Shown piece after piece: positions 1 to 58,514 of a DNA stretch of 58,514 bases. The notes beneath the pieces were generated by a model that was given only the letters and a program-made list of their open reading frames with translations, was not told the DNA's origin and made no database searches. Both the position numbers and the translations under genes were made by a program. The first letter of the stretch is position 1; every line of letters begins with the position of its first letter. The stretch comes from Tissierellia bacterium (GTDB taxonomy: Bacteria > Bacillota > Clostridia > Tissierellales > Tepidimicrobiaceae): positions 32,001 to 90,514 of the forward strand of contig JAAYFV010000080.1 in NCBI GenBank assembly GCA_012728075.1. Reading direction: 5' to 3'.

Positions 1-1
1 T

Positions 2-406
2 ATAGGTGCATTTGTGTATATAGATGAGGAGGGGAATATTTTATCGATAAAAGAGAAGATAGATCAAGAAACATTGCCTCAGATATTTGGCATAGAATTG
101 GTGGATGTAGCTCCAGGGGAAAATTTATTTAATGGTGAGAAAAGACAAGCTTATAGGGAATTTATAACTTTAAGTAAACAAAGTAATCTTTTAAAACTAA
201 TGAAATATATTAATTTATATGATGACAACAATATAAAGATTGAACTAATAGATGGTATTAAGGTTGCCTTTGGTCCCTTAGATAATGTAAAATATAAATT
301 AAGTTTTCTATATGAAATTATAAAGGATATGGAAAAGAAAGAAGTAACTGTAAAACAGATTTTTTTAAATAAAGGGGACAATCCTATTGTAGTGACAGAA
401 GATTAA
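2..406 (+). CDS. ftsQ: Cell-division protein DivIB/FtsQ, C-terminal part (5' end outside window)
   Basis: The reading frame is open from base 2 and ends with TAA at 404-406, so only the C-terminal part of about 134 residues is visible. The segment starting IGAFVYIDEEG and the following alternating beta/hydrophobic pattern resemble the extracytoplasmic beta domain of FtsQ/DivIB, the bitopic divisome protein that bridges FtsB/FtsL and the septal synthase. The GTG at 14 is internal, since in-frame coding continues upstream of it. Context supports the call: DUF881 proteins, small basic protein and ftsZ follow, the usual Gram-positive division-cluster order. The identification rests on this position plus fold-like residues, because FtsQ C-termini are weakly conserved. 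Confidence 0.75.
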   Translation: MGAFVYIDEEGNILSIKEKIDQETLPQIFGIELVDVAPGENLFNGEKRQAYREFITLSKQSNLLKLMKYINLYDDNNIKIELIDGIKVAFGPLDNVKYKLSFLYEIIKDMEKKEVTVKQIFLNKGDNPIVVTED

Positions 407-419
407 TAGGGGGAATTAT

Positions 420-1148
420 ATGAAAAAATCAAATGGCAAAATTGCAATCACTATGGTTTCCTTATTTTTAGGTATCATATTGGCTATACAATTTAAAACT
501 GTTAATAAAACTGTGGGGGAAGGTGTGCTTCCTACTCAAAGGGCACAACAATTAGCCATAGAGTTGAAAAAAGCCCAAGAGGAAAGAGATGCAGCATTAA
601 AAGCTTTAGCTGAGGTAGAAGAGAAGATTAAACTATATGAAAAAGGTGAAGCGGAAAACAATGTTTATGCTGAAAATTTATATAAAGATCTAGAAAAGTA
701 TAGGATGTTAGCAGGATATGTTGATTTAGAAGGGCCTGGAATAGTACTAGAAATTCACGATCCCCCTGCCGATATACAATTTGGAATAGAATATAGCATT
801 GCTGATGATCTAGATTTGATTCTTCAAACCATAAGTGTATTAAATGCAGCAGAAGCAGAAGCTATTTCCATTAATGATCAAAGATATACAGCTTTTACTG
901 AAATAGAAAAAGCTGGGAACCATATTGAGATAAATGGAGTGTCCATAGGTGCACCAATTATAATAAAGGCTATTGGAGATCCAGAAACTTTAGAATCAGC
1001 TTTAGCTATTAAGAGAGGAATTGTATGGACACTGGAATATTATGATTATAATGTTCATTTAACTAAAGAAAAAAATGTTCAAGTACCAAAATATAGGAAG
1101 TTAAAAGAATTTATATATGCAAAACCAGTAGAAGAAGAGTCAAATTAA
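420..1148 (+). CDS. DUF881 family division-cluster membrane protein (YlxW/YlxX-like), copy 1
   Basis: A 242-residue protein with one N-terminal membrane segment (about residues 8-26), a charged coiled-coil stretch (about 43-85) and a C-terminal DUF881 domain. The domain shows the family's LEGPGIVLEI and AEAISINDQR motifs. The start ATG has the purine-rich site AGGGGG just upstream. Members of this family sit between divIB and ftsZ in many spore formers; their biochemical role is not established. The next gene is a paralogue with the same architecture, so this is a tandem duplicate, as commonly found in this cluster. Confidence 0.85.
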   Translation: MKKSNGKIAITMVSLFLGIILAIQFKTVNKTVGEGVLPTQRAQQLAIELKKAQEERDAALKALAEVEEKIKLYEKGEAENNVYAENLYKDLEKYRMLAGYVDLEGPGIVLEIHDPPADIQFGIEYSIADDLDLILQTISVLNAAEAEAISINDQRYTAFTEIEKAGNHIEINGVSIGAPIIIKAIGDPETLESALAIKRGIVWTLEYYDYNVHLTKEKNVQVPKYRKLKEFIYAKPVEEESN

Positions 1149-1162
1149 GTTGGGTGATAAAT

Positions 1163-1891
1163 ATGAATAATACTAATAAACCAAATATCATAATATTGAT
1201 TTTTTCTATATTATTGGGTATTTTTATGGCTGGACAGTTTAAACTAAATATCCCCACTCTTACACCTGTTACTTTAAAATCAATTCAGATGACAAAAAAT
1301 GAAATAATTGCATTAAATAATGAAATAGAAGATTTAAATAAGCTTCTCCAGGAAAAAGAAGAACAGATTAATATATTGGAAAAGATAACTAGTGGTGATG
1401 AAAATATTATAGATGTATTGAATAATGAATTGAAAAAATATAAAAATCTTGCTGGTTTTCTGGAAGTAGAAGGGCCAGGAATCATTATTATGATGCAAGA
1501 TAATATGGCAGAAGGAGCTTTTGGAGAAGAGTTTGAATTAGATATAATACATGATATAGATGTATTAAGGATAATAAATGATTTGAGAGGTGCTGGAGCA
1601 GAGGCTATTAGCGTGAATGGTCAAAGAGTGTTAGCTATATCCGAAATAAAATGTGGTGGTCCAATTATTAGAGTAAATGGAAAAAGTTTAGGGGCACCAT
1701 TTGTTATTAAGGCTATAGGAGATCCAAAACTTTTAACAGCAGCAATAAACGCACCCACTACTTATGGGTATGCGCTGAAACACATAGATCAAGTATATAT
1801 AGAATCCACAACAAAAGATAATATAAAAATTCCAGCTTATAATGGAAGGTTTAATTTTAGATATGCTAAACCAATAAGAGAAGGTGATTAA
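1163..1891 (+). CDS. DUF881 family division-cluster membrane protein, copy 2
   Basis: Paralogue of the preceding gene: N-terminal membrane helix (about residues 8-24), coiled coil (about 40-80) and DUF881 domain with VEGPGIIIMM and GAEAISVNGQR. I place the start at ATG 1163 rather than the in-frame GTG at 1154, because GGGTGA at 1152-1157 is correctly spaced for 1163. That gives 242 residues, the same as copy 1. It lies 14 bases after copy 1 and touches the next gene, so the group is almost certainly cotranscribed. Function is unknown; a role in division or the cell envelope is inferred from position only. Confidence 0.85.
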   Translation: MNNTNKPNIIILIFSILLGIFMAGQFKLNIPTLTPVTLKSIQMTKNEIIALNNEIEDLNKLLQEKEEQINILEKITSGDENIIDVLNNELKKYKNLAGFLEVEGPGIIIMMQDNMAEGAFGEEFELDIIHDIDVLRIINDLRGAGAEAISVNGQRVLAISEIKCGGPIIRVNGKSLGAPFVIKAIGDPKLLTAAINAPTTYGYALKHIDQVYIESTTKDNIKIPAYNGRFNFRYAKPIREGD

Positions 1892-1892
1892 T

Positions 1893-2249
1893 ATGTTTTT
1901 TGCTTTAATAGGCATAGCCATTGGATTGGCAATTGGACTTATATTACCGTTTACATATAATACGGCTTATTCTTTATATATTTCCGTTGCCATATTGGCA
2001 TGTTTAGATTCAGTATTTGGAGGAATAAAAGCTAATTTGGAAAATAAATTTGATACTAGTATTTTTATATCAGGTTTTTTTGGGAATGCTTTTTTAGCTG
2101 CATTCTTAGCCTATATTGGTGATAGACTAGGTGTACCCTTATATTATGCAGCTATATTTACTTTTGGTGGGAGAATATTTGAAAACTTTGCTAGTATTAG
2201 AAGAATATTACTAAACAAACGAAAATCTAAGACTAAAGTCGAAAAATAA
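1893..2249 (+). CDS. sbp: Small basic protein (DUF1290, Sbp)
   Basis: A 118-residue, very hydrophobic protein with about three membrane segments and a basic C-terminus (KRKSKTKVEK). It matches the Sbp/DUF1290 family that sits directly before the fts genes in Gram-positive bacteria. ATG 1893 is preferred over GTG 1884, because AAGGTGAT at 1881-1888 then serves as the ribosome site and overlaps the end of the previous gene. In B. subtilis ftsA lies between sbp and ftsZ; here ftsZ follows directly. Its molecular function is unknown. Confidence 0.85.
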   Translation: MFFALIGIAIGLAIGLILPFTYNTAYSLYISVAILACLDSVFGGIKANLENKFDTSIFISGFFGNAFLAAFLAYIGDRLGVPLYYAAIFTFGGRIFENFASIRRILLNKRKSKTKVEK

Positions 2250-2373
2250 GGGATAATCATTTAAATAATTGGACTTTTAATGTACAATTAATATATAGTA
2301 TGGTTAATATATTATAAATATATTTTTAGGTTCTATGGTTGCATTTTAAGTAATGGAGAAGGGGGTTAAGCTT

Positions 2374-3444
2374 GTGTTTGATTTTGATGTTGAAGTTGAA
2401 GAATTTGCAAAGATAAAAGTTTTGGGAGTTGGCGGTGGTGGCAACAATGCGGTCAATAGAATGATAGATTGCGGAGTAAGGGGTATAGAGTTTATTGCAG
2501 TAAATACGGATAGACAAGCTTTATATTCATCAAGAGCAGAAAACAAATTACAGATTGGAGAAAAGTTGACTAAAGGATTGGGGGCTGGTGCAAATCCAGA
2601 AATTGGTATGAAGGCAGCTGAGGAAAATAGAAATGAAATCGTAGAAGTATTAAAAGGAGCAGATATGGTATTTATTACAGCAGGTATGGGAGGGGGAACA
2701 GGCACTGGGGCAGCTCCTATTGTTGCTGAAGCTGCAAGGGAATTGGGGATAATGACTGTAGGCGTGGTGACTAAACCTTTTACTTTTGAGGGAAGAAGAA
2801 GAGCTATTCAAGCAGAAAAGGGCATTGAAGAGTTAAAAAACAAAGTTGACACGTTGGTAACAATCCCAAATGATAGACTATTGCAGGTAGCAGAGAAAAA
2901 GACAACTATGGTAGAAGCTTTTGCTATGGCAGATGAAGTACTTAAACAGGGGATACAAGGAATTTCAGATCTAATAGCTGTTCCTAATTTAATCAATTTG
3001 GATTTTGCTGATGTTAAAACTATCATGGAAAATCAAGGGATAGCTCATATGGGTATTGGCAAAGCATCCGGGGAAAATAGAGCGATAGAGGCTGCAAAAC
3101 AAGCAATTAAGAGTCCCCTTTTAGAAACTTCTATTGATGGGGCTAAAGCTGTATTATTAAATATTACAGGTGGTGAAGACTTAGGATTGTTTGAGGTGAA
3201 TGAAGCGGCAGATTTAATAAGACAGTCAGTAGATCAAGATGCAAATATTATATTTGGTGCAGGTATAGATGAATCCTTAAAAGAAGAAATAAAAATAACA
3301 GTAATTGCGACAGGCTTTGATAAAGATAGAGCTTTAAAGAAAACCTTGATGGGTAAGTCTGAAAATCATGAGGAAAGTGCTGCTACTAGCCAATTTGATC
3401 TAGATGATTTAGATATTCCTACTTTTTTAAGAAAAAAAGATTAA
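2374..3444 (+). CDS. ftsZ: Cell-division GTPase FtsZ
   Basis: Tubulin-like GTPase that polymerises into the Z ring. Visible motifs: [12 protein letters not shown] near the N-terminus, the [10 protein letters not shown] tubulin signature (about residue 110) and [11 protein letters not shown] for the synergy loop. The C-terminal tail [12 protein letters not shown] is the peptide that docks FtsA, SepF and ZapD in other bacteria. I choose GTG 2374: a strong site (GAGAAGGGGG, 2356-2365) sits nine bases before it, whereas ATG 2353 has no site upstream. The length, 356 residues, is normal. A terminator follows the gene. Confidence 0.97.
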
Positions 3445-3467
3445 TTTAATTTTATAATTTAATGTCA

Positions 3468-3503
3468 AAAAACGTTTCTCAAAGTTGAGATACGTTTTTT
3501 TTG
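3468..3503 (+). terminator. Intrinsic terminator after ftsZ
   Basis: Imperfect 14-bp stem (AAAACGTTTCTCAA paired with TTGAGATACGTTTT, one mismatch) with a two-base loop, followed by a run of T. It closes the division cluster before spoIIGA. Confidence 0.85.
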
Positions 3504-3610
3504 TTGTATAAATACTGACAAATTTTTATTTATAAATAATATATAATGGACATAAATATTTTAGTTTTGAATATGTTTTTAGTATAGATATTTTTAAAGG
3601 AGGTATTGGA

Positions 3611-4507
3611 TTGTATGTGTATGCTGAATACCTGTTAATAGAAAATATTATTATAAATTGCATTATATTATATGCAACTAGTAAGATTACAAGAACTAAA
3701 ACTAGCAAAATGAGATTATTTGTTGCATCATTGATTGGTTCAATATATACTTTAGTAGTTTTTTTCCCTTCATTACAATTTATGGGAAAGGTTACAATCA
3801 AGTTATCTATTTCCATTTTAATGATCATAATATCCTTTAATCCTGAAAAGTTAAATCAATTTTTGAAACAGATATCAGCATTTTATATGGTATCTTTTGC
3901 ATTTGCAGGAGCAATAATTGGGATTTTTTATATTCTAAACAATAGTTTTAAATTTACAGGAATATCTTTTAAGGATTTTGATGAATTAACAAAATTTTTA
4001 GTTATTGGTATTTTAATTGCTTTAATTCTTATAAGATATATACTTAAGTTTTATCAAGGCAAAATAAATAAAGAAAATTTTATTACCAATATTATAATAG
4101 GATTAAATAACAAAGAGGTTGAGCTTACAGCTCTTATAGATACAGGCAATTCTCTAAAGGAGCCAATATCTAAAAAACCAGTAATCATTGCAGAATATAA
4201 AGCCTTAGAGAATATATTACCTAATTCCATAAGGGACATGTATAAAACTAATAAGGAGCTAGATTTAATTCAAATAGGAAAAATAATGGAAGAGGTTTCA
4301 GATGATATAAAACTTCGTCTAATACCCTTTAAATCTTTAGGGAATGATAATGGTATTTTAATAGGATTTAAACCAGATAAGATAAAGATTTATCTAGAAT
4401 CAGAGACAAAGAACTTAACCGATGACATAATAGTTGCTATATATAATGATAAATTAGCAACTGATGAAGTCTACAATGGGTTGTTACATCCAGAATTATT
4501 AGGATAG
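3611..4507 (+). CDS. spoIIGA: Pro-sigma-E processing peptidase SpoIIGA
   Basis: A 298-residue membrane-embedded aspartic protease. The N-terminal half has about five hydrophobic helices (residues 1-145). The C-terminal cytosolic domain holds the active-site motif [12 protein letters not shown] (about residues 172-183). It removes the N-terminal pro-peptide of sigma-E when triggered by forespore SpoIIR. The start is TTG 3611, seven bases after AAAGGAGGT, with no better start nearby. It lies 11 bases before sigE, the conserved spoIIG operon arrangement. Confidence 0.95.
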
Positions 4508-4518
4508 GAGGAAATACT

Positions 4519-5232
4519 TTGAAAAAAATATTATATAAAGTTAATTTATGTATTAATAAAATATTTTATAAATTCAGATTGTTAGATAGCATTTATTACA
4601 TTGGAAGTGGAGAAGTTTTACCACCACCATTGAAACCAGAAGAGGAGAGTTATTATTTAAAAAGATTAAAATATGATGATAATATTAAAAGCATTTTAAT
4701 CGAAAGGAACTTGAGACTAGTAGTATATATTGCAAGAAAATTTGAGAATACTGGTGTGTGCATAGAGGATTTAATTTCAATAGGAACTATTGGACTTATA
4801 AAGGCGGTAAATACTTTTAATCCAGATAAAAATATTAAGCTTGCTACTTACGCTTCAAAATGTATAGAAAATGAAATACTCATGTATTTAAGACGAAATA
4901 GTAAGATAAAATCGGAAGTATCCTTTGATGAACCTTTAAATGTTGATTGGGACGGGAATGAACTTTTACTATCAGATATATTAGGGACTGAAGGAGATAT
5001 TATCTTTAAATTTATAGAAGAAGAGGTGGACAGGGAACTATTAAACCAAGCTATAGAAAAGTTGTCTGGAAGAGAAAAGACTATAGTAGAATTAAGATTT
5101 GGTTTAAAAAATGGAAATGAAAAGACCCAAAAAGAAGTAGCAGATATATTAGGTATATCTCAATCCTATATATCTAGATTGGAAAAAAGGATTATAAAAC
5201 GATTAAGGAAAGAAATGGTTAGATTGATGTAG
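4519..5232 (+). CDS. sigE: RNA polymerase sporulation sigma factor sigma-E (pro-form)
   Basis: A 237-residue sigma-70 family factor that drives early mother-cell transcription. Residues 1-30 form the hydrophobic/basic pro-sequence that SpoIIGA removes. Region 2 is seen around [16 protein letters not shown] and [12 protein letters not shown], and region 4 around [15 protein letters not shown] and the helix-turn-helix [18 protein letters not shown]. The start is TTG 4519, with AGGAGG eight bases upstream that overlaps the end of spoIIGA. A terminator follows, so spoIIGA-sigE is a bicistronic unit separate from sigG. Confidence 0.97.
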
Positions 5233-5244
5233 AAAAAAAGGATT

Positions 5245-5286
5245 CAATATGCTCCCTTTTATATTTGGGGAGCATATTGTTTTTTG
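5245..5286 (+). terminator. Intrinsic terminator after sigE
   Basis: Perfect 11-bp arms (5245-5255 with 5269-5279) and a T6 run directly after. It separates the spoIIG operon from sigG. Confidence 0.9.
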
Positions 5287-5447
5287 TACTATAATTTCAA
5301 AAACAATTGTTTAGATATTTTTCTGGTTTAAAAATATACAAATTACAAAAATGGATAATTATTACAAGATAATTTTGAATAAAAAAAAGAATAGAGGCAA
5401 TAATTTTAATTGAAAAGGGGCAAAACATGGAGAAAGGAATGAAATAA

Positions 5448-6221
5448 TTGCATACAAATAAAGTTGAGATTTGTGGGGTCAATACTTCTAAATTACCAGT
5501 ACTAACAAATGAAGAAATGCAAGAATTATTTATTAAAATAAAAGCAGGTGATATGAAAGCCAGGGAAAAGTTTATAAAAGGGAATCTACGTTTAGTGCTT
5601 AGCATTATTCAAAGATTTAACAGAAGAGGAGAAAATGTAGATGATTTGTTTCAAGTAGGTTGTATAGGCCTTATAAAAGCTATAGATAATTTTGATTTAA
5701 GTCAAAATGTAAGATTTTCTACTTATGCAGTACCGATGATTATAGGAGAAATAAGAAGGTATTTAAGAGATAATAATCCTATTAGAGTAAGCAGATCATT
5801 AAGAGATACAGCTTATAAAGCCCTTCAGGCTAGAGATCAATTGATAAATAAAAACTTAAAGGAGCCAACTATCAGCGAAATAGCAGAAGAATTAAACCTT
5901 CCAAAGGAAGAAGTAGTATTTGCCTTAGATGCAATTCAAGAACCTATCTCCTTATTTGAACCCATATATCATGATAGTGGTGATGCTATATATATTATGG
6001 ATCAGGTAAAGGATAAGAAATCAGAGGATGAAGTTTGGCTTCAAGAGATTGCTTTAAGAGAAGCCATTAACAAATTAAATCAGAGAGAAAAATTAATACT
6101 CAATTTGAGATTTTATGAAGGGAAAACTCAAATGGAAGTGGCAGAAGAAATTGGGATTTCTCAAGCTCAGGTGTCAAGACTTGAAAAAAATGCTTTAAAA
6201 CAGATGAGAAAACTAATTTAA
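5448..6221 (+). CDS. sigG: RNA polymerase sporulation sigma factor sigma-G
   Basis: A 257-residue late-forespore sigma factor. It has the SigF/SigG-type N-terminus, region 2 (NLRLVLSIIQRF, DLFQVGCIGLIKAIDNFD), region 3 (PIRVSRSLRDTAYKALQ) and region 4 (LNQREKLILNLRFYEGKTQMEVAEEIGISQAQVSRLEK). Its place directly after sigE and before ymxH separates it from sigF, which normally follows spoIIAB. The start is TTG 5448, with AGAAAGGAA about 11 bases upstream; the neighbouring spoIIGA and sigE also use TTG. Expression is probably forespore-specific, but I could not assign the promoter with confidence. Confidence 0.95.
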   Translation: MHTNKVEICGVNTSKLPVLTNEEMQELFIKIKAGDMKAREKFIKGNLRLVLSIIQRFNRRGENVDDLFQVGCIGLIKAIDNFDLSQNVRFSTYAVPMIIGEIRRYLRDNNPIRVSRSLRDTAYKALQARDQLINKNLKEPTISEIAEELNLPKEEVVFALDAIQEPISLFEPIYHDSGDAIYIMDQVKDKKSEDEVWLQEIALREAINKLNQREKLILNLRFYEGKTQMEVAEEIGISQAQVSRLEKNALKQMRKLI

Positions 6222-6311
6222 TATAAACCATTACCCCATTTGAAAGTCAGGTATATTTAACCTATAAGGTTAAATATATATAGTAGAAAGAGTATAGAAA
6301 GAGGTGGGGTA

Positions 6312-6557
6312 ATGGTTAAATTATCTGAAATGAGAGAAAAAGAGGTTATCAATATAAGGGATGGTGCCAAAATTGGTCTTATATATGATTTTGAAATAGA
6401 TTTGGAAAATGGTAAGGTGGTGGCAGTAGTTATTCCTGGCCCAGGTAAGATATTAGGCTTATTTGGTAAAAATAATGATTTGATAATACATTGGAAAAAT
6501 ATTATTCGTATTGGTACTGATGCTATATTAGTAGATATAGATATGAAGGAGAATTAG
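6312..6557 (+). CDS. ymxH: YlmC/YmxH family sporulation protein (PRC-barrel)
   Basis: An 81-residue single PRC-barrel-like domain starting MVKLSEMREKEVINI, with the segment GPGKILGLFGKNNDLIIHW typical of YlmC/YmxH. The family is conserved in endospore formers; its function is not known. The start ATG is preceded by AAAGAGGTGGGG. It follows sigG and precedes nrdR, an order seen in other Clostridia. Confidence 0.88.
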   Translation: MVKLSEMREKEVINIRDGAKIGLIYDFEIDLENGKVVAVVIPGPGKILGLFGKNNDLIIHWKNIIRIGTDAILVDIDMKEN

Positions 6558-6621
6558 TCATTAGACAATTGTATGACTATATATTATAATTTAAATAAAT
6601 AGGAGATTGTGAGGTGTACAT

Positions 6622-7077
6622 ATGAGATGTCCATTTTGTAACTATTATGAATCAAAAGTTATAGATTCAAGACCTACAGATGAGGGACAAGCTATTAGAC
6701 GAAGAAGAGAATGTCTTAAATGTTCTAAAAGATTTACAACCTATGAAAAAGTAGAAGCTATGCCTTTGATTATCATAAAAAAAGATGGTACTAGGGAAGT
6801 TTATGACAGAAATAAGATATTAAATGGGATGTTAAAAGCCTGTGAAAAGAGGCCAGTACCTTTAAGTACTATAGAAGAAACGGTAGATGAAATTGAAAGG
6901 GAATTATACAATTCTATGGAAAAAGAAATAACAAGCCAATATATAGGTGAATTAGTGATGAACAAATTAAAGGATATTGATGAAGTATCTTATGTAAGAT
7001 TTGCATCAGTATATAGGCAATTTAAGGATATAAATACATTTATGGATGAATTGAAAAAATTATTAAATGAGGAATAG
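6622..7077 (+). CDS. nrdR: Transcriptional repressor NrdR
   Basis: A 151-residue nucleotide-sensing repressor of ribonucleotide reductase genes. The N-terminal zinc ribbon has four cysteines (MRCPFCNY and CLKCSKRF) followed by FTTYE. The ATP-cone domain covers about residues 49-140 ([17 protein letters not shown]). The length is typical. No nrd gene is in the window, so its targets are elsewhere. Confidence 0.96.
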
Positions 7078-7094
7078 ATGGGATAGGTGATGAA

Positions 7095-7856
7095 GTGGGA
7101 ATTATTAAGAAATATTATGATAATATATTGTTTTTTCAATTTGAACAATTTAACAATAAAAATGTACGCCATTTATTTACCTCGAAAGTAGGGTGGGAGA
7201 ATAATGAATTTGATAAATTAGCAAAGCTATTTAATGTTCCAAAATCTAATATACTTTGTTTAACTCAGGTTCATGGTACAGATATATTAATAGTGGATGA
7301 AAGTATTATTAATAATATAGGGGATTTTCCTATAGAAGGGGATGGATTAGTTACTAATATACCTAATTTAGTACTTACTACTTATCATGCAGATTGTGTT
7401 CCTTTATATTTTTATGATTATGATAAAAAGGTGATAGGATTAGCTCATGCAGGTTGGAAAGGGACCTATAAAAATATTGGGGGGAAGATGATCCATTTGA
7501 TGAACAATAGGTATGGATCTAACATAGACAATATATTAGTGGGGATAGGGCCTTCTATAGGACCATGTTGTTATGAAATTGGGAGGGATTTAGCTCATCA
7601 ATTTACAAATAAATATGAAAATTACAACCATATTATAATTGAAAGAGATAATAAGGTGTATTTAGATCTGTGGAAGGTCAATTATCTTCAGATTAGGGAC
7701 AAAGGTGTAAAGGATAGAAATATAATTGTAACAAAAATTTGTACCTCTTGTCATAATGACAAGTTTTACTCTTATAGAAAAGAGAAGGGGACTAAGCATA
7801 GAATGATTGCAGCTATTGGTTTAATTTCTAATTTGGAGGGGAAAGATGAGCACTAA
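7095..7856 (+). CDS. pgeF: Peptidoglycan editing factor PgeF (YlmD, laccase-domain)
   Basis: A 253-residue protein of the laccase-domain (DUF152) family. The metal-site motifs are HADCVPLYF, LAHAGWKGTYKN and GPSIGPCCYEIG, followed by KICTSCHNDKFYSYRKEKGTKHR. Enzymes of this family have been described as editing L-Ser from UDP-MurNAc, and some have adenosine-cleaving activity. The GTG start has only a modest site (AGGTGAT). The end overlaps the next ATG by 11 bases, so the response regulator is translationally coupled. Confidence 0.9.
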   Translation: MGIIKKYYDNILFFQFEQFNNKNVRHLFTSKVGWENNEFDKLAKLFNVPKSNILCLTQVHGTDILIVDESIINNIGDFPIEGDGLVTNIPNLVLTTYHADCVPLYFYDYDKKVIGLAHAGWKGTYKNIGGKMIHLMNNRYGSNIDNILVGIGPSIGPCCYEIGRDLAHQFTNKYENYNHIIIERDNKVYLDLWKVNYLQIRDKGVKDRNIIVTKICTSCHNDKFYSYRKEKGTKHRMIAAIGLISNLEGKDEH

Positions 7857-8538
7857 AATTTTAGTTGTAGACGATGAACATAGTATTGTCGAGTTGCTAA
7901 AATATAATTTAGAAAATAGTGGTTATGAAGTTAAGGAAGCTTATGATGGAGAAGAAGCTTTAAATATGGTTTCCCAGGAAAGATTTGATCTTATAATATT
8001 GGATTTGATGCTACCTAAAATTGATGGAATAGAAGTATGCAAACGATTAAAAGAAGAATATTTTCATATTCCTATAATAATGTTAACTGCTAAAAGTAGT
8101 GAGGCTGATAAGGTATTAGGATTGAATATTGGTGCAGATGATTATATTACTAAACCTTTTAGTGTTAAAGAACTAATAGCTAGAGTTAATGCATTGTTAA
8201 GACTAATAGGTGAGATGGAAAAACAAAACGATAGGGAAATAATCAATATTGGAAAATTAAAGATAGATTTAGAAAGACATGAAGTAGAAAAAAATGGTAA
8301 ATTGTTAGATTTAACCTTGAAGGAGTTTGAATTATTAAAGATTTTAGTGGAGAACAAAGGGAAGGTATTATCTAGAAACGTATTATTGGACAGGGTATGG
8401 GGTTATGATTTCTATGGTGAAACTAGGACTGTAGATGTACATATTCGAAATTTAAGGAAAAAAATAGAAGATGATGATAAAAATCCTCAATATATTGAGA
8501 CAGTACGAGGTGTAGGATATAGGATTGGGTTGAGATGA
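7846..8538 (+). CDS. OmpR/PhoB-type response regulator (PhoP/WalR-like)
   Basis: A 230-residue two-domain regulator. The receiver (about 1-120) has the acidic pair DDE, the phospho-acceptor Asp in LIILDLMLPKIDG, the Thr in IIMLTAKS and Lys in ITKPFS. The winged helix (about 130-228) has the TVDVHIRNLRKKIE recognition region. GGAGGGGAAAG lies just before ATG 7846. A kinase gene begins three bases after the stop, so the pair forms one unit. The signal is not evident; similarity to PhoP/WalR suggests phosphate or envelope stress. Confidence 0.92.
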   Translation: MSTKILVVDDEHSIVELLKYNLENSGYEVKEAYDGEEALNMVSQERFDLIILDLMLPKIDGIEVCKRLKEEYFHIPIIMLTAKSSEADKVLGLNIGADDYITKPFSVKELIARVNALLRLIGEMEKQNDREIINIGKLKIDLERHEVEKNGKLLDLTLKEFELLKILVENKGKVLSRNVLLDRVWGYDFYGETRTVDVHIRNLRKKIEDDDKNPQYIETVRGVGYRIGLR

Positions 8539-8541
8539 TAT

Positions 8542-10227
8542 ATGAAAAAAAAGATATGGATAACAATTTTTTTAATAATTATATTTACAAGTGTAATAAC
8601 TAGTATAGTATCTATTAGCTTTGAAAAATCAAAATATTTTGATGATATAGAAACTAAAATTCACTCTACTGAAGAATTATTGAAATATACTTTGGACTCT
8701 AAAGATAGATGGGATGAAGATGAATTGAATAGATTAGCAAAGTATTATTCAGAGCTTTTAGGATGCCATGTAAGTATTTTACTCCAGGATGGAAATATAA
8801 TTAGCTCTAATAAATATATTTCCTCTTATCAAGAAGATGAAGAATTATTGTATATCAATAAAATACCTATTGAGAATAAACATATTATAGAATTAAATAT
8901 ATCCGTATATAATGAGGATTTATCTAGCATTAACAAACAATTTGGTGGAAGGTTTTTTACTTCATTGTTAATATCTATAACTATGGGTTTGTTTATAGGA
9001 GTTAGATATATAGAATATGCAGAGAAACCTTATAAGGAATTGACAAAAGCTACTCAAAATATTATTAATGGGAATTATGAAGAGAAAGTAGTGTTTTATG
9101 ACGATAAAGAGTTAGAATATTTAGCTAAAAATTTTAATTATATGAGTTATAAATTAAAAAATACAATAAGCCAATTACAGGAGGCTAATACTAAGTTAAA
9201 ATCTACTTTAATAAGTATAGGAGATGGGGTTATAGCCTTTGATAATGATTTAAAAACAATATTAATAAACCCTTGTGCAGAGAATATATTAGGACTAGAA
9301 GAAACTGAAGTTATGGGAAAGGATATAGGAGAAGTAATTAAGGACAAAAAATTAAAGGAGATGTTTTTAGATTTAATTGATTTAGGAACTCCAAAGGAGA
9401 TAGAATTAACATTTAAAAGTTCTGATGACAAAGTGTTAAATATTTATGCAAATCCAATTATATTTCATAAAAATTCTGCTAGAAGATTAGGTACTGTATT
9501 TATAATTCAGGATATTACTAAAATAAAGAAGTTGGAGAGGGTTAGAGAGGATTTTGTTGCCAATGTTTCCCATGAGTTGAAAACTCCACTAACTTCAATA
9601 AAGGGATTTATAGAAACTTTAAAAGAAGGAGCTATAAAAGACAAAGGGAAAGCCTTTAAATTTTTAAATATCATTGATGAAGAGGTAAATAGACTAAATA
9701 GGCTTTTAGAGGATTTACTACTATTGTCTGAAGTAGAAAACAAAGAATTAGATATGCTATCAGAACTTATATATGTAGAGGAAGTGGTAGATGAGGTATT
9801 TCATATGTTAAGTGGAGAAGCAGAGGAAAAGGACATTGTATTAGAGAAAGAAATAATTGGTGGAATTTTTCCTATTCAGGGAAATTACAATTATTTTAAA
9901 CAGATGCTAATAAATTTGGTAGATAACGGGATAAAATATAATTCTATGGGAGGCTATGTTAAAGTATCTATCGAGGTTAAAAAGGGATATATGTTATTAA
10001 AAGTTATGGATAATGGTTTAGGGATAGATAAAGAAGAACAGGATAGGATATTTGAAAGATTTTATAGAGTAGACAAATCTCGTTCTAGAGATATAGGAGG
10101 TACTGGATTAGGCCTTGCCATAGTAAAACACGTGGTATCCGTATTTAATGGTAGTATTCATGTGGAATCTCAACTTAATAAAGGTTCTACATTTCTAATT
10201 AAAATACCTATAAATAGTGCAATATAA
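8542..10227 (+). CDS. PhoR-like sensor histidine kinase
   Basis: A 561-residue membrane kinase paired with the preceding regulator. There are two membrane segments (about 5-23 and 138-153) flanking an extracytoplasmic sensor. A HAMP-like linker follows, then a PAS domain (about 225-330), HisKA with the phospho-accepting His in FVANVSHELKTPLTS and an HATPase domain (N box LVDNGIKYN, G boxes MDNGLGID and GGTGLGLAIVKH). All catalytic boxes look intact. The stop lies 20 bases before the sigma-54 activator gene, which may share the transcript. Confidence 0.92.
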   Translation: MKKKIWITIFLIIIFTSVITSIVSISFEKSKYFDDIETKIHSTEELLKYTLDSKDRWDEDELNRLAKYYSELLGCHVSILLQDGNIISSNKYISSYQEDEELLYINKIPIENKHIIELNISVYNEDLSSINKQFGGRFFTSLLISITMGLFIGVRYIEYAEKPYKELTKATQNIINGNYEEKVVFYDDKELEYLAKNFNYMSYKLKNTISQLQEANTKLKSTLISIGDGVIAFDNDLKTILINPCAENILGLEETEVMGKDIGEVIKDKKLKEMFLDLIDLGTPKEIELTFKSSDDKVLNIYANPIIFHKNSARRLGTVFIIQDITKIKKLERVREDFVANVSHELKTPLTSIKGFIETLKEGAIKDKGKAFKFLNIIDEEVNRLNRLLEDLLLLSEVENKELDMLSELIYVEEVVDEVFHMLSGEAEEKDIVLEKEIIGGIFPIQGNYNYFKQMLINLVDNGIKYNSMGGYVKVSIEVKKGYMLLKVMDNGLGIDKEEQDRIFERFYRVDKSRSRDIGGTGLGLAIVKHVVSVFNGSIHVESQLNKGSTFLIKIPINSAI

Positions 10228-10247
10228 CCTAAGAAAAGGATGATTTT

Positions 10248-11666
10248 ATGGGAAAATTAAATTTAAGTGGAATAATACTGCAAAATATTTTGCAGTATAC
10301 GGATATTGGTATCCACGTAATTGATAAGAATAGAAAGACTATAATGTACAATAAAGCTATGGCAGAATTAGAAGGATTGGAAATAGAACAGGTTATGGAT
10401 AAGGATTTACTGGAGGTATTTCCAAGTTTAAAGCAAAATACTTCAACATTAATTAAGGTTTTAGATACTAAAAAACCTATATTGAATACAACACAAAACT
10501 ATTTAAATTTTAAAGGAAAAAAAATTACTACTATTAATTCTACTATTCCATTGATTTGGAAAGATGAGATCTTAGGCGCATTAGAAATTTCAAAAAACAT
10601 AACCTATTTAAAAAAGTTATCTTATGAGTTAATGAATTTACAGTTAGAATTAAATGAAAACAACCATGGACAGATAAATAATGAAAAAAGAAAAAGGAAT
10701 TATACTTTTGATGATATTGTTGGGTCAGATGAAAAAATGTTAAAAGCAATAGAGATTGGAAAAAGAACTAGTAATTCCCCTTCCTCAGTTTTATTGTATG
10801 GAGAAACTGGTACAGGCAAGGAGTTGTTTGCTCAAAGTATCCATTATGGGGGAATTAGAAAAAATGGACCTTTTATAGCACAAAATTGTGCTGCTATTCC
10901 AGAGACCTTGTTAGAGAGTATATTATTTGGTACGGAAAAGGGAGGTTTTACTGGGGCTGTTGAAAGGGAAGGTATATTTGAACAAGCTGATGGAGGAACA
11001 TTATTATTAGATGAGATAAATTTAATGTCTTTGGGATTACAAGCAAAACTTTTAAGGGTTTTACAAGAAGGGTACATTAGACGAATAGGAGGAATTAAAG
11101 ATATCCCCATTGATGTTAAGATAATTGCAACGACTAATGAAAAGCCTTTAGAAAGCATAAAAAAAGGCAAACTAAGAAAAGATTTGTACTACAGGTTAAA
11201 TGTAGTATATATTGATATACCACCTTTAAGAGATAGAAAAGGGGATATACCTATTTTATCTGATTATTTTATAAAAAAATATAATCCATTACTAGGCAAG
11301 AGTGTAATTGGAATCCATGAAGAAGTTTATAAATATTTTAATAAATATTATTGGCCAGGAAATGTTAGAGAATTGGAAAATGCTATAGAAGGAGCCATGA
11401 ATTATATTAGCCATGATAGGAGCATACTAAAAAAAGAGGATTTTGTAACTTGTCCTAATATATTTACTCAGCATATAGTGAAAGAAAAATTTACTTTAGA
11501 GATGGATAGATCCTTACCTGAGTATTTGGACAATATTGAAAGGGGTATAATCTACAAAGCTTTAAAGGATAATGATTATAATATTTCTCAAACAGCAAAG
11601 GAATTGGGAGTAAAGAGACAGACATTACAATATAAGATAAAAAAGTATTCTATAGATGCAAAATAG
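10248..11666 (+). CDS. PAS-domain sigma-54-dependent activator, probable regulator of ornithine fermentation
   Basis: A 472-residue bacterial enhancer-binding protein. It has an N-terminal PAS sensor (about 1-125), an AAA+ domain with Walker A GETGTGKE and Walker B GGTLLLDEI, and a C-terminal Fis-type helix-turn-helix (NISQTAKELGVKRQTLQYKIKK). The sigma-54-contacting loop reads GGFTGA rather than the usual GAFTGA, and FGHEKG is FGTEKG. It lies upstream of ord, which has a -24/-12 promoter, so control of the ornithine genes is a strong inference. Dyads in its own early codons (10279-10294) and just past its stop share one core sequence. Confidence 0.93.
   Translation: MGKLNLSGIILQNILQYTDIGIHVIDKNRKTIMYNKAMAELEGLEIEQVMDKDLLEVFPSLKQNTSTLIKVLDTKKPILNTTQNYLNFKGKKITTINSTIPLIWKDEILGALEISKNITYLKKLSYELMNLQLELNENNHGQINNEKRKRNYTFDDIVGSDEKMLKAIEIGKRTSNSPSSVLLYGETGTGKELFAQSIHYGGIRKNGPFIAQNCAAIPETLLESILFGTEKGGFTGAVEREGIFEQADGGTLLLDEINLMSLGLQAKLLRVLQEGYIRRIGGIKDIPIDVKIIATTNEKPLESIKKGKLRKDLYYRLNVVYIDIPPLRDRKGDIPILSDYFIKKYNPLLGKSVIGIHEEVYKYFNKYYWPGNVRELENAIEGAMNYISHDRSILKKEDFVTCPNIFTQHIVKEKFTLEMDRSLPEYLDNIERGIIYKALKDNDYNISQTAKELGVKRQTLQYKIKKYSIDAK
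10279..10294. promoter_or_regulatory. Candidate activator-binding dyad inside the regulator's 5' coding region
   Basis: Perfect 16-bp palindrome TGCAAAATATTTTGCA, extended to 24 bp at 10275-10298. It shares its form (TGCAAA-N4-TTTGCA) with two sites after the regulator's stop codon. Position within codons 10-17 suggests autoregulation; this is inferred. Confidence 0.5.
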
Positions 11667-11697
11667 TTTGCAGGTACTGCAAACTATTTTGCATCTA
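11653..11697. promoter_or_regulatory. 45-bp perfect palindrome holding two activator-type dyads (probable UAS)
   Basis: Two perfect 21-bp arms (11653-11673 and 11677-11697) flank GTA. Each arm contains a 16-bp dyad, TGCAAAATAGTTTGCA (11657-11672) and TGCAAACTATTTTGCA (11678-11693), with centres 21 bp or two helical turns apart. The palindrome starts in the last codons of the activator and lies about 120 bp upstream of the -24 box of ord, a normal enhancer distance. It lacks a following T run, so it is a poor terminator, though it could also fold in RNA. Confidence 0.6.
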
Positions 11698-11818
11698 GTA
11701 AATGTTTTATACTAAGATGTTTAAATTAATAGATAAATAACCATGGTATATGCTTCCTATAAATAGCTAATATTCTCGATTTGTTTAATAAGTAATATAT
11801 TATTTATAAAAACAATAT

Positions 11819-11834
11819 TGGCATAAAAATTGCA
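11819..11834 (+). promoter_or_regulatory. Sigma-54 (-24/-12) promoter of the ornithine operon
   Basis: TGGCAT-AAAAA-TTGCA matches the sigma-54 consensus TGGCAC-N5-TTGCA at all but one position, with exact GG/GC spacing. Transcription would start near 11846, about 30 bases before the ord ATG. A dyad of 8-bp arms (ATATTTGT and ACAAATAT) covers the expected start region near 11838-11860. Confidence 0.8.
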
Positions 11835-11877
11835 AATATATATTTGTGAATATTACAAATATTATGGAGGTGTCTAA

Positions 11878-12921
11878 ATGAAAAAAGAAAATGTTAGAGT
11901 AATACTTTGGGGTTTAGGTGCTATGGGTAAAGGTATAGCAGAAACTTTACTTACTAAAAAAGGTGTAGAAATTGTAGGAGTAGCATGGCGAGGAGAAAGA
12001 ATAGGGAAAAGTATGTATGACTACTTAGATGTAGAAAGAGGAGACAGAGAAGATGTAATTATAGGAACATATGAAGAAGTAATAAAAGAAGGCGCAGCTG
12101 ATATAGTTGTAATTTCTACTGATTCCTTTGTAAAAGACAGTTTTGATAAGATTAAATATTGTTTGGAAAGAAAAATCAATGTAATTTCAACAGCAGAAGA
12201 AATGGCTTATCCACAAGCTCAAGAGCCAGAACTTGCTAAAGAAATGGACAGAATAGCAAAAGAAAATGGTGTATCTGTTTTAGGAACTGGAATAAATCCA
12301 GGATTGATGATGGATTTATTAGTACTAGTTTTAACAGGAGCCTGTACAGACGTGAAAAGTATTAAAGTTGAAAGAGTAAACAGTCTATCACCTTTTGGAC
12401 CTGCAGTGCTTAATGGACAAGGAGTTGGATTGGAAGTTGAAGAATTTAATAGAAGAGTAGAAGAAGGCACATTGGCTGGACACGTAGGTTTCCCAGAATC
12501 TATTACCATGATTGCTGATGCACTAGGTTGGGAATTGGATGATATAGAATTAGTTAGGGAGCCTATAGTAACAAATGTTTATAGGAAAACTCCTTATATT
12601 GAAGTTGAACCAGGAAAAGTAGCAGGTTGTAATATGAAAGGTTACGGTTACGTGGAGGGAGAGCTTAAAATTGAAATGTTACACCCACAACAAATAGAGC
12701 CTCAATTAGAAGGAGTAGACACAGGAGATTATATAACTATTGAAGGAACACCAAATATAAATATGTCCATAAAACCAGAAGTGCCAGGGGGCATTGGCAC
12801 CATAGCTATGTGTGTTAATATGATACCTCATGTAATCAATGCTAGCCCAGGACTTAAGACCATGATAGATTTACCAGCACCAAGAGCTATAAAGGGAGAT
12901 GTGAGAGAGTTAATTGATTAA
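11878..12921 (+). CDS. ord: 2,4-diaminopentanoate dehydrogenase
   Basis: A 347-residue NAD(P)-dependent dehydrogenase that oxidises 2,4-diaminopentanoate to 2-amino-4-ketopentanoate in ornithine fermentation. The N-terminal Rossmann fold has GLGAMGKGIAETLL, and the family's GTGINPGLMMDLLVL segment follows at about residue 137. First gene of the ornithine operon, behind a sigma-54 promoter, with GGAGGTG eight bases before the ATG. The identification is strengthened by the complete ortA-ortB-oraS-oraE set downstream. Confidence 0.93.
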   Translation: MKKENVRVILWGLGAMGKGIAETLLTKKGVEIVGVAWRGERIGKSMYDYLDVERGDREDVIIGTYEEVIKEGAADIVVISTDSFVKDSFDKIKYCLERKINVISTAEEMAYPQAQEPELAKEMDRIAKENGVSVLGTGINPGLMMDLLVLVLTGACTDVKSIKVERVNSLSPFGPAVLNGQGVGLEVEEFNRRVEEGTLAGHVGFPESITMIADALGWELDDIELVREPIVTNVYRKTPYIEVEPGKVAGCNMKGYGYVEGELKIEMLHPQQIEPQLEGVDTGDYITIEGTPNINMSIKPEVPGGIGTIAMCVNMIPHVINASPGLKTMIDLPAPRAIKGDVRELID

Positions 12922-12938
12922 AATTGATTAGGGAGAGG

Positions 12939-12957
12939 GGACCATTTTTGGTCCTTT
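12939..12957 (+). terminator. Weak intercistronic hairpin between ord and ortA
   Basis: GGACCA-TTTT-TGGTCC followed by only three T. It may act as a partial terminator or RNA-stability element that sets the ord to ort/ora ratio. Confidence 0.4.
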
Positions 12958-12990
12958 ATAAAATAAATTAAAAGGAAAGGAAGGGTTAAT

Positions 12991-13296
12991 ATGGATGCTA
13001 AGCGAGGAGATTGGGTAAGAATTCATAATATAGTATTAGAAGCAGGAGAAAGGGCACCTAATATACCAGAAGATACTCAAAAAGTACCTTTAGAATTTTG
13101 GAATAAAGGATTTTTGTTAAATGAGGAAGCTAATATTGGAGATAAGGTAGAAGTAGAAACCTATATAGGCAGAAAAGTTGAAGGTACATTAGTAGAGGTA
13201 AATCCTTATTATAAACATGATTTTGGGAAATGTGTTCCAGAATTATTGTACATTGGAAGACAGGTACGTAGTTTAATAAAAGAGGATGGTGAATAA
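12991..13296 (+). CDS. ortA: 2-amino-4-ketopentanoate thiolase, alpha subunit OrtA
   Basis: A 101-residue small subunit of the PLP-dependent thiolase that, with CoA, splits 2-amino-4-ketopentanoate into alanine and acetyl-CoA. It begins MDAKRGDWVRIHNIVLEAGERAPNIP, which I recognise as the OrtA family, and contains a beta-barrel-like region around VEVETYIGRKVEGTL. The start has AAAGGAAAGG upstream. It lies two bases before ortB, consistent with coupled synthesis of a two-subunit enzyme. Confidence 0.93.
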   Translation: MDAKRGDWVRIHNIVLEAGERAPNIPEDTQKVPLEFWNKGFLLNEEANIGDKVEVETYIGRKVEGTLVEVNPYYKHDFGKCVPELLYIGRQVRSLIKEDGE

Positions 13297-13298
13297 AT

Positions 13299-14714
13299 AT
13301 GACTAAGGATATGAGTTTTGAAGCTGTAATGGAAAGAAAAGGGGAAATTATGAAGGATGCTATAGGTATAGATTATGATATATTTGAATCTGGTGGCATT
13401 GCTTTTGACTACGAAAGAATGATGAGAGAAACAGGATATACCCTTGAAGAGATACAAAAAATTCAGAAAGAAACTGGTGTAGGGAACACTCCTGTATTAG
13501 AATTAAGGAATTTGACAAAATTAGCTAGAAAACATGCACCAAAAGGAAAAGGAGCTAGAATATTTATAAAAGATGAAGCAGCTAACCCATCGGGAAGCTT
13601 TAAAGCTAGAAGGGCAGCTACTAGCTGTTATCATGCACAAAAACTTGGATATGAAGGTGTTATAGCTGCTACCAGTGGTAATTATGGTGCTGCAGTAGCA
13701 TCACAAGCTGCTATGAGAGGTTTAAAATGTATAATAGTTCAAGAATGTTACGATTCTAGAGGAGTTGGGCAACCAGAAATAATAGAAAAAGCGAGAAAAT
13801 GTGAAGCTTATGGTGCAGAAGTAGTACAACTTACTGTAGGACCAGAGCTATTTTATACATTTTTAGTACTATTAGAAGAAACAGGATATTTCAATGCATC
13901 ATTATATACCCCCTTTGGAATAGCTGGAGTTGAAACTTTAGGATATGAAATATCTATGCAATTTAGAGAAAAGGAAGGTAGAGATCCTGACGTAGTAGTA
14001 GTAACAAATGCAGGAGGAGGTAATCTTACTGGAACAGCTAGAGGATTATTAAAAGCAGGAGCAAATACTCAAGTGGTAGGAGCAAGTGTTAGTTTAGAAG
14101 GTCTTCATATGGCAAGCGATACTCAATTTAACAAAAAATCCTTTACCACAGGCCATACTGGATTTGGGATTCCATTTGCAACTTGGCCAGATAGGTCAGA
14201 CGTTCCTAGATCTGCAGCAAGACCTTTAAGATATATGGACAGGTATGTAACCATAAATCAAGGTTCTGTATTTTATATGACAGAAGTATTAGCACAATTA
14301 GAAGGTTTAGAAAGAGGTCCAGCAGGAAACACATCTTTAGCTGCTGCATTTAAATTAGCTCAAGAATTAGACGAAGATCAAATTATAGTAGTACAAGAAA
14401 CAGAATACACTGGTGCAGGAAAACATATTCAACCCCAATTAACCTTTGCTAAAGAAAATGGAATAGAAGTATTAATAGGGGATCCGACTGAAGAAATACC
14501 AGGGAAAAATATAATTCTTCCAAAGGATCCAGGCTATATAGAAACTAGTGAAGTAGATTTAAATAGAATTAGAAGATCCTATATTAGAAATTGCATTAGA
14601 AACAATCAAATAGAAAAAGTAAGTAAAGAAGATTTAGAATTTTTAGTTGAGGATACTAAATCCAGTGAAGAATTTGTAAAATCCATACTAGATGAATTTG
14701 GGGTAGAATATTAG
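13299..14714 (+). CDS. ortB: 2-amino-4-ketopentanoate thiolase, beta subunit OrtB
   Basis: A 471-residue fold-type-II PLP enzyme, the catalytic subunit of the ornithine-pathway thiolase. The PLP lysine lies in NPSGSFKARRA (about residue 103). A Ser/Gly/Asn-rich phosphate loop follows (TSGNYGAAVASQAA), and a second glycine loop is NAGGGNLTGTARG (about residue 240). The length and the order after ortA match the known cluster. TAG is its stop codon, one of many TAG stops in the window. Confidence 0.95.
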   Translation: MTKDMSFEAVMERKGEIMKDAIGIDYDIFESGGIAFDYERMMRETGYTLEEIQKIQKETGVGNTPVLELRNLTKLARKHAPKGKGARIFIKDEAANPSGSFKARRAATSCYHAQKLGYEGVIAATSGNYGAAVASQAAMRGLKCIIVQECYDSRGVGQPEIIEKARKCEAYGAEVVQLTVGPELFYTFLVLLEETGYFNASLYTPFGIAGVETLGYEISMQFREKEGRDPDVVVVTNAGGGNLTGTARGLLKAGANTQVVGASVSLEGLHMASDTQFNKKSFTTGHTGFGIPFATWPDRSDVPRSAARPLRYMDRYVTINQGSVFYMTEVLAQLEGLERGPAGNTSLAAAFKLAQELDEDQIIVVQETEYTGAGKHIQPQLTFAKENGIEVLIGDPTEEIPGKNIILPKDPGYIETSEVDLNRIRRSYIRNCIRNNQIEKVSKEDLEFLVEDTKSSEEFVKSILDEFGVEY

Positions 14715-14725
14715 GAGGGAAGAAT

Positions 14726-15091
14726 ATGAAAAGAGAAGATGATTTTCAAGAAAGAAGAAAGCATCTAGCGAACCTAACTGAAGAGGAGTTGGAAGCTAGA
14801 TTTTGGGAGTTAACTGAAAAGATAGTAGATCCTCTGATAGAACTAGCTGAAAAAAACACAACCCCTTCTATTGAAAGATCTGTACTATTACGTATGGGCT
14901 TTTCTAGTATAGAAGCTCAAGCTATAGTAGATGGGGCAATTGATAGAGGATTGTTAGGCAAAGGAGCTGGTCATATAGTGTATAGATTGGCTAAAGAAAA
15001 GGACTTAGAAATAAGAGAAGCAGGGTTAAAGCTAGTCCAAGGAGAGATGTGGGAGGATATAATGAAAATATTTAAGGCAGGTGAAAATTAA
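14726..15091 (+). CDS. oraS: D-ornithine 4,5-aminomutase, small subunit OraS
   Basis: A 121-residue subunit of the adenosylcobalamin- and PLP-dependent aminomutase that converts D-ornithine to 2,4-diaminopentanoate. Recognised by the segments DFQERRKHLANLTEEELE and ERSVLLRMGFSSIEAQAIVDG. The start ATG is preceded by GGAGGGAAG. Its stop codon is immediately followed by the ATG of oraE, so the two subunits are translationally coupled. Confidence 0.94.
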   Translation: MKREDDFQERRKHLANLTEEELEARFWELTEKIVDPLIELAEKNTTPSIERSVLLRMGFSSIEAQAIVDGAIDRGLLGKGAGHIVYRLAKEKDLEIREAGLKLVQGEMWEDIMKIFKAGEN

Positions 15092-17308
15092 ATGGAACTA
15101 AAGCCTAATGAAAAATTAGATATTGAATATATATTAAAGGATTTAGACTAGTATAGACCTAGAAGAAGAGGTTGGACTTGGCGAAAAGGTGTAGGGGAAA
15201 AAAGAAAAATAGGTAAATTTGAATACTATGACACATCAGAACCTTTAAAAAATAGTCAACCTTTACCAGCAGCAAAATATTTCGATAATATAGATCCTCA
15301 GCCTAAATCAGTTATTACTACAGAAATTGCTTCTGGTAGATTTGAAGATGATATTAGACGGATGAGAATGGCTGCCTGGCACGGTGCAGATCATCTAATG
15401 GTAATTAGAACTGCTGGACAAAGTCATTATGATGGATTAATAGAAGGAACCACTCAAGGAATTGGCGGGATTCCTATAACTAGAAAACAAGTAAGAGCTC
15501 AAAGAAAAGCATTAGACATAATAGAAGATGAAGTAGGTAGACCTATTAATTATCATTCCTATGTTAGTGGAGTAGCAGGACCGGAAATTGCAGTTATGTT
15601 TGCTGAGGAAGGAGTCAATGGAGCTCATCAAGACCCTCAATATAATGTACTGTATAGAAATATAAATATGGTTCGATCTTTTGTAGATGCTGCTTGTGCC
15701 AAGAAAATAATGGCTTGGGCTGATATGGCTCAAATTGATGGAGCTCACAATGCTAATGCAACAGCTAGAGAAGCCTGGAAGGTAATGCCAGAGTTAATGG
15801 TACAACATGCTATTAATTCCATGTTTTCAGTAAAAGCAGGAATGAAAAAGGAAAACATATGTTTATCCACAGTACCACCAACAGCACCACCAGCACCTTG
15901 TATGAGACTAGATTTACCCTATGCAGTAGCTTTAAGAGAACTATTTAGGGAATACAAGATGAGGGCACAAATGAATACTAAATATATGGAATCATCTACA
16001 AGAGAAGCTACTGTTACCCATACTTTAAATCTATTAATATCTCAATTAACAAGAGCTGAAATTCAATCTACTATTACTCCAGATGAAGGTAGAAATGTAC
16101 CTTGGCACATTTACAATATAGAAGCAGTAGACACAGCAAAACAAGCATTTAATGGTATGGATGGATTAACAGAAATGGTAGAAATAAAAAGGGATGAAGG
16201 GGAATTAGCTGACAAGGTAAGGGAATTGAAAGAAAGAGCAGTATTATTTTTAGAAGAAATACTAGAAGTAGGTGGATATTTTAATGCAATAGAACAAGGT
16301 TTCTTTGTGGATTCAGGCTATTATCCTGAAAGAAATGAAGATGGAATTGCAAGAAAGATAGATGGAGGTATTGGAGTAGGTACTGTATATGAAAGAGAAA
16401 AAGATTATATGGCTCCAGTTACAGCTCACTTTGGATATAATAATATAGCCCAATATGATGAATCTGCTATAGACAATCCTTCTAAATTAATAGGTGGCAG
16501 CACCTTTGAAGATCCTGATAAAATAATATATATAGATGAATTAGATGAAAATGACAATGTATATGTAAGATTAGAGGAAACTGAGGAACTAAGAAAGACT
16601 TCTAAAATAAAGCCAGAAATGGAATGGCTAGGAGATGGCATAATACTAATAACAATGTTTTTACCAGTAGAAGAAAGAGTAGCAGAGTTTGCTGCTTTAG
16701 AAATAGGTAAAAAACTGGGATTAGAAGATGTAGAGGTAATTCATAAAGAGATAATGCAGTTAGCAGAAGGAACTAGAATTGAGTTAAAGGGTAGAGTTAA
16801 CTTTACTATAGATTTAGATGAATTAGTTATTCCACCTAAGCCAGAAGTGTTAACAGAAGATGAAATCAGAGAAGAAATCAAGAAAAATCCTATGAAAGTA
16901 GTAGCTGCTACAGTAGGAGAAGATGAACATTCTGTTGGATTAAGAGAAATTATTGATATAAAACATGGTGGAATTGAAAAATATGGAATAGAATGTCATT
17001 ATCTAGGAACCTCCGTTCCTGTGGAAAAATTAGTAGATGCAGCTATTGAGATAGATGCAGATGCAATTTTAGCCTCCACAATAATAAGTCACGACGATAT
17101 TCACTATAAGAATATGAAAAAATTGCATGAACTATGTATAGAAAAGGGAATAAGAGATAATATTATCCTTACAGCAGGGGGCACTCAGGTATCCAATGAA
17201 TTGGCAATAGAAAATGGTATGGATGCAGGATTTGGCAGAGGCTCTAATGGGGATCAAGTAGCAACATTTTTAGTTAAAAAGAGAAGAGAGATGAAAAATG
17301 AAGATTGA
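15092..17308 (+). CDS. oraE: D-ornithine 4,5-aminomutase, large subunit OraE, interrupted by an in-frame TAG at codon 20
   Basis: Full-length oraE reads from ATG 15092, directly after oraS, to TGA 17306-17308, with one in-frame TAG at 15149-15151. The 19 codons before it and everything after it fit the family. After it come YRPRRRGWTWR, then a barrel domain (GAHQDPQYNVLYRN) and a C-terminal cobalamin domain with the DEHSVG ligand motif. From memory, relatives have Lys at this position, so AAG to TAG is a one-base change. If TAG is a true stop, the next plausible start is ATG 15362, which drops 90 residues and has no good ribosome site. The remainder shows no other lesion, which suggests sequencing error, readthrough or a very recent mutation. 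Confidence 0.9.
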
Positions 17309-18659
17309 TATATTAATTGCTGAAATAGGTAGTACTACTACAGTAGTAAATGCTTTTAACCTTAACCCTTGTCCTAGCTTTTTAGGACAAGGGCAAGCCC
17401 CCACTACTGTAGAGGAAGGAGATGTTAATATAGGTCTTGAATCTGCTATTTTTCAGTTAGCTAAAAATTTAGGAACTAATAATATAGAATATGATGAAAT
17501 TTTAGCCACTAGTAGCGCTGCTGGAGGCTTAAGGATGACAGTCCATGGTCTTGTATATGATATGACGGTAAAAGCTGCTAAAGAGGCGGCCTTGGGAGCA
17601 GGAGCCAATATTAAGTATATAACCGCAGGTAAGCTAAGGAAATCTGATTTAAAAAAAATCAAAGAGATAAATCCCAATATTATCCTTATAGCTGGTGGAG
17701 TAGATTATGGTGAGAGGGATACAGCATTATATAATTCAGAACTTATAGCTAGTTTAGAATTGAATATACCAGTAATATATGCAGGAAACATTGAAAACCA
17801 ACAGGAAGTAGAGGAGATATTTAGTGATAAAAAATCTCAACTATACATTGTAGAAAATGTTTATCCTAAAATTGATGAATTAAATATAGAGCCCACTAGA
17901 GAAATTATTCAGAAGGTATTTGAAGAGCATATAATACATGGGCCAGGAATGGAAAAGCTTAAAGATATGATAACTGGTCCTATAATGCCAACTCCAGGAG
18001 CAGTTATGGAGGCTTCTAAATTATTATATGAGTATATAGGAGATTTGATGACCATTGATGTAGGAGGAGCAACTACTGATGTTCATTCTGTTACTCCAGG
18101 AAGTGATGAGATAAACAGAATATTGATAAATCCTGAGCCTCTAGCAAAGAGAACAGTAGAAGGAGATTTAGGTGTATATGTTAATATGCATAATATAGTA
18201 GATATGGTAGGTAAAGAAGATTTAGCAAAGGAACTAAATATATCTATGGAAGAATTAAATGAGCTAATAGAAAACTATAAACCTATACCAGAAGAAAGAT
18301 TAGAAAAATATTTTGTGGAAAGATTAGCTTTACATGGAGCTATAGTAGCTACAAAAAGACATGCAGGAAGATTGAGATATCTTTACGGACCTGGTGGCAA
18401 GAAGACCGTAGCTGAAGGAAAGGATTTAACCATGGTAAAAACTATAATTGGTACTGGTGGTCCTTTAACCCAATTACCCAATAGAATAGATATTTTAAGA
18501 CAAATTCCATTGAGTAACAAAGGACATGAACTTCTTCCAAATAATGAGGTGAACATCCTAATAGATAGTCGTTATATAATGGCTTCTTTAGGAGTTATGA
18601 GCAAGAAGTATCCCCATGAAGCTTTAGAATTATTAAAACTTAGTCTAGAAATTGAATAA
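17298..18659 (+). CDS. MutL/GlmL-like ATPase, probable reactivase for the ornithine aminomutase
   Basis: A 453-residue protein of the glutamate-mutase MutL family (ASKHA ATPase fold). The phosphate-1 motif IAEIGSTTTVVNAF is at the N-terminus, and a second glycine-rich motif, LMTIDVGGATTDVHSV, lies at about residue 250. Members associate with B12-dependent mutases and are thought to reactivate or chaperone them. The start overlaps the end of oraE by 11 bases. A strong 11-bp stem lies in its early codons (17366-17393), coding an extra-looking NPCPS stretch. Confidence 0.9.
   Translation: MKIDILIAEIGSTTTVVNAFNLNPCPSFLGQGQAPTTVEEGDVNIGLESAIFQLAKNLGTNNIEYDEILATSSAAGGLRMTVHGLVYDMTVKAAKEAALGAGANIKYITAGKLRKSDLKKIKEINPNIILIAGGVDYGERDTALYNSELIASLELNIPVIYAGNIENQQEVEEIFSDKKSQLYIVENVYPKIDELNIEPTREIIQKVFEEHIIHGPGMEKLKDMITGPIMPTPGAVMEASKLLYEYIGDLMTIDVGGATTDVHSVTPGSDEINRILINPEPLAKRTVEGDLGVYVNMHNIVDMVGKEDLAKELNISMEELNELIENYKPIPEERLEKYFVERLALHGAIVATKRHAGRLRYLYGPGGKKTVAEGKDLTMVKTIIGTGGPLTQLPNRIDILRQIPLSNKGHELLPNNEVNILIDSRYIMASLGVMSKKYPHEALELLKLSLEIE
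17366..17393 (+). other. Strong intragenic hairpin near the start of the MutL-like gene
   Basis: CCCTTGTCCTA and TAGGACAAGGG form a perfect 11-bp stem with a six-base loop, about 70 bases into the coding region. It has no T run after it, so termination is unlikely; an RNA-stability or translation effect is possible. Confidence 0.5.
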
Positions 18660-18704
18660 ATATAAGCCTTATATATTGAGATTTAAAAGAATTGGAGGAG
18701 AATA

Positions 18705-19769
18705 ATGAAATATCCTAAAGTAGAAATAGATTTAAATAAACTGACCCACAATGTAAAAACTATAGTAAATTTATGTAATAAATATGGAATTACAGTTGCT
18801 GGCGTAACAAAGGTTTTTTGTGGTCATCCTAAGATTGCAAAAGCATATGTAGATGGTGGAGTAGCTTATATTGCTGACTCAAGGATAGAAAATATAATAA
18901 AATTAAAGGATTTTAATATTCCAAAGATACTTTTAAGATTACCCATGATTTCTGAGGCAGATAAGGTAGTAGAATATACAGATACATCTCTTAATTCAGA
19001 ATTAGAAACTATAAAAGCATTATCTAAAGAAGCTTTAAGAAAAGGGAGAAGCCATAATATAATATTAATGGTGGATCTTGGTGATCTAAGAGAAGGCTAT
19101 TATAATGAAAAGGAAATCTATGAAGCAGTAGAACATATTATTAAAATGAATGGGGTAAAATTAGTAGGTATAGGGACAAACTTAACTTGTTATGGAGGAG
19201 TAATCCCTGATGCTGATAATTTAGGAAGGTTAGTTAAACTTTCAAAGGATATAGAAAATAGATTTGATGTAGATTTAGAAATTATATCAGGAGGGAATTC
19301 TAGTAGTTTACATTTATTGATGGATAATAAACCTATAGAAGGTATAAACAATTTAAGATTAGGAGAGTCCTTAGTATTAGGGGTTGAAACCGCTTATGGT
19401 AATAGAATAGATGATACTTATAATGATGTTTTTAAGTTAACAGCTGAAATAATAGAAGTAAAGCATAAGCCTTCAGTACCCACAGGGGAAATAGGTAGAG
19501 ATGCTTTTGGTAAGGTCCCTACTTTTGTAGATAAAGGCATTAGAAAGAGGATTATATGCGCTATTGGAAAACAAGATGTAGAGCTTGATGCTATTTTCCC
19601 ATTGGATGAGGGATTAAGTATACTAGGAGGTAGCAGTGATCACCTTATATTAGATGGTACTGATAGCCAGACAGATTATAGAGTTGGAGATAAGGTTCAT
19701 TTTAAATTAAGTTATGGTGGTATACTAAGGCTTATGACATCGGAATATGTTAAAAAGGAAATAGTTTGA
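18705..19769 (+). CDS. orr: Ornithine racemase (alanine-racemase N-terminal fold)
   Basis: A 354-residue PLP-dependent racemase supplying D-ornithine to OraSE. The PLP lysine is in AGVTKVFCGHPKIAKAY (about residue 36), and the barrel contains GIGTNLTCYGG and ISGGNSSSLHLL. It resembles YhfX/Orr-type alanine racemase N-domain proteins rather than Alr. It is the last gene of the operon, followed by a small terminator hairpin. It has an AGGAGAATA ribosome site. Confidence 0.92.
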   Translation: MKYPKVEIDLNKLTHNVKTIVNLCNKYGITVAGVTKVFCGHPKIAKAYVDGGVAYIADSRIENIIKLKDFNIPKILLRLPMISEADKVVEYTDTSLNSELETIKALSKEALRKGRSHNIILMVDLGDLREGYYNEKEIYEAVEHIIKMNGVKLVGIGTNLTCYGGVIPDADNLGRLVKLSKDIENRFDVDLEIISGGNSSSLHLLMDNKPIEGINNLRLGESLVLGVETAYGNRIDDTYNDVFKLTAEIIEVKHKPSVPTGEIGRDAFGKVPTFVDKGIRKRIICAIGKQDVELDAIFPLDEGLSILGGSSDHLILDGTDSQTDYRVGDKVHFKLSYGGILRLMTSEYVKKEIV

Positions 19770-19790
19770 ATAATATAAAGTTTATAGTAG

Positions 19791-19814
19791 AACAATGAAA
19801 GATTGTTGTTTTTC
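19791..19814 (+). terminator. Probable terminator of the ornithine operon
   Basis: AACAAT-GAAAG-ATTGTT followed by GTTTTTC. The stem is only six AT-rich base pairs, so termination may be modest. Confidence 0.55.
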
Positions 19815-19898
19815 TTAATTTTTAATTTATTGACTATATATATTATATGTTATATCATGGGTTGTAACAGTTGAGTTTTATAAATATAGGTGATATTT

Positions 19899-21224
19899 GT
19901 GGATTTATTTACTTTAAATATGGAAAATCAATTAAAGAAAAATGCTCCTTTGGCTGATAGAATGAGACCAAGTACTATAGAGGAGTTTGTTGGGCAAAAA
20001 CATATATTAGGAGAAGGAAAATTTTTAAATAGAGCTATAAAAGCAGATAGAATAACATCTATGATATTTTATGGTCCACCAGGTACTGGAAAGACTACAT
20101 TAGCCATGATTATAGCTAATTCTACTAATATGAATTTTGAAAAATTATCTGCAGTTACATCAGGGGTAAAAGATATAAGAGAAGTAATCCATAGAGCTGA
20201 AGAAGGATTAAAACTTTATAACAAGAGAACAATTTTATTTATTGATGAAATTCATAGATTCAATAAAGCACAACAGGATGCTTTACTTCCTTTTGTTGAA
20301 AGAGGAATAATTATTTTAATTGGTGCAACTACTGAAAACCCTTATTTTGAAGTAAACAAAGCCCTTCTTTCAAGGATGATGGTTGTTTCCTTAAAACCTT
20401 TAGGGAAAAAAGATATTTATGATATAATATTAAATGCTTTAAAGGATGAGGATAGGGGATTAGGCAAATATAAAGTTAATATTAGTGATGAAGCTATTGA
20501 TTATCTAATAGCCATATCTGATGGGGATGGAAGAATTGCGTTAAATTCTCTGGAAATAGCTGTTCTTTCTACTCCAGAAGATAATGAGGGAATAATAAAT
20601 ATTGATTTGGATACTATAAAAGAATGTATATTGGTTAAATCAGCTAAATATGATAAAAGTGGCGATGAACATTATGATACTATCTCTGCATTTATAAAAA
20701 GCATGAGAGGATCAGATCCTGATGCTACATTATACTGGCTTGCTAAGATGATAAATGCTGGAGAGGATCCAAAATTTATAGCAAGAAGGATAATAATATG
20801 TGCTTCTGAAGATGTAGGCAATGCAGATCCTCAAGCTTTAATGGTTGCAGTAGCTGCTTTTAATGCAGTAGATGTAATTGGAATGCCTGAAGGTAGGATT
20901 GTACTAGCTCAAGCAGCAGTTTACGTAGCTTGTGCACCAAAGAGTAATGCTTCTTATGTAGGTATTAATAAGGCATTGGAGGATATAAGGAACAAACCTA
21001 TTGGAAAAGTACCAGGACATTTAAAAGATGCCTCTTATAAAGGGGCAGCTAGTTTCGGTCATGGTAAGGGGTATAAATATCCCCATGATTATAAAAATGC
21101 TTATGTAAAACAGCAGTACTTGCCTGATGAATATTTAGATGATAAATATTATAGACCAACCAATAATGGTTATGAAAAAATAATAAAAGAGCGTTTATCT
21201 AAATTATTTGACAAAGAAGATTAA
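19899..21224 (+). CDS. rarA: Replication-associated recombination protein A (RarA/MgsA) AAA+ ATPase
   Basis: A 441-residue clamp-loader-like ATPase acting at stalled forks. Walker A is GPPGTGKTT (about residue 60), Walker B is LFIDEIHRFN, and sensor 1 follows in LIGATTENP. The C-terminal tetramerisation region contains ARRIIICASEDVGNADPQAL. GTG 19899 is preferred over GTG 19890, because AGGTGAT at 19888-19894 fits 19899 and the family usually starts MDLF. The promoter of the asnS leader overlaps its last codons. Confidence 0.94.
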   Translation: MDLFTLNMENQLKKNAPLADRMRPSTIEEFVGQKHILGEGKFLNRAIKADRITSMIFYGPPGTGKTTLAMIIANSTNMNFEKLSAVTSGVKDIREVIHRAEEGLKLYNKRTILFIDEIHRFNKAQQDALLPFVERGIIILIGATTENPYFEVNKALLSRMMVVSLKPLGKKDIYDIILNALKDEDRGLGKYKVNISDEAIDYLIAISDGDGRIALNSLEIAVLSTPEDNEGIINIDLDTIKECILVKSAKYDKSGDEHYDTISAFIKSMRGSDPDATLYWLAKMINAGEDPKFIARRIIICASEDVGNADPQALMVAVAAFNAVDVIGMPEGRIVLAQAAVYVACAPKSNASYVGINKALEDIRNKPIGKVPGHLKDASYKGAASFGHGKGYKYPHDYKNAYVKQQYLPDEYLDDKYYRPTNNGYEKIIKERLSKLFDKED

Positions 21225-21236
21225 TCAAATTATAAT
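21208..21236 (+). promoter_or_regulatory. Sigma-A promoter of the asnS leader
   Basis: TTGACA (21208-21213), a 17-base spacer and TATAAT (21231-21236): a perfect consensus. It overlaps the end of rarA and precedes the T-box. Confidence 0.88.
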
Positions 21237-21244
21237 AATATAAA

Positions 21245-21482
21245 GTTCATATAGACTATGATAGGAAGAGTAGGTATGGGAGGTAGTTCCAGGGAGTCGG
21301 GAATAGTGGGACCTCGATACGAAGCCTATATTGAAAAACATCCTTGAGTCTCTAACCGAAATCTTATAGGAGAGTAGGCTTAGACGGATTCGACCGTTAT
21401 ATTTAGTTTAAAGTGGCTATATTTAGCAATTAGGGTGGTACCGCGAACCTTTCGTCCCTGTCAGGATGAAAGGTTTTTTAGT
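21245..21482 (+). promoter_or_regulatory. T-box riboswitch controlling asnS
   Basis: The T-box sequence AGGGTGGTACCGCG lies at 21433-21446, with the tRNA-acceptor-binding TGGT at 21436-21439. A terminator stem follows (ACCTTTC pairing with GAAAGGT, then T6 at about 21474-21479). A candidate specifier triplet AAC (Asn) is at 21354-21356, near the base of stem I, and agrees with the downstream gene. Uncharged tRNA-Asn would stabilise the antiterminator and allow asnS transcription. Confidence 0.93.
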
Positions 21483-21515
21483 TATATAATATATAGAAAA
21501 GAAAGGAGTATATGT

Positions 21516-22904
21516 ATGAGGTTAGATATTAAAGAAATATTTGAAAATCCAGAAAAATTTCTGAACAAAGAAGTAGAAATAGAAGGCTGGATAAGAACAT
21601 CTAGATCATCAAAAAGAATTGGTTTTATAGAAATAAATGATGGAACCTTTTTTACAAATTTACAGATAGTGTTTGATGAAAACTTAGAGAATTTCAAGGA
21701 AATAGAAAAATTACCTATAAGTAGTGCCATAGTTGTTAAAGGTACATTAGTAGAGACTCCAAAAGCAAAACAACCTTTTGAAATCCATGCAAAGGAAATA
21801 AAAGTGGAAGGATATTCTCACAATGATTATCCTTTACAGAAAAAAAGGCATTCCTTTGAATATTTAAGAACTATTGCTCATCTTAGACCTAGGAGCAATA
21901 CCTTTAATGCTGTATTTAGAGTAAGATCTTTAGCAGCTTATGCTATCCATAAGTTTTTTCAAGATAGAGGTTTTATATATGTTCACACTCCAATAATTAC
22001 AGGTAGCGATGCAGAAGGTGCTGGCGAGATGTTTGCTGTAACAGATTTGGATTTAACCAATATACCATTAAATGAAAATGGTGAAGTGGATTTTACTAAA
22101 GATTTTTTTGGCAAAGAGACTAACTTAACAGTAAGTGGTCAATTAGAGGCAGAAGCTTTTGCTTTAGCTTTTAAGAAGGTATATACTTTTGGACCTACTT
22201 TTAGGGCAGAAAATTCTAATACGCCAAGACATTCAGCAGAGTTTTGGATGGTAGAGCCAGAGATTGCTTTTGCTGACTTAAATGATAATATGAAATTGGC
22301 AGAAGATATGATGAAATATATTATTCAATATGTGATGGATAATGCTAAAGAAGAGATGAAATTCTTTAATTCCTTCATAGATAAGGGTTTAGTTGATAGA
22401 CTAGATAACATAGTAAATTCTGAATTTGGGCATATTACTTATACAGATGCTATAAAGATATTAGAAGACTCTAAAGAAGATTTCCAATATCCAGTAAAGT
22501 GGGGAATAGATCTTCAAACAGAGCATGAAAGATATATTTCAGAAAAAATATTTAAAGGGCCAGTATTTGTTACTGATTATCCAAAGGATATAAAAGCATT
22601 TTATATGAGATTAAATGATGATGCAAAAACTGTAGCTGCTATGGATTTATTGGTACCAGGAGTAGGGGAAATAATAGGTGGTAGTCAAAGGGAAGAAAGA
22701 TTAGATGTATTAGAAAGAAGAATAGAGGAAATGGGAATGGATGAGGAAGATTACTGGTGGTATTTAGAGCTTAGAAAATATGGAGGAACTAAACATGCAG
22801 GCTTTGGTCTAGGATTTGAGAGAGCAATTATGTATTTAACGGGGATGAGCAATATAAGAGATGTTATACCATTCCCAAGAACAGTTAAGTCAGCTGAATT
22901 TTAA
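21516..22904 (+). CDS. asnS: Asparaginyl-tRNA synthetase
   Basis: A 462-residue class IIb synthetase. It has an N-terminal OB anticodon-binding domain (about 1-115), motif 2 in [17 protein letters not shown], and motif 3 in [15 protein letters not shown]. The AsnRS rather than AspRS assignment follows from overall length, the motifs and the Asn specifier in the leader. ATG 21516 follows AAAGGAG; an upstream in-frame start inside the T-box is not credible. Confidence 0.95.
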
Positions 22905-22923
22905 ATATTTAGACAAAAGTGTC

Positions 22924-22952
22924 TTGATTTTAAAAAATATATCTGCTATAAT
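22924..22952 (+). promoter_or_regulatory. Sigma-A promoter of the leuS leader
   Basis: TTGATT (22924-22929), a 17-base spacer and TATAAT (22947-22952), just upstream of the leuS T-box. Confidence 0.8.
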
Positions 22953-22969
22953 GACTATTAAAATTGTAT

Positions 22970-23200
22970 ATAATCAATGATAGGAAATAGTAAGCTATTA
23001 TATCAATTTCAGAGAACTGTTGGTTGGTGGAAAACAGTATTGATTTTAGCTGAACTCGTCCTTGAGTTGTTAAAGTGAATTTTAGTAGCTTTAACCGTTG
23101 ACCTCGTTAAGGTTTTAAGAGGATAGTGTAATACTATCAACTTAGAGTGGTACCGCGGAAATATGCCTTTCGTCTCTATTTTGACGAAAGGTTTTTTGTT
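22970..23200 (+). promoter_or_regulatory. T-box riboswitch controlling leuS
   Basis: The T-box core GAGTGGTACCGCGG is at 23145-23158. The terminator stem (CCTTTCGTC pairing with GACGAAAGG, then T6) ends near 23198. A candidate specifier CTC (Leu) is at 23055-23057, on the 3' side of stem I, and matches the leucyl-tRNA synthetase gene that follows. Apart from its promoter, this leader fills the 323-base gap between asnS and leuS. Confidence 0.93.
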
Positions 23201-23227
23201 TTAAAATGAGAATGAGGAGGTAAAAAG

Positions 23228-25639
23228 ATGAGGGAATATAGACCAAGTGAAATTGAAAAAAAATGGCAAAATATTTGGGAAGAGAAAAAAGTATTTGAAA
23301 CTAGTAAAGATATGGGAAAACCCAAATTTTATGCTTTAGTTGAATTTCCATATCCTTCAGGACAAGGATTACATGTTGGTCATGCAAGACCTTATACTGC
23401 ATTAGATATTGTATCAAGAAAAAGAAGATTTCAAGGGTATAATGTGTTGTTTCCAATGGGTTGGGATGCTTTTGGATTGCCTACTGAAAACTTTGCTATT
23501 AAACATAAAATTCATCCAAGAGAAGTTACGAAAAAAAATGTGGCAATGTTTAAACGACAACTAAAATCTATAGGATTTTCCTTCGATTGGTCTAAAGAAA
23601 TAAATACTACTGATTCTAACTATTATAAGTGGACTCAATGGATATTTATTAAGATGTTTGAAAAAGGATTGGCTTATAAACGTGAGATGCCTATTAATTG
23701 GTGCCCTTCCTGTAAAATAGGTTTAGCTAATGAAGAGGTAGTAGGGGGATGTTGTGAAAGATGTGGTGAAGAGGTAATAAGAAAGACTAAGAATCAGTGG
23801 ATGTTAAAAATTACTGAGTATGCAGATAGACTTATTGATGATCTTGAAACTGTAGATTATTTAGAAAGTATTAAAAACCAGCAAATTAATTGGATAGGTC
23901 GTTCAGAAGGCATGGAAGTGAGTTTTAAAATATCTGGGAAAGATGATATTTTAAAGGTTTTTACTACTAGACCTGATTCTCTTTATGGGGCTACTTATAT
24001 GGTAATTGCAGCAGAACATCCGCTAATCGAAAAATATGCTAAAGAAATAGAAAATATAGATGAAATAAGACAATATCAAGATTATGCAAGTAAAAAATCT
24101 GATTTTGAAAGAACAGAACTTACTAAAGAAAAAACAGGAGTGGAAATAAAAGGATTTAAGGCTATAAATCCAGTAAATCAAAAAGAAATACCTATATGGA
24201 TATCTGATTATGTACTTATGAGCTATGGAACAGGTGCTATTATGGCAGTGCCTGCTCATGATAATAGAGACTGGGAATTTGCAAAGAAATTTAATCTTCC
24301 TATAGTAGAAGTGGTAAAGGGAGGAAATATTGAGAAGGGAGCTTATACTGATACAGAATCAGGAACTTTAATAAATTCAGAACTTATCAATGGCTTAGAA
24401 GTAAAGGAAGCTATAGAGAAAATAAGCAATTGGTTAGAAGTGAAAGGCCTTGGGGTAAGAAAGACCAATTATAAGTTAAGAGATTGGATATTTTCCCGTC
24501 AAAGATATTGGGGAGAACCTATACCTCTTGTTTATTGTGATGAATGTGGTTGGGTACCTGTGCCAGAAGAAGAATTACCTGTATTGTTACCAGAAGTTGA
24601 AAATTATGAGCCAACGGATACAGGAGAATCACCATTAGCTAATATTACTGATTGGGTTGAAACTACTTGTCCTAAATGTGGTAGAAAAGCTAAACGAGAA
24701 ACAGATACCATGCCACAATGGGCTGGATCTTCTTGGTACTATTTAAGGTATATAGATCCTCACAATGATAAAGAGCTTGCTAGTAAAGAAAAATTGGATT
24801 ATTGGTTGCCTGTAGATTGGTATAATGGCGGTATGGAACATACTACTTTACATCTATTATATTCAAGATTTTGGCATAAGTTCTTATATGATATAGGGAT
24901 AGTGTCTTGTAAGGAACCTTACAAAAAAAGAACAGCCCATGGCATGATACTTGGGGAAAATAATGAGAAGATGTCAAAATCCAGAGGTAATGTGGTCAAT
25001 CCTGATGATATTGTAAATGAATATGGTGCTGACACTTTAAGAACTTATGAGATGTTTATTGGAGATTTTGAAAAGAGTGTACCTTGGTCTGAAAATGGAG
25101 TAAAGGGATGTAGGAGATTTTTAGAAAGAGTGTGGAGATTACAAGACATGGTAGTAGAAGGAGATAAATATTCTGATGAGCTAGAAACCAGCATTCATAA
25201 GACTATTAAGAAAGTAACTGAAGACTATGAAAGTTTAAAATTTAATACTGCTATAGCTGCTTTAATGACTTTATTAAATGAGTTTAATGATATTGGTCAA
25301 ATAACTAAGGAAGATTTAAGAACCTTCTTGATATTATTAAATCCAGTAGCACCCCATATTACTGAAGAACTTTGGGAGATTGTAAATTTAGGGGGAATGC
25401 TACATGAACAGACTTGGCCTATATACGATGAGAATAAAATCCAAGAGGAGTTAATAGAATTACCAGTTCAAGTCAATGGAAAAGTTAGAGGCAAAATAAT
25501 GGTAAATATAGAGGATCCTCAAGAAGCTGTTAGGGAGAAAGCTATGAAAAATGAAAGTATAATGAGACATATAGAAGGAAAAAATATAATAAAGGAAATA
25601 TTTGTAGCTGGAAAAATATATAATATAGTTGTAAAATAA
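23228..25639 (+). CDS. leuS: Leucyl-tRNA synthetase
   Basis: An 803-residue class Ia synthetase. The HIGH-type motif is [14 protein letters not shown] (about residue 48). A zinc-like cluster (CPSCKIG, CCERCG) and the CP1 editing domain (about 220-400, [18 protein letters not shown]) follow. KMSKS is at [15 protein letters not shown]. The C-terminal anticodon domain ends with the short [11 protein letters not shown] region. GAGGAGG precedes the ATG. Confidence 0.97.
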
Positions 25640-25654
25640 TTTAAAATATGAAAT

Positions 25655-25692
25655 AATAGTCCTGTTATACAAATTCGTATAACAGGACTATT
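25655..25692. repeat. Perfect 16-bp inverted repeat between leuS and degV
   Basis: Arms 25655-25670 and 25677-25692 pair perfectly around AAATTC. There is no T run on either side, so it may be a terminator of reduced strength or an operator before degV, whose ribosome site lies nine bases further on. Confidence 0.7.
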
Positions 25693-25714
25693 ACTTAGAA
25701 GGAGGTAAAACAAT

Positions 25715-26542
25715 ATGAGTAAAATAAAAATTATAACTGATAGTACCAGTTATATTACAAAGGAGTATGCAGAAAAAAACGATGTATCTATTATTCCGTT
25801 AAATTATACATTTGATGGTGTAACGGAAAAGGAGGGATTTCCTGGGGATTTTGATGAATTTTTTAATAAATTAAGTAGTACTGAATTGTTTCCCACTACT
25901 TCACAACCTTCCACAGGAGATATTTTAAGTGAGTTTGAAAGGGTTTTTTCCGAAGGTTATGATGAAATAATAGCTATTTTTATATCTTCTAAATTAAGTG
26001 GAACTTATAGTAATGCTATATTAGCTAAAAGTATGTTGGAGGATAAAAAAATTGCTATTGTAGATTCAACTCAAACAGCTTCAAATCTACGATTTTTAGT
26101 AGAAGATGCAGTAGAAATGGCAAAGGAAGGAGAGGACAGTCAATATATTGTATCATATCTTGAAAACAAAAAAAATAATATGTATGTGTATTTCACTGTA
26201 GAAACATTGGAATATTTAAGGCGTGGTGGTAGACTTAGTAAGTTTCAGTCAACAGTTGGTTCTGCATTAGATATAAAGCCAATTATAGAACTAAAAGATG
26301 GAGAATTAAAATTACTAGAGAATACTCGCAAGAAAGCTAGAGCTATTAACAAGATTATAAATAAAATTCCCGAAGATGTTAAAGCTATAAGTGTATGTCA
26401 TGTACTGTGTGAAGAAGAAGCTTTAAAACTAAAAACTCAAATAAAAGCTATCCATCCCAATATTGAAATTACTATTGATGTAATAGGTCCAGTTATCGGT
26501 TGCCATTTGGGCATTGGTGGAATAGGAGTATGTTTTTATTAA
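25715..26542 (+). CDS. DegV family fatty-acid-binding protein
   Basis: A 275-residue EDD-fold protein starting KIITDSTSYI, with the second family signature FISSKLSGTYSNA (about residue 90) and FTVETLEYLRRGGRLS (about residue 160). DegV/FakB proteins bind a fatty acid and, in Firmicutes with FakA, present it for phosphorylation. No fakA is nearby, so the partner would be elsewhere. The start ATG follows GAAGGAGGT. Confidence 0.93.
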   Translation: MSKIKIITDSTSYITKEYAEKNDVSIIPLNYTFDGVTEKEGFPGDFDEFFNKLSSTELFPTTSQPSTGDILSEFERVFSEGYDEIIAIFISSKLSGTYSNAILAKSMLEDKKIAIVDSTQTASNLRFLVEDAVEMAKEGEDSQYIVSYLENKKNNMYVYFTVETLEYLRRGGRLSKFQSTVGSALDIKPIIELKDGELKLLENTRKKARAINKIINKIPEDVKAISVCHVLCEEEALKLKTQIKAIHPNIEITIDVIGPVIGCHLGIGGIGVCFY

Positions 26543-26636
26543 TGCTTTCTATACTTAAAAGATAAAAGTATGATATAATTAAAGATGGTGTAATTATGAC
26601 AATGCAGTTTTTTAATATTTAATGGAGGTGTATTTT

Positions 26637-27593
26637 ATGAGAAAGATTTTAGTTACTGGTGCATTAGGACAAATAGGTTCTGAATTAACTATGCTTCTTA
26701 GAGAGATATACGGGAATGACAATGTAGTAGCTAGTAGTAGAAGAAAAAAAGAAGGACATGAAGAGTTAATAGAATCTGGAGTTTTTGAAGTGTTAGATAT
26801 TACTGATGGTAAAAAGCTGGCTGAGGTGGTGAAAAAACATAAGATAAATACCATAATAAATCTTGCAGCTATATTATCTGCTGTTGGTGAACAAAATCCT
26901 CAACAAGCTTGGAATGTCAACATGAATGGTTTATATAATATATTAGAAGTAGCTAGAGAAGAAGAATGTTTAGTATTCACTCCTAGTTCTATAGCAGTCT
27001 TTGGTCCCTCAACTCCTAAAGATAATACACCACAAGACACTATACAAAGGCCAACTACCATGTATGGAGTAACTAAGGTAGCAGGAGAATTACTGTGTGA
27101 TTATTACTATCTTAAGTATGGGGTAGATACTAGGGGCGTACGTTTTCCAGGACTTATATCCTATAAAACTTTGCCTGGTGGTGGAACTACAGACTATGCA
27201 GTACATATCTACTATGAGGCATTGAAAAACAAAAAATATACTAGTTTTATAGCTGAAGGAACCAAGATGGATATGATGTATATGCCTGATGCTTTAAATG
27301 CTGTAGTTCAATTATTAGAAGCAAATCCTGATAAATTAATCCATAGAAATGCTTTCAATATTACTGCAATGAGTTTTGCTCCTGAAGAAATTGCAGCATC
27401 TATTAAAAAAAGAATACCTGAATTTGAAATAGATTATGATGTAGACCCAGTAAGGCAAGCAATAGCTGATTCTTGGCCAAATTCTTTAGATGATTCTGCA
27501 GCTAGAGAAGAATGGGGTTGGGATCCAAAATATGATTTGGATGCTATGACAGAAGATATGTTAGAAAAACTTAAAGTAAAATTAGGACTTTAA
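26637..27593 (+). CDS. NAD-dependent epimerase/dehydratase, probable L-threonine 3-dehydrogenase
   Basis: A 318-residue extended short-chain dehydrogenase. The NAD motif is GALGQIGSEL and the catalytic YxxxK is in TTMYGVTKVAGELL (about residue 144). The segments VRFPGLISYKTLPGGGTTDYAV and FNITAMSFAPEEIA match the short-chain L-threonine dehydrogenase group. An amino-acid catabolic role also fits the fermentative context. ATG 26637 is preferred over 26622, because GGAGGTG at 26624-26630 serves it. Confidence 0.85.
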   Translation: MRKILVTGALGQIGSELTMLLREIYGNDNVVASSRRKKEGHEELIESGVFEVLDITDGKKLAEVVKKHKINTIINLAAILSAVGEQNPQQAWNVNMNGLYNILEVAREEECLVFTPSSIAVFGPSTPKDNTPQDTIQRPTTMYGVTKVAGELLCDYYYLKYGVDTRGVRFPGLISYKTLPGGGTTDYAVHIYYEALKNKKYTSFIAEGTKMDMMYMPDALNAVVQLLEANPDKLIHRNAFNITAMSFAPEEIAASIKKRIPEFEIDYDVDPVRQAIADSWPNSLDDSAAREEWGWDPKYDLDAMTEDMLEKLKVKLGL

Positions 27594-27600
27594 TATATTT

Positions 27601-27627
27601 AGGACAAGGTTTTTACCTTGTCCTTTT
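27601..27627. terminator. Bidirectional terminator between convergent genes
   Basis: AGGACAAGGT and ACCTTGTCCT form a perfect 10-bp stem with a four-T loop and T4 on the plus side. It sits between the dehydrogenase and the minus-strand gene that ends at 27636. Confidence 0.8.
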
Positions 27628-27635
27628 GCTATAAT

Positions 27636-28874
27636 TTATTTATTAAATAATCTAAACTTATTTAACAAAGAAGGTTTGTTTTTACTTAATATATCTAGTA
27701 TTTTTTCAATATTCTTTTCAATGGCTTCTTGAGAGCTATGGATTTCATTTAATCTAGTTTTTATTTCTTCAACATCAATTTTTTCATTTTGATTATTAAA
27801 TTTTTGTTGTGTCATAGATCCATTAGTACAATTTGATGAATTAGAATAATTCTTTAGAGATTGTAAAGTGTCTACAAAATAAAAATTTAAGTTATCTCCA
27901 TTAGAAAAATAAGCATTATTTATGTTGTTGTTTTTTGAGGAAGTAATATTTTTTGAAATCTTTGCTAACTTTAATTTTCTTCCATTGACATCAACACTAT
28001 TACCTTTAATCCATGATTTACCATAATCCATTGAGTATAAAAAACTAATATTATCTTTAGTTGTGTATATGATTTTCAATTTACCATTTTCTTCAATCAT
28101 AATGGGAACTTGGGTACAATTAAAAACCAGTGGTATATTTATTTGTTTCCAACTATAATTTCCTTTAGGCTTAAAGGGAAATTGAGCATATTTTAAAATA
28201 TTTTTATCTATATTTCCTTCTAACCATAATCCATGGAGATTGTCTTTTGAATCAATAAACAAGTAAGGAAGTATATTGTTAAAATTGATATCTGATAATC
28301 TATAAGGGTATTGATTCCATCTTTCAGTAAATGAATTATAAAAAGTATGATAAATTTGGTATCTATTATTATTATTACTGCTGTATATCAAATGTATAGT
28401 GCCAAAAGAATCTTGATCTAAATGTAAAAAGTGATCTTTTTTATTAGCTATATAATTTATCACATTGAATTTTTTCCATGAGTTAAAATTTCCAATAATA
28501 TGTTGGATAGTCCAAAGTTTATCATTTATTAAATTAGCATAACTATAGAATAAATTTATATTATTATTTTTAGCAAACAAGTATAGATTATTGTATATAT
28601 TGGATTTAAAATTGAATTTTGCTATTACTGATTTAGTCCAATGTTGGTCATTCAAAATATAATAGTTTAATTCACCTGTTTCTATTAAAAGGACGATATG
28701 TATTACATCATCATTATCTATTGTTGCAGTAAAATTTAAAACTTTATCTTCGCATAAAGATTGGTTAGATAAAAGAATATGATTAAAGTCATATATAGTA
28801 TACTGAATATTATTTAAAGAACTTAAATAAAACAGAATTAATTCTTTTTTTGAGTTTATAATTATGTTATCCAA
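27636..28874 (-). CDS. Uncharacterised protein with propeller-like repeats and C-terminal coiled coil
   Basis: A 412-residue protein I cannot assign to a named family. Residues 1-320 are a series of beta-strand stretches with recurring aromatic and Asp/Asn patterns (HIVLLIE, LHGLWLEG, SFLYSMDYGKSWIKG), suggesting a beta-propeller of the sialidase/BNR type. An Asn/Ser-rich linker follows, then a predicted coiled coil (about 365-400). There is no signal peptide. The TTG start has AAAGGAGGT nine bases upstream. It is transcribed divergently from the next gene, also possibly a spore-surface protein, so a sporulation role is possible but unproven. Confidence 0.75.
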   Translation of the reverse strand: MDNIIINSKKELILFYLSSLNNIQYTIYDFNHILLSNQSLCEDKVLNFTATIDNDDVIHIVLLIETGELNYYILNDQHWTKSVIAKFNFKSNIYNNLYLFAKNNNINLFYSYANLINDKLWTIQHIIGNFNSWKKFNVINYIANKKDHFLHLDQDSFGTIHLIYSSNNNNRYQIYHTFYNSFTERWNQYPYRLSDINFNNILPYLFIDSKDNLHGLWLEGNIDKNILKYAQFPFKPKGNYSWKQINIPLVFNCTQVPIMIEENGKLKIIYTTKDNISFLYSMDYGKSWIKGNSVDVNGRKLKLAKISKNITSSKNNNINNAYFSNGDNLNFYFVDTLQSLKNYSNSSNCTNGSMTQQKFNNQNEKIDVEEIKTRLNEIHSSQEAIEKNIEKILDILSKNKPSLLNKFRLFNK

Positions 28875-28978
28875 TTTAATTACCTCCTTTAAAATAAAAT
28901 TGACACAAAAATTACTTCTATAACATAATATGAAAGCAAAAGCAGATTTATTTATTTAAAATAGAGGGGTGATAGTGG

Positions 28979-29575
28979 ATGAAGGATTCAGATTTAAGTA
29001 AAACTATGCAGGAACAGCAAGAAGAATATGAAGATGTTTGTATTATAGCTGACAAGGTCTTTGCCTCATGTCAACAAAGAAAGTGTTTTTCAAAGATAGA
29101 GGTGGATTTAGATGGTAAGACTTTTAAAAATATCAAGTTTAAGCCAGGTTTTATAGTGCCTAACACACTAACAATTATGGATATTTCCAATCAACCAAAT
29201 TTTAGACGAGTAAAGTTTACTTTAAGAATTCCATTTGAGGTAATAAGTACTGAAGGCAATATTATAAAAGGATTTTTGCCAGATATATACAAGGATGTTA
29301 TATTGTTTATGCCTGATGCTAGAGATGAATTTCAATTTAGAATAGTAGCTGAAACTAGTTCTGAAATATTAGGCGAACCTATTGAGACTGACAATAAATT
29401 AACTTTTGCTGTAGGGGTATTTATTATAACTAAAGTTGTAGGAACTGTACAATTGTTAATACCAGCTTATGGATATTGTCCTGTACCAGATCCATGTACT
29501 GAATTTAGCCCTGAGGATCTTTGTGATGAATTTGATGATCAACCTTTCCCTGACTTTTTCCCACCACAATTTTAA
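28979..29575 (+). CDS. Uncharacterised cysteine-containing protein, possibly SPOCS-like spore protein
   Basis: A 198-residue protein. An N-terminal IIADKVFASCQQRKCFS leads into a beta-rich domain (FRRVKFTLRIPFEV, DVILFMPDARDEFQF, FAVGVFIITKVVGTVQLLIPAYGYCPVP). The tail is acidic and proline/phenylalanine-rich (FPDFFPPQF). Proteins of this shape are frequent in spore-forming Clostridia, and I associate them with SPOCS/DUF3794-like domains, but I cannot confirm that. A weak AGAGGGGTGA site precedes ATG 28979. A terminator follows, so the gene is probably monocistronic. Confidence 0.75.
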   Translation: MKDSDLSKTMQEQQEEYEDVCIIADKVFASCQQRKCFSKIEVDLDGKTFKNIKFKPGFIVPNTLTIMDISNQPNFRRVKFTLRIPFEVISTEGNIIKGFLPDIYKDVILFMPDARDEFQFRIVAETSSEILGEPIETDNKLTFAVGVFIITKVVGTVQLLIPAYGYCPVPDPCTEFSPEDLCDEFDDQPFPDFFPPQF

Positions 29576-29592
29576 GATATTTAATAAAAATG

Positions 29593-29619
29593 AAAGGAGC
29601 TTAAGCTCCTTTTATTTTT
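29593..29619 (+). terminator. Intrinsic terminator
   Basis: AAAGGAGC-TTAA-GCTCCTTT, then a T-rich tract. It separates the preceding gene from the iscR promoter. Confidence 0.85.
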
Positions 29620-29633
29620 GATTCCTTTGAATG

Positions 29634-29682
29634 TTGACAAAAATAGTAGGGTATAATATACTTATAAAAGAATACCTAGGTA
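29634..29682 (+). promoter_or_regulatory. iscR promoter with a candidate operator
   Basis: TTGACA (29634-29639), a 17-base spacer and TATACT (29657-29662). A 10-bp palindrome TACCTAGGTA (29673-29682) lies over the expected start of transcription. This is a plausible Rrf2 self-binding site; the operator role is inferred. Confidence 0.65.
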
Positions 29683-29710
29683 ATTGGTTGGGATTAAAAG
29701 AGGTGATAAA

Positions 29711-30145
29711 ATGAAGCTGTCAACAAGGGGAAGATATGGGCTAAAAGCCATGTATCAACTTGCTATTCATTATGGAGAGGGTCCCATACCATTAAAAAAT
29801 ATAGCAGATGCACAAAATCTATCGGAGAATTATTTGGAACAGTTATTTTCTAGCTTAAGAAAAAATGGACTATTAAATAGTGTAAGAGGAGCTCAAGGTG
29901 GATACATGTTAGCTAGGTCACCAAGGGACATAACTGTAGGATCTATTCTTAGAACTTTGGAAGGAAACTTAGCTCCAGCTGACTGTGTAATAGATGGAGA
30001 ATATGACTGTGAAAATGAAGAAAATTGTGTTACTAAGCTAGTATGGATGAGAATTAGAGATAGTATAGATGAAGTTGTAGACTCTATTACATTACAAGAC
30101 ATGTTAGACGAATACGAATATATGAAAAGGAAAAATAAAATCTAA
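29711..30145 (+). CDS. iscR: Rrf2-family regulator (IscR/CymR type)
   Basis: A 144-residue winged-helix regulator starting MKLSTRGRYGLKAMYQLA, with AQGGYMLARSPRDITVG as the wing. Three cysteines (CVIDGEYDCENEENC, about residues 93-108) resemble the iron-sulfur ligand cluster of IscR, which CymR lacks. It precedes iscS and iscU by 12 bases, so it probably represses this cluster-assembly operon according to Fe-S status. ATG 29711 is served by AGGTGATAA, so the in-frame start further upstream is not needed. Confidence 0.9.
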   Translation: MKLSTRGRYGLKAMYQLAIHYGEGPIPLKNIADAQNLSENYLEQLFSSLRKNGLLNSVRGAQGGYMLARSPRDITVGSILRTLEGNLAPADCVIDGEYDCENEENCVTKLVWMRIRDSIDEVVDSITLQDMLDEYEYMKRKNKI

Positions 30146-30157
30146 GGAGGAGTATAC

Positions 30158-31336
30158 ATGGATAAGCTTATATATATGGATAATTCTGCTACAACCCCAG
30201 TAAAAAAAGAGGTATTAGAAACTATGTTGCCTTATTTTAGTGAGAAGTTTGGTAATCCTTCTAGTGTATATTCCCTTGGAAGTCAATCTAAGGTTGCAGT
30301 AGAAGAATCCAGGGAAAAAATAGCTAAGGCTATTGGTGCCAAGCCTAAGGAAATATTTTTTACTGCAGGGGGTTCAGAAGCAGACAATTGGGCTATCAAA
30401 GGAATAGCCTATGCTAATAAAGAAAAGGGAAATCATATAATTACATCAAAAATAGAGCATCATGGGATACTTCATACCTGTGAGTATTTAGAAAAACAAG
30501 GTTTTAAAGTAACTTATTTAGATGTGGATGAGTATGGAGTAGTAGATTTGGAACAGTTAAAAGATTCTATTAATGATGAAACTATACTTATATCAATTAT
30601 GTATGCTAATAATGAAATTGGTACTATTCAACCTGTTGAAGAAATAGGACAAATAGCGAAAGAAAAGGGAATATATTTTCATACCGATGCTGTCCAAGCT
30701 GTAGGACATATAAAAATAGACGTAAATAAGTTAAATATAGATATGCTATCTATGGCAGCTCATAAATTTTATGGGCCTAAGGGAATAGGAGCACTGTACA
30801 TTAGACAAGGAGTAAAAATTGATCCCCTTATATCTGGGGGAGGTCAAGAGAGGAACCGTAGAGCAGGTACAGAAAATGTTCCTGGAATCGTAGGTATGGG
30901 AAAAGCTATAGAATTGGCTTATAAAGATATAGAAGAAAAAAACCAAAAGCTGATTTATTTAAGAGAAAGATTGATAAAAGGAATATTGGATAATATAGAT
31001 CATGTTAGGCTTAATGGCCATCCAACTAATAGATTGCCAGGCAATGTTAATGTATGCTTTGAGTTTATTGAAGGAGAATCCTTGTTGCTTAGTTTAGATA
31101 TGGAAGGTATTGCTGCATCTAGTGGTTCAGCATGTACATCAGGAACATTAGATCCTTCCCATGTCTTATTGGCTATAGGCCTACCTCACGAGATAGCTCA
31201 TGGTTCTTTAAGACTTTCTTTAGGGGATTTTAATACAGAAGAGGAAGTAGATTATGTAGTAGAAAAGTTAGTGGATATAGTTGCAAGATTAAGGGCTATG
31301 TCACCATTATACGAAAAGGTTAAGGAGGGGAAGTAG
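30158..31336 (+). CDS. iscS: Cysteine desulfurase IscS/NifS
   Basis: A 392-residue fold-type-I PLP enzyme that supplies sulfur for Fe-S clusters and tRNA thiolation. It begins MDNSATTPVKKEVLE. The PLP lysine is in SMAAHKFYGPKGIGAL (about residue 205), and the sulfur-accepting cysteine is in SSGSACTSGTLDPSHVL (about residue 326). AAGGAGGAG precedes the ATG. Its TAG stop abuts the iscU ATG, giving tight coupling. Confidence 0.96.
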   Translation: MDKLIYMDNSATTPVKKEVLETMLPYFSEKFGNPSSVYSLGSQSKVAVEESREKIAKAIGAKPKEIFFTAGGSEADNWAIKGIAYANKEKGNHIITSKIEHHGILHTCEYLEKQGFKVTYLDVDEYGVVDLEQLKDSINDETILISIMYANNEIGTIQPVEEIGQIAKEKGIYFHTDAVQAVGHIKIDVNKLNIDMLSMAAHKFYGPKGIGALYIRQGVKIDPLISGGGQERNRRAGTENVPGIVGMGKAIELAYKDIEEKNQKLIYLRERLIKGILDNIDHVRLNGHPTNRLPGNVNVCFEFIEGESLLLSLDMEGIAASSGSACTSGTLDPSHVLLAIGLPHEIAHGSLRLSLGDFNTEEEVDYVVEKLVDIVARLRAMSPLYEKVKEGK

Positions 31337-31759
31337 ATGTATTCTGAAAAAGTAATGGAACATTTTAGAAACCCTAGAAATGTGGGAGAAATAGAAGATG
31401 CAGATGGTATTGGAGAAGTTGGGAACCCCAAATGTGGGGATATAATGAAGATGTATTTAAAAATCGAAGATGGAGTTATCGTAGATGTAAAATTTAAAAC
31501 TTTCGGATGTGGTTCTGCTATAGCATCTTCAAGTATGGCGACAGAAATGGTTAAAGGTAAAACCATTGAAGAAGCTATGAAGGTAACAAATAAGGCTGTT
31601 GCTGAAGCATTAGATGGATTACCACCTATAAAGATGCACTGTTCTGTATTAGCTGAGCAAGCTATCAAGGCAGCTCTCCTTGACTATGCGAAAAAGAATA
31701 ATATAGAAATAGAAGGGTTAGAAGATTTTGATCCTACGGAAGATCCTCATGAACACTAA
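31337..31759 (+). CDS. iscU: Iron-sulfur scaffold protein IscU/NifU
   Basis: A 140-residue scaffold starting MYSEKVMEHFRNPRNVGEI. The cluster ligands are GNPKCGD, FKTFGCGSAIASSS and KMHCSVLAEQAI, the standard three cysteines. It receives sulfur from IscS encoded immediately upstream. The C-terminal extension (EGLEDFDPTEDPHEH) is acidic. It is the last gene of the isc unit. Confidence 0.96.
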   Translation: MYSEKVMEHFRNPRNVGEIEDADGIGEVGNPKCGDIMKMYLKIEDGVIVDVKFKTFGCGSAIASSSMATEMVKGKTIEEAMKVTNKAVAEALDGLPPIKMHCSVLAEQAIKAALLDYAKKNNIEIEGLEDFDPTEDPHEH

Positions 31760-31869
31760 TTTGAATAAACTCTCCCCTCTTTAATTAACAATTGGTTAAA
31801 TTTAACTTAATAAATTTGTTTTTTTAAAGCAATAATAACATAAGAATAGAATAGAAGAGGGGCATATTT

Positions 31870-32367
31870 GTGATTAGATATAAACAAATATTAACTTGTA
31901 AATTTATTGGAGGGAAAAAAAAAGAACCTATAGGGAAAATATTAGATGTAGTATATTCTGATGATTATAGAAGGATAACCCATTTAGTGGTTAGAAATGA
32001 TAATTTGATTAAAAACAAAATTATAATTCCTCTTGAAGAAATAGTGTTTTTAAAAGAAGATCATATATTGTATTTAAAGGACGAAAAAGATTTAAATAAG
32101 GTATTAGAGGGTGGGTTAGTAGAGGATTTTAATTTTTTAGAAAAGGAGATAAGAACTGAGGATGAAGAATGTATTGGATATGTAAAAGATATACTAATAA
32201 ATAAAACTGATGGTTCTATTGAAGGATTTATAATAACAGAAGGAATATTTGAAGATATATTAAGAGGAAGAAACTATATACCTTTCTTTAAGAATATCCT
32301 TATATTAGAGGATTGTATTTGTATACCAAATTATATAGCTAATATTATTAACAAAATTAACAATTAA
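31870..32367 (+). CDS. PRC-barrel domain protein
   Basis: A 165-residue protein with two PRC-barrel-like repeats. The first covers about residues 1-75 (PIGKILDVVYSDDYRRITHLVV) and the second about 85-160 (CIGYVKDILINKTDGSIEGFIITEG). It starts at GTG 31870 with AGAGGGG upstream. PRC-barrels bind proteins or RNA; the role here is unknown. It is followed by a small YtxH-like gene, so the two may be cotranscribed. Confidence 0.75.
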   Translation: MIRYKQILTCKFIGGKKKEPIGKILDVVYSDDYRRITHLVVRNDNLIKNKIIIPLEEIVFLKEDHILYLKDEKDLNKVLEGGLVEDFNFLEKEIRTEDEECIGYVKDILINKTDGSIEGFIITEGIFEDILRGRNYIPFFKNILILEDCICIPNYIANIINKINN

Positions 32368-32441
32368 TACAAAAAAAATATTGAATTTATTGTGGATATA
32401 GTGGGAAAATAATATATACAAATACAAAGGAGAGGATATAG

Positions 32442-32612
32442 ATGAATAATAATGGTTTTAAAAACGGGGCAATAGTAGGTAGTATATTAGGAGCCTCTGT
32501 AGGCATGTTTTTTGGTGCTAGAATGAATCCTATACAAAAAAGAAAAATTTCAAGGAATGCTAGAAAAGCCACATCTACATTAATGAATGGTATAAATTCC
32601 ATATGGAGATAG
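32442..32612 (+). CDS. Small YtxH-like membrane protein
   Basis: A 56-residue protein, MNNNGFKNGAIVGSILGASVGMFFG and onward (shown here in two parts: a Gly-rich membrane helix to about residue 25, then a basic region NPIQKRKISRNARKATS). This is the shape of the YtxH general-stress family. The start has AAGGAGAGG nine to ten bases upstream. No catalytic motif. A small palindrome overlaps its stop codon. Confidence 0.7.
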   Translation: MNNNGFKNGAIVGSILGASVGMFFGARMNPIQKRKISRNARKATSTLMNGINSIWR

Positions 32613-32628
32613 GCAGCTTAAGCTGCCT
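32611..32628 (+). terminator. Short hairpin after the YtxH-like gene
   Basis: AGGCAGCT-TA-AGCTGCCT followed by GTTTAG. The stem is strong but the T run is poor, so this is a weak terminator. Confidence 0.5.
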
Positions 32629-32652
32629 GTTTAGTTGATTAAAGGGTGTAGT

Positions 32653-33843
32653 ATGATGACACATGGATCACTTTTAATGAAGATCTTAATGCTTTTAATT
32701 TCCATACTTATAGTTATTATTATCTATTATTTAATCCAAATAGGTAACAAACATGTGGATAGTGGAAAAAAGATTAATTTTAGCAAAAAAAGGGTATTAC
32801 CACTATTAATTGGTATATTTATTATATACCTTTTTTATATTATGATAACAAAGTATGATATTTTATCGGACATAATATATACCATAATAATATCTATAAT
32901 ATTAGCATATTTAATAAATCCCATAATAAACTATTTTGAGAAATACAATATAAAAAGAGGATGGGGAGTTCTTATTATATATGGGATTATTCTTGGAATA
33001 GTATTTGTATTTTCTTTTCTAATAATACCCAACACTATAAAAGATATAAAAAGATTATTAACTCTTCTACCCATATATTTTCAGCGTATTTCTTATTTTA
33101 TAGATGAGCTATATGTAAAATACTACGTAAGTATAGATAGTATGTCACCTTTTTTTAAAGGAATTGAGGAAATAATTATAGATAATATAAACAATATTCA
33201 AAACGTAATAATAACTAGTATTAGTAAATTTATTGAAGGGATTGTATCTACTTTTTCAAAGATTATAAGTTTAATATTAATACCTATATTAACCTTTTAT
33301 TTCATAAAAGATGATGAATATTTTAAAAACAGATTTTATTTAACCATTCCTAAAAAATATCGGAAAAAAATTGAAGCTTTATTTTGTGAAATAGATATGG
33401 TTCTTAGTCAGTTTGTAAGGGGAAGACTACTATTAGCCATATATGTAGGAGTAGCTACGACGATTTTGTTATTGGTGTTAAAGGTAGATTTTGCAATTAT
33501 AATAGGTATTATAACTGGTGTAGCTGATATTATACCTTATTTTGGACCTTTTTTAGGTTTTTTACCAGCAGTATTTTTTGCTTTGTTAGATAGTCCTATT
33601 AAGGCCTTATGGGTGGGAATTTTGTTTATTGGAATACAATGGATAGAGAATAATGTACTAGCACCAAAAATAATTGGAGAAAGTACAGGAATACACCCTA
33701 TAGCTATTCTTTTAGCATTAATTATAGGTGGAGGAATGTTTGGTGTTATGGGTATGATATTTTCCATTCCAGTAATAGCTGTATGGAAAATATTATTTGA
33801 TTTCATTATAGAAAATATAAAAAAACCAAATAACATAAAATAA
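32653..33843 (+). CDS. AI-2E family permease
   Basis: A 396-residue polytopic membrane protein with about eight helices and the long central amphipathic region of the AI-2E/PerM family. The signature region is GIITGVADIIPYFGPFLGFLPA and GIHPIAILLALIIGGGMFGVMGM, both near the C-terminus. Family members have been reported as Na+/H+ antiporters or permeases; substrate unknown here. ATG 32653 follows AAAGGGTG; the in-frame TTG at 32635 has no site. Confidence 0.88.
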   Translation: MMTHGSLLMKILMLLISILIVIIIYYLIQIGNKHVDSGKKINFSKKRVLPLLIGIFIIYLFYIMITKYDILSDIIYTIIISIILAYLINPIINYFEKYNIKRGWGVLIIYGIILGIVFVFSFLIIPNTIKDIKRLLTLLPIYFQRISYFIDELYVKYYVSIDSMSPFFKGIEEIIIDNINNIQNVIITSISKFIEGIVSTFSKIISLILIPILTFYFIKDDEYFKNRFYLTIPKKYRKKIEALFCEIDMVLSQFVRGRLLLAIYVGVATTILLLVLKVDFAIIIGIITGVADIIPYFGPFLGFLPAVFFALLDSPIKALWVGILFIGIQWIENNVLAPKIIGESTGIHPIAILLALIIGGGMFGVMGMIFSIPVIAVWKILFDFIIENIKKPNNIK

Positions 33844-33863
33844 CAATTTATAAGCCTATTTTG

Positions 33864-33892
33864 TTGACAAACTCATAAGTTTAAACTATAAT
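33864..33892 (+). promoter_or_regulatory. Consensus sigma-A promoter of alaS
   Basis: TTGACA (33864-33869), a 17-base spacer and TATAAT (33887-33892). Transcription would start near 33899, upstream of the hairpin at 33920. Confidence 0.88.
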
Positions 33893-33919
33893 CCAAATAT
33901 AGACAACAACGTAAAAGAA

Positions 33920-33948
33920 CGTCCCTTAAGTGAGGGACGAATTTTTTA
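33920..33948 (+). terminator. Attenuator-like terminator in the alaS leader
   Basis: CGTCCCT-TAAGTG-AGGGACG followed by AATTTTTT. It lies about 20 bases downstream of the expected start of transcription and 36 bases before alaS. It is therefore in the alaS transcript rather than after the previous gene. The leader is too short for a T-box stem I and has no GGTACCGCG core. This suggests another form of attenuation. Confidence 0.7.
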
Positions 33949-33984
33949 TAGAGATAGGAATATTTATAGAGAGGTGTACAATAG

Positions 33985-36624
33985 ATGAAAAAGATTGGCT
34001 TACATGAAATAAGAAAAGAGTTTTTAGATTTTTTTGAAGAAAAAGAGCATTTAATCATGGATAGCTTTTCCTTAGTACCTAAAAACGATAATAGTTTACT
34101 ACTTGTAAATGCAGGTATGGCACCACTTAAACCATATTTTACTGGAGAAAAAATACCTCCCAGTAAAAGGGTTGTTACTTGTCAAAAATGTATTAGAACT
34201 GCTGATATTGAAAATGTGGGAAAAACTGATCGACATGCTACTTTTTTTGAGATGTTAGGAAATTTTTCTTTTGGAGATTATTTTAAAGAGGAAGCTATAG
34301 AATGGGCTTGGGAATTTTTAACAGAACGCATGGAGATTCCAGAAGAAGCTTTATGGGCATCTATTTATGTAGAAGATGATGAAGCCTTTGAAATATGGAA
34401 TAAAATTATAGGACTAAAAGACAATAAAATAGTTCGCCTAGGAAAAGAGGATAATTTCTGGGAATTAGAGGTTGGACCTTGTGGACCTTGTTCTGAAATT
34501 TATGTAGACAGAGGAGAAGAATATGGATGTGGCAAGAAAGATTGTAAACCAGGTTGTGATTGCGATAGATTTATAGAAGTGTGGAACTTGGTTTTTACAC
34601 AATTTGATAAGGATGAAGAAGGGAACTATCATCCATTGGAGCATCCAAATATAGATACAGGGATGGGTCTGGAAAGAATAACTGCTGTTATGGAAGGTGC
34701 AAGAAATATATTTGAAGTAGAAGAAATTCAACATATACTTAAATCTGTGGAAGAAATATCGGGAAAAACATATGGAGAAAACTCAGAAACAGATGCTTCC
34801 ATTAGGGTAATTACCGATCACAGTAGAGCTATAACCTTTTTAGTCTCCGATGGGGTATTGCCTAGTAACGAAGGAAGAGGATATGTTCTAAGGCGTTTAA
34901 TAAGGAGAGCTGCAAGGCATGGAAAATTGTTAGGTATAGAAGGGTCTTTTTTAACGAATGTTGTAGATGGGGTTATATCTTCATGGAAAGTGGAATATCC
35001 TGAATTAGAAAAAAGAAAGGAACAGATAAAAAAAGTTATACAAGCTGAAGAAGATAAGTTTCAAGAAACCATACATCAAGGTCTTAATATATTGGAACAG
35101 TATATTGATGAACTCATTAAAAAGGAAGAAAAATGTTTAAAGGGAGAAAAGGCTTTTATATTGTATGATACCTATGGATTTCCTCTAGATTTGACTAGAG
35201 AAATTTTGGAAGAAAGAGGATTTTATGTAGATGAAGAAGGATTTAACCAACAAATGGAGGAACAGAGGAGTAGAGCCAGAAAAGCAAGAGAATCCTTTGC
35301 TGATTCAGGTTGGAAAAAGGGTCAATCTATAGAACTGTTTAATGGATACGATTGTAAATTTAAAGGATATGAAGTTTTGAAACTAAAAACTGAAATTCTA
35401 GGATTGTTTGAAGAAGGCAAGGCCATACAAAATTTAGAGGAAGGAAAAGAAGGAATTGTTATATTGAAAGAAACTCCTTTTTATGCTGAAAGTGGAGGGC
35501 AAGTTGGAGATACAGGATATATAAGAGGAAATAATTTTGTTGCTAAGGTGTGGGATACTAAGTATATTAGTGATAAAGTAATTGCTCATTTTATTAATAT
35601 GGAAGAAGGTACCGCCAGTGTAGGTGATGAAGTGTATGGAGTTGTAGATGAGAAACGTAGAGAGAATATCAAGAGAAATCATTCAGCTACACATCTTTTA
35701 CACAGAGCATTAAAGGATGTACTAGGAGAACATGTAAATCAAGCAGGATCTATTGTTTTGCCTAATAGATTAAGATTTGATTTTACCCACTATGAAGCTG
35801 TGAATAAAAAGGAGTTATGGGAGATAGAGAGGATAGTCAATGAAAGGATTTTAGAATCTCTAGAAGTACAGACTATAAATACAACATTGAAAAAATCTCA
35901 AGAAATGGGAGTATTGGGTTTGTTTGAAGACAAATATGGAGATGAAGTTAGAATTGTACAAATGGGAGACTATACTAAGGAACTTTGTGGTGGTACCCAT
36001 GTAGAAAATACTAGCAATATAGGATTGTTTAAGATAATTTCCGAATCCAGTATTGCTTCTGGTGTGAGAAGGATTGAGGCTATTACCGGATATGAAGTTT
36101 ATAGATATTTAAACCAGTTGGAAAAGGATTTGGAGGATATTAGTACTATCTTAAAAACCGATAAAAACCATCTGATAGATAAAGTATATAGCTTAACAGA
36201 AGAGCTTAAAAAGAAGGAAAAAGAGCTAGATTCGTTAAAAAGCAAAATGGCTTCTTCTATAGCAGAAGATATAATAAATACAAGCATAGAAGTTGATGGT
36301 ATAAGATTGATTAGTTATAAGTTGAAAAATATGGATATGGAAGCTTTGAGAAGTTTAGGTGATGAAATTAAAAATGGCATAGATTCTGGAATAGTAATTT
36401 TAGCAAGCACTTATAACGATAAGGTATCCTTTGTTTCTATGGTTACTAAGGATTTAATTGATAAAGGTGTTCATGCTGGTAATATTATAAGGGAAGTAGC
36501 TAAGATTACTGGCGGTGGTGGTGGTGGACGTCCAGATATGGCTCAGGCTGGAGGAAAGGATATCAATAAAGTTGAAGAAGCATTGAATATGATCCCTAGC
36601 ATAATTAGAGAACAATTAAAATAG
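33985..36624 (+). CDS. alaS: Alanyl-tRNA synthetase
   Basis: An 879-residue class IIc synthetase. The N-terminal catalytic core is seen in NAGMAPLKPYF and ATFFEMLGNFSFGDYFKEEA. The editing domain has HSATHLLHRAL (HxxxH) and the CGGTHV motif (about residue 665). The C-terminal DHHA1 domain holds the glycine-rich TGGGGGGRPDMAQAGG. All parts look intact. It is followed by a terminator and then ireB, the usual order. Confidence 0.97.
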   Translation: MKKIGLHEIRKEFLDFFEEKEHLIMDSFSLVPKNDNSLLLVNAGMAPLKPYFTGEKIPPSKRVVTCQKCIRTADIENVGKTDRHATFFEMLGNFSFGDYFKEEAIEWAWEFLTERMEIPEEALWASIYVEDDEAFEIWNKIIGLKDNKIVRLGKEDNFWELEVGPCGPCSEIYVDRGEEYGCGKKDCKPGCDCDRFIEVWNLVFTQFDKDEEGNYHPLEHPNIDTGMGLERITAVMEGARNIFEVEEIQHILKSVEEISGKTYGENSETDASIRVITDHSRAITFLVSDGVLPSNEGRGYVLRRLIRRAARHGKLLGIEGSFLTNVVDGVISSWKVEYPELEKRKEQIKKVIQAEEDKFQETIHQGLNILEQYIDELIKKEEKCLKGEKAFILYDTYGFPLDLTREILEERGFYVDEEGFNQQMEEQRSRARKARESFADSGWKKGQSIELFNGYDCKFKGYEVLKLKTEILGLFEEGKAIQNLEEGKEGIVILKETPFYAESGGQVGDTGYIRGNNFVAKVWDTKYISDKVIAHFINMEEGTASVGDEVYGVVDEKRRENIKRNHSATHLLHRALKDVLGEHVNQAGSIVLPNRLRFDFTHYEAVNKKELWEIERIVNERILESLEVQTINTTLKKSQEMGVLGLFEDKYGDEVRIVQMGDYTKELCGGTHVENTSNIGLFKIISESSIASGVRRIEAITGYEVYRYLNQLEKDLEDISTILKTDKNHLIDKVYSLTEELKKKEKELDSLKSKMASSIAEDIINTSIEVDGIRLISYKLKNMDMEALRSLGDEIKNGIDSGIVILASTYNDKVSFVSMVTKDLIDKGVHAGNIIREVAKITGGGGGGRPDMAQAGGKDINKVEEALNMIPSIIREQLK

Positions 36625-36626
36625 GT

Positions 36627-36655
36627 ATTAGCCATTTTAATGGCTAATATTTATT
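36627..36655 (+). terminator. Intrinsic terminator after alaS
   Basis: ATTAGCCATT-TT-AATGGCTAAT followed by a T-rich tract. Confidence 0.8.
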
Positions 36656-36710
36656 TTAATACTGTATATTATACAATTGATATGGTATATATATTATAGG
36701 GGGTGTTTTT

Positions 36711-36983
36711 GTGAATAATAAATTTAATGAAACTATGAAGTTTGAACCACCAAAAGATAAAGACAATGAAGTAAAAGAGATTATTTTGACAGTATTTGAT
36801 GCTCTAGAGGAGAAGGGATATAATCCTATAAATCAAATAATAGGTTATATATTGTCGGGAGATCCAACTTATATAACTAGTCACAATAACGCCAGAAGTT
36901 TGATTAGAAAAATTGAACGGGACGAATTATTAGAGGAGATATTAGGCTGTTATTTAAAGAATGAGAGAAAAAAAGATATTTAG
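36711..36983 (+). CDS. ireB: IreB family regulatory phosphoprotein (DUF965)
   Basis: A 90-residue protein, recognised by [35 protein letters not shown]. In enterococci IreB is phosphorylated by the kinase IreK and affects cephalosporin resistance. The start is GTG 36711 after AGGGGGTG. In many Firmicutes it is followed by ruvX and yrzB; here two other genes intervene. Confidence 0.93.
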
Positions 36984-36996
36984 GGGAGAAACATAG

Positions 36997-39177
36997 GTGA
37001 AAAAAAATAGAGCATGTATAACAATATTTTTTATTATATTTATTATTGTTTTATTTGGACAAACAAATTATGGTAGGGGTTATGAAAATATAGATAATAA
37101 GGTGTATGTAATAGTTGCAAATAGACTTACTCTTTCCGATATTGAAAAAATGCCTAATGTAAAAAGAATTATAGACCATGGAAGTATTGGATTGATGAAC
37201 ACAAGAGGTATTAGTGGTTATAAAGGTGCAGAGAGTTTTGCTACTATCAATGCTTCTTCTAAAACATATGCTAATAATGAAAGTAGTCAATTGTACAATT
37301 TAAATGACGAATACAAGAGGATTTATGAAAATCGCATAGGTATTATAGACAAAGAATATGCAATTGGCAATATTCAATTAGGTAAACTATATAATCAAAA
37401 TGAAAAGAATCGCTATTCTCCTTATATAGGGGCATTAGGGGATAGTCTTCATGAAGTAGGTTTAAAGACTGCTGCTTTTGGTAATAGTGATACAGAGGAG
37501 GAAGTTATTAGAACAGGTGCATTGATAGCAATGGACTCTAAAGGTCTCATTGATTATGGCAATGTTGACAATATCTTGTTAGAAGATATAGATTACCCAT
37601 ATGGTATAAAAACTAACTATGATAAAATTCTACTGGAATTAGCATCTATTGAACAAAAAACATCTTTATTAGTAATAGATACAGGGGATTTAAATAGACT
37701 TAATAGTTATAGCGATTTTTTGTCTACAGATGTTTTTTATAAAAAAAGAGATTTAATATTAAAAGATATGGATGATTTTATTGGGGATATGGTATCTAGC
37801 ATTGATGATGAAAGGTCTCTAGTTATGCTTATTAGTCCTAATGCTGGTGAAGAGCGGATAGATGATAGTAATTTATCTCCTATAGTATTATGGGGAAAAG
37901 GAATAGAAAAAGGTACTCTTATTTCATCTACAACTAATAGAAAAGGGATAATATCCAATTTGGATATTGCTCCTACTATAGCGGAGTTTTTAGAGACATC
38001 TAGAGATAATATGACAGGCAATCCAATTGAAAGTATTGAAAAGGAAAAAGGGTTAGAATATATAAAATCAATTAACAATCGTATAAAGACTACATCTAAA
38101 ACTAGATCTAAGACTTTACTAACATATGGGATTATAACAATAATTACTCTGCTCTTAATATTAATCCCATTAATATTAAATATTGATATGAATAATAAAA
38201 TAGGGATAGTATTTAAGAGGTTAATATTGTTATTATATGCTATGCCCATGATATTTATTTTTAGTTCTTTATTAGATATAGACAATCTTATTAAGTATTT
38301 TATTAGCTTGTCAATATTTATTATGATATTTTGGTTTGCTGTTGGTAGATTTAATAATAAAAAAAGTCTATACTATATATCTATAGGATATTTTATGATA
38401 TTTTTATTGGATTTAATTACAAAAGGAAATATTACTCGTTATTCAATTCTTAGTCACGATCCAATTATTGGGGCTAGATATTTTGGTATGGGAAACGAAA
38501 TGGTAGGGGTTTTTTTAGCTATTTCAACCTTAATGGCTGGGTTATTAATGGATAGGTATAATAATGAATATATATCCATATTTTTGTTATTAATATCCGT
38601 TATAATGGTAGGCCATCCTAGATTAGGTGCTAATGTTGGTGGTACTATGGCAATTTTATCCGCAACTATCTATTTTATATTAATAGCCAAAGGGAAAAAA
38701 TTAAGCATCAAAAACTTGATCTTATTTGTTTTTATCATTGGATTAGCAATAATGGTTTTAGGTTATATAGATATTGCTTTAAACCCAAATCCAACCCATC
38801 TAGGAAAGACAATAGGTATTATAGGAGACAAAGGAATTGGGATTGTTCAGAATATCATAAGTAGAAAACTATTAATGAATATAAAGCTGATTAAAGTTAC
38901 CATTTGGACTAAGGTAATATTTATTGATATTTTAGTCCAGGTTATCCTTACTTTCATATTTAAAGATAAGGTATTATATATCATGGAAAAGGGTATAGGA
39001 AGAGGTATTTTAAGTGGTATAATTGGGAGCATATTTGGTTTACTGCTAAATGATTCTGGAATAATACTTTCAGCTTTAGCTATGAGTCTAATAACTATAT
39101 ATATGCTATTTATTATTTTAGAAGATGGAGAAATATCTATAAATAGGAAGTGGAACAATTGGAAAGAAGAAGTTTAG
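36997..39177 (+). CDS. Large membrane protein with N-terminal alkaline-phosphatase-like domain
   Basis: A 726-residue protein. A signal/anchor helix (about 5-22) is followed by an extracytoplasmic domain (about 30-360). The second half has roughly ten membrane segments (about 370-710). The motifs VIVANRLTLSDIE, MLISPNAGEERIDDSNLSPIVLWGKGI and NLDIAPTIAEFLE resemble the late metal-binding portion of the alkaline-phosphatase superfamily. I could not find a convincing nucleophile, so activity is uncertain. The start is GTG 36997 with GGGGAGAAA upstream. The 3' end overlaps the next gene by 28 bases. Confidence 0.75.
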   Translation: MKKNRACITIFFIIFIIVLFGQTNYGRGYENIDNKVYVIVANRLTLSDIEKMPNVKRIIDHGSIGLMNTRGISGYKGAESFATINASSKTYANNESSQLYNLNDEYKRIYENRIGIIDKEYAIGNIQLGKLYNQNEKNRYSPYIGALGDSLHEVGLKTAAFGNSDTEEEVIRTGALIAMDSKGLIDYGNVDNILLEDIDYPYGIKTNYDKILLELASIEQKTSLLVIDTGDLNRLNSYSDFLSTDVFYKKRDLILKDMDDFIGDMVSSIDDERSLVMLISPNAGEERIDDSNLSPIVLWGKGIEKGTLISSTTNRKGIISNLDIAPTIAEFLETSRDNMTGNPIESIEKEKGLEYIKSINNRIKTTSKTRSKTLLTYGIITIITLLLILIPLILNIDMNNKIGIVFKRLILLLYAMPMIFIFSSLLDIDNLIKYFISLSIFIMIFWFAVGRFNNKKSLYYISIGYFMIFLLDLITKGNITRYSILSHDPIIGARYFGMGNEMVGVFLAISTLMAGLLMDRYNNEYISIFLLLISVIMVGHPRLGANVGGTMAILSATIYFILIAKGKKLSIKNLILFVFIIGLAIMVLGYIDIALNPNPTHLGKTIGIIGDKGIGIVQNIISRKLLMNIKLIKVTIWTKVIFIDILVQVILTFIFKDKVLYIMEKGIGRGILSGIIGSIFGLLLNDSGIILSALAMSLITIYMLFIILEDGEISINRKWNNWKEEV

Positions 39178-40106
39178 GCAAAACAGGTATTGAGGTTTCA
39201 AATCTTTGTTTTGGTTCTTTGACTATGACACCTTTTCAAGCAAATTTACCAATAGAAGAAGGGGGAAAGCTTATAAAATATGCTTATGATAGAGGAATAA
39301 ATTTTATTGATACAGCTGAAATATATGATAATTATCAATATATAAGATATGCTTTGGAAGGGATAGAACGAGAAGATTTTGTTATTGCTACTAAATGTTA
39401 TGCATATACTAAAAATATGGCTAAGGAAAGTTTGGAATTAGCTTTAAAGGAATTAGGCACAGATTACATTGATATATTTTTGCTCCATGAACAGGAAAGT
39501 ATCCATACTGTAAGAGGACATTATGATGCCATAGAATACTTTTTAAAAGCGAAAGATATGGGTAAAATCAGAGCAATAGGAATTTCAACTCACAGGGTAG
39601 AAGGAGTGTATGCTGTAACCCAATATGATGAGCTAGATGTGGTTCATCCTATTGTAAATAAAGCAGGCATTGGAATACAGGATGGTACTATTCAAGATAT
39701 GTTAAATATAATTGAAAAAGCATATAATATGGGTAAGGGAATATATGGCATGAAGCCTTTAGGTGGAGGCCATTTAATTGGGCAAGTAGAGGAATCTTTT
39801 AACTTTGTAAAAAACATCCCCTTTATTCATTCTTTTGCTATTGGTATGCAATCAAAAGAAGAGGTAGATTGTAATATTAATTTAATAGAAACAGGGAAAA
39901 TCCCAAGGGAGTTAAAGGAGAAATTAAAGAAAAAAAAGAGGAAATTAATAGTAGCTGATTATTGTATAGCTTGTGGGAATTGTATTAGGACTTGTAAACA
40001 ACAAGGTATTCAAATAATAGATGGCAAAGCCACTCCTAATGAGAATTGTATACTTTGTGGTTATTGCGCTAAAAGCTGTCCAGAATTTTGTATAAAAGTG
40101 ATATAA
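39150..40106 (+). CDS. Aldo/keto reductase with C-terminal 2[4Fe-4S] ferredoxin domain
   Basis: A 318-residue fusion. The aldo/keto reductase barrel (about 1-255) has Asp and Tyr in FIDTAEIYDNY, Lys in ATKCYA and His in IFLLHEQE. The ferredoxin part (about 270-318) has two clusters, CIACGNCIRTC and CILCGYCAKSC. Electrons may pass between ferredoxin and a carbonyl substrate; the substrate is unknown. The start is GTG 39150, overlapping the previous gene; TTG 39159 is an alternative. It lies between ireB and ruvX, genes usually adjacent. Confidence 0.88.
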   Translation: MEQLERRSLGKTGIEVSNLCFGSLTMTPFQANLPIEEGGKLIKYAYDRGINFIDTAEIYDNYQYIRYALEGIEREDFVIATKCYAYTKNMAKESLELALKELGTDYIDIFLLHEQESIHTVRGHYDAIEYFLKAKDMGKIRAIGISTHRVEGVYAVTQYDELDVVHPIVNKAGIGIQDGTIQDMLNIIEKAYNMGKGIYGMKPLGGGHLIGQVEESFNFVKNIPFIHSFAIGMQSKEEVDCNINLIETGKIPRELKEKLKKKKRKLIVADYCIACGNCIRTCKQQGIQIIDGKATPNENCILCGYCAKSCPEFCIKVI

Positions 40107-40118
40107 AGGGAGAAAGAT

Positions 40119-40529
40119 ATGGAAAGGATAATGGGATTAGATGTAGGTGATAAAACTATAGGAGTTGCATTAAGCGATCCTTTAATGCTTACAGCTCAAG
40201 GGCTTAAGACAATTAATCGGAAGAATATTAAAGATGATATTGAGGAAATTAAAAGGATTATTAAAAAATATAATGTGGTAAAAGTAGTAATAGGTTTTCC
40301 TAAGAATATGAATAACACCGTAGGTCCTCAAGGAGAAAAGGTACTAAAATTTGCAACTACACTAGAAAATAATATAGATATAGATGTAGTACTAGAAGAT
40401 GAAAGGCTTACTACAGTATCAGCAGAAAGAATGTTAATCAAAGGTGATGTTAGTAGGGAAAATAGGAAAAAGGTCATAGATAAAGTAGCTGCAACCTATA
40501 TATTGCAGACTTATCTAGATAGAAATTAA
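40119..40529 (+). CDS. ruvX: Holliday-junction resolvase-like protein RuvX (YqgF/YrrK)
   Basis: A 136-residue RNase H-like nuclease. The acidic residues are placed as in the family: MGLDVGDKTIGVALSD, VLEDERLTTVSAERM and KVIDKVAATYILQTYL. Homologues process pre-16S rRNA ends. AGGGAGAAAG precedes the ATG. It lies 12 bases before the DUF1292 gene. Confidence 0.93.
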   Translation: MERIMGLDVGDKTIGVALSDPLMLTAQGLKTINRKNIKDDIEEIKRIIKKYNVVKVVIGFPKNMNNTVGPQGEKVLKFATTLENNIDIDVVLEDERLTTVSAERMLIKGDVSRENRKKVIDKVAATYILQTYLDRN

Positions 40530-40541
40530 AGAGGTGATAAT

Positions 40542-40793
40542 GTGGATGATATAATAGTTCTATTAGATGAAATGGGCAATGAAGTAGAATTTCAAGTTTT
40601 ATCTACTTTTGGTATAGATAATGTAGATTATGCTGCTTTGTTGCCATTAAATGATATAGAATCTTTAACTTATCTATTGCGTATAGAATATGATGATGAA
40701 GGGGAATTGGTATTAGTGGGTATCGACGATGAAGAAGAATTTAATGAAGTAATCCAAGTGTATGAGGAAATACAAAAAGATAAACTTCAGTAG
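40542..40793 (+). CDS. yrzB: DUF1292 family protein (YrzB-like)
   Basis: An 83-residue acidic protein, recognised by VLLDEMGNEVEFQVLSTFGID and the paired DDEGELVLVGIDDEEEF. It lies after ruvX, as in B. subtilis (yrrK-yrzB). The GTG start follows AGAGGTGATA. Function unknown. Confidence 0.88.
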   Translation: MDDIIVLLDEMGNEVEFQVLSTFGIDNVDYAALLPLNDIESLTYLLRIEYDDEGELVLVGIDDEEEFNEVIQVYEEIQKDKLQ

Positions 40794-40803
40794 ATGTCAC
40801 TGG

Positions 40804-40844
40804 TTGACAAATAATACAATAACTAGTATCCTATATTATAGGAT
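40804..40844 (+). promoter_or_regulatory. Promoter and candidate operator of the Fur-family gene
   Basis: TTGACA (40804-40809), a 17-base spacer and TATCCT (40827-40832). A perfect dyad ATCCTA-N5-TAGGAT (40828-40844) overlaps the -10 box, so self-repression by the encoded regulator is plausible. It does not match the classic Fur or PerR box. Confidence 0.6.
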
Positions 40845-40861
40845 TATAAGCGGGTGAAAGT

Positions 40862-41299
40862 ATGGATATAAATATGGATGATATTAAACAAATATTTAAA
40901 GAGGAGGGGTATAAGCTTACTACTCAAAGAAGGGCTATTTTAGATGTAATTGTTGAAAATCAGGATAAACATTTAAGCCCTGAAGAAATTTATGATATAG
41001 TAAAGAAAAAATATCCAGAGATTGGTATAGCTACAGTTTATAGGACATTACAGTTATTAGAAAAGTTAAATATCATATACAGATTAAATTTTGATGATGG
41101 TTATAATAGATATGAACTCAATTATGATTCGGAGAACCACCATCATCATCATTTGATATGTTTGAAATGTGGGAAGGTGATGGAAGTAAAATTAGATCTA
41201 TTAGAAAACTTAGAAAACGAAATTGAAAATGAAAACGGTTTTAAGATAGTAGATCATAATGTGAAGTTTTTTGGATACTGTGCCGATTGCCAACAATAA
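40862..41299 (+). CDS. Fur-family metalloregulator
   Basis: A 145-residue regulator. The winged helix (about 10-85) has LTTQRRAILDVI and GIATVYRTLQLLEKL. The metal region has HHHHHLICLKCGKVMEV and a C-terminal FGYCADCQQ, giving two CxxC motifs for structural zinc. Whether it senses iron, zinc or peroxide cannot be decided from this sequence. It has its own promoter and a terminator overlapping its stop. Confidence 0.9.
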   Translation: MDINMDDIKQIFKEEGYKLTTQRRAILDVIVENQDKHLSPEEIYDIVKKKYPEIGIATVYRTLQLLEKLNIIYRLNFDDGYNRYELNYDSENHHHHHLICLKCGKVMEVKLDLLENLENEIENENGFKIVDHNVKFFGYCADCQQ

Positions 41300-41324
41300 A
41301 TCCCATTTTGGGATTTATTTTTTT
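41295..41324 (+). terminator. Intrinsic terminator after the Fur-family gene
   Basis: AATAAATCCCA-TTT-TGGGATTTATT followed by T6; the stem begins within the stop codon region. Confidence 0.88.
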
Positions 41325-41399
41325 AAAAGGTGAAAAAGTAATCCAAAGACAATACATCTTAATAATAAATGGAGAAGATAATATAAAGGAGATGATGAA

Positions 41400-43064
41400 G
41401 TGGCAAGAAAACCAAATAAATTAAGAATTATTCCCCTAGGGGGATTAGGAGAAGTGGGAAAAAATATAACTGTAATAGAGTATAAAGAGGATATAATATT
41501 AGTAGATTGTGGAATGAGTTTTCCAGAAGATGAAATGCTTGGAATTGACGTAGTTATACCAGATGTTACCTATTTATTCAAAAACAAGGAGAAGATAAGA
41601 GGGATAGTATTGACCCATGGTCATGAGGATCACATTGGGGGATTGCCTTATATTTTAAAAAAAATAAATGTTCCTATTTATGGCACTAGGTTGACTTTAG
41701 GTCTTCTAGAAAACAAATTAAAGGAACATCAATTAAAAAATGTTGAGTTAAATGAAGTAAAGGCTGATGATGTTATAAAATTAGGTTGTTTTAAAATAGA
41801 ATTTATAAAAACTAGTCATAGTATACCTGATAGTGTAGCATTAGCTATAGATACACCTGTTGGCATGGTATTTCATACTGGAGATTTTAAAATAGACTAT
41901 ACGCCAATTAATGGTAATTTAATAGATCTTCATAAATTTGCAGAAATAGGTAGTAAAGGAGTATTGGTACTTTTGGCAGATAGTACCAATGTAGAAAGGC
42001 CTGGATATACTATGTCAGAAAGGACTGTAGGAGACACTTTTAATGATATATTTTTAAAAGCCCCTCAAAGGATAATCGTTGCAACATTTGCTTCTAATGT
42101 TCACAGAATACAACAAGTAATAGATGCAGCAGAGATGTTTGATAGGAAAGTTGTATTATCAGGCAGGAGCATGATAAATACCACCAATGTGGCTAGAGAA
42201 TTAGGATATTTAAGAGTAAAAGAAGATACAATAATAGATATTAATGATATGGGTAAATATCAAAGTAATCAAATAGTGATTCTTACTACAGGTAGTCAAG
42301 GAGAACCTATGTCTGCACTGACTAGAATGGCTTTTTCAGAACATAGGAAAATAGAATTGGTACCTGAGGATTTGGTGGTAATATCTGCAAGTCCTATACC
42401 AGGGAATGAAAAAACTGTTACAGGAGTTATTAACAAGTTGATGGAAATAGGAACAAAGGTTATATATGAATCTTTAGCAGATGTTCATGTGTCAGGTCAC
42501 GCTTGTGAAGAAGAACTAAAGTTAATCCATACTCTTTTAAAACCTAAATATTTTATCCCTGTTCACGGAGAATATAGACATCTTAAAAGGCATGGAGAAT
42601 TAGCAGAAGAACTAGGAATGCCAAAGGAAAATATTTTTTTAGCTAAAAATGGTTCTGTAATCGAATTTACCAAGAAAACTGCTAATATGGGGCAACCAGT
42701 TCAAGCAGGTAATATTTTAGTAGATGGTCTAGGAGTAGGTGATGTGGGAAATATCGTTCTAAGGGACAGGAAACATCTTTCAGAAGATGGATTGATAGTA
42801 GTGGTAGTTACTATGAGTAAGCAAGATGGAAAGGTAATTGCAGGCCCTGATATTATATCAAGGGGATTTGTATATGTAAGAGAATCAGAAGATTTAATGG
42901 AGGAAGCAAGAAAAGTAGTAAGGGATGTTTTAACGGAATGTGAAAAACGCCATATAACCGATTGGGCAACTTTAAAATCCAATATACGAGACGCTTTACG
43001 AAGCTTCCTATATGAAAAGATTAAGAGGAACCCTATGATATTACCTATTATTATGGAAGTATAA
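41400..43064 (+). CDS. rnj: Ribonuclease J
   Basis: A 554-residue metallo-beta-lactamase/beta-CASP RNase with 5'-exo and endo activity in mRNA decay. The metal motif is LTHGHEDHIGGLPY (about residue 73), and the beta-CASP region includes ILTTGSQGEPMSALTRMA and SGHACEEELKLIHTLLKP. The start is GTG 41400 with AAGGAGATGA upstream. A perfect 18-bp terminator hairpin follows. Confidence 0.96.
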   Translation: MARKPNKLRIIPLGGLGEVGKNITVIEYKEDIILVDCGMSFPEDEMLGIDVVIPDVTYLFKNKEKIRGIVLTHGHEDHIGGLPYILKKINVPIYGTRLTLGLLENKLKEHQLKNVELNEVKADDVIKLGCFKIEFIKTSHSIPDSVALAIDTPVGMVFHTGDFKIDYTPINGNLIDLHKFAEIGSKGVLVLLADSTNVERPGYTMSERTVGDTFNDIFLKAPQRIIVATFASNVHRIQQVIDAAEMFDRKVVLSGRSMINTTNVARELGYLRVKEDTIIDINDMGKYQSNQIVILTTGSQGEPMSALTRMAFSEHRKIELVPEDLVVISASPIPGNEKTVTGVINKLMEIGTKVIYESLADVHVSGHACEEELKLIHTLLKPKYFIPVHGEYRHLKRHGELAEELGMPKENIFLAKNGSVIEFTKKTANMGQPVQAGNILVDGLGVGDVGNIVLRDRKHLSEDGLIVVVVTMSKQDGKVIAGPDIISRGFVYVRESEDLMEEARKVVRDVLTECEKRHITDWATLKSNIRDALRSFLYEKIKRNPMILPIIMEV

Positions 43065-43106
43065 AAATAATCCTAGCTTGTAAAAACAAGCTAGGATTAT
43101 TTTTAT
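43063..43106 (+). terminator. Strong terminator after RNase J
   Basis: Perfect 18-bp arms 43063-43080 and 43087-43104 with a TAAAAA loop. The A and T tracts at the two ends allow action in both directions. Confidence 0.9.
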
Positions 43107-43205
43107 ACTTCTTTTAACTGTTCAAGGTTATAGATTAATGATATAATGTTAAATTAATATAGTATAATAAAAAATGTCTACAATAATTAACTAGGAGGGT
43201 ATAGT

Positions 43206-43544
43206 ATGGCTAATGTTTATGATTATGCACATAAGTTGGCAAAAGCGATAATGGATTCGGAAGAATATAAACACTATAAAGAGATGAGGGAAACACTTTA
43301 TTCCGATGAAAAAAACAAGAAAATGGTTGAGGATTTTGAGAATAAGATATTTGAATTACAGATGAATCAACTTTCTGGGAAAGAAGTAGATGAGCAAGAA
43401 TTAGAGAAGTTAGGGAAAATGGAAGATGTATTGATGCTTAATCCAACTATAAAGAGCTATTTTATAGCAGAGCAAAGATTTGGACAACTGGTTCAGGATA
43501 TAAACAATATTATTGGAGAAGCTATAAGCTTTGATGAGGAATAG
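43206..43544 (+). CDS. YlbF/YmcA family regulator (DUF964)
   Basis: A 112-residue all-helical protein beginning MANVYDYAHKLAKAIMDSEEYKHY, with FENKIFELQMNQLSGKEVDE in the middle. This is the YlbF/YmcA fold. In B. subtilis the family forms a complex that affects RNase Y and development. Its location downstream of RNase J is suggestive but not proof of a link. It starts at ATG 43206 after AGGAGGGT. Confidence 0.85.
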   Translation: MANVYDYAHKLAKAIMDSEEYKHYKEMRETLYSDEKNKKMVEDFENKIFELQMNQLSGKEVDEQELEKLGKMEDVLMLNPTIKSYFIAEQRFGQLVQDINNIIGEAISFDEE

Positions 43545-43651
43545 ATTATATCCACCTATTAAAAACAATCCATAAATATACTATTTCTTGTAATAATACT
43601 GTAAAAAATGTATAATAGAGTAGATAAATATCTATTAGAGGTGGGATCACT

Positions 43652-44698
43652 GTGTCAGGTACTACTAATGCTAAAAAGAAAAGTAACATTAATAAAATAT
43701 TAATTTTATTAATCATAATAATTGGGTTGCTAATAGTGGGAAAATCGTACTATAATAGAGGGTTTATGGCAGTAGATACTAAGAACCCAGAGAAGATAGA
43801 TGTGGAGATACCTATTGGTAGTAGTCCAAATAAAATAGCCCGTATATTGAAAGAAAAAGGATTAATTAGAAGTGAAATCATATTCAAGATTGCCGTAAGA
43901 AATACTAAAGCAGCTGAAGAACTGAAAGCAGGTAATTATACATTAAGTACCCATATGGATGTCTATGAAATAATTCAAGAGCTATCTAAAGGGGGAAACA
44001 ATGAAAAGGTAACCAGGTTTACTATTCCTGAAGGTTATGAAATACGCCAAATGGCAGATAAGTTAGCAGAAGAAGGAATTGTAAATAGAGAACGTTTCTT
44101 AAAATTAACCTCAGATAAAAAATATTTTGAAGATAAATACTATTTTTTAAGGGAATTAGAGGAAGGACAAGGTTTAGAAGGCTTTTTATTTCCTTCTACT
44201 TATGAAATATATATAAATGCAGAAGAAGAAGAAGTAATAGATAAGATGCTTTCAAAATTTGAAGATGTATTTGAAAAAAAAGTAAAACCCCATATGGACA
44301 AATATAATTTTACTGTCAATGAAGTGGTTACTTTGGCTTCTATTATAGAAAGGGAAAGTAAGTTAGATGAAGAAAGAGAACTTATTTCAGCAGTATTCCA
44401 TAATCGATTAAAAAAGGGAATGCTATTGCAATCCTGTGCAACAGTTCAATATGCACTAGGAGAAAGAAAAGAGATATTGTCTAAGCAAGATGTAAAAATA
44501 GATTCAAAATATAATACTTATATACACGAAGGCTTACCTCCAGCTCCTATAGCTTCACCTGGAGAAAAATCATTAATTGCAGCGGTAAATCCAGCAGATG
44601 TAGATTATCTATATTTCCGTACAAAGGAAGATGGAACTGGAGGCCATATTTTTTCTAAAACTTATGATGAACATTTGAAAGCAAATCCTAATAAATAA
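43652..44698 (+). CDS. mltG: Endolytic murein transglycosylase MltG
   Basis: A 348-residue membrane-anchored enzyme that trims nascent glycan strands. An N-terminal membrane helix (about 14-32) is followed by a LysM-like part and the YceG fold. The catalytic Glu is in TLASIIERESK (about residue 233). The last segment, GLPPAPIASPGEKSLIAAVNPADVDYLYF, is diagnostic. The start is GTG 43652 after AGAGGTGGGA. It heads a group like B. subtilis yrrL-yrrM-yrrN/O-udk. Confidence 0.95.
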   Translation: MSGTTNAKKKSNINKILILLIIIIGLLIVGKSYYNRGFMAVDTKNPEKIDVEIPIGSSPNKIARILKEKGLIRSEIIFKIAVRNTKAAEELKAGNYTLSTHMDVYEIIQELSKGGNNEKVTRFTIPEGYEIRQMADKLAEEGIVNRERFLKLTSDKKYFEDKYYFLRELEEGQGLEGFLFPSTYEIYINAEEEEVIDKMLSKFEDVFEKKVKPHMDKYNFTVNEVVTLASIIERESKLDEERELISAVFHNRLKKGMLLQSCATVQYALGERKEILSKQDVKIDSKYNTYIHEGLPPAPIASPGEKSLIAAVNPADVDYLYFRTKEDGTGGHIFSKTYDEHLKANPNK

Positions 44699-44722
44699 GT
44701 TTTGAATTATAGCTTATAATAT

Positions 44723-44756
44723 AAATAATACGTGGTAGAACCACGTATTATTTATG
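44723..44756 (+). terminator. Terminator between mltG and the O-methyltransferase gene
   Basis: Perfect 13-bp arms 44723-44735 and 44741-44753 around TAGAA. It covers an in-frame GTG (44732) that could be mistaken for the next gene's start. Confidence 0.82.
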
Positions 44757-44776
44757 CCAAGGAGGCTGAATATAGA

Positions 44777-45424
44777 TTGAATCATATAAACGAAGAATAT
44801 ATTGAAGATTATATACGAACTATATTACCTGAGAGTAAACCATATTTACAGGAATTAGAATGTTATGCAGCAGAATATCATATCCCCATAGTAGAGAAGG
44901 AAGTGGCACAGTTATTAAAAGTTCTAATTAAAATCCATAAACCTAAAAGAATATTGGAAATAGGTACTGCTATAGGTTATTCTGCTTTAATCATGGCTGA
45001 AGCTGCAGGAGATGATTGTCTTATTACTACTATAGAGCGAAGAGGAGATATGATAAAACTGGCTAATAGAAATATAGAAAATACCATGTATAAAAATAAT
45101 ATAAAAATACTTCATGGTGATGCTGAGGATATACTGCCAAAGCTAGAAAATAAATATGATTTTATTTTTTTAGATGCTGCTAAAGGTCAATATTTATATT
45201 TTTTTGATTATTGTATGGATCTCATCCAATTAGGTGGGTTAATAGTATCTGATAATGTATTATTTAAAGGTATGGTAGCTTCTGATGAATTAGTTGTAAG
45301 GAGGAAAAAGACCATAGTAAAACGTCTAAGAGCTTATTTAAAACATATAAACCACTTAAAAGGGTACACATCTTGTATTATACCCATTGGGGATGGAGTA
45401 GCATTAACTTATAGAGAGGAGTGA
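44777..45424 (+). CDS. O-methyltransferase (TrmR/YrrM-like)
   Basis: A 215-residue class I SAM methyltransferase. Motif I is ILEIGTAIGYSALIMA, followed by ITTIERRGDMIKLA, then FIFLDAAKGQYLYFFD and GGLIVSDNVLF. The B. subtilis equivalent at this locus, YrrM/TrmR, methylates 5-hydroxyuridine in tRNA. That fits the U32 gene downstream, whose relatives make the hydroxyl group. I choose TTG 44777 after AAGGAGG rather than GTG 44732, which sits in a terminator stem. Confidence 0.87.
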   Translation: MNHINEEYIEDYIRTILPESKPYLQELECYAAEYHIPIVEKEVAQLLKVLIKIHKPKRILEIGTAIGYSALIMAEAAGDDCLITTIERRGDMIKLANRNIENTMYKNNIKILHGDAEDILPKLENKYDFIFLDAAKGQYLYFFDYCMDLIQLGGLIVSDNVLFKGMVASDELVVRRKKTIVKRLRAYLKHINHLKGYTSCIIPIGDGVALTYREE

Positions 45425-45430
45425 AGTACT

Positions 45431-46672
45431 TTGCAGAAGCCAGAATTATTGGCACCAGCTGGAGATCTAGAAAAATTGAAAATGGCTATAATCTATGGTG
45501 CTGATGCAGTGTATTTAGGAGGAGAGCAATTTGGTCTTAGAAAAGCTTCTAAAAATTTTACCAATGACGAAATTGAAGAAGGCATAAAGTTTGCCCATGA
45601 AAGAGGAAAAAAAGTATATGTAACTATGAATATAATTCCTCATAACGATGATTTAATAGGATTGGAAGAATATTCAGAAAAATTATATAACATGGGAGTT
45701 GATGGAGTTATAGTATCAGATCCAGGGATATTTTCCGTGATAAACAGGACTGTTCCTCAACTTCCCATACATTTAAGTACACAAGCTAGTGTTACAAATT
45801 ATGAAACTATAATGTTTTGGTATAATTTAGGCATTAGAAGGATTGTACTTGCTAGGGAATTATCTCTTAAAGAAATAGAAGAAATAATAAAAAGAGCACC
45901 TAAGGATTTAGAGATTGAAACTTTTGTCCATGGAGCTATGTGTATATCATATTCTGGTCGTTGCTTGCTAAGTAACTACATGGTTGGAAGAGATGCTAAT
46001 AGAGGGGATTGTGCTCATCCTTGTAGGTGGAAATACTATTTAATGGAAGAAAAAAGACCAGGAGAATATTTCCCAATTGTTGAAGGGGATAAGGGGACTT
46101 TTATATTTAATTCAAAGGACCTTTGTATGATTCAATATATACCCCAATTGGTGAAGGCAGGAATCAAATCCTTTAAAATTGAAGGAAGGGTAAAAAGTTC
46201 CTATTATGTAGCTACAGTGGTAAGATCCTATAGGATGGCTATAGATGAGTTTTTTAAAGATCCTGAAAACTATTCTTTTGATGAGGACTGGATTAAAGAG
46301 ATTAAAAAGGCTAGTCATAGGGATTTTACAACAGGTTTTTATTTTGGTAAGCCTACAGAAGAAGATCAAGTATATACATCTAGTTCTTATATTAGAAGTT
46401 ATGATTTCCTTGGCTTAGTATTAGAGTATGATGAAGACACTAAATTAGCCACTGTGGAACAAAGAAATAGGATGTTTGTTGGTGATGAAGTTGAAGTATT
46501 TGGACCAGGGAAAAAACACTTTACCCAAAAAATCTATAAGATGTGGGATGAGGAAGGAAATGAAATAGATGTGGCACCTCATCCTCAGCAAATTATAAAG
46601 ATAAAGATGGATAGTAAAGTTAACAAATGGGATATTATTAGAAAGAGTAGAGAGGATGATATCTATGGATAA
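45431..46672 (+). CDS. Peptidase U32 family protein (TrhP/YrrO-like, tRNA hydroxylation)
   Basis: A 413-residue U32 protein. It starts [18 protein letters not shown] and has the family signature [21 protein letters not shown] (about residue 160), with clustered cysteines ([10 protein letters not shown]) for a likely Fe-S cluster. Relatives catalyse 5-hydroxyuridine formation at tRNA wobble position 34. It lies six bases after the O-methyltransferase, which would act next on that base. The start is TTG 45431 after GAGGAG. Confidence 0.9.
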
Positions 46673-47285
46673 GCCATTGTTAATTGGTATTACAGGTGGA
46701 ACTGGCTCAGGTAAGTCAACTGTATCAAGAGAGATTTTAAAATCTATCCATAAAAAAAATGTAGCTATTATAGAACAAGATTCTTATTATAAAGATCAGA
46801 GTCACTTATCTTTTGAGGAAAGGGTAAAGACCAATTACGATCATCCTTTTGCTTTTGACAATAATTTGTTAATTCAACATCTTGTGGATCTTATAAATAA
46901 TAAACCTATTGAAAAGCCCATATACGATTTTGAACAACATACTAGAAAGAAGGAAACTATAACTGTATATCCTAAAGAAATAATAATACTAGAAGGGATA
47001 CTTATATTAGCTGATGAGCAAATTCGCAATTTATGTGATATAAAAATATTTGTTGATACAGATTCTGATGTAAGAGTTATTAGAAGAATAGAGAGAGATA
47101 TAAAGGAAAGAGGTAGGACTTTGGATTCAGTAATTAATCAATATATGACCACCGTAAGGCCTGCACATTTACAATTTGTTGAGCCAAGTAAAAAATATGC
47201 TGATATAATCATACCTGAAGGGGGCTACAATAAAGTTGCTATAGATATAATTGTAACTAAAATAAATTCCATATTGGATAAATAG
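46665..47285 (+). CDS. udk: Uridine kinase
   Basis: A 206-residue pyrimidine-salvage kinase. The P-loop is [16 protein letters not shown], with [23 protein letters not shown] and IILEGILIL further on. ATG 46665 is preferred over ATG 46656, because AGAGGA directly abuts the latter. It overlaps the U32 gene by eight bases. A hairpin follows before the PBP gene. Confidence 0.95.
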
Positions 47286-47291
47286 AATTAT

Positions 47292-47345
47292 ACTTCCCTG
47301 TAATTAGGTAATACTATAACTAGATAGACAGGGAGGTATTTTTTT
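47292..47345 (+). promoter_or_regulatory. Hairpin with T run overlapping the PBP ribosome site
   Basis: ACTTCCCTGT (47292-47301) pairs with ACAGGGAGGT (47328-47337) across a 26-base loop, and AT7 follows. The right arm contains the GGGAGG ribosome site for ATG 47346. It may terminate the udk unit and, when formed, also hide the PBP start. Confidence 0.6.
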
Positions 47346-48998
47346 ATGAGTAGACATAGAAAGAATATAGTTTGCAATAGAATTTTAAAAATGCTATTTA
47401 TAAGTTCAATATTGTTTTTTATATTGATTTTAAGATTATATTATATTCAAATTAGTCAACATAGTGAATTAAAAGCTCAAGTATTGAAACAAAGAGGAGA
47501 AGAGATTAGCCTATACCCCGATAGAGGAATTATATATGATAGAAATCTAATTCCCCTTACCAACAGGGAGATAATCCCTACTGCTTTTGTTTATAAAGAT
47601 AATCTATTAGAAGATAAGGAGTTGATGAATTTTATTATAGAAAACTCTGAATTTGATGAAAAACAATTAAAAGAGTATATTAAAGATAAAAATTCTATAG
47701 TAGCTATTCCCTTAAATTGGGAAATAGAAAGTCCAGATAGAAGCATAATGTTTATTGCTAATAGAATTGTTAGATATGGGAAAAATAATATATTAACTCA
47801 TGTAATTGGCTATATAAACAAAGCAGAGAATAGAGGAGAAGCAGGTATTGAAAAGGTATATGATGAAATTTTAAAAGATGGTGAAAAACATTTTCTTTAT
47901 TTAGAAGTAGATAGAGGGAAAAACAAGACCCTTAATGGAGAATATATGGTATCACAAGATAAAAATATAATGGATCCAAAAGCTGTTAAGTTGACAGTAG
48001 ATTATCACATTCAAAAGATTGTAGAAGAAGTTTTGGATGAAAAAGGTATCCAAGGTGCAGTAATTGTAGCCCATGTAGAATCTGGAGAAATTAGGGCTAT
48101 GGCTAGTAGACCTAATTTTAGCCAATATGAAATTGATGAATATTTAAAAAGAGAGGACATGGCTTTATATAACAAGGCTATTCAAGTAGCCAATCCCCCA
48201 GGTTCTCTTTTTAAAACTGTAGTGTTGTTAGCTGCCTTAGAAAAGGATACTTCTTATTTAAACAAAACCTTTTATTGTAATGGTTACGAGCAAATAAACA
48301 ATGTAACAATAAAATGTAATGAAGGAAGGGGACATGGATATATTGGATTAAAAGATGCTTTTTCAAAATCTTGTAATTCAACTTTTATCCAGTTAGGACA
48401 GGAAATTGGAAGCGAAAGTATTATCCATATGGCAGAGAGATTAGGAATGGGAGAAAGGATAAATATAGGCCTTGTGGAAGAAGTAAAAGGAAATTTACCT
48501 AAAGGAAAAGAGCTTAAAGGGCCAGCAATAGGTAATATTTCCATAGGGCAAGGTAGCATTGAAATTACACCTCTTCAAATAACAAATATGATGTTGATAA
48601 TAGCAAATAAAGGAATAAGAAAGGATATGACTATAGTTGATGGTATAACAACAAAGGATGGATATATGATAAAGGAGTTTAAAAGAAATGATGATGAGAG
48701 GATAATATCCCAAGATATAGCAGAAATTGTACAGGATTTTATGATAGAGGTAGTATTAGAAGGTACAGCAAAAAACATGGATTTAGATTTTGTTGGGGGA
48801 GCAGGAGGAAAAACAGGCTCTGCTCAGGCTGTATTTAAAGGGAAAGAAACTATACACGGCTGGTTTTCAGGATTTTATCCTGCAAAAAATCCCAATTATG
48901 TAATTACAGTATTTGTGGAAAGAGGTTTTTCTGGTTCAGGTGCAGCAGTGCCTATATTTGAGGATATAGCAAAAAGAATTCACCAGATTAACAGATAG
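47346..48998 (+). CDS. Class B penicillin-binding protein (PbpI/SpoVD-like transpeptidase)
   Basis: A 550-residue peptidoglycan transpeptidase. It has an N-terminal membrane helix (about 12-33), a pedestal/dimerisation region (RGIIYDRNLIPLTNRE) and a transpeptidase domain. The serine of SxxK lies in PPGSLFKTV (about residue 287), SxN is in FSKSCNSTF and KTG is in GGKTGSAQA (about 500). There is no PASTA domain. Its position after udk matches B. subtilis yrrR (pbpI). The last 37 codons are duplicated 4,053 bp downstream. Confidence 0.93.
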   Translation: MSRHRKNIVCNRILKMLFISSILFFILILRLYYIQISQHSELKAQVLKQRGEEISLYPDRGIIYDRNLIPLTNREIIPTAFVYKDNLLEDKELMNFIIENSEFDEKQLKEYIKDKNSIVAIPLNWEIESPDRSIMFIANRIVRYGKNNILTHVIGYINKAENRGEAGIEKVYDEILKDGEKHFLYLEVDRGKNKTLNGEYMVSQDKNIMDPKAVKLTVDYHIQKIVEEVLDEKGIQGAVIVAHVESGEIRAMASRPNFSQYEIDEYLKREDMALYNKAIQVANPPGSLFKTVVLLAALEKDTSYLNKTFYCNGYEQINNVTIKCNEGRGHGYIGLKDAFSKSCNSTFIQLGQEIGSESIIHMAERLGMGERINIGLVEEVKGNLPKGKELKGPAIGNISIGQGSIEITPLQITNMMLIIANKGIRKDMTIVDGITTKDGYMIKEFKRNDDERIISQDIAEIVQDFMIEVVLEGTAKNMDLDFVGGAGGKTGSAQAVFKGKETIHGWFSGFYPAKNPNYVITVFVERGFSGSGAAVPIFEDIAKRIHQINR

Positions 48999-49185
48999 GA
49001 CTGGCACCTTCACTATTTGTAACTCATATACTTTAATATGGGGAAAGTGGAGGTGCGTTATGTTTGCGCATCTTTTATTTTCATGGATAAATTGTACAAA
49101 ATCTTTTTTGTTATTTTCAGGTTATGTAGCTAATACTAACTCTTTTCCAAAACCACTTACTAAGGAAGAGGAAGAATATTACCTG
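48886..49185 (+). repeat. 300-bp direct repeat, left copy (PBP 3' end and sigK 5' end)
   Basis: Aligns without gaps to 52939-53238, with six mismatches by eye (about 98%). It contains the PBP C-terminal codons and stop, the intergenic region with the sigK promoter and ribosome site, and the first 42 sigK codons. Four of the five coding mismatches are silent. Confidence 0.97.
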
Positions 49186-49194
49186 GGATCTTGA
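49060..49194 (+). pseudogene. sigK: sigK 5' fragment (left copy)
   Basis: ATG 49060 begins a reading frame identical in protein to the first 42 residues of the intact sigK at 53113, then switches to Gly-Ser-stop at the repeat boundary (49186). It keeps a promoter and a GGAGGTG site, so a 44-residue peptide containing the whole pro-sequence could be made. It is a truncated copy, not a working sigma factor. Confidence 0.93.
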
Positions 49195-49628
49195 CCCTCT
49201 GACAAAGAATTTACTAAATTAGCTATAGCTTTGTCATTATTATCTATACTAGCCTTTATTTCGTCTATTTCAGCCTTTAAACTACTTTGGGTACTAGGTT
49301 TATACTAACTCTATCCTTTTCTATCTTTCTGGACAAGGTAGAGCCTTCATAGGATAGTTTTTTTAGTTCATCTATAACAAGCTGGTCCAGATCATTACCC
49401 TTTATGTTTTTTATATTACATTTTTCTCTTTTGCTTTTTTCTTTCAATTCGCATATATAATAAAAAGTCTGGACTCCATCCTTATTTACACGTCCCATTT
49501 TTGGTCTCATAAAACTACCACAATTACCACCATATTTGCACCCTCACCCAATCACTACCTTTTATTATTCCAGGATGTTTACCTATACCAGTGAATTTAC
49601 TTTTTCTAGAATAAATTGCTATTTTCAT
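49186..49628 (-). pseudogene. Large serine recombinase, decayed remnant
   Basis: On the minus strand, ATG 49628 with GAGGTGAT upstream begins MKIAIYSRKSKFTG, the start of skin/phage-type large serine recombinases including the YSR catalytic serine. After 16 codons the sequence jumps to a later segment (KHPGIIKGSDWVRVQ), so most of the catalytic and recombinase domains are deleted. A stop follows and the frame shifts to the zinc-ribbon region (CGSFMRPKMG, YYICELKEKSKREKC). A second frameshift precedes the coiled coil (IDNNDKAIANLVNSLSEGQDP), which is cut at the repeat boundary. It cannot encode a functional protein. Confidence 0.88.
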
Positions 49629-49687
49629 TGGATCACCTCATTGGTAGTTATATTTTTATTATATTGCAAAAAGGGCAAAAAGAAAAG

Positions 49688-50464
49688 CTACTTGGCAGTA
49701 GCTATTTCTTTATAAGTCCCATTTTTAATATGATATTCTTTGCTATTTTTAATGCAGTAATCAACTACAATATCTGATAAATTATTATAAAACTCTTGGT
49801 ATTCCTTATATTCCCTAACTTTTTTATAGTAATTTAATCTACCAAATATTATTTTGTCTACAAAAGATATTTGTTCTAATATTTTACTAAAATCTTGTTC
49901 AATAATATTAGGTGTAGGATATGGCTCTATGCTTACCCAAGTTTTGTATCCTTTGTTATGTAAGTATTTAAGGCTATTTATTCTTTCGGTATATGGAGCT
50001 GAGTTCGGTTCAAATTTTTTTCTATAATTTTCATCTAATGATATAAGAGTAATGCCATGACTATTAATTTTACTAGTAGTATCTAATGACTTAGGTAAAA
50101 TACCTTTGGTTAATGCAGTACAAGGAATGTCATTGGAATTTAATAAGTTTATTATCTCTATGCTTTTATCACATATCTCCTGATAACCATACATAAAAGG
50201 GGCAGTTGTAAAGCATAAATGGACAGATGTAATCTTATCCTTAAACTTAGGAATCTCTTTTTCTAATAGTTCAATTGCATTGGACACTAATTTAGGGTCC
50301 ATCCATTCATTAATATTTTTAACTCTTCCAAATCTTCTCGCCATCATATAAGCATAACAAGGGTAAAGACAGCCATGAGAGCAGCCTTGAACGTGATTAA
50401 GTGTGAAATCTCCATATTCAACACCTGTTTTATACAACAATGATTTTCTTTCAATGTATTCCAT
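49688..50464 (-). CDS. Radical-SAM-like protein with CX3CX3C motif (partner of TcmP-like protein)
   Basis: A 258-residue protein related to the spore-photoproduct-lyase/radical SAM group. The cysteines sit at about residues 28, 32 and 36 in GCSHGCLYPCYAYMMARRFG, spacing CX3CX3C instead of the classic CX3CX2C. Later barrel-like strands include HLCFTTAPFMYG, GITLISLDENYRKKFEP and TWVSIEPYPTPNI. The start ATG 50464 has GGAGG nine bases upstream; ATG 50473 directly abuts that site. It lies 34 bases downstream of the TcmP-like gene and is likely cotranscribed. The substrate is unknown. Confidence 0.78.
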   Translation of the reverse strand: MEYIERKSLLYKTGVEYGDFTLNHVQGCSHGCLYPCYAYMMARRFGRVKNINEWMDPKLVSNAIELLEKEIPKFKDKITSVHLCFTTAPFMYGYQEICDKSIEIINLLNSNDIPCTALTKGILPKSLDTTSKINSHGITLISLDENYRKKFEPNSAPYTERINSLKYLHNKGYKTWVSIEPYPTPNIIEQDFSKILEQISFVDKIIFGRLNYYKKVREYKEYQEFYNNLSDIVVDYCIKNSKEYHIKNGTYKEIATAK

Positions 50465-50498
50465 ATTATTCATCCTCCAATATATCTCTACAGATATA

Positions 50499-51344
50499 TT
50501 ATATCATTTTTTGTGGGGTTCCACAAACAAATGTTTGCTTTTTGTTTATTATATGATTTGCAATATTATTTGCAAGTCTTTGTGCTTTATTGTCTTTATT
50601 CGATACTGCAAAATATAGCAAAAATAAGGGAGCTTTATTGGAGTTTTTTAAGCATATTGGACAAGAGACAGAAGGAAATACTGTTTCCATTTTATTTTTA
50701 AAATAGCAACAAATATCTTTTTGATCTTTTCGTATTAAATTATTTTCATTGTTTAAAAAGTTCATTTGAGGATTCTCATAATATAACTTTTCTTTCCAAT
50801 CATTATCTCCAAAAAGTCTGTTTAACCTTTCTTCTGTGGGTTCATCTATGTCTCCATCATTTCTTAAGGAACGAGTTGCAGAATTTAGTGGGAATAGGTA
50901 CCATACATCAAAGGCACCAGTTTTTGCAAGAATTTCAAGGGTATTAAACGATAATTCCATGTTATAGGGATCTAAAAAAGCTAATGCTCTAGTGTATTTC
51001 CAATTATAATTATTTACTATATGTATTATCTCGTCATTGCAATCTCCATTTACTATACTTATTTTTTTATGTGGATAATCTTTTTTTAATTGATTTAATG
51101 CTAGATATTTATTTAAATCTTGTTCTATAAAAATATATTGATTAAAACGTGGTAAATCCAATGCTATTTTAGTAGAACCTTCTATTACTCCAACCCTTGT
51201 ATCAAATTCTCCAGTCCCAGCAAATGCATCCAAATAAATTAATTCATATTTAAGTTTTTTGAATGCAGTTGTATATGCTTCCAGATATTTTCTCAGAACA
51301 TCTAATTTAATTATAGTCCAGACTCCACCAAATTTATTATTCAT
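50499..51344 (-). CDS. tcmP: Three-Cys-motif partner protein TcmP-like (class I methyltransferase fold)
   Basis: A 281-residue protein. It has SAM-methyltransferase-like features: motif I YLDAFAGTGEF (about 37-47), an acidic residue after the second strand (IFIEQD, about 74), NGDCND (about 100) and LAFLDPYNMEL (about 121-131), resembling the DPPY-type loop. A C-terminal cysteine cluster (ICCYFKN, SCPICLK) is also seen. I recall TcmP proteins being found beside radical-SAM-like three-cysteine proteins, and that pair is present here. AAAGGAGG lies 11 bases before the ATG. A role in nucleic-acid modification or defence is only inferred. Confidence 0.78.
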   Translation of the reverse strand: MNNKFGGVWTIIKLDVLRKYLEAYTTAFKKLKYELIYLDAFAGTGEFDTRVGVIEGSTKIALDLPRFNQYIFIEQDLNKYLALNQLKKDYPHKKISIVNGDCNDEIIHIVNNYNWKYTRALAFLDPYNMELSFNTLEILAKTGAFDVWYLFPLNSATRSLRNDGDIDEPTEERLNRLFGDNDWKEKLYYENPQMNFLNNENNLIRKDQKDICCYFKNKMETVFPSVSCPICLKNSNKAPLFLLYFAVSNKDNKAQRLANNIANHIINKKQTFVCGTPQKMI

Positions 51345-51425
51345 GTTACTAATGTCCTCCTTTCTATTTAATTTATTTATAAAACATTAATATTAGATGA
51401 GCTAATAAAAGTATATATTACACAA

Positions 51426-51465
51426 AGAACACATGTTTGATATAATATATAAAAACAAACGTTCG
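51426..51465. promoter_or_regulatory. Two LexA-box-like dyads around a -10 box
   Basis: AGAACACATGTTTG (51426-51439) matches the Gram-positive LexA box CGAAC-RNRY-GTTYG at all but the first base. AAAACAAACGTTCG (51452-51465) has one perfect half-site. TATAAT lies between them at 51441-51446. SOS control of the plus-strand small ORF, and perhaps of the divergent tcmP gene, is inferred. Confidence 0.5.
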
Positions 51466-51494
51466 CCACTGAATACATTACAAAGGGGGTCCTG

Positions 51495-51614
51495 GTGGTG
51501 GTGGAGGATATAGACTACATAAAAAAATTAATCTTAGAAATATTAATAAATTTTACAGAGGAAAAAATGAAAGAAGCAATAAAACATATAATTGATAACA
51601 AAAAAGGCAATTGA
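51495..51614 (+). CDS. Small 39-residue ORF of the island
   Basis: GTG 51495 (further in-frame GTGs at 51498 and 51501) after AAAGGGGG encodes a short peptide with an amphipathic helix (YIKKLILEILINF) and a charged C-terminal helix (MKEAIKHIIDNKKG). It lies directly downstream of a -10 box flanked by LexA-like dyads. I do not recognise the peptide. A toxin-like, regulatory or remnant nature is possible. Confidence 0.45.
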   Translation: MVVEDIDYIKKLILEILINFTEEKMKEAIKHIIDNKKGN

Positions 51615-51638
51615 CCGATAAGTTAGTTGCCTCTTTTC
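51602..51638. terminator. Possible bidirectional terminator in the island
   Basis: GGCAA (51606-51610) pairs with TTGCC (51627-51631), with an A-rich flank on the left and CTCTTTT on the right. It lies between convergent small genes. The stem is short, so confidence is low. Confidence 0.4.
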
Positions 51639-51655
51639 CTGTATAGTAGCATAAT

Positions 51656-51931
51656 TTATTTAACAATTTTTTTCTTTAGATTAAATATTTCTTTTTCAGT
51701 TTGGAATTCTTTATGGGTAAGGAAGTCTAGATCATCTGATATTTTATCTAATTTAGTATTTGTAGCAATATGATTAGCAGCATTTTTAGTATCTAATTCG
51801 TGGATTTGTTCTTTAATCTCCTGGAGTTTATTTAAAACTTCCACATGATTATCATCTACCTTTTTTTCTAAACTACTAATTTGGCTTTGTACTTGATTTA
51901 ATAAATCTAATATCTTTTCTTCATTATTCAT
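51656..51931 (-). CDS. Coiled-coil protein of the island
   Basis: A 91-residue, almost entirely helical heptad protein (LLNQVQSQISSLEKKVDDN, LNKLQEIKEQIHELDTKN) with a basic end. Such short coiled-coil proteins often follow XRE repressors in phage-derived islands. The ATG has AAAGGAG upstream and follows the repressor stop by 13 bases, so the two are cotranscribed. Function unknown. Confidence 0.7.
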   Translation of the reverse strand: MNNEEKILDLLNQVQSQISSLEKKVDDNHVEVLNKLQEIKEQIHELDTKNAANHIATNTKLDKISDDLDFLTHKEFQTEKEIFNLKKKIVK

Positions 51932-51944
51932 GATTTCAACTCCT

Positions 51945-52322
51945 TTATTCTTTTTTCATCTTTTTCTTAAATTCTAATAATAACTTATAAGTCTCAATCA
52001 ATTCCTGTGGAGAGGTTTCGTCAAATTCTAGTTCCTCTTTTTCCATCTCTTCTTTTAATTCAAGAAGAAATTTATCTACTTTATCTAAATCTTTATCGTT
52101 GGTATATGGATTTCTTTCTTCAGTTCTTCCTAGAAGGAAGTCAACTGATACATTGAAGTAGTCTGCTATTTTCTTTTTTATATCGTCTCCTGGGACTCTA
52201 TTACCAGCTTCATATTGAGAAAGGGTTGAATTGCTTATATTTAATATTTTAGCAAGTTCTAATTGGGACAATTCTTTTTCTTTTCTTAAAAGTTTGATTT
52301 TTTTTCCTAATTCGTTATTCAT
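51945..52322 (-). CDS. XRE-family repressor
   Basis: A 125-residue regulator. The N-terminal helix-turn-helix (about 7-60) is GKKIKLLRKEKELSQLELAKILNISNSTLSQYEAGNRVP, split here as GKKIKLLRKEKELSQ then LELAKILNISNSTLSQYEAG, followed by VDFLLGRTEERN and an acidic helical C-terminus. ATG 52322 follows AAAGGTGG; the in-frame GTG 52331 overlaps that site. It is divergent from the plus-strand ORF at 52485, the layout of an element immunity repressor. Confidence 0.88.
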   Translation of the reverse strand: MNNELGKKIKLLRKEKELSQLELAKILNISNSTLSQYEAGNRVPGDDIKKKIADYFNVSVDFLLGRTEERNPYTNDKDLDKVDKFLLELKEEMEKEELEFDETSPQELIETYKLLLEFKKKMKKE

Positions 52323-52412
52323 GATTACCACCTTTCACAATATGTAAATTAATTATATTATATCAAAAAAATAAATTTTAAAATATCTTTTTACAAAATG
52401 TCAAAACAATTG

Positions 52413-52461
52413 TTGACTTTTACATTAAGCAAATACCTAATGAAAATGGATTTACATTTAG
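52413..52461. promoter_or_regulatory. Divergent control region of the XRE repressor
   Basis: A plus-strand -35 box TTGACT (52413-52418) is followed by direct repeats TTTACATTAAG (52419-52429) and TTTACATTTAG (52451-52461), 32 bp or about three helical turns apart. They are candidate repressor half-sites before the ORF at 52485. Confidence 0.4.
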
Positions 52462-52484
52462 TAAAATAATAGGAGGTGCAGGAG

Positions 52485-52715
52485 ATGGAAATAGGAGATA
52501 AAAAGGAGAATGCCCCTAAAAATCACCAGGAGCAAAATGTCAAAAATACATCTATCGATACAACACTAAGCAACAAAGGGATCATTTATATCACAGGTGA
52601 AGAGCAATTAAATGATGCTGAAAAGACAGAGCTTATAAATAAAATAGATAATCTGATAGGTAAATATACACACAAACGTTATGGTATATATTTAATCCTC
52701 TCTAGATTTGAGTAA
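52485..52715 (+). CDS. Small hydrophilic protein of the island
   Basis: A 76-residue protein with a charged, disordered N-terminus (EIGDKKENAPKNHQEQ) and a C-terminal helix-rich part (YITGEEQLNDAEKTELINKIDNLIG). ATG 52485 lies seven bases after AGGAGGTG; an upstream in-frame GTG overlaps that site. It is transcribed away from the XRE repressor. Not recognised. Its 3' end overlaps a minus-strand ORF by 24 bases. Confidence 0.6.
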   Translation: MEIGDKKENAPKNHQEQNVKNTSIDTTLSNKGIIYITGEEQLNDAEKTELINKIDNLIGKYTHKRYGIYLILSRFE

Positions 52716-52892
52716 CTTGACTAATTTGTTGTATTTAGAATCTACTTTTTCACCATGCAGAACTTCTAAAACATAGATATATCTCTTAAGGGTTTCAATA
52801 TCTTCTTTTTTGGCAGCATGATATATCAGCAAGAAATTTAAATCTAAAATACGTGTAATATGAAGACGAAATAAATCAAAACAAAGTATCAT
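52692..52892 (-). CDS. Doubtful 66-residue ORF at the island's right end
   Basis: Encodes a helical peptide (YHAAKKEDIETLKRYIYVLEVLHG, best read from residue 28 on). It has no ribosome site before the ATG and overlaps the convergent plus-strand gene. It is most likely a remnant of a longer gene lost when the right junction formed. Confidence 0.35.
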   Translation of the reverse strand: MILCFDLFRLHITRILDLNFLLIYHAAKKEDIETLKRYIYVLEVLHGEKVDSKYNKLVKLLKSRED

Positions 52893-52938
52893 AAAATATT
52901 AATATTAAATAAGAACCCTAACAAGGCTCTTTTTTCAT

Positions 52939-53051
52939 AAAATCCTAATTATGTAATTACAGTATTTGTGGAAGGAGGTTTTTCTGGTTCAGGTGCAGCA
53001 GTGCCTATATTTGAGGATATAGCAAAAAGAATTCATCAGATTAACAGATAG
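52939..53051 (+). pseudogene. PBP 3' fragment (right copy)
   Basis: In frame with the PBP C-terminus (NYVITVFVE to the TAG at 53049-53051). It has one amino-acid change (Arg to Gly) and otherwise silent differences. No start codon or promoter; non-functional duplicate. Confidence 0.93.
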
Positions 53052-53077
53052 GACTGGCACCTTCACTATTTGTAACT

Positions 53078-53085
53078 CATATACT
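53078..53085 (+). promoter_or_regulatory. Candidate mother-cell promoter -10 box of sigK
   Basis: CATATACT resembles the -10 of sigma-E/sigma-K promoters and lies 35 bases before the sigK ATG, with GGAGGTG between. The same box occurs in the left repeat at 49025-49032. Assignment is by resemblance only. Confidence 0.45.
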
Positions 53086-53112
53086 TTAATATGGGGAAAG
53101 TGGAGGTGCTTT

Positions 53113-53811
53113 ATGTTTGCTCATCTTTTATTTTCATGGATAAATTGTACAAAATCTTTTTTGTTATTTTCAGGTTATGTAGCTAATACTAATTCTTTTC
53201 CAAAACCACTTACTAAGGAAGAGGAAGAATATTACCTGAAATTATATTCAGAAGGGGATGAGAAAGCTCGTAATATATTAATTGAAAGGAATTTGAGATT
53301 GGTAGCTCATATAGTAAAAAAATACCATAATATTGGAAAGGATATAGATGATTTAATTTCTATAGGTACAATAGGACTAATAAAAGCCATATCAACTTTT
53401 GATATGGAGAAGGGTACAAGATTAGCTACTTATGCGGCCCGTTGTATTGAGAATGAAATTCTCATGACTATAAGATCAAATAAAAAATCTAAATCAGAAG
53501 TATCCCTTCAAGAGCCCATAGGAGTTGATAAAGAAGGAAATGAGATATCTTTATTAGATATATTAGGGACAGATGTGGATAATGTAATAGACGAAGTTCA
53601 TTTAAAATTTATGAAAAAAAAGTTATATAAATCTGTAAATAAAGTTTTAAAAGATAGGGAAAAGATTATAATAGAATTAAGATATGGATTAATAGATGGT
53701 GTATGTAAAACCCAGAGGGAAATAGCTAATATGCTAGGCATATCTAGATCTTATGTATCTAGAATTGAAAAGAGGGCAATTGAAAAATTATATAAGGCTT
53801 TAAATAACTAA
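53113..53811 (+). CDS. sigK: RNA polymerase sporulation sigma factor sigma-K (intact)
   Basis: A 232-residue late mother-cell sigma factor. The hydrophobic pro-sequence ([22 protein letters not shown], best seen in residues 2-20) suggests SpoIVFB-type processing. Region 2 shows [14 protein letters not shown] and [17 protein letters not shown], and region 4 shows [15 protein letters not shown] and the helix-turn-helix [18 protein letters not shown]. The gene is uninterrupted, unlike the split sigK of skin-bearing species. It nevertheless sits next to recombinase remnants and a second copy of its own 5' end. A terminator follows. Confidence 0.96.
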
Positions 53812-53834
53812 AATCCGGGAAAATCCGGATTTTA
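53810..53834 (+). terminator. Terminator after sigK
   Basis: AAAATCCGG (53810-53818) and CCGGATTTT (53825-53833) form a perfect 9-bp stem that overlaps the sigK stop codon. Confidence 0.8.
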
Positions 53835-53912
53835 GCATCTATTCCAACCTTCACAACCCCAAAATAATATTACTAATTTTCCATCTCCACATACATTGCA
53901 AAAAATCTCCAT
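53832..53912 (-). CDS. Possible 26-residue cysteine-rich peptide
   Basis: Minus-strand ATG 53912 to TAA 53832 reads MEIFCNVCGDGKLVILFWGC, then EGWNRC, with four cysteines and a hydrophobic centre. This shape recalls small clostridial sporulation peptides. No clear ribosome site is seen, so the call is tentative. Confidence 0.3.
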   Translation of the reverse strand: MEIFCNVCGDGKLVILFWGCEGWNRC

Positions 53913-53978
53913 TAAAAATTATTAAACTTTTTATTTGGTCTAATATATATTATGTATTAAATTTAAAATAGTTATCTT

Positions 53979-54021
53979 AAACCATAAAGATAGATCCCTA
54001 AGAGATCTATCTTTATGGTTT
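53979..54021. terminator. Strong hairpin after the deacetylase gene
   Basis: Perfect 18-bp arms 53979-53996 and 54004-54021 with a seven-base loop. It overlaps the minus-strand stop of the deacetylase gene, so it probably terminates that transcript. Confidence 0.82.
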
Positions 54022-54754
54022 ATTCAGTAGATATATTTAGTAGTTGGGATAGAGTCACAAACTTATATCCTCTATTTATCAACTCAGGTATAATCACTTT
54101 TAAAGCTTCTACAGTGTGGCTTTCATCATAATATACATAATCGTGAAACAATATTATATCTCCATTTTCTATATTTGAAATAGTGTTGGCAATAATTTTT
54201 TCTACTTCAGGATTTTTCCAATCTTTAGAATCTTGGTTAGCAGACCAAAGAACTACAATTGAATTATCTTCTTCAACCATATCAAGAACTTTTTTATCAA
54301 AGGAACCATATGGGGGCCTGAATATTTTAGGTTTGTTTTTGGTTATAGAATATATTATATCTTGAGTTTTTTTGTATTCTTCTAAAAGTTCTTCTTTACT
54401 TGCTTTTTTTGTATCTATATGGGAGTAAGTGTGATTACCTATTTCATGCCCCTCTTCCCATTGCCTTTTAATGATATGAGGATAGTTTTCGGCTAACATT
54501 CCCAATACGAAAAAAGTTGCTTTTACATCGTATTCATGGAGTATATCTAATATTTGTTCTGTATATACTGGATGGGGACCATCATCAAAAGTTAAGGCTA
54601 CAACTTTTCTATTTTCTGTTCCTTTTTTAATTATCATCCCATAATCATTATTAGCAAATACATTTTCTTGCATATTATTTAAGGTACCTGAAACTAATAG
54701 AATAAGGAGTATAAGCTGGAACCAAAGACATCCACATAATTTTTTGATATCCAT
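54020..54754 (-). CDS. Polysaccharide deacetylase (PdaB-like)
   Basis: A 244-residue secreted or anchored NodB-domain enzyme. N-terminal hydrophobic segment (about 11-25). NodB motifs follow: ALTFDDGPHP, HTYSH, FRPPYGS, VLWSANQDSKDW and DIILFHDY. This set indicates an active metal-dependent deacetylase, probably on peptidoglycan. Proximity to sigK and a YhcN-type lipoprotein suggests a spore cortex role, as for PdaA/PdaB. Confidence 0.9.
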   Translation of the reverse strand: MDIKKLCGCLWFQLILLILLVSGTLNNMQENVFANNDYGMIIKKGTENRKVVALTFDDGPHPVYTEQILDILHEYDVKATFFVLGMLAENYPHIIKRQWEEGHEIGNHTYSHIDTKKASKEELLEEYKKTQDIIYSITKNKPKIFRPPYGSFDKKVLDMVEEDNSIVVLWSANQDSKDWKNPEVEKIIANTISNIENGDIILFHDYVYYDESHTVEALKVIIPELINRGYKFVTLSQLLNISTE

Positions 54755-54792
54755 AGCATTCTCCTTTACAATTACTATTATTTAATTGAATT

Positions 54793-54819
54793 ATAAATCC
54801 GGGAAAATCCCGGATTTAT
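54793..54819. terminator. Terminator after the lipoprotein gene
   Basis: ATAAATCCGGGA-AAA-TCCCGGATTTAT, a perfect 12-bp stem at the 3' end of the minus-strand lipoprotein gene. Confidence 0.8.
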
Positions 54820-55433
54820 TTAACAGGAGTAATTCGCCTTAATATTTCTTCAAATTCTTTTCCAAAACCAGATATAGGCCTTCCCTTAGTTATATCCGTT
54901 GCCATATTGGTAATTCTAGTAAAAAGATCTGGATCAGCTGTAACGCTAACATTTTTTATACTATTATCTGTGTTTTTAACAGTTTTTTCGATCTTTTGCT
55001 TTAAATCCCTTGTCATTTGTCCTTCAATATTTCCTTTTATATCTACTCCTACGATACAATTATTACCACTTATTAAAACTGAGGCACTATTTACTTCTTT
55101 TAGATTGGCTACTCTTTGAGCTATATTATTTGCTCTTGTAACCATATCTTTGGGTACTACTAAATTATTTTTTTGCGTTATATCTGTTGCTGTTTTTGGA
55201 CCAGGACCAACTTGATTTCTCTTAACATTTGGAGTCATATCTGTTATATTATCCATATTTCTCCTGTCAATATTCGTTATATTGTTGTTATTACGTTTTG
55301 CTTTATTATCTCCTATTCTAGTTTCAGTTCCCATTGGCCTTTGGGGTTTTGTAGGAGAACATCCAACGGCCATGATTAATAAAGCTAAAGCAAAGATTAA
55401 AATAAAAAATTTATTTTTTTTCAAAATCTTCAC
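54816..55433 (-). CDS. YhcN/YlaJ-type sporulation lipoprotein
   Basis: A 205-residue lipoprotein. The signal peptide ends in the lipobox LLIMAVGC (Cys about residue 25). An Asn/Arg-rich low-complexity linker follows (about 30-90), then the YhcN/YlaJ domain (RANNIAQRVANLKEVNSASVLISG, with SVTADPDLFTRITNMATD). Family members sit in the spore inner membrane or coat-proximal layers and aid germination. The ATG has AGGAGGTGAAG upstream. Confidence 0.88.
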   Translation of the reverse strand: MKILKKNKFFILIFALALLIMAVGCSPTKPQRPMGTETRIGDNKAKRNNNNITNIDRRNMDNITDMTPNVKRNQVGPGPKTATDITQKNNLVVPKDMVTRANNIAQRVANLKEVNSASVLISGNNCIVGVDIKGNIEGQMTRDLKQKIEKTVKNTDNSIKNVSVTADPDLFTRITNMATDITKGRPISGFGKEFEEILRRITPVK

Positions 55434-55710
55434 CTCCTATATATATATTTTGACGATTTACTCTTTTTTTATTTAGACTAATTTTTAAATTATATGTATA
55501 AACAAGGGATAATATTATCATAACAGATGTTATCATAAATGATATATAATCAAACAACTTATAATCAACTTTTATTTAAAAAACATAAACTATATTTATA
55601 ATTTCAAAAAATTTACAAAAAATATACAAATTTATGTTATGATAAATATAAATATAAATATAGAACAAAATACAATACTTAAAAATATAAACAGAAAGGA
55701 AATAAATAAA

Positions 55711-56577
55711 ATGAATATAAATTATAATACTCAAATTTATTGTTTAATAGGTCATCCAATATCTAAAACTTTGTCCCCTATAATTCATAATAATTTTTAT
55801 AGACTAATAAATGAAAATAATATATATTTAGCTTTTGATGTAAAAGAAAAATATTTAAGTACCATAGTTGAAGCAATTAAAATTTTGGACATAAAGGGTT
55901 TTAACATAACTATACCTTATAAAACCACTGTAATAAATTATTTAGACGAAATCTCAGAAGAAGCTAAATTAATTGGAGCTGTAAATACTGTAAAAAATGT
56001 AGATGGTAAGCTTGTAGGCTATAATACTGATGGTATGGGATTTATTAAATCCTTAGAACTTAATAATATAGATGTGAAAGGGATAAATATATTGGTTTTA
56101 GGAGCAGGGGGTGGAGCTAAAGCTATTGGAACTTCTTTGGCTTTAGCGGAAGTAAATAGCATATTTATCAGCAATAGAACTTTGGGAAAGGCAAAAAAAT
56201 TATCAGAAAAACTAAAATACCAATTTCCAAAAGTTTCAATAGACTACGGAGGATTAGATTTAAAAAAAATTGATAAAAAAAAGATTCATATGATTATTAA
56301 CTGTACATCTATAGGAATGTATCCCAATATAGATAAATCTCCTATTGATTTAGACGGATTCTCCAAGGATTTAGTAGTATATGACATTGTGTATAAGCCA
56401 ATAAATACTAAATTATTAAAATTAGCACAGGATAAGGGATATAAAACCATGGATGGACTCACTATGCTTATTTTTCAAGGGCTATATAGTCAACAAATAT
56501 GGCTAGATAATAAAAACTATGATATTTATGAATATTATGATGAAATAAGAAGGAATTTAGAAAAATATGTGGAATAG
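55711..56577 (+). CDS. aroE: Shikimate dehydrogenase
   Basis: A 288-residue NADP-dependent enzyme of aromatic amino-acid synthesis. The substrate motif is GHPISKTLSPIIHN, the catalytic Lys lies in NITIPYKTTV, and the glycine loop is LGAGGGAKAIG. The C-terminal DGLTMLIFQG region is typical. ATG 55711 follows AGAAAGGA; an in-frame ATG 72 bases earlier lies in AT-rich, repetitive DNA without a site. It precedes the pil genes. Confidence 0.93.
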   Translation: MNINYNTQIYCLIGHPISKTLSPIIHNNFYRLINENNIYLAFDVKEKYLSTIVEAIKILDIKGFNITIPYKTTVINYLDEISEEAKLIGAVNTVKNVDGKLVGYNTDGMGFIKSLELNNIDVKGINILVLGAGGGAKAIGTSLALAEVNSIFISNRTLGKAKKLSEKLKYQFPKVSIDYGGLDLKKIDKKKIHMIINCTSIGMYPNIDKSPIDLDGFSKDLVVYDIVYKPINTKLLKLAQDKGYKTMDGLTMLIFQGLYSQQIWLDNKNYDIYEYYDEIRRNLEKYVE

Positions 56578-56652
56578 ATTTAATATAACTAACAAATATC
56601 AGTATAAAATTAAATTGTTTTATTTTCATATAATGAAAGGAATGACATTAAT

Positions 56653-58335
56653 GTGAAAACTTCTAATCTTAAATTAGGTGAGTTACTATTATATTCAGGT
56701 AAAGTAACAAAAGAACAATTAAATAATGCATTAGGAAAACAAAAAAAAGATGGTCGTAAAATTGGCGAAATATTAGTAGAGGAAGGATGTATTACAAGTA
56801 ATGATATTATTGAAGTGTTGGAATTTCAATTGGGAATTCCCCATGTGGATTTAGATAAATATACTATTAATCCAGATATAGTTCCAATAATTCCTGAAAA
56901 TATTGCTAGACGTCATGAACTAATAGCTATAGATAAAAAAGGAGATTATTTAATAGTAGCTATGGCAGATCCATTAAATATATTTGCAATGGATGATATA
57001 AAGATGTTTACAAAATTTGAAATTCAACCTGTAATAGCATCTAAAGAGATGATATTAAAAAATATAGATAAATTTTATATTAAAGAATCTACTGAAAAAA
57101 TGCTAAAGGAATTTAGAGATTCCTATAAAATTGACCATATGGACAAAGTAGAAGAAGATGAATTATTAGAAGTAGCTTCCGCCCCCATAGTAAAATTAAT
57201 TAATTCAATTATTCAACAAGCTGTGGACATGAGGGCTAGTGATATACATATAGAACCCTATGCTAAAGATATTCGTGTAAGATTTAGAATAGATGGAGAT
57301 TTACATGAGATTATGAAACTTTCAAGTTTTTCACTTTCTGCAATAGTTACAAGGATTAAAATAATGGGAAAGATGAATATTGCAGAAAAAAGAGTTCCCC
57401 AAGACGGTAGAGCAGAAACTAAAATAAATGGGAAGGAAATAGATGTTCGCATATCTACAATACCTACAGTTTATGGAGAAAAAATTGTATTAAGATTATT
57501 GGAAAGATCAAATTTCATGTTTTCTAAGGAGAAATTAGGGTTTAATGAAAGGAATTTAAAAGTTTTTGATAAAATTTTAAGTCAACCTTATGGTATCCAA
57601 TTAGTAACAGGACCAACAGGGAGTGGTAAAACTACGACCTTATATGCAACATTAAAAGAGTTAAATAAAATCGAAAAAAATATAGTTACTATAGAAGATC
57701 CAGTAGAGTATAAATTAGAAGGGATAAATCAAATACAGGTAAATCCTAAAGCAGGACTTACATTTGCTTCTGGATTAAGATCCATATTAAGGCAAGATCC
57801 AGATATTATTATGGTAGGAGAAATTAGGGATTCAGAAACAGCAGAGATTGCTGTAAGAGCAGCTATTACAGGACATTTAGTTCTATCTACATTGCATACT
57901 AATGACTGTGCCTCTTCAGTTATAAGATTGGTAGATATGGGGATAGAGCCATATTTAGTATCCTCTGCTGTTATAGGAGTAGTTTCTCAAAGATTAGTGA
58001 AGGAATTGTGTCCCAATTGCAAAATACCCTATAAAGCTAGCTATTCAGAAAAATCCTTATTAGGATTAGATACAGACAAAGAAATTACTTTATATAAACC
58101 AAATGGATGTAATAAATGCAATAATGGATATAAAGGCAGAAGAGCTGTACATGAAGTTATGATTGTAAATGAAAATATAAGAAGATTAATAGATACTGGT
58201 GGGCATTTAGATGAATTAAAGGTAGCTGCAAGAGAACAAGGAATGATAAGCTTATTGGAAGATGCTGTAAATTTAGCGCTAAACGGTTATACCACTGTTG
58301 AAGAAGTATTAAAAGCAGGATATACACTAGGGTAA
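56653..58335 (+). CDS. pilB: Type IV pilus assembly ATPase PilB (GspE family)
   Basis: A 560-residue motor ATPase. The N-terminal MshEN domain (about 1-150) has KLGELLLYSGKVTKEQL. The ATPase part has Walker A TGPTGSGKTTTLYATL (about residue 325), Asp box IEDPVEY and Walker B PDIIMVGEIRDSETAEIAVRAA, followed by a His box THLV-type segment. The four-cysteine zinc site is LCPNCKIPY and CNKCNNGYKG. The start is GTG 56653 with GAAAGGAA upstream. pilT follows by 13 bases. Confidence 0.95.
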   Translation: MKTSNLKLGELLLYSGKVTKEQLNNALGKQKKDGRKIGEILVEEGCITSNDIIEVLEFQLGIPHVDLDKYTINPDIVPIIPENIARRHELIAIDKKGDYLIVAMADPLNIFAMDDIKMFTKFEIQPVIASKEMILKNIDKFYIKESTEKMLKEFRDSYKIDHMDKVEEDELLEVASAPIVKLINSIIQQAVDMRASDIHIEPYAKDIRVRFRIDGDLHEIMKLSSFSLSAIVTRIKIMGKMNIAEKRVPQDGRAETKINGKEIDVRISTIPTVYGEKIVLRLLERSNFMFSKEKLGFNERNLKVFDKILSQPYGIQLVTGPTGSGKTTTLYATLKELNKIEKNIVTIEDPVEYKLEGINQIQVNPKAGLTFASGLRSILRQDPDIIMVGEIRDSETAEIAVRAAITGHLVLSTLHTNDCASSVIRLVDMGIEPYLVSSAVIGVVSQRLVKELCPNCKIPYKASYSEKSLLGLDTDKEITLYKPNGCNKCNNGYKGRRAVHEVMIVNENIRRLIDTGGHLDELKVAAREQGMISLLEDAVNLALNGYTTVEEVLKAGYTLG

Positions 58336-58348
58336 GGAGGGTTTGCAT

Positions 58349-58514
58349 GTGGAATTAATAGACTTAATTGAATATGCTATAGAAAATAATGCATCTGATA
58401 TCCATATTACAGTAGGCATACCTCCAGTACTTAGAATAGATGGAGTATTAAAATATTTTAATAACGATAAATTATCTCCAAAAGATGTAGAAAAAATGGC
58501 TAATGAGATTTTAA
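58349..58514 (+). CDS. pilT: Twitching motility ATPase PilT (5' part, cut by window end)
   Basis: Starts at GTG 58349 after AAGGAGG; the overlapping ATG 58347 runs into a stop. The visible 55 residues (NNASDIHITVGIPPVLRIDG) are the N-terminal PAS-like domain of PilT, the pilus retraction ATPase. It continues past the window end. Confidence 0.9.
   Translation, partial: MELIDLIEYAIENNASDIHITVGIPPVLRIDGVLKYFNNDKLSPKDVEKMANEIL

What the first reader, a model, noticed from the sequence alone, without database searches (positions are those of the whole stretch)
49688..51344. TcmP-like protein plus radical-SAM-like CX3CX3C protein: candidate undescribed modification or defence module
A two-gene minus-strand unit is the only sizeable cargo of the island. 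One protein has a methyltransferase-like fold (DAFAGTG, FLDPY). The other resembles radical SAM/photoproduct-lyase proteins but has an extra residue in the cysteine motif (GCSHGCLYPC). Both ORFs are intact while the neighbouring recombinase is decayed, which suggests selection for the cargo. Mobile location and pairing fit DNA/RNA modification or anti-phage defence, but no function is shown.
Basis: partly seen in the sequence, partly recalled or inferred. Interest (0 to 1): 0.8.

Follow-up and report, generated by a model that had tools for sequence, protein, structure and literature searches.

The report
Methyltransferase-like and radical-SAM pair, mobile cargo
A two-gene cassette, one methyltransferase-like protein and one radical-chemistry enzyme with an unusual three-cysteine signature, rides in a decaying mobile element next to a sporulation gene; relatives of the pair often sit inside bacterial restriction (anti-phage) operons, so it probably modifies nucleic acids in the phage arms race, although this particular copy may be inactive.

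Summary
Window 50499-51344(-) is a TcmP protein (TIGR04474, 172 bits, cut-off 53); 49688-50473(-) is a radical-SAM protein with CX3CX3C. The extra residue is a family trait: 45 of 45 non-redundant relatives keep GCxHGCxxPC, and 38 of 45 have TcmP directly upstream. No Pfam, NCBIfam or PHROGs model names this radical-SAM family beyond the superfamily; PADLOC candidate PDC-M41 matches the TcmP but barely the partner. At least 24 of 45 relatives have restriction-modification genes in the fetched flanks; in a random genome sample it is 3 of 14 (P about 0.002). The TcmP tree needs six switches between this partner and DUF5131. Predicted folds: methyltransferase, nearest RlmJ, and spore-photoproduct-lyase-like enzyme. 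Most likely: a two-enzyme nucleic-acid modification accessory of restriction and phage loci. The island is a decayed sigK-intervening element whose cargo slot holds other genes in a sister species. Against the 'selected cargo' argument: this copy alone of 34 carries Ala at an otherwise invariant Asp. Function, substrate and defence are unshown.

The parts
49688..50473 (-). Radical-SAM protein, 261 aa, CX3CX3C family (called rS3 here)
   Evidence: Pfam PF04055 40.9 bits over cut-off 29.5; 45/45 non-redundant relatives share the motif; model pLDDT 91.6, best structural match spore photoproduct lyase Z 19.5
50357..50383 (-). Cys motif CSHGCLYPC, residues 31-39
   Evidence: translation; C31, C35, P38, C39 invariant in 34 sequences
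50201..50203 (-). Codon of residue 91, Ala here, Asp in the other 33 of 34 aligned family members
50499..51344 (-). TcmP protein, 281 aa, methyltransferase fold nearest RlmJ
   Evidence: TIGR04474 172 bits; PADLOC PDC-M41A 260 bits; model pLDDT 90.6, VIA-align top RlmJ/DUF519 Z 15.2-16.1 and Trm1 15.5
49677..51457 (.). Cargo slot: no blastn counterpart in the sister element of G001, which holds two other ORFs (190 and 160 aa) there
   Evidence: blastn map; ORFs of L183
49183..49676 (-). Decayed large serine recombinase, pieces only (Zn-ribbon ORF 49277-49510)
   Evidence: Pfam Zn_ribbon_recom 27.8 bits, cut-off 25.3; 90-96% DNA identity to the intact recombinase of L183
51656..51931 (-). 91-aa ORF of the element, no clear family
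   Evidence: same ORF in the sigK element of G001; 94% DNA identity over 51458-52481
51945..52331 (-). Cro/C1-type repressor of the element
   Evidence: Pfam HTH_3 54.6 bits; same gene in L183
48883..49185 (+). Left copy of a 303-bp repeat: 3' end of a penicillin-binding-protein-like gene plus the first codons of sigK
   Evidence: 296/303 identical to 52936-53238; upstream gene 47346-48998 best NCBIfam pbp2_mrdA 297 bits, under its cut-off 455
52936..53238 (+). Right copy of the repeat, leading into intact sigK
53113..53811 (+). Uninterrupted sigK, 232 aa
   Evidence: TIGR02846 spore_sigmaK 361 bits, cut-off 298.65; 84-86% identical full-length copies in G008, G010, G011, split in G001 and G012

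Best explanation
The pair encodes a two-enzyme nucleic-acid modification module that serves as an exchangeable accessory of restriction-modification and phage loci. TcmP, an RlmJ-like class I methyltransferase, binds SAM and the target base and probably methylates or at least presents it. The radical-SAM partner, on a spore-photoproduct-lyase-like barrel with a widened Cys loop (CX3CX3C), then makes a 5'-deoxyadenosyl radical and changes a carbon of that base or of the added methyl group. TcmP varies widely and the radical-SAM enzyme little, so TcmP probably sets the target. DNA is the favoured substrate because the pair is often embedded in DNA restriction operons and lies near phage packaging genes. 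Here it is cargo of a decayed sigK-intervening element. Shown by computation: families, pairing, neighbourhoods, folds as predicted, partner swapping. Inferred: SAM chemistry, order of steps, DNA target, benefit against phage. The window copy itself may be inactive.
For: Pairing: 38/45 non-redundant relatives have TcmP directly upstream, 11 of the 38 overlapping by 4 bases. Restriction neighbours in at least 24/45: type III Mod/Res, type I, GmrSD with REase, HindIII-like, McrBC, Eco57I-like; two arrangements with type III, Mod-TcmP-rS3-Res in L014 and L015 and TcmP-rS3-Mod-Res in L016, L017, L019, L020, L022. Random genome sample: 3/14, P 0.002. Phage terminase genes near the pair in L086, L088, L090, L097. 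Fold: spore photoproduct lyase first in Foldseek and Z 19.5 against 15.6 for the next family in VIA-align; RlmJ/DUF519 first for TcmP in VIA-align (Z 15.2-16.1, Trm1 15.5). TcmP D125-P126 and W148 align with RlmJ D164-P165 and W195; RlmJ D164 and K18 are essential and W195 is placed to stack the base (PMC3814359, passages); a Lys in helix 1 is invariant in TcmP. Conserved radical-SAM partner (53-80% identity to the window) against divergent TcmP (14-58%); six partner changes on the tree.
Against: No activity, substrate or protection has been measured here or found in the library searched. Foldseek puts EgtD and other small-molecule and cap methyltransferases first for TcmP, with no RlmJ among its first 50 rows; only VIA-align ranks RlmJ on top. 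hhalign to RlmJ is weak (prob 48.5, E 1.8e-4) and does not reach Lys13; TcmP has DP[YFA] and not DPPY, so methyl transfer may be lost. In 21 of 45 loci I found no restriction gene, and the loci were not drawn at random. Most restriction loci near it own a methylase already, so another modification is not needed for self-protection. The window copy has Ala at the family-invariant Asp91 and no restriction gene in the island.
Confidence: 0.43

Rival explanations
1. Demodifier or repair module: the radical-SAM enzyme, like spore photoproduct lyase, reverses a base modification or lesion, for example stripping phage DNA hypermodification so that the linked restriction enzymes can cut; TcmP finds the base.
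For: Closest solved fold is a DNA repair enzyme. Association is with restriction systems of many kinds that mostly own methylases, which suits a generic helper of restriction.
Against: Phages carry the pair near their terminase genes, where removing protective modification would hurt them. The spore photoproduct lyase model PF20903 is not among the Pfam hits at E up to 1. TcmP keeps methyltransferase catalytic-type residues.
Confidence: 0.2
2. RNA-targeting module: the pair modifies tRNA or rRNA (TcmP is closest to an rRNA and a tRNA methyltransferase in VIA-align) and acts by protecting or shutting down translation during infection.
For: Best VIA-align matches of TcmP are RlmJ and Trm1, both RNA enzymes. 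RlmN and Cfr, radical-SAM enzymes that modify RNA, appear among the structural matches of rS3, though well below spore photoproduct lyase.
Against: Neighbourhoods are DNA restriction operons. The RlmJ active site is itself stated to be more like DNA m6A methyltransferases (PMC3814359 abstract).
Confidence: 0.15
3. The window copy is a dead passenger (compatible with any family function): the cassette arrived with a sigK element, lost function by the Asp91 change and persists only because decay is recent.
For: Ala at a position that is Asp in 56 of 57 aligned proteins of four families; recombinase and right end of the element already broken although the remains are 90-96% identical to the intact sister element.
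Against: Both reading frames are open. dN is low for rS3 against L084 (0.13, dS 4.1, saturated; for TcmP dN 0.31, dS not computable), which reflects history and not the last steps. One base in a draft assembly of 229 contigs could be an error. Eleven other members of the 34 also show one or more private changes at otherwise invariant positions.
Confidence: 0.45
4. Not a nucleic-acid system: a small metabolic or peptide-modifying radical-SAM pair carried by chance on mobile elements.
For: SuiB and other peptide-modifying radical-SAM enzymes are among the Foldseek matches. No substrate is known.
Against: No precursor-like gene was noticed to recur beside the pair, but ORFs under 60 aa were not listed, so a small peptide could be missed. 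Restriction genes recur instead.
Confidence: 0.1

Closest known systems
TcmP, NCBIfam TIGR04474 (three-Cys-motif partner protein)
   Same: Window TcmP scores 172 bits over a cut-off of 53 and covers model positions 2-260 of 263.
   Different: The family is named for partnering the three-Cys family PF07505/DUF5131 (recalled from its description); here the partner is another radical-SAM family.
PADLOC candidate PDC-M41
   Same: TcmP matches PDC-M41A at 260 bits. That B is DUF5131-like and that the system is untested is inferred or recalled.
   Different: The partner reaches only 19 bits over 45 residues of the PDC-M41B model.
DUF5131 / PF07505 (Gp37/Gp68)
   Same: Distant homology to rS3: hhalign prob 80.9, E 1.2e-5 over 201 columns, Cys motifs and the Asp aligned; both partner TcmP.
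   Different: CX6CX2C (13 of 13 aligned) against CX3CX3C; window protein below the Pfam cut-off (18.4 against 28.9).
PA0069 / TIGR04470-like radical-SAM proteins
   Same: Closest canonical relatives: hhalign prob 98.7, E 2.4e-16 over 242 columns; NCBIfam hits 44 and 34 bits.
   Different: CX3CX2C in the five aligned; window protein far under the NCBIfam cut-offs of 360 and 410; whether these have a TcmP partner was not examined.
Spore photoproduct lyase
   Same: Best structural match, Z 19.5 over 235 residues.
   Different: CX3CX2C in the five aligned; 13-14% identity; PF20903 not among Pfam hits at E up to 1.
RlmJ (23S rRNA m6A2030 methyltransferase)
   Same: VIA-align Z about 15.8; catalytic Asp and base-stacking Trp aligned.
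   Different: DPY/DPF/DPA in place of DPPY; weak profile similarity; not in Foldseek's first 50.
skin (sigK-intervening) elements
   Same: Recombinase pieces, repressor and 91-aa ORF are those of the element that splits sigK in sister genome G001.
   Different: sigK is whole here, beside a 303-bp repeat; the recombinase is broken; different cargo.

Membership tests
TcmP (TIGR04474) | Profile score over the curated cut-off across the model | tested here: met
   172.1 bits against 53, model positions 2-260 of 263
TcmP (TIGR04474) | Adjacent three-Cys-motif partner of family PF07505 | tested here: not met
   Partner is below the PF07505 cut-off, 18.4 against 28.9; it is a different three-Cys radical-SAM family
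Radical-SAM superfamily | Pfam PF04055 over cut-off and barrel fold | tested here: met
   40.9 bits against 29.5; top structural matches are radical-SAM enzymes
Radical-SAM superfamily | Canonical CX3CX2C motif | tested here: not met
   CX3CX3C in the window and in 45 of 45 relatives; other three-Cys motifs are said to support the chemistry too (PMC3742179 passage)
Radical-SAM superfamily | [4Fe-4S] cluster and SAM cleavage | not testable with these tools
   needs protein
DUF5131 | Score over PF07505 cut-off and CX6CX2C | tested here: not met
Spore photoproduct lyase | PF20903 match | tested here: not met
   not among Pfam hits at E up to 1
PADLOC PDC-M41 | A and B components by profile | tested here: inconclusive
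   A 260 bits; B 19 bits over 45 of 241 positions, no cut-off given
Restriction-modification system | Nuclease with cognate modification methylase at the locus | tested here: not met
   None among the seven island-region ORFs scanned with Pfam and NCBIfam (three with PADLOC); relatives have them in at least 24 of 45
Anti-phage defence system | Protection against phage | not testable with these tools
   needs challenge experiment
skin element | Recombinase-bearing element inserted in sigK | tested here: met
   pieces 90-96% identical to the element splitting sigK in G001; neighbour gene is sigK by TIGR02846
skin element | sigK interrupted and restored by excision | tested here: not met
   sigK 53113-53811 is whole; recombinase broken
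RlmJ-type methyltransferase | D/NPPY motif IV | tested here: not met
   DP[YFA]x in all 32 aligned TcmPs

The most novel reading that the evidence does not exclude
A so far unnamed family of CX3CX3C radical-SAM enzymes, partnered by swappable TcmP methyltransferase-like subunits, installs a carbon-centred DNA modification made in two steps (methyltransfer, then radical chemistry) and works as a plug-in for restriction systems of all types and as a counter-measure in phages: a mode of nucleic-acid marking not yet known in immunity.
Probability: 0.28. Interest if true: 0.85.

Novelty: new variant of a known kind. Interest (0 to 1): 0.57.

Why it matters
Radical-SAM chemistry on nucleic acids inside restriction operons would mean that bacteria and phages mark DNA in ways that standard methylome methods may miss. 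The pair is compact, is found in records titled Bacillota, Nitrospirota and Candidatus Schekmaniibacteriota (L013, the Schekmaniibacteriota record, has the radical-SAM gene in a type III operon but no TcmP beside it), and comes with type III genes in named isolates such as Acutalibacter sp. 1XD8-33, so the question is directly testable. The repeated exchange of TcmP between two three-Cys partners also suggests that the large unexplained family DUF5131 and this family do equivalent jobs, so solving one would help to explain both.

Tried and rejected
Housekeeping reading: rejected; apart from Radical_SAM and TcmP no curated model over its cut-off for the two proteins. Membership in DUF5131 or spore photoproduct lyase: rejected by Pfam scores. 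Sequence match to solved structures: none with E under 0.2, single proteins or profiles. Plasmids: only 5 of 72,556 records match the radical-SAM protein, all under 29% identity and none over 80% of its length; of ten matching phage records two are close. Of 60 genomes nearest to the window's, none had a match over 37% identity, and the best by E-value is 33% identical and CX3CX2C. Idea that the pair replaces a missing methylase in GmrSD/REase loci: dropped, a D12-class N6 methylase sits downstream in L096. Extra PADLOC hits in A6 (sigma-54-type activator model in L078, mad3 model in L018): not counted, they look like generic ATPases; HEC-07 beside the pair in L099 and a ThsB-like TIR gene upstream in L084 were not counted as restriction. 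DUF5131 loci as a negative control for restriction linkage: 0 of 15 matched my query set, but the queries came from rS3 loci, and an open PADLOC scan of 57 neighbour proteins there did find restriction, AbiE and other defence models, so it is not a clean control. Literature: no paper holds TcmP with radical SAM; three papers hold 'three-Cys-motif partner', one 'Gp37Gp68', none useful for function; further searches. The library lacks most subscription journals.

Papers: PMC12445080 and PMC12429752 one passage each; PMC10853773 two passages; PMC3814359 abstract and passages; PMC10608323 passages, of no use; PMC3742179 passages; all others only as search listings with the start of the abstract.
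Full report
What is there. The second is TcmP: 172 bits against TIGR04474 with a cut-off of 53, and 260 bits against PADLOC PDC-M41A. The first passes Pfam's Radical_SAM cut-off (40.9 against 29.5) but no narrower one: DUF5131 18.4 bits (cut-off 28.9), PA0069 44 (360), TIGR04470 34 (410); PHROG 13321, of unknown function, 64 bits.

The odd motif is a family trait. A scan of genome contigs gave nine relatives at 58-67% identity; of ten matching phage records two are close (58-63%); IMG/VR gave 31 loci, 30 of this kind and one CX3CX2C outlier, L114; and in a sample of 398 genomes of the phylum 14 had a hit at E up to 1e-30, the window's own included. No plasmid record held a close relative. After removing duplicates 45 proteins besides the window remain. 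All 45 have GCxHGCxxPC, that is C-X3-C-X3-C with a Pro before the third Cys. I call the family rS3. hhalign places it nearest the canonical SPL-like radical-SAM proteins (E 2.4e-16), then DUF5131 (E 1.2e-5) and spore photoproduct lyase (E 5.6e-5); in all three alignments rS3 carries one residue more before the third Cys.

The pair. In 38 of 45 loci TcmP lies directly upstream on the same strand, 11 of them with a 4-base overlap. Of the other seven, L104 and L133 are cut by contig ends; in L111 the called ORFs overlap too far for my gap rule, though TcmP is there; in L130 an IscB-like N-terminus is fused to rS3, and a truncated TcmP followed by the same IscB-like start lies at the end of another contig of that genome (L079). 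L013, L131 and L132 show none. In L093, L106, L108 and L110 two different TcmPs stand in tandem before one rS3.

Partner exchange. The sample of 398 phylum genomes had TcmP in 33 (30 over cut-off) and DUF5131 in 75 (63 over cut-off). Of 64 distinct TcmP proteins of at least 250 aa in the fetched loci, 46 have rS3 beside them, 13 DUF5131 and 5 neither; some of the five are cut by contig ends, and in L056 (G448) a canonical radical-SAM ORF faces TcmP instead. On a 62-row TcmP tree the rS3/DUF5131 label needs six changes (well supported branches alone force five for DUF5131), and the window TcmP falls in a 100/100 clade of 14 rows, eight with rS3 and six with DUF5131. rS3 is conserved (53-80% identity to the window protein), TcmP is not (14-58%). 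I read this as a constant enzyme with a variable, exchangeable, probably target-setting subunit. That reading is an inference.

Neighbourhoods. At least 24 of 45 non-redundant rS3 loci have restriction-modification genes in the fetched flanks (recounted). L106 has Mod and Res that PADLOC names type III (560 and 39 bits), and nine more match them by BLASTP (L016, L019, L022, L072, L093, L098, L103, L104, L108). L013-L015 match the ResIII and N6_N4 methylase genes of L076. Others are type I (L075; L094), L076 itself, GmrSD with a type II-like nuclease (L096, L107), C5 methylase plus McrBC (L100), HindIII-like nuclease plus methylase (L102, L105), ResIII (L109) and Eco57I/N6 methylases (L111, L112). 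Not every flank gene was scanned, so 24 is a lower bound; the set is not random and one type III arrangement is over-represented. Among the 26 non-redundant IMG/VR loci it is 15. In the random sample 3 of 14 rS3 genomes (G137, G203, G373) have an N6/N4-type methylase within 5 kb, where 0.27 is expected from the density of such genes in the same genomes; P is 0.002. In L014 and L015 the order is Mod-TcmP-rS3-Res, in L016, L017, L019, L020 and L022 TcmP-rS3-Mod-Res, so the linkage with type III has two arrangements. In L086, L088, L090 and L097 phage terminase genes lie near the pair, within 3 kb. A long HExxH protein, ImmA/IrrE-like by motif only, recurs on the other strand upstream; no NCBIfam model and only a sub-threshold HTH hit in Pfam were found for the one from L107.

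Predicted structures. rS3 (window sequence, 34-row alignment) models at pLDDT 91.6; the best solved matches are spore photoproduct lyases, first in Foldseek (E 4e-7) and at Z 19.2-19.5 over 235-237 residues in VIA-align, then pyruvate formate-lyase activating enzyme at 15.6. TcmP models at pLDDT 90.6. VIA-align ranks RlmJ/DUF519 at 15.2-16.1 and Trm1 at 15.5, about one to two units above many other methyltransferases; Foldseek, however, puts EgtD, a cap methyltransferase and others first and shows no RlmJ in its first 50 rows. So 'methyltransferase fold' is firm and 'RlmJ-like' is a preference. K13, Y20, D39, G45, D125 and P126 are invariant in 32 TcmPs (G45 is not invariant in the second set of 12). 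hhalign of the short TcmP clade to E. coli RlmJ (weak, prob 48.5) aligns D125-P126 with D164-P165 and W148 with W195. In RlmJ, D164 and K18 are essential and W195 is placed to stack the base (PMC3814359, passages). TcmP has DP[YFA] where RlmJ has DPPY, so loss or change of methyl transfer is possible.

The island. The gene behind it is sigK (TIGR02846, 361 bits, cut-off 299). In the same-genus genome G001, sigK is split by a 6.2-kb element that holds an intact 544-aa serine recombinase, two ORFs of 190 and 160 aa, the same 91-aa ORF and the same repressor. Window 51458-52481 is 94% identical to it and the recombinase pieces 90-96%, while the flanking penicillin-binding-protein-like and sigK genes are only 79-85% identical. 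So the element itself appears to have moved between species, or was acquired late. The TcmP/rS3 pair occupies 49677-51457, the place where G001 has its two other ORFs: an exchangeable cargo slot. The nearest rS3 relatives also come with serine recombinases in IMG/VR contigs: L113 directly behind rS3 (integrase PHROG), L084 directly behind (Ccr-type recombinase models 94 bits, under cut-off, partial) and L085 3.6 kb behind (221 bits, under cut-off). In the window sigK is whole, and a 303-bp repeat (296 identical) of the end of the upstream gene and the start of sigK flanks the remnant. My guess is that sigK was rebuilt by recombination, which removed the need for excision and let the recombinase decay.

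Is this copy alive? The frames are open and dN is low against L084 (0.13 for rS3, 0.31 for TcmP; dS saturated or not computable). But residue 91 is Ala, against Asp in the 33 other rS3 proteins; the matching column is Asp in 13/13 DUF5131, 5/5 spore photoproduct lyases and 5/5 canonical relatives. A dead or crippled enzyme, or an assembly error, are both possible. Eleven other family members show private changes at otherwise invariant positions as well, so this alone does not prove decay.

Verdict. Ordinary as a mobile cassette, unusual as chemistry: a defined radical-SAM family with its own cysteine spacing, tied to TcmP and often to restriction operons, with no function known. It is best filed as a new variant beside the TcmP/DUF5131 candidate.

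Noticed in passing
window 48883-49185 and 52936-53238: A 303-bp direct repeat, 296 identical, of the end of a penicillin-binding-protein-like gene and the start of sigK flanks the remnant; sigK behind it is whole.
   Followed up: partly
L183 2881-4385 (G001): The intact sigK element of the sister species carries two ORFs (190 and 160 aa, no Pfam family at E up to 0.001) in the slot that holds TcmP/rS3 in the window; skin elements of this family may be a platform for swappable cargo.
   Followed up: partly
window 49183-52481 against L183: Element DNA is 90-96% identical between the two species while flanking genes are 79-85%, which suggests transfer of the element between species.
   Followed up: partly
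G001, G012 (L183, L184); perhaps G002, G005: sigK is split by elements of 6.2 and about 2.6 kb; in G002 and G005 it breaks at a contig end.
   Followed up: partly
L107 3529-5466, L098 3516-5501, L103 3507-5378 and others: A recurrent divergent gene of about 620-660 aa with HExxH upstream of TcmP/rS3 cassettes; ImmA/IrrE-like by motif only.
   Followed up: partly
L093, L106, L108, L110: Two TcmPs of different subfamilies in tandem before a single rS3 gene.
   Followed up: no
L080, L095: TcmP is in two pieces while the adjacent rS3 frame is open.
   Followed up: no
L131, L132 (G402, G238): rS3 relatives with no TcmP nearby and among the lowest profile scores of the family (339-340).
   Followed up: no
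L130 4921-6693 and L079 5650-6571 (G237): The N-terminal half of an IscB-type protein (about 151 bits, under the cut-off 175) is fused to rS3 in one contig, and the same start follows a truncated TcmP at another contig's end: probably an insertion in the pair.
   Followed up: partly
G000:C64:8628-8801: The window's genome shows only a C-terminal fragment of spore photoproduct lyase, near full length in five of the 21 genomes searched.
   Followed up: no
Sinorhizobium meliloti SMa2243 (PMC12445080, passage): A TcmP gene is listed next to the phage-defence gene hna (SMa2245) in a table of regulated genes.
   Followed up: no
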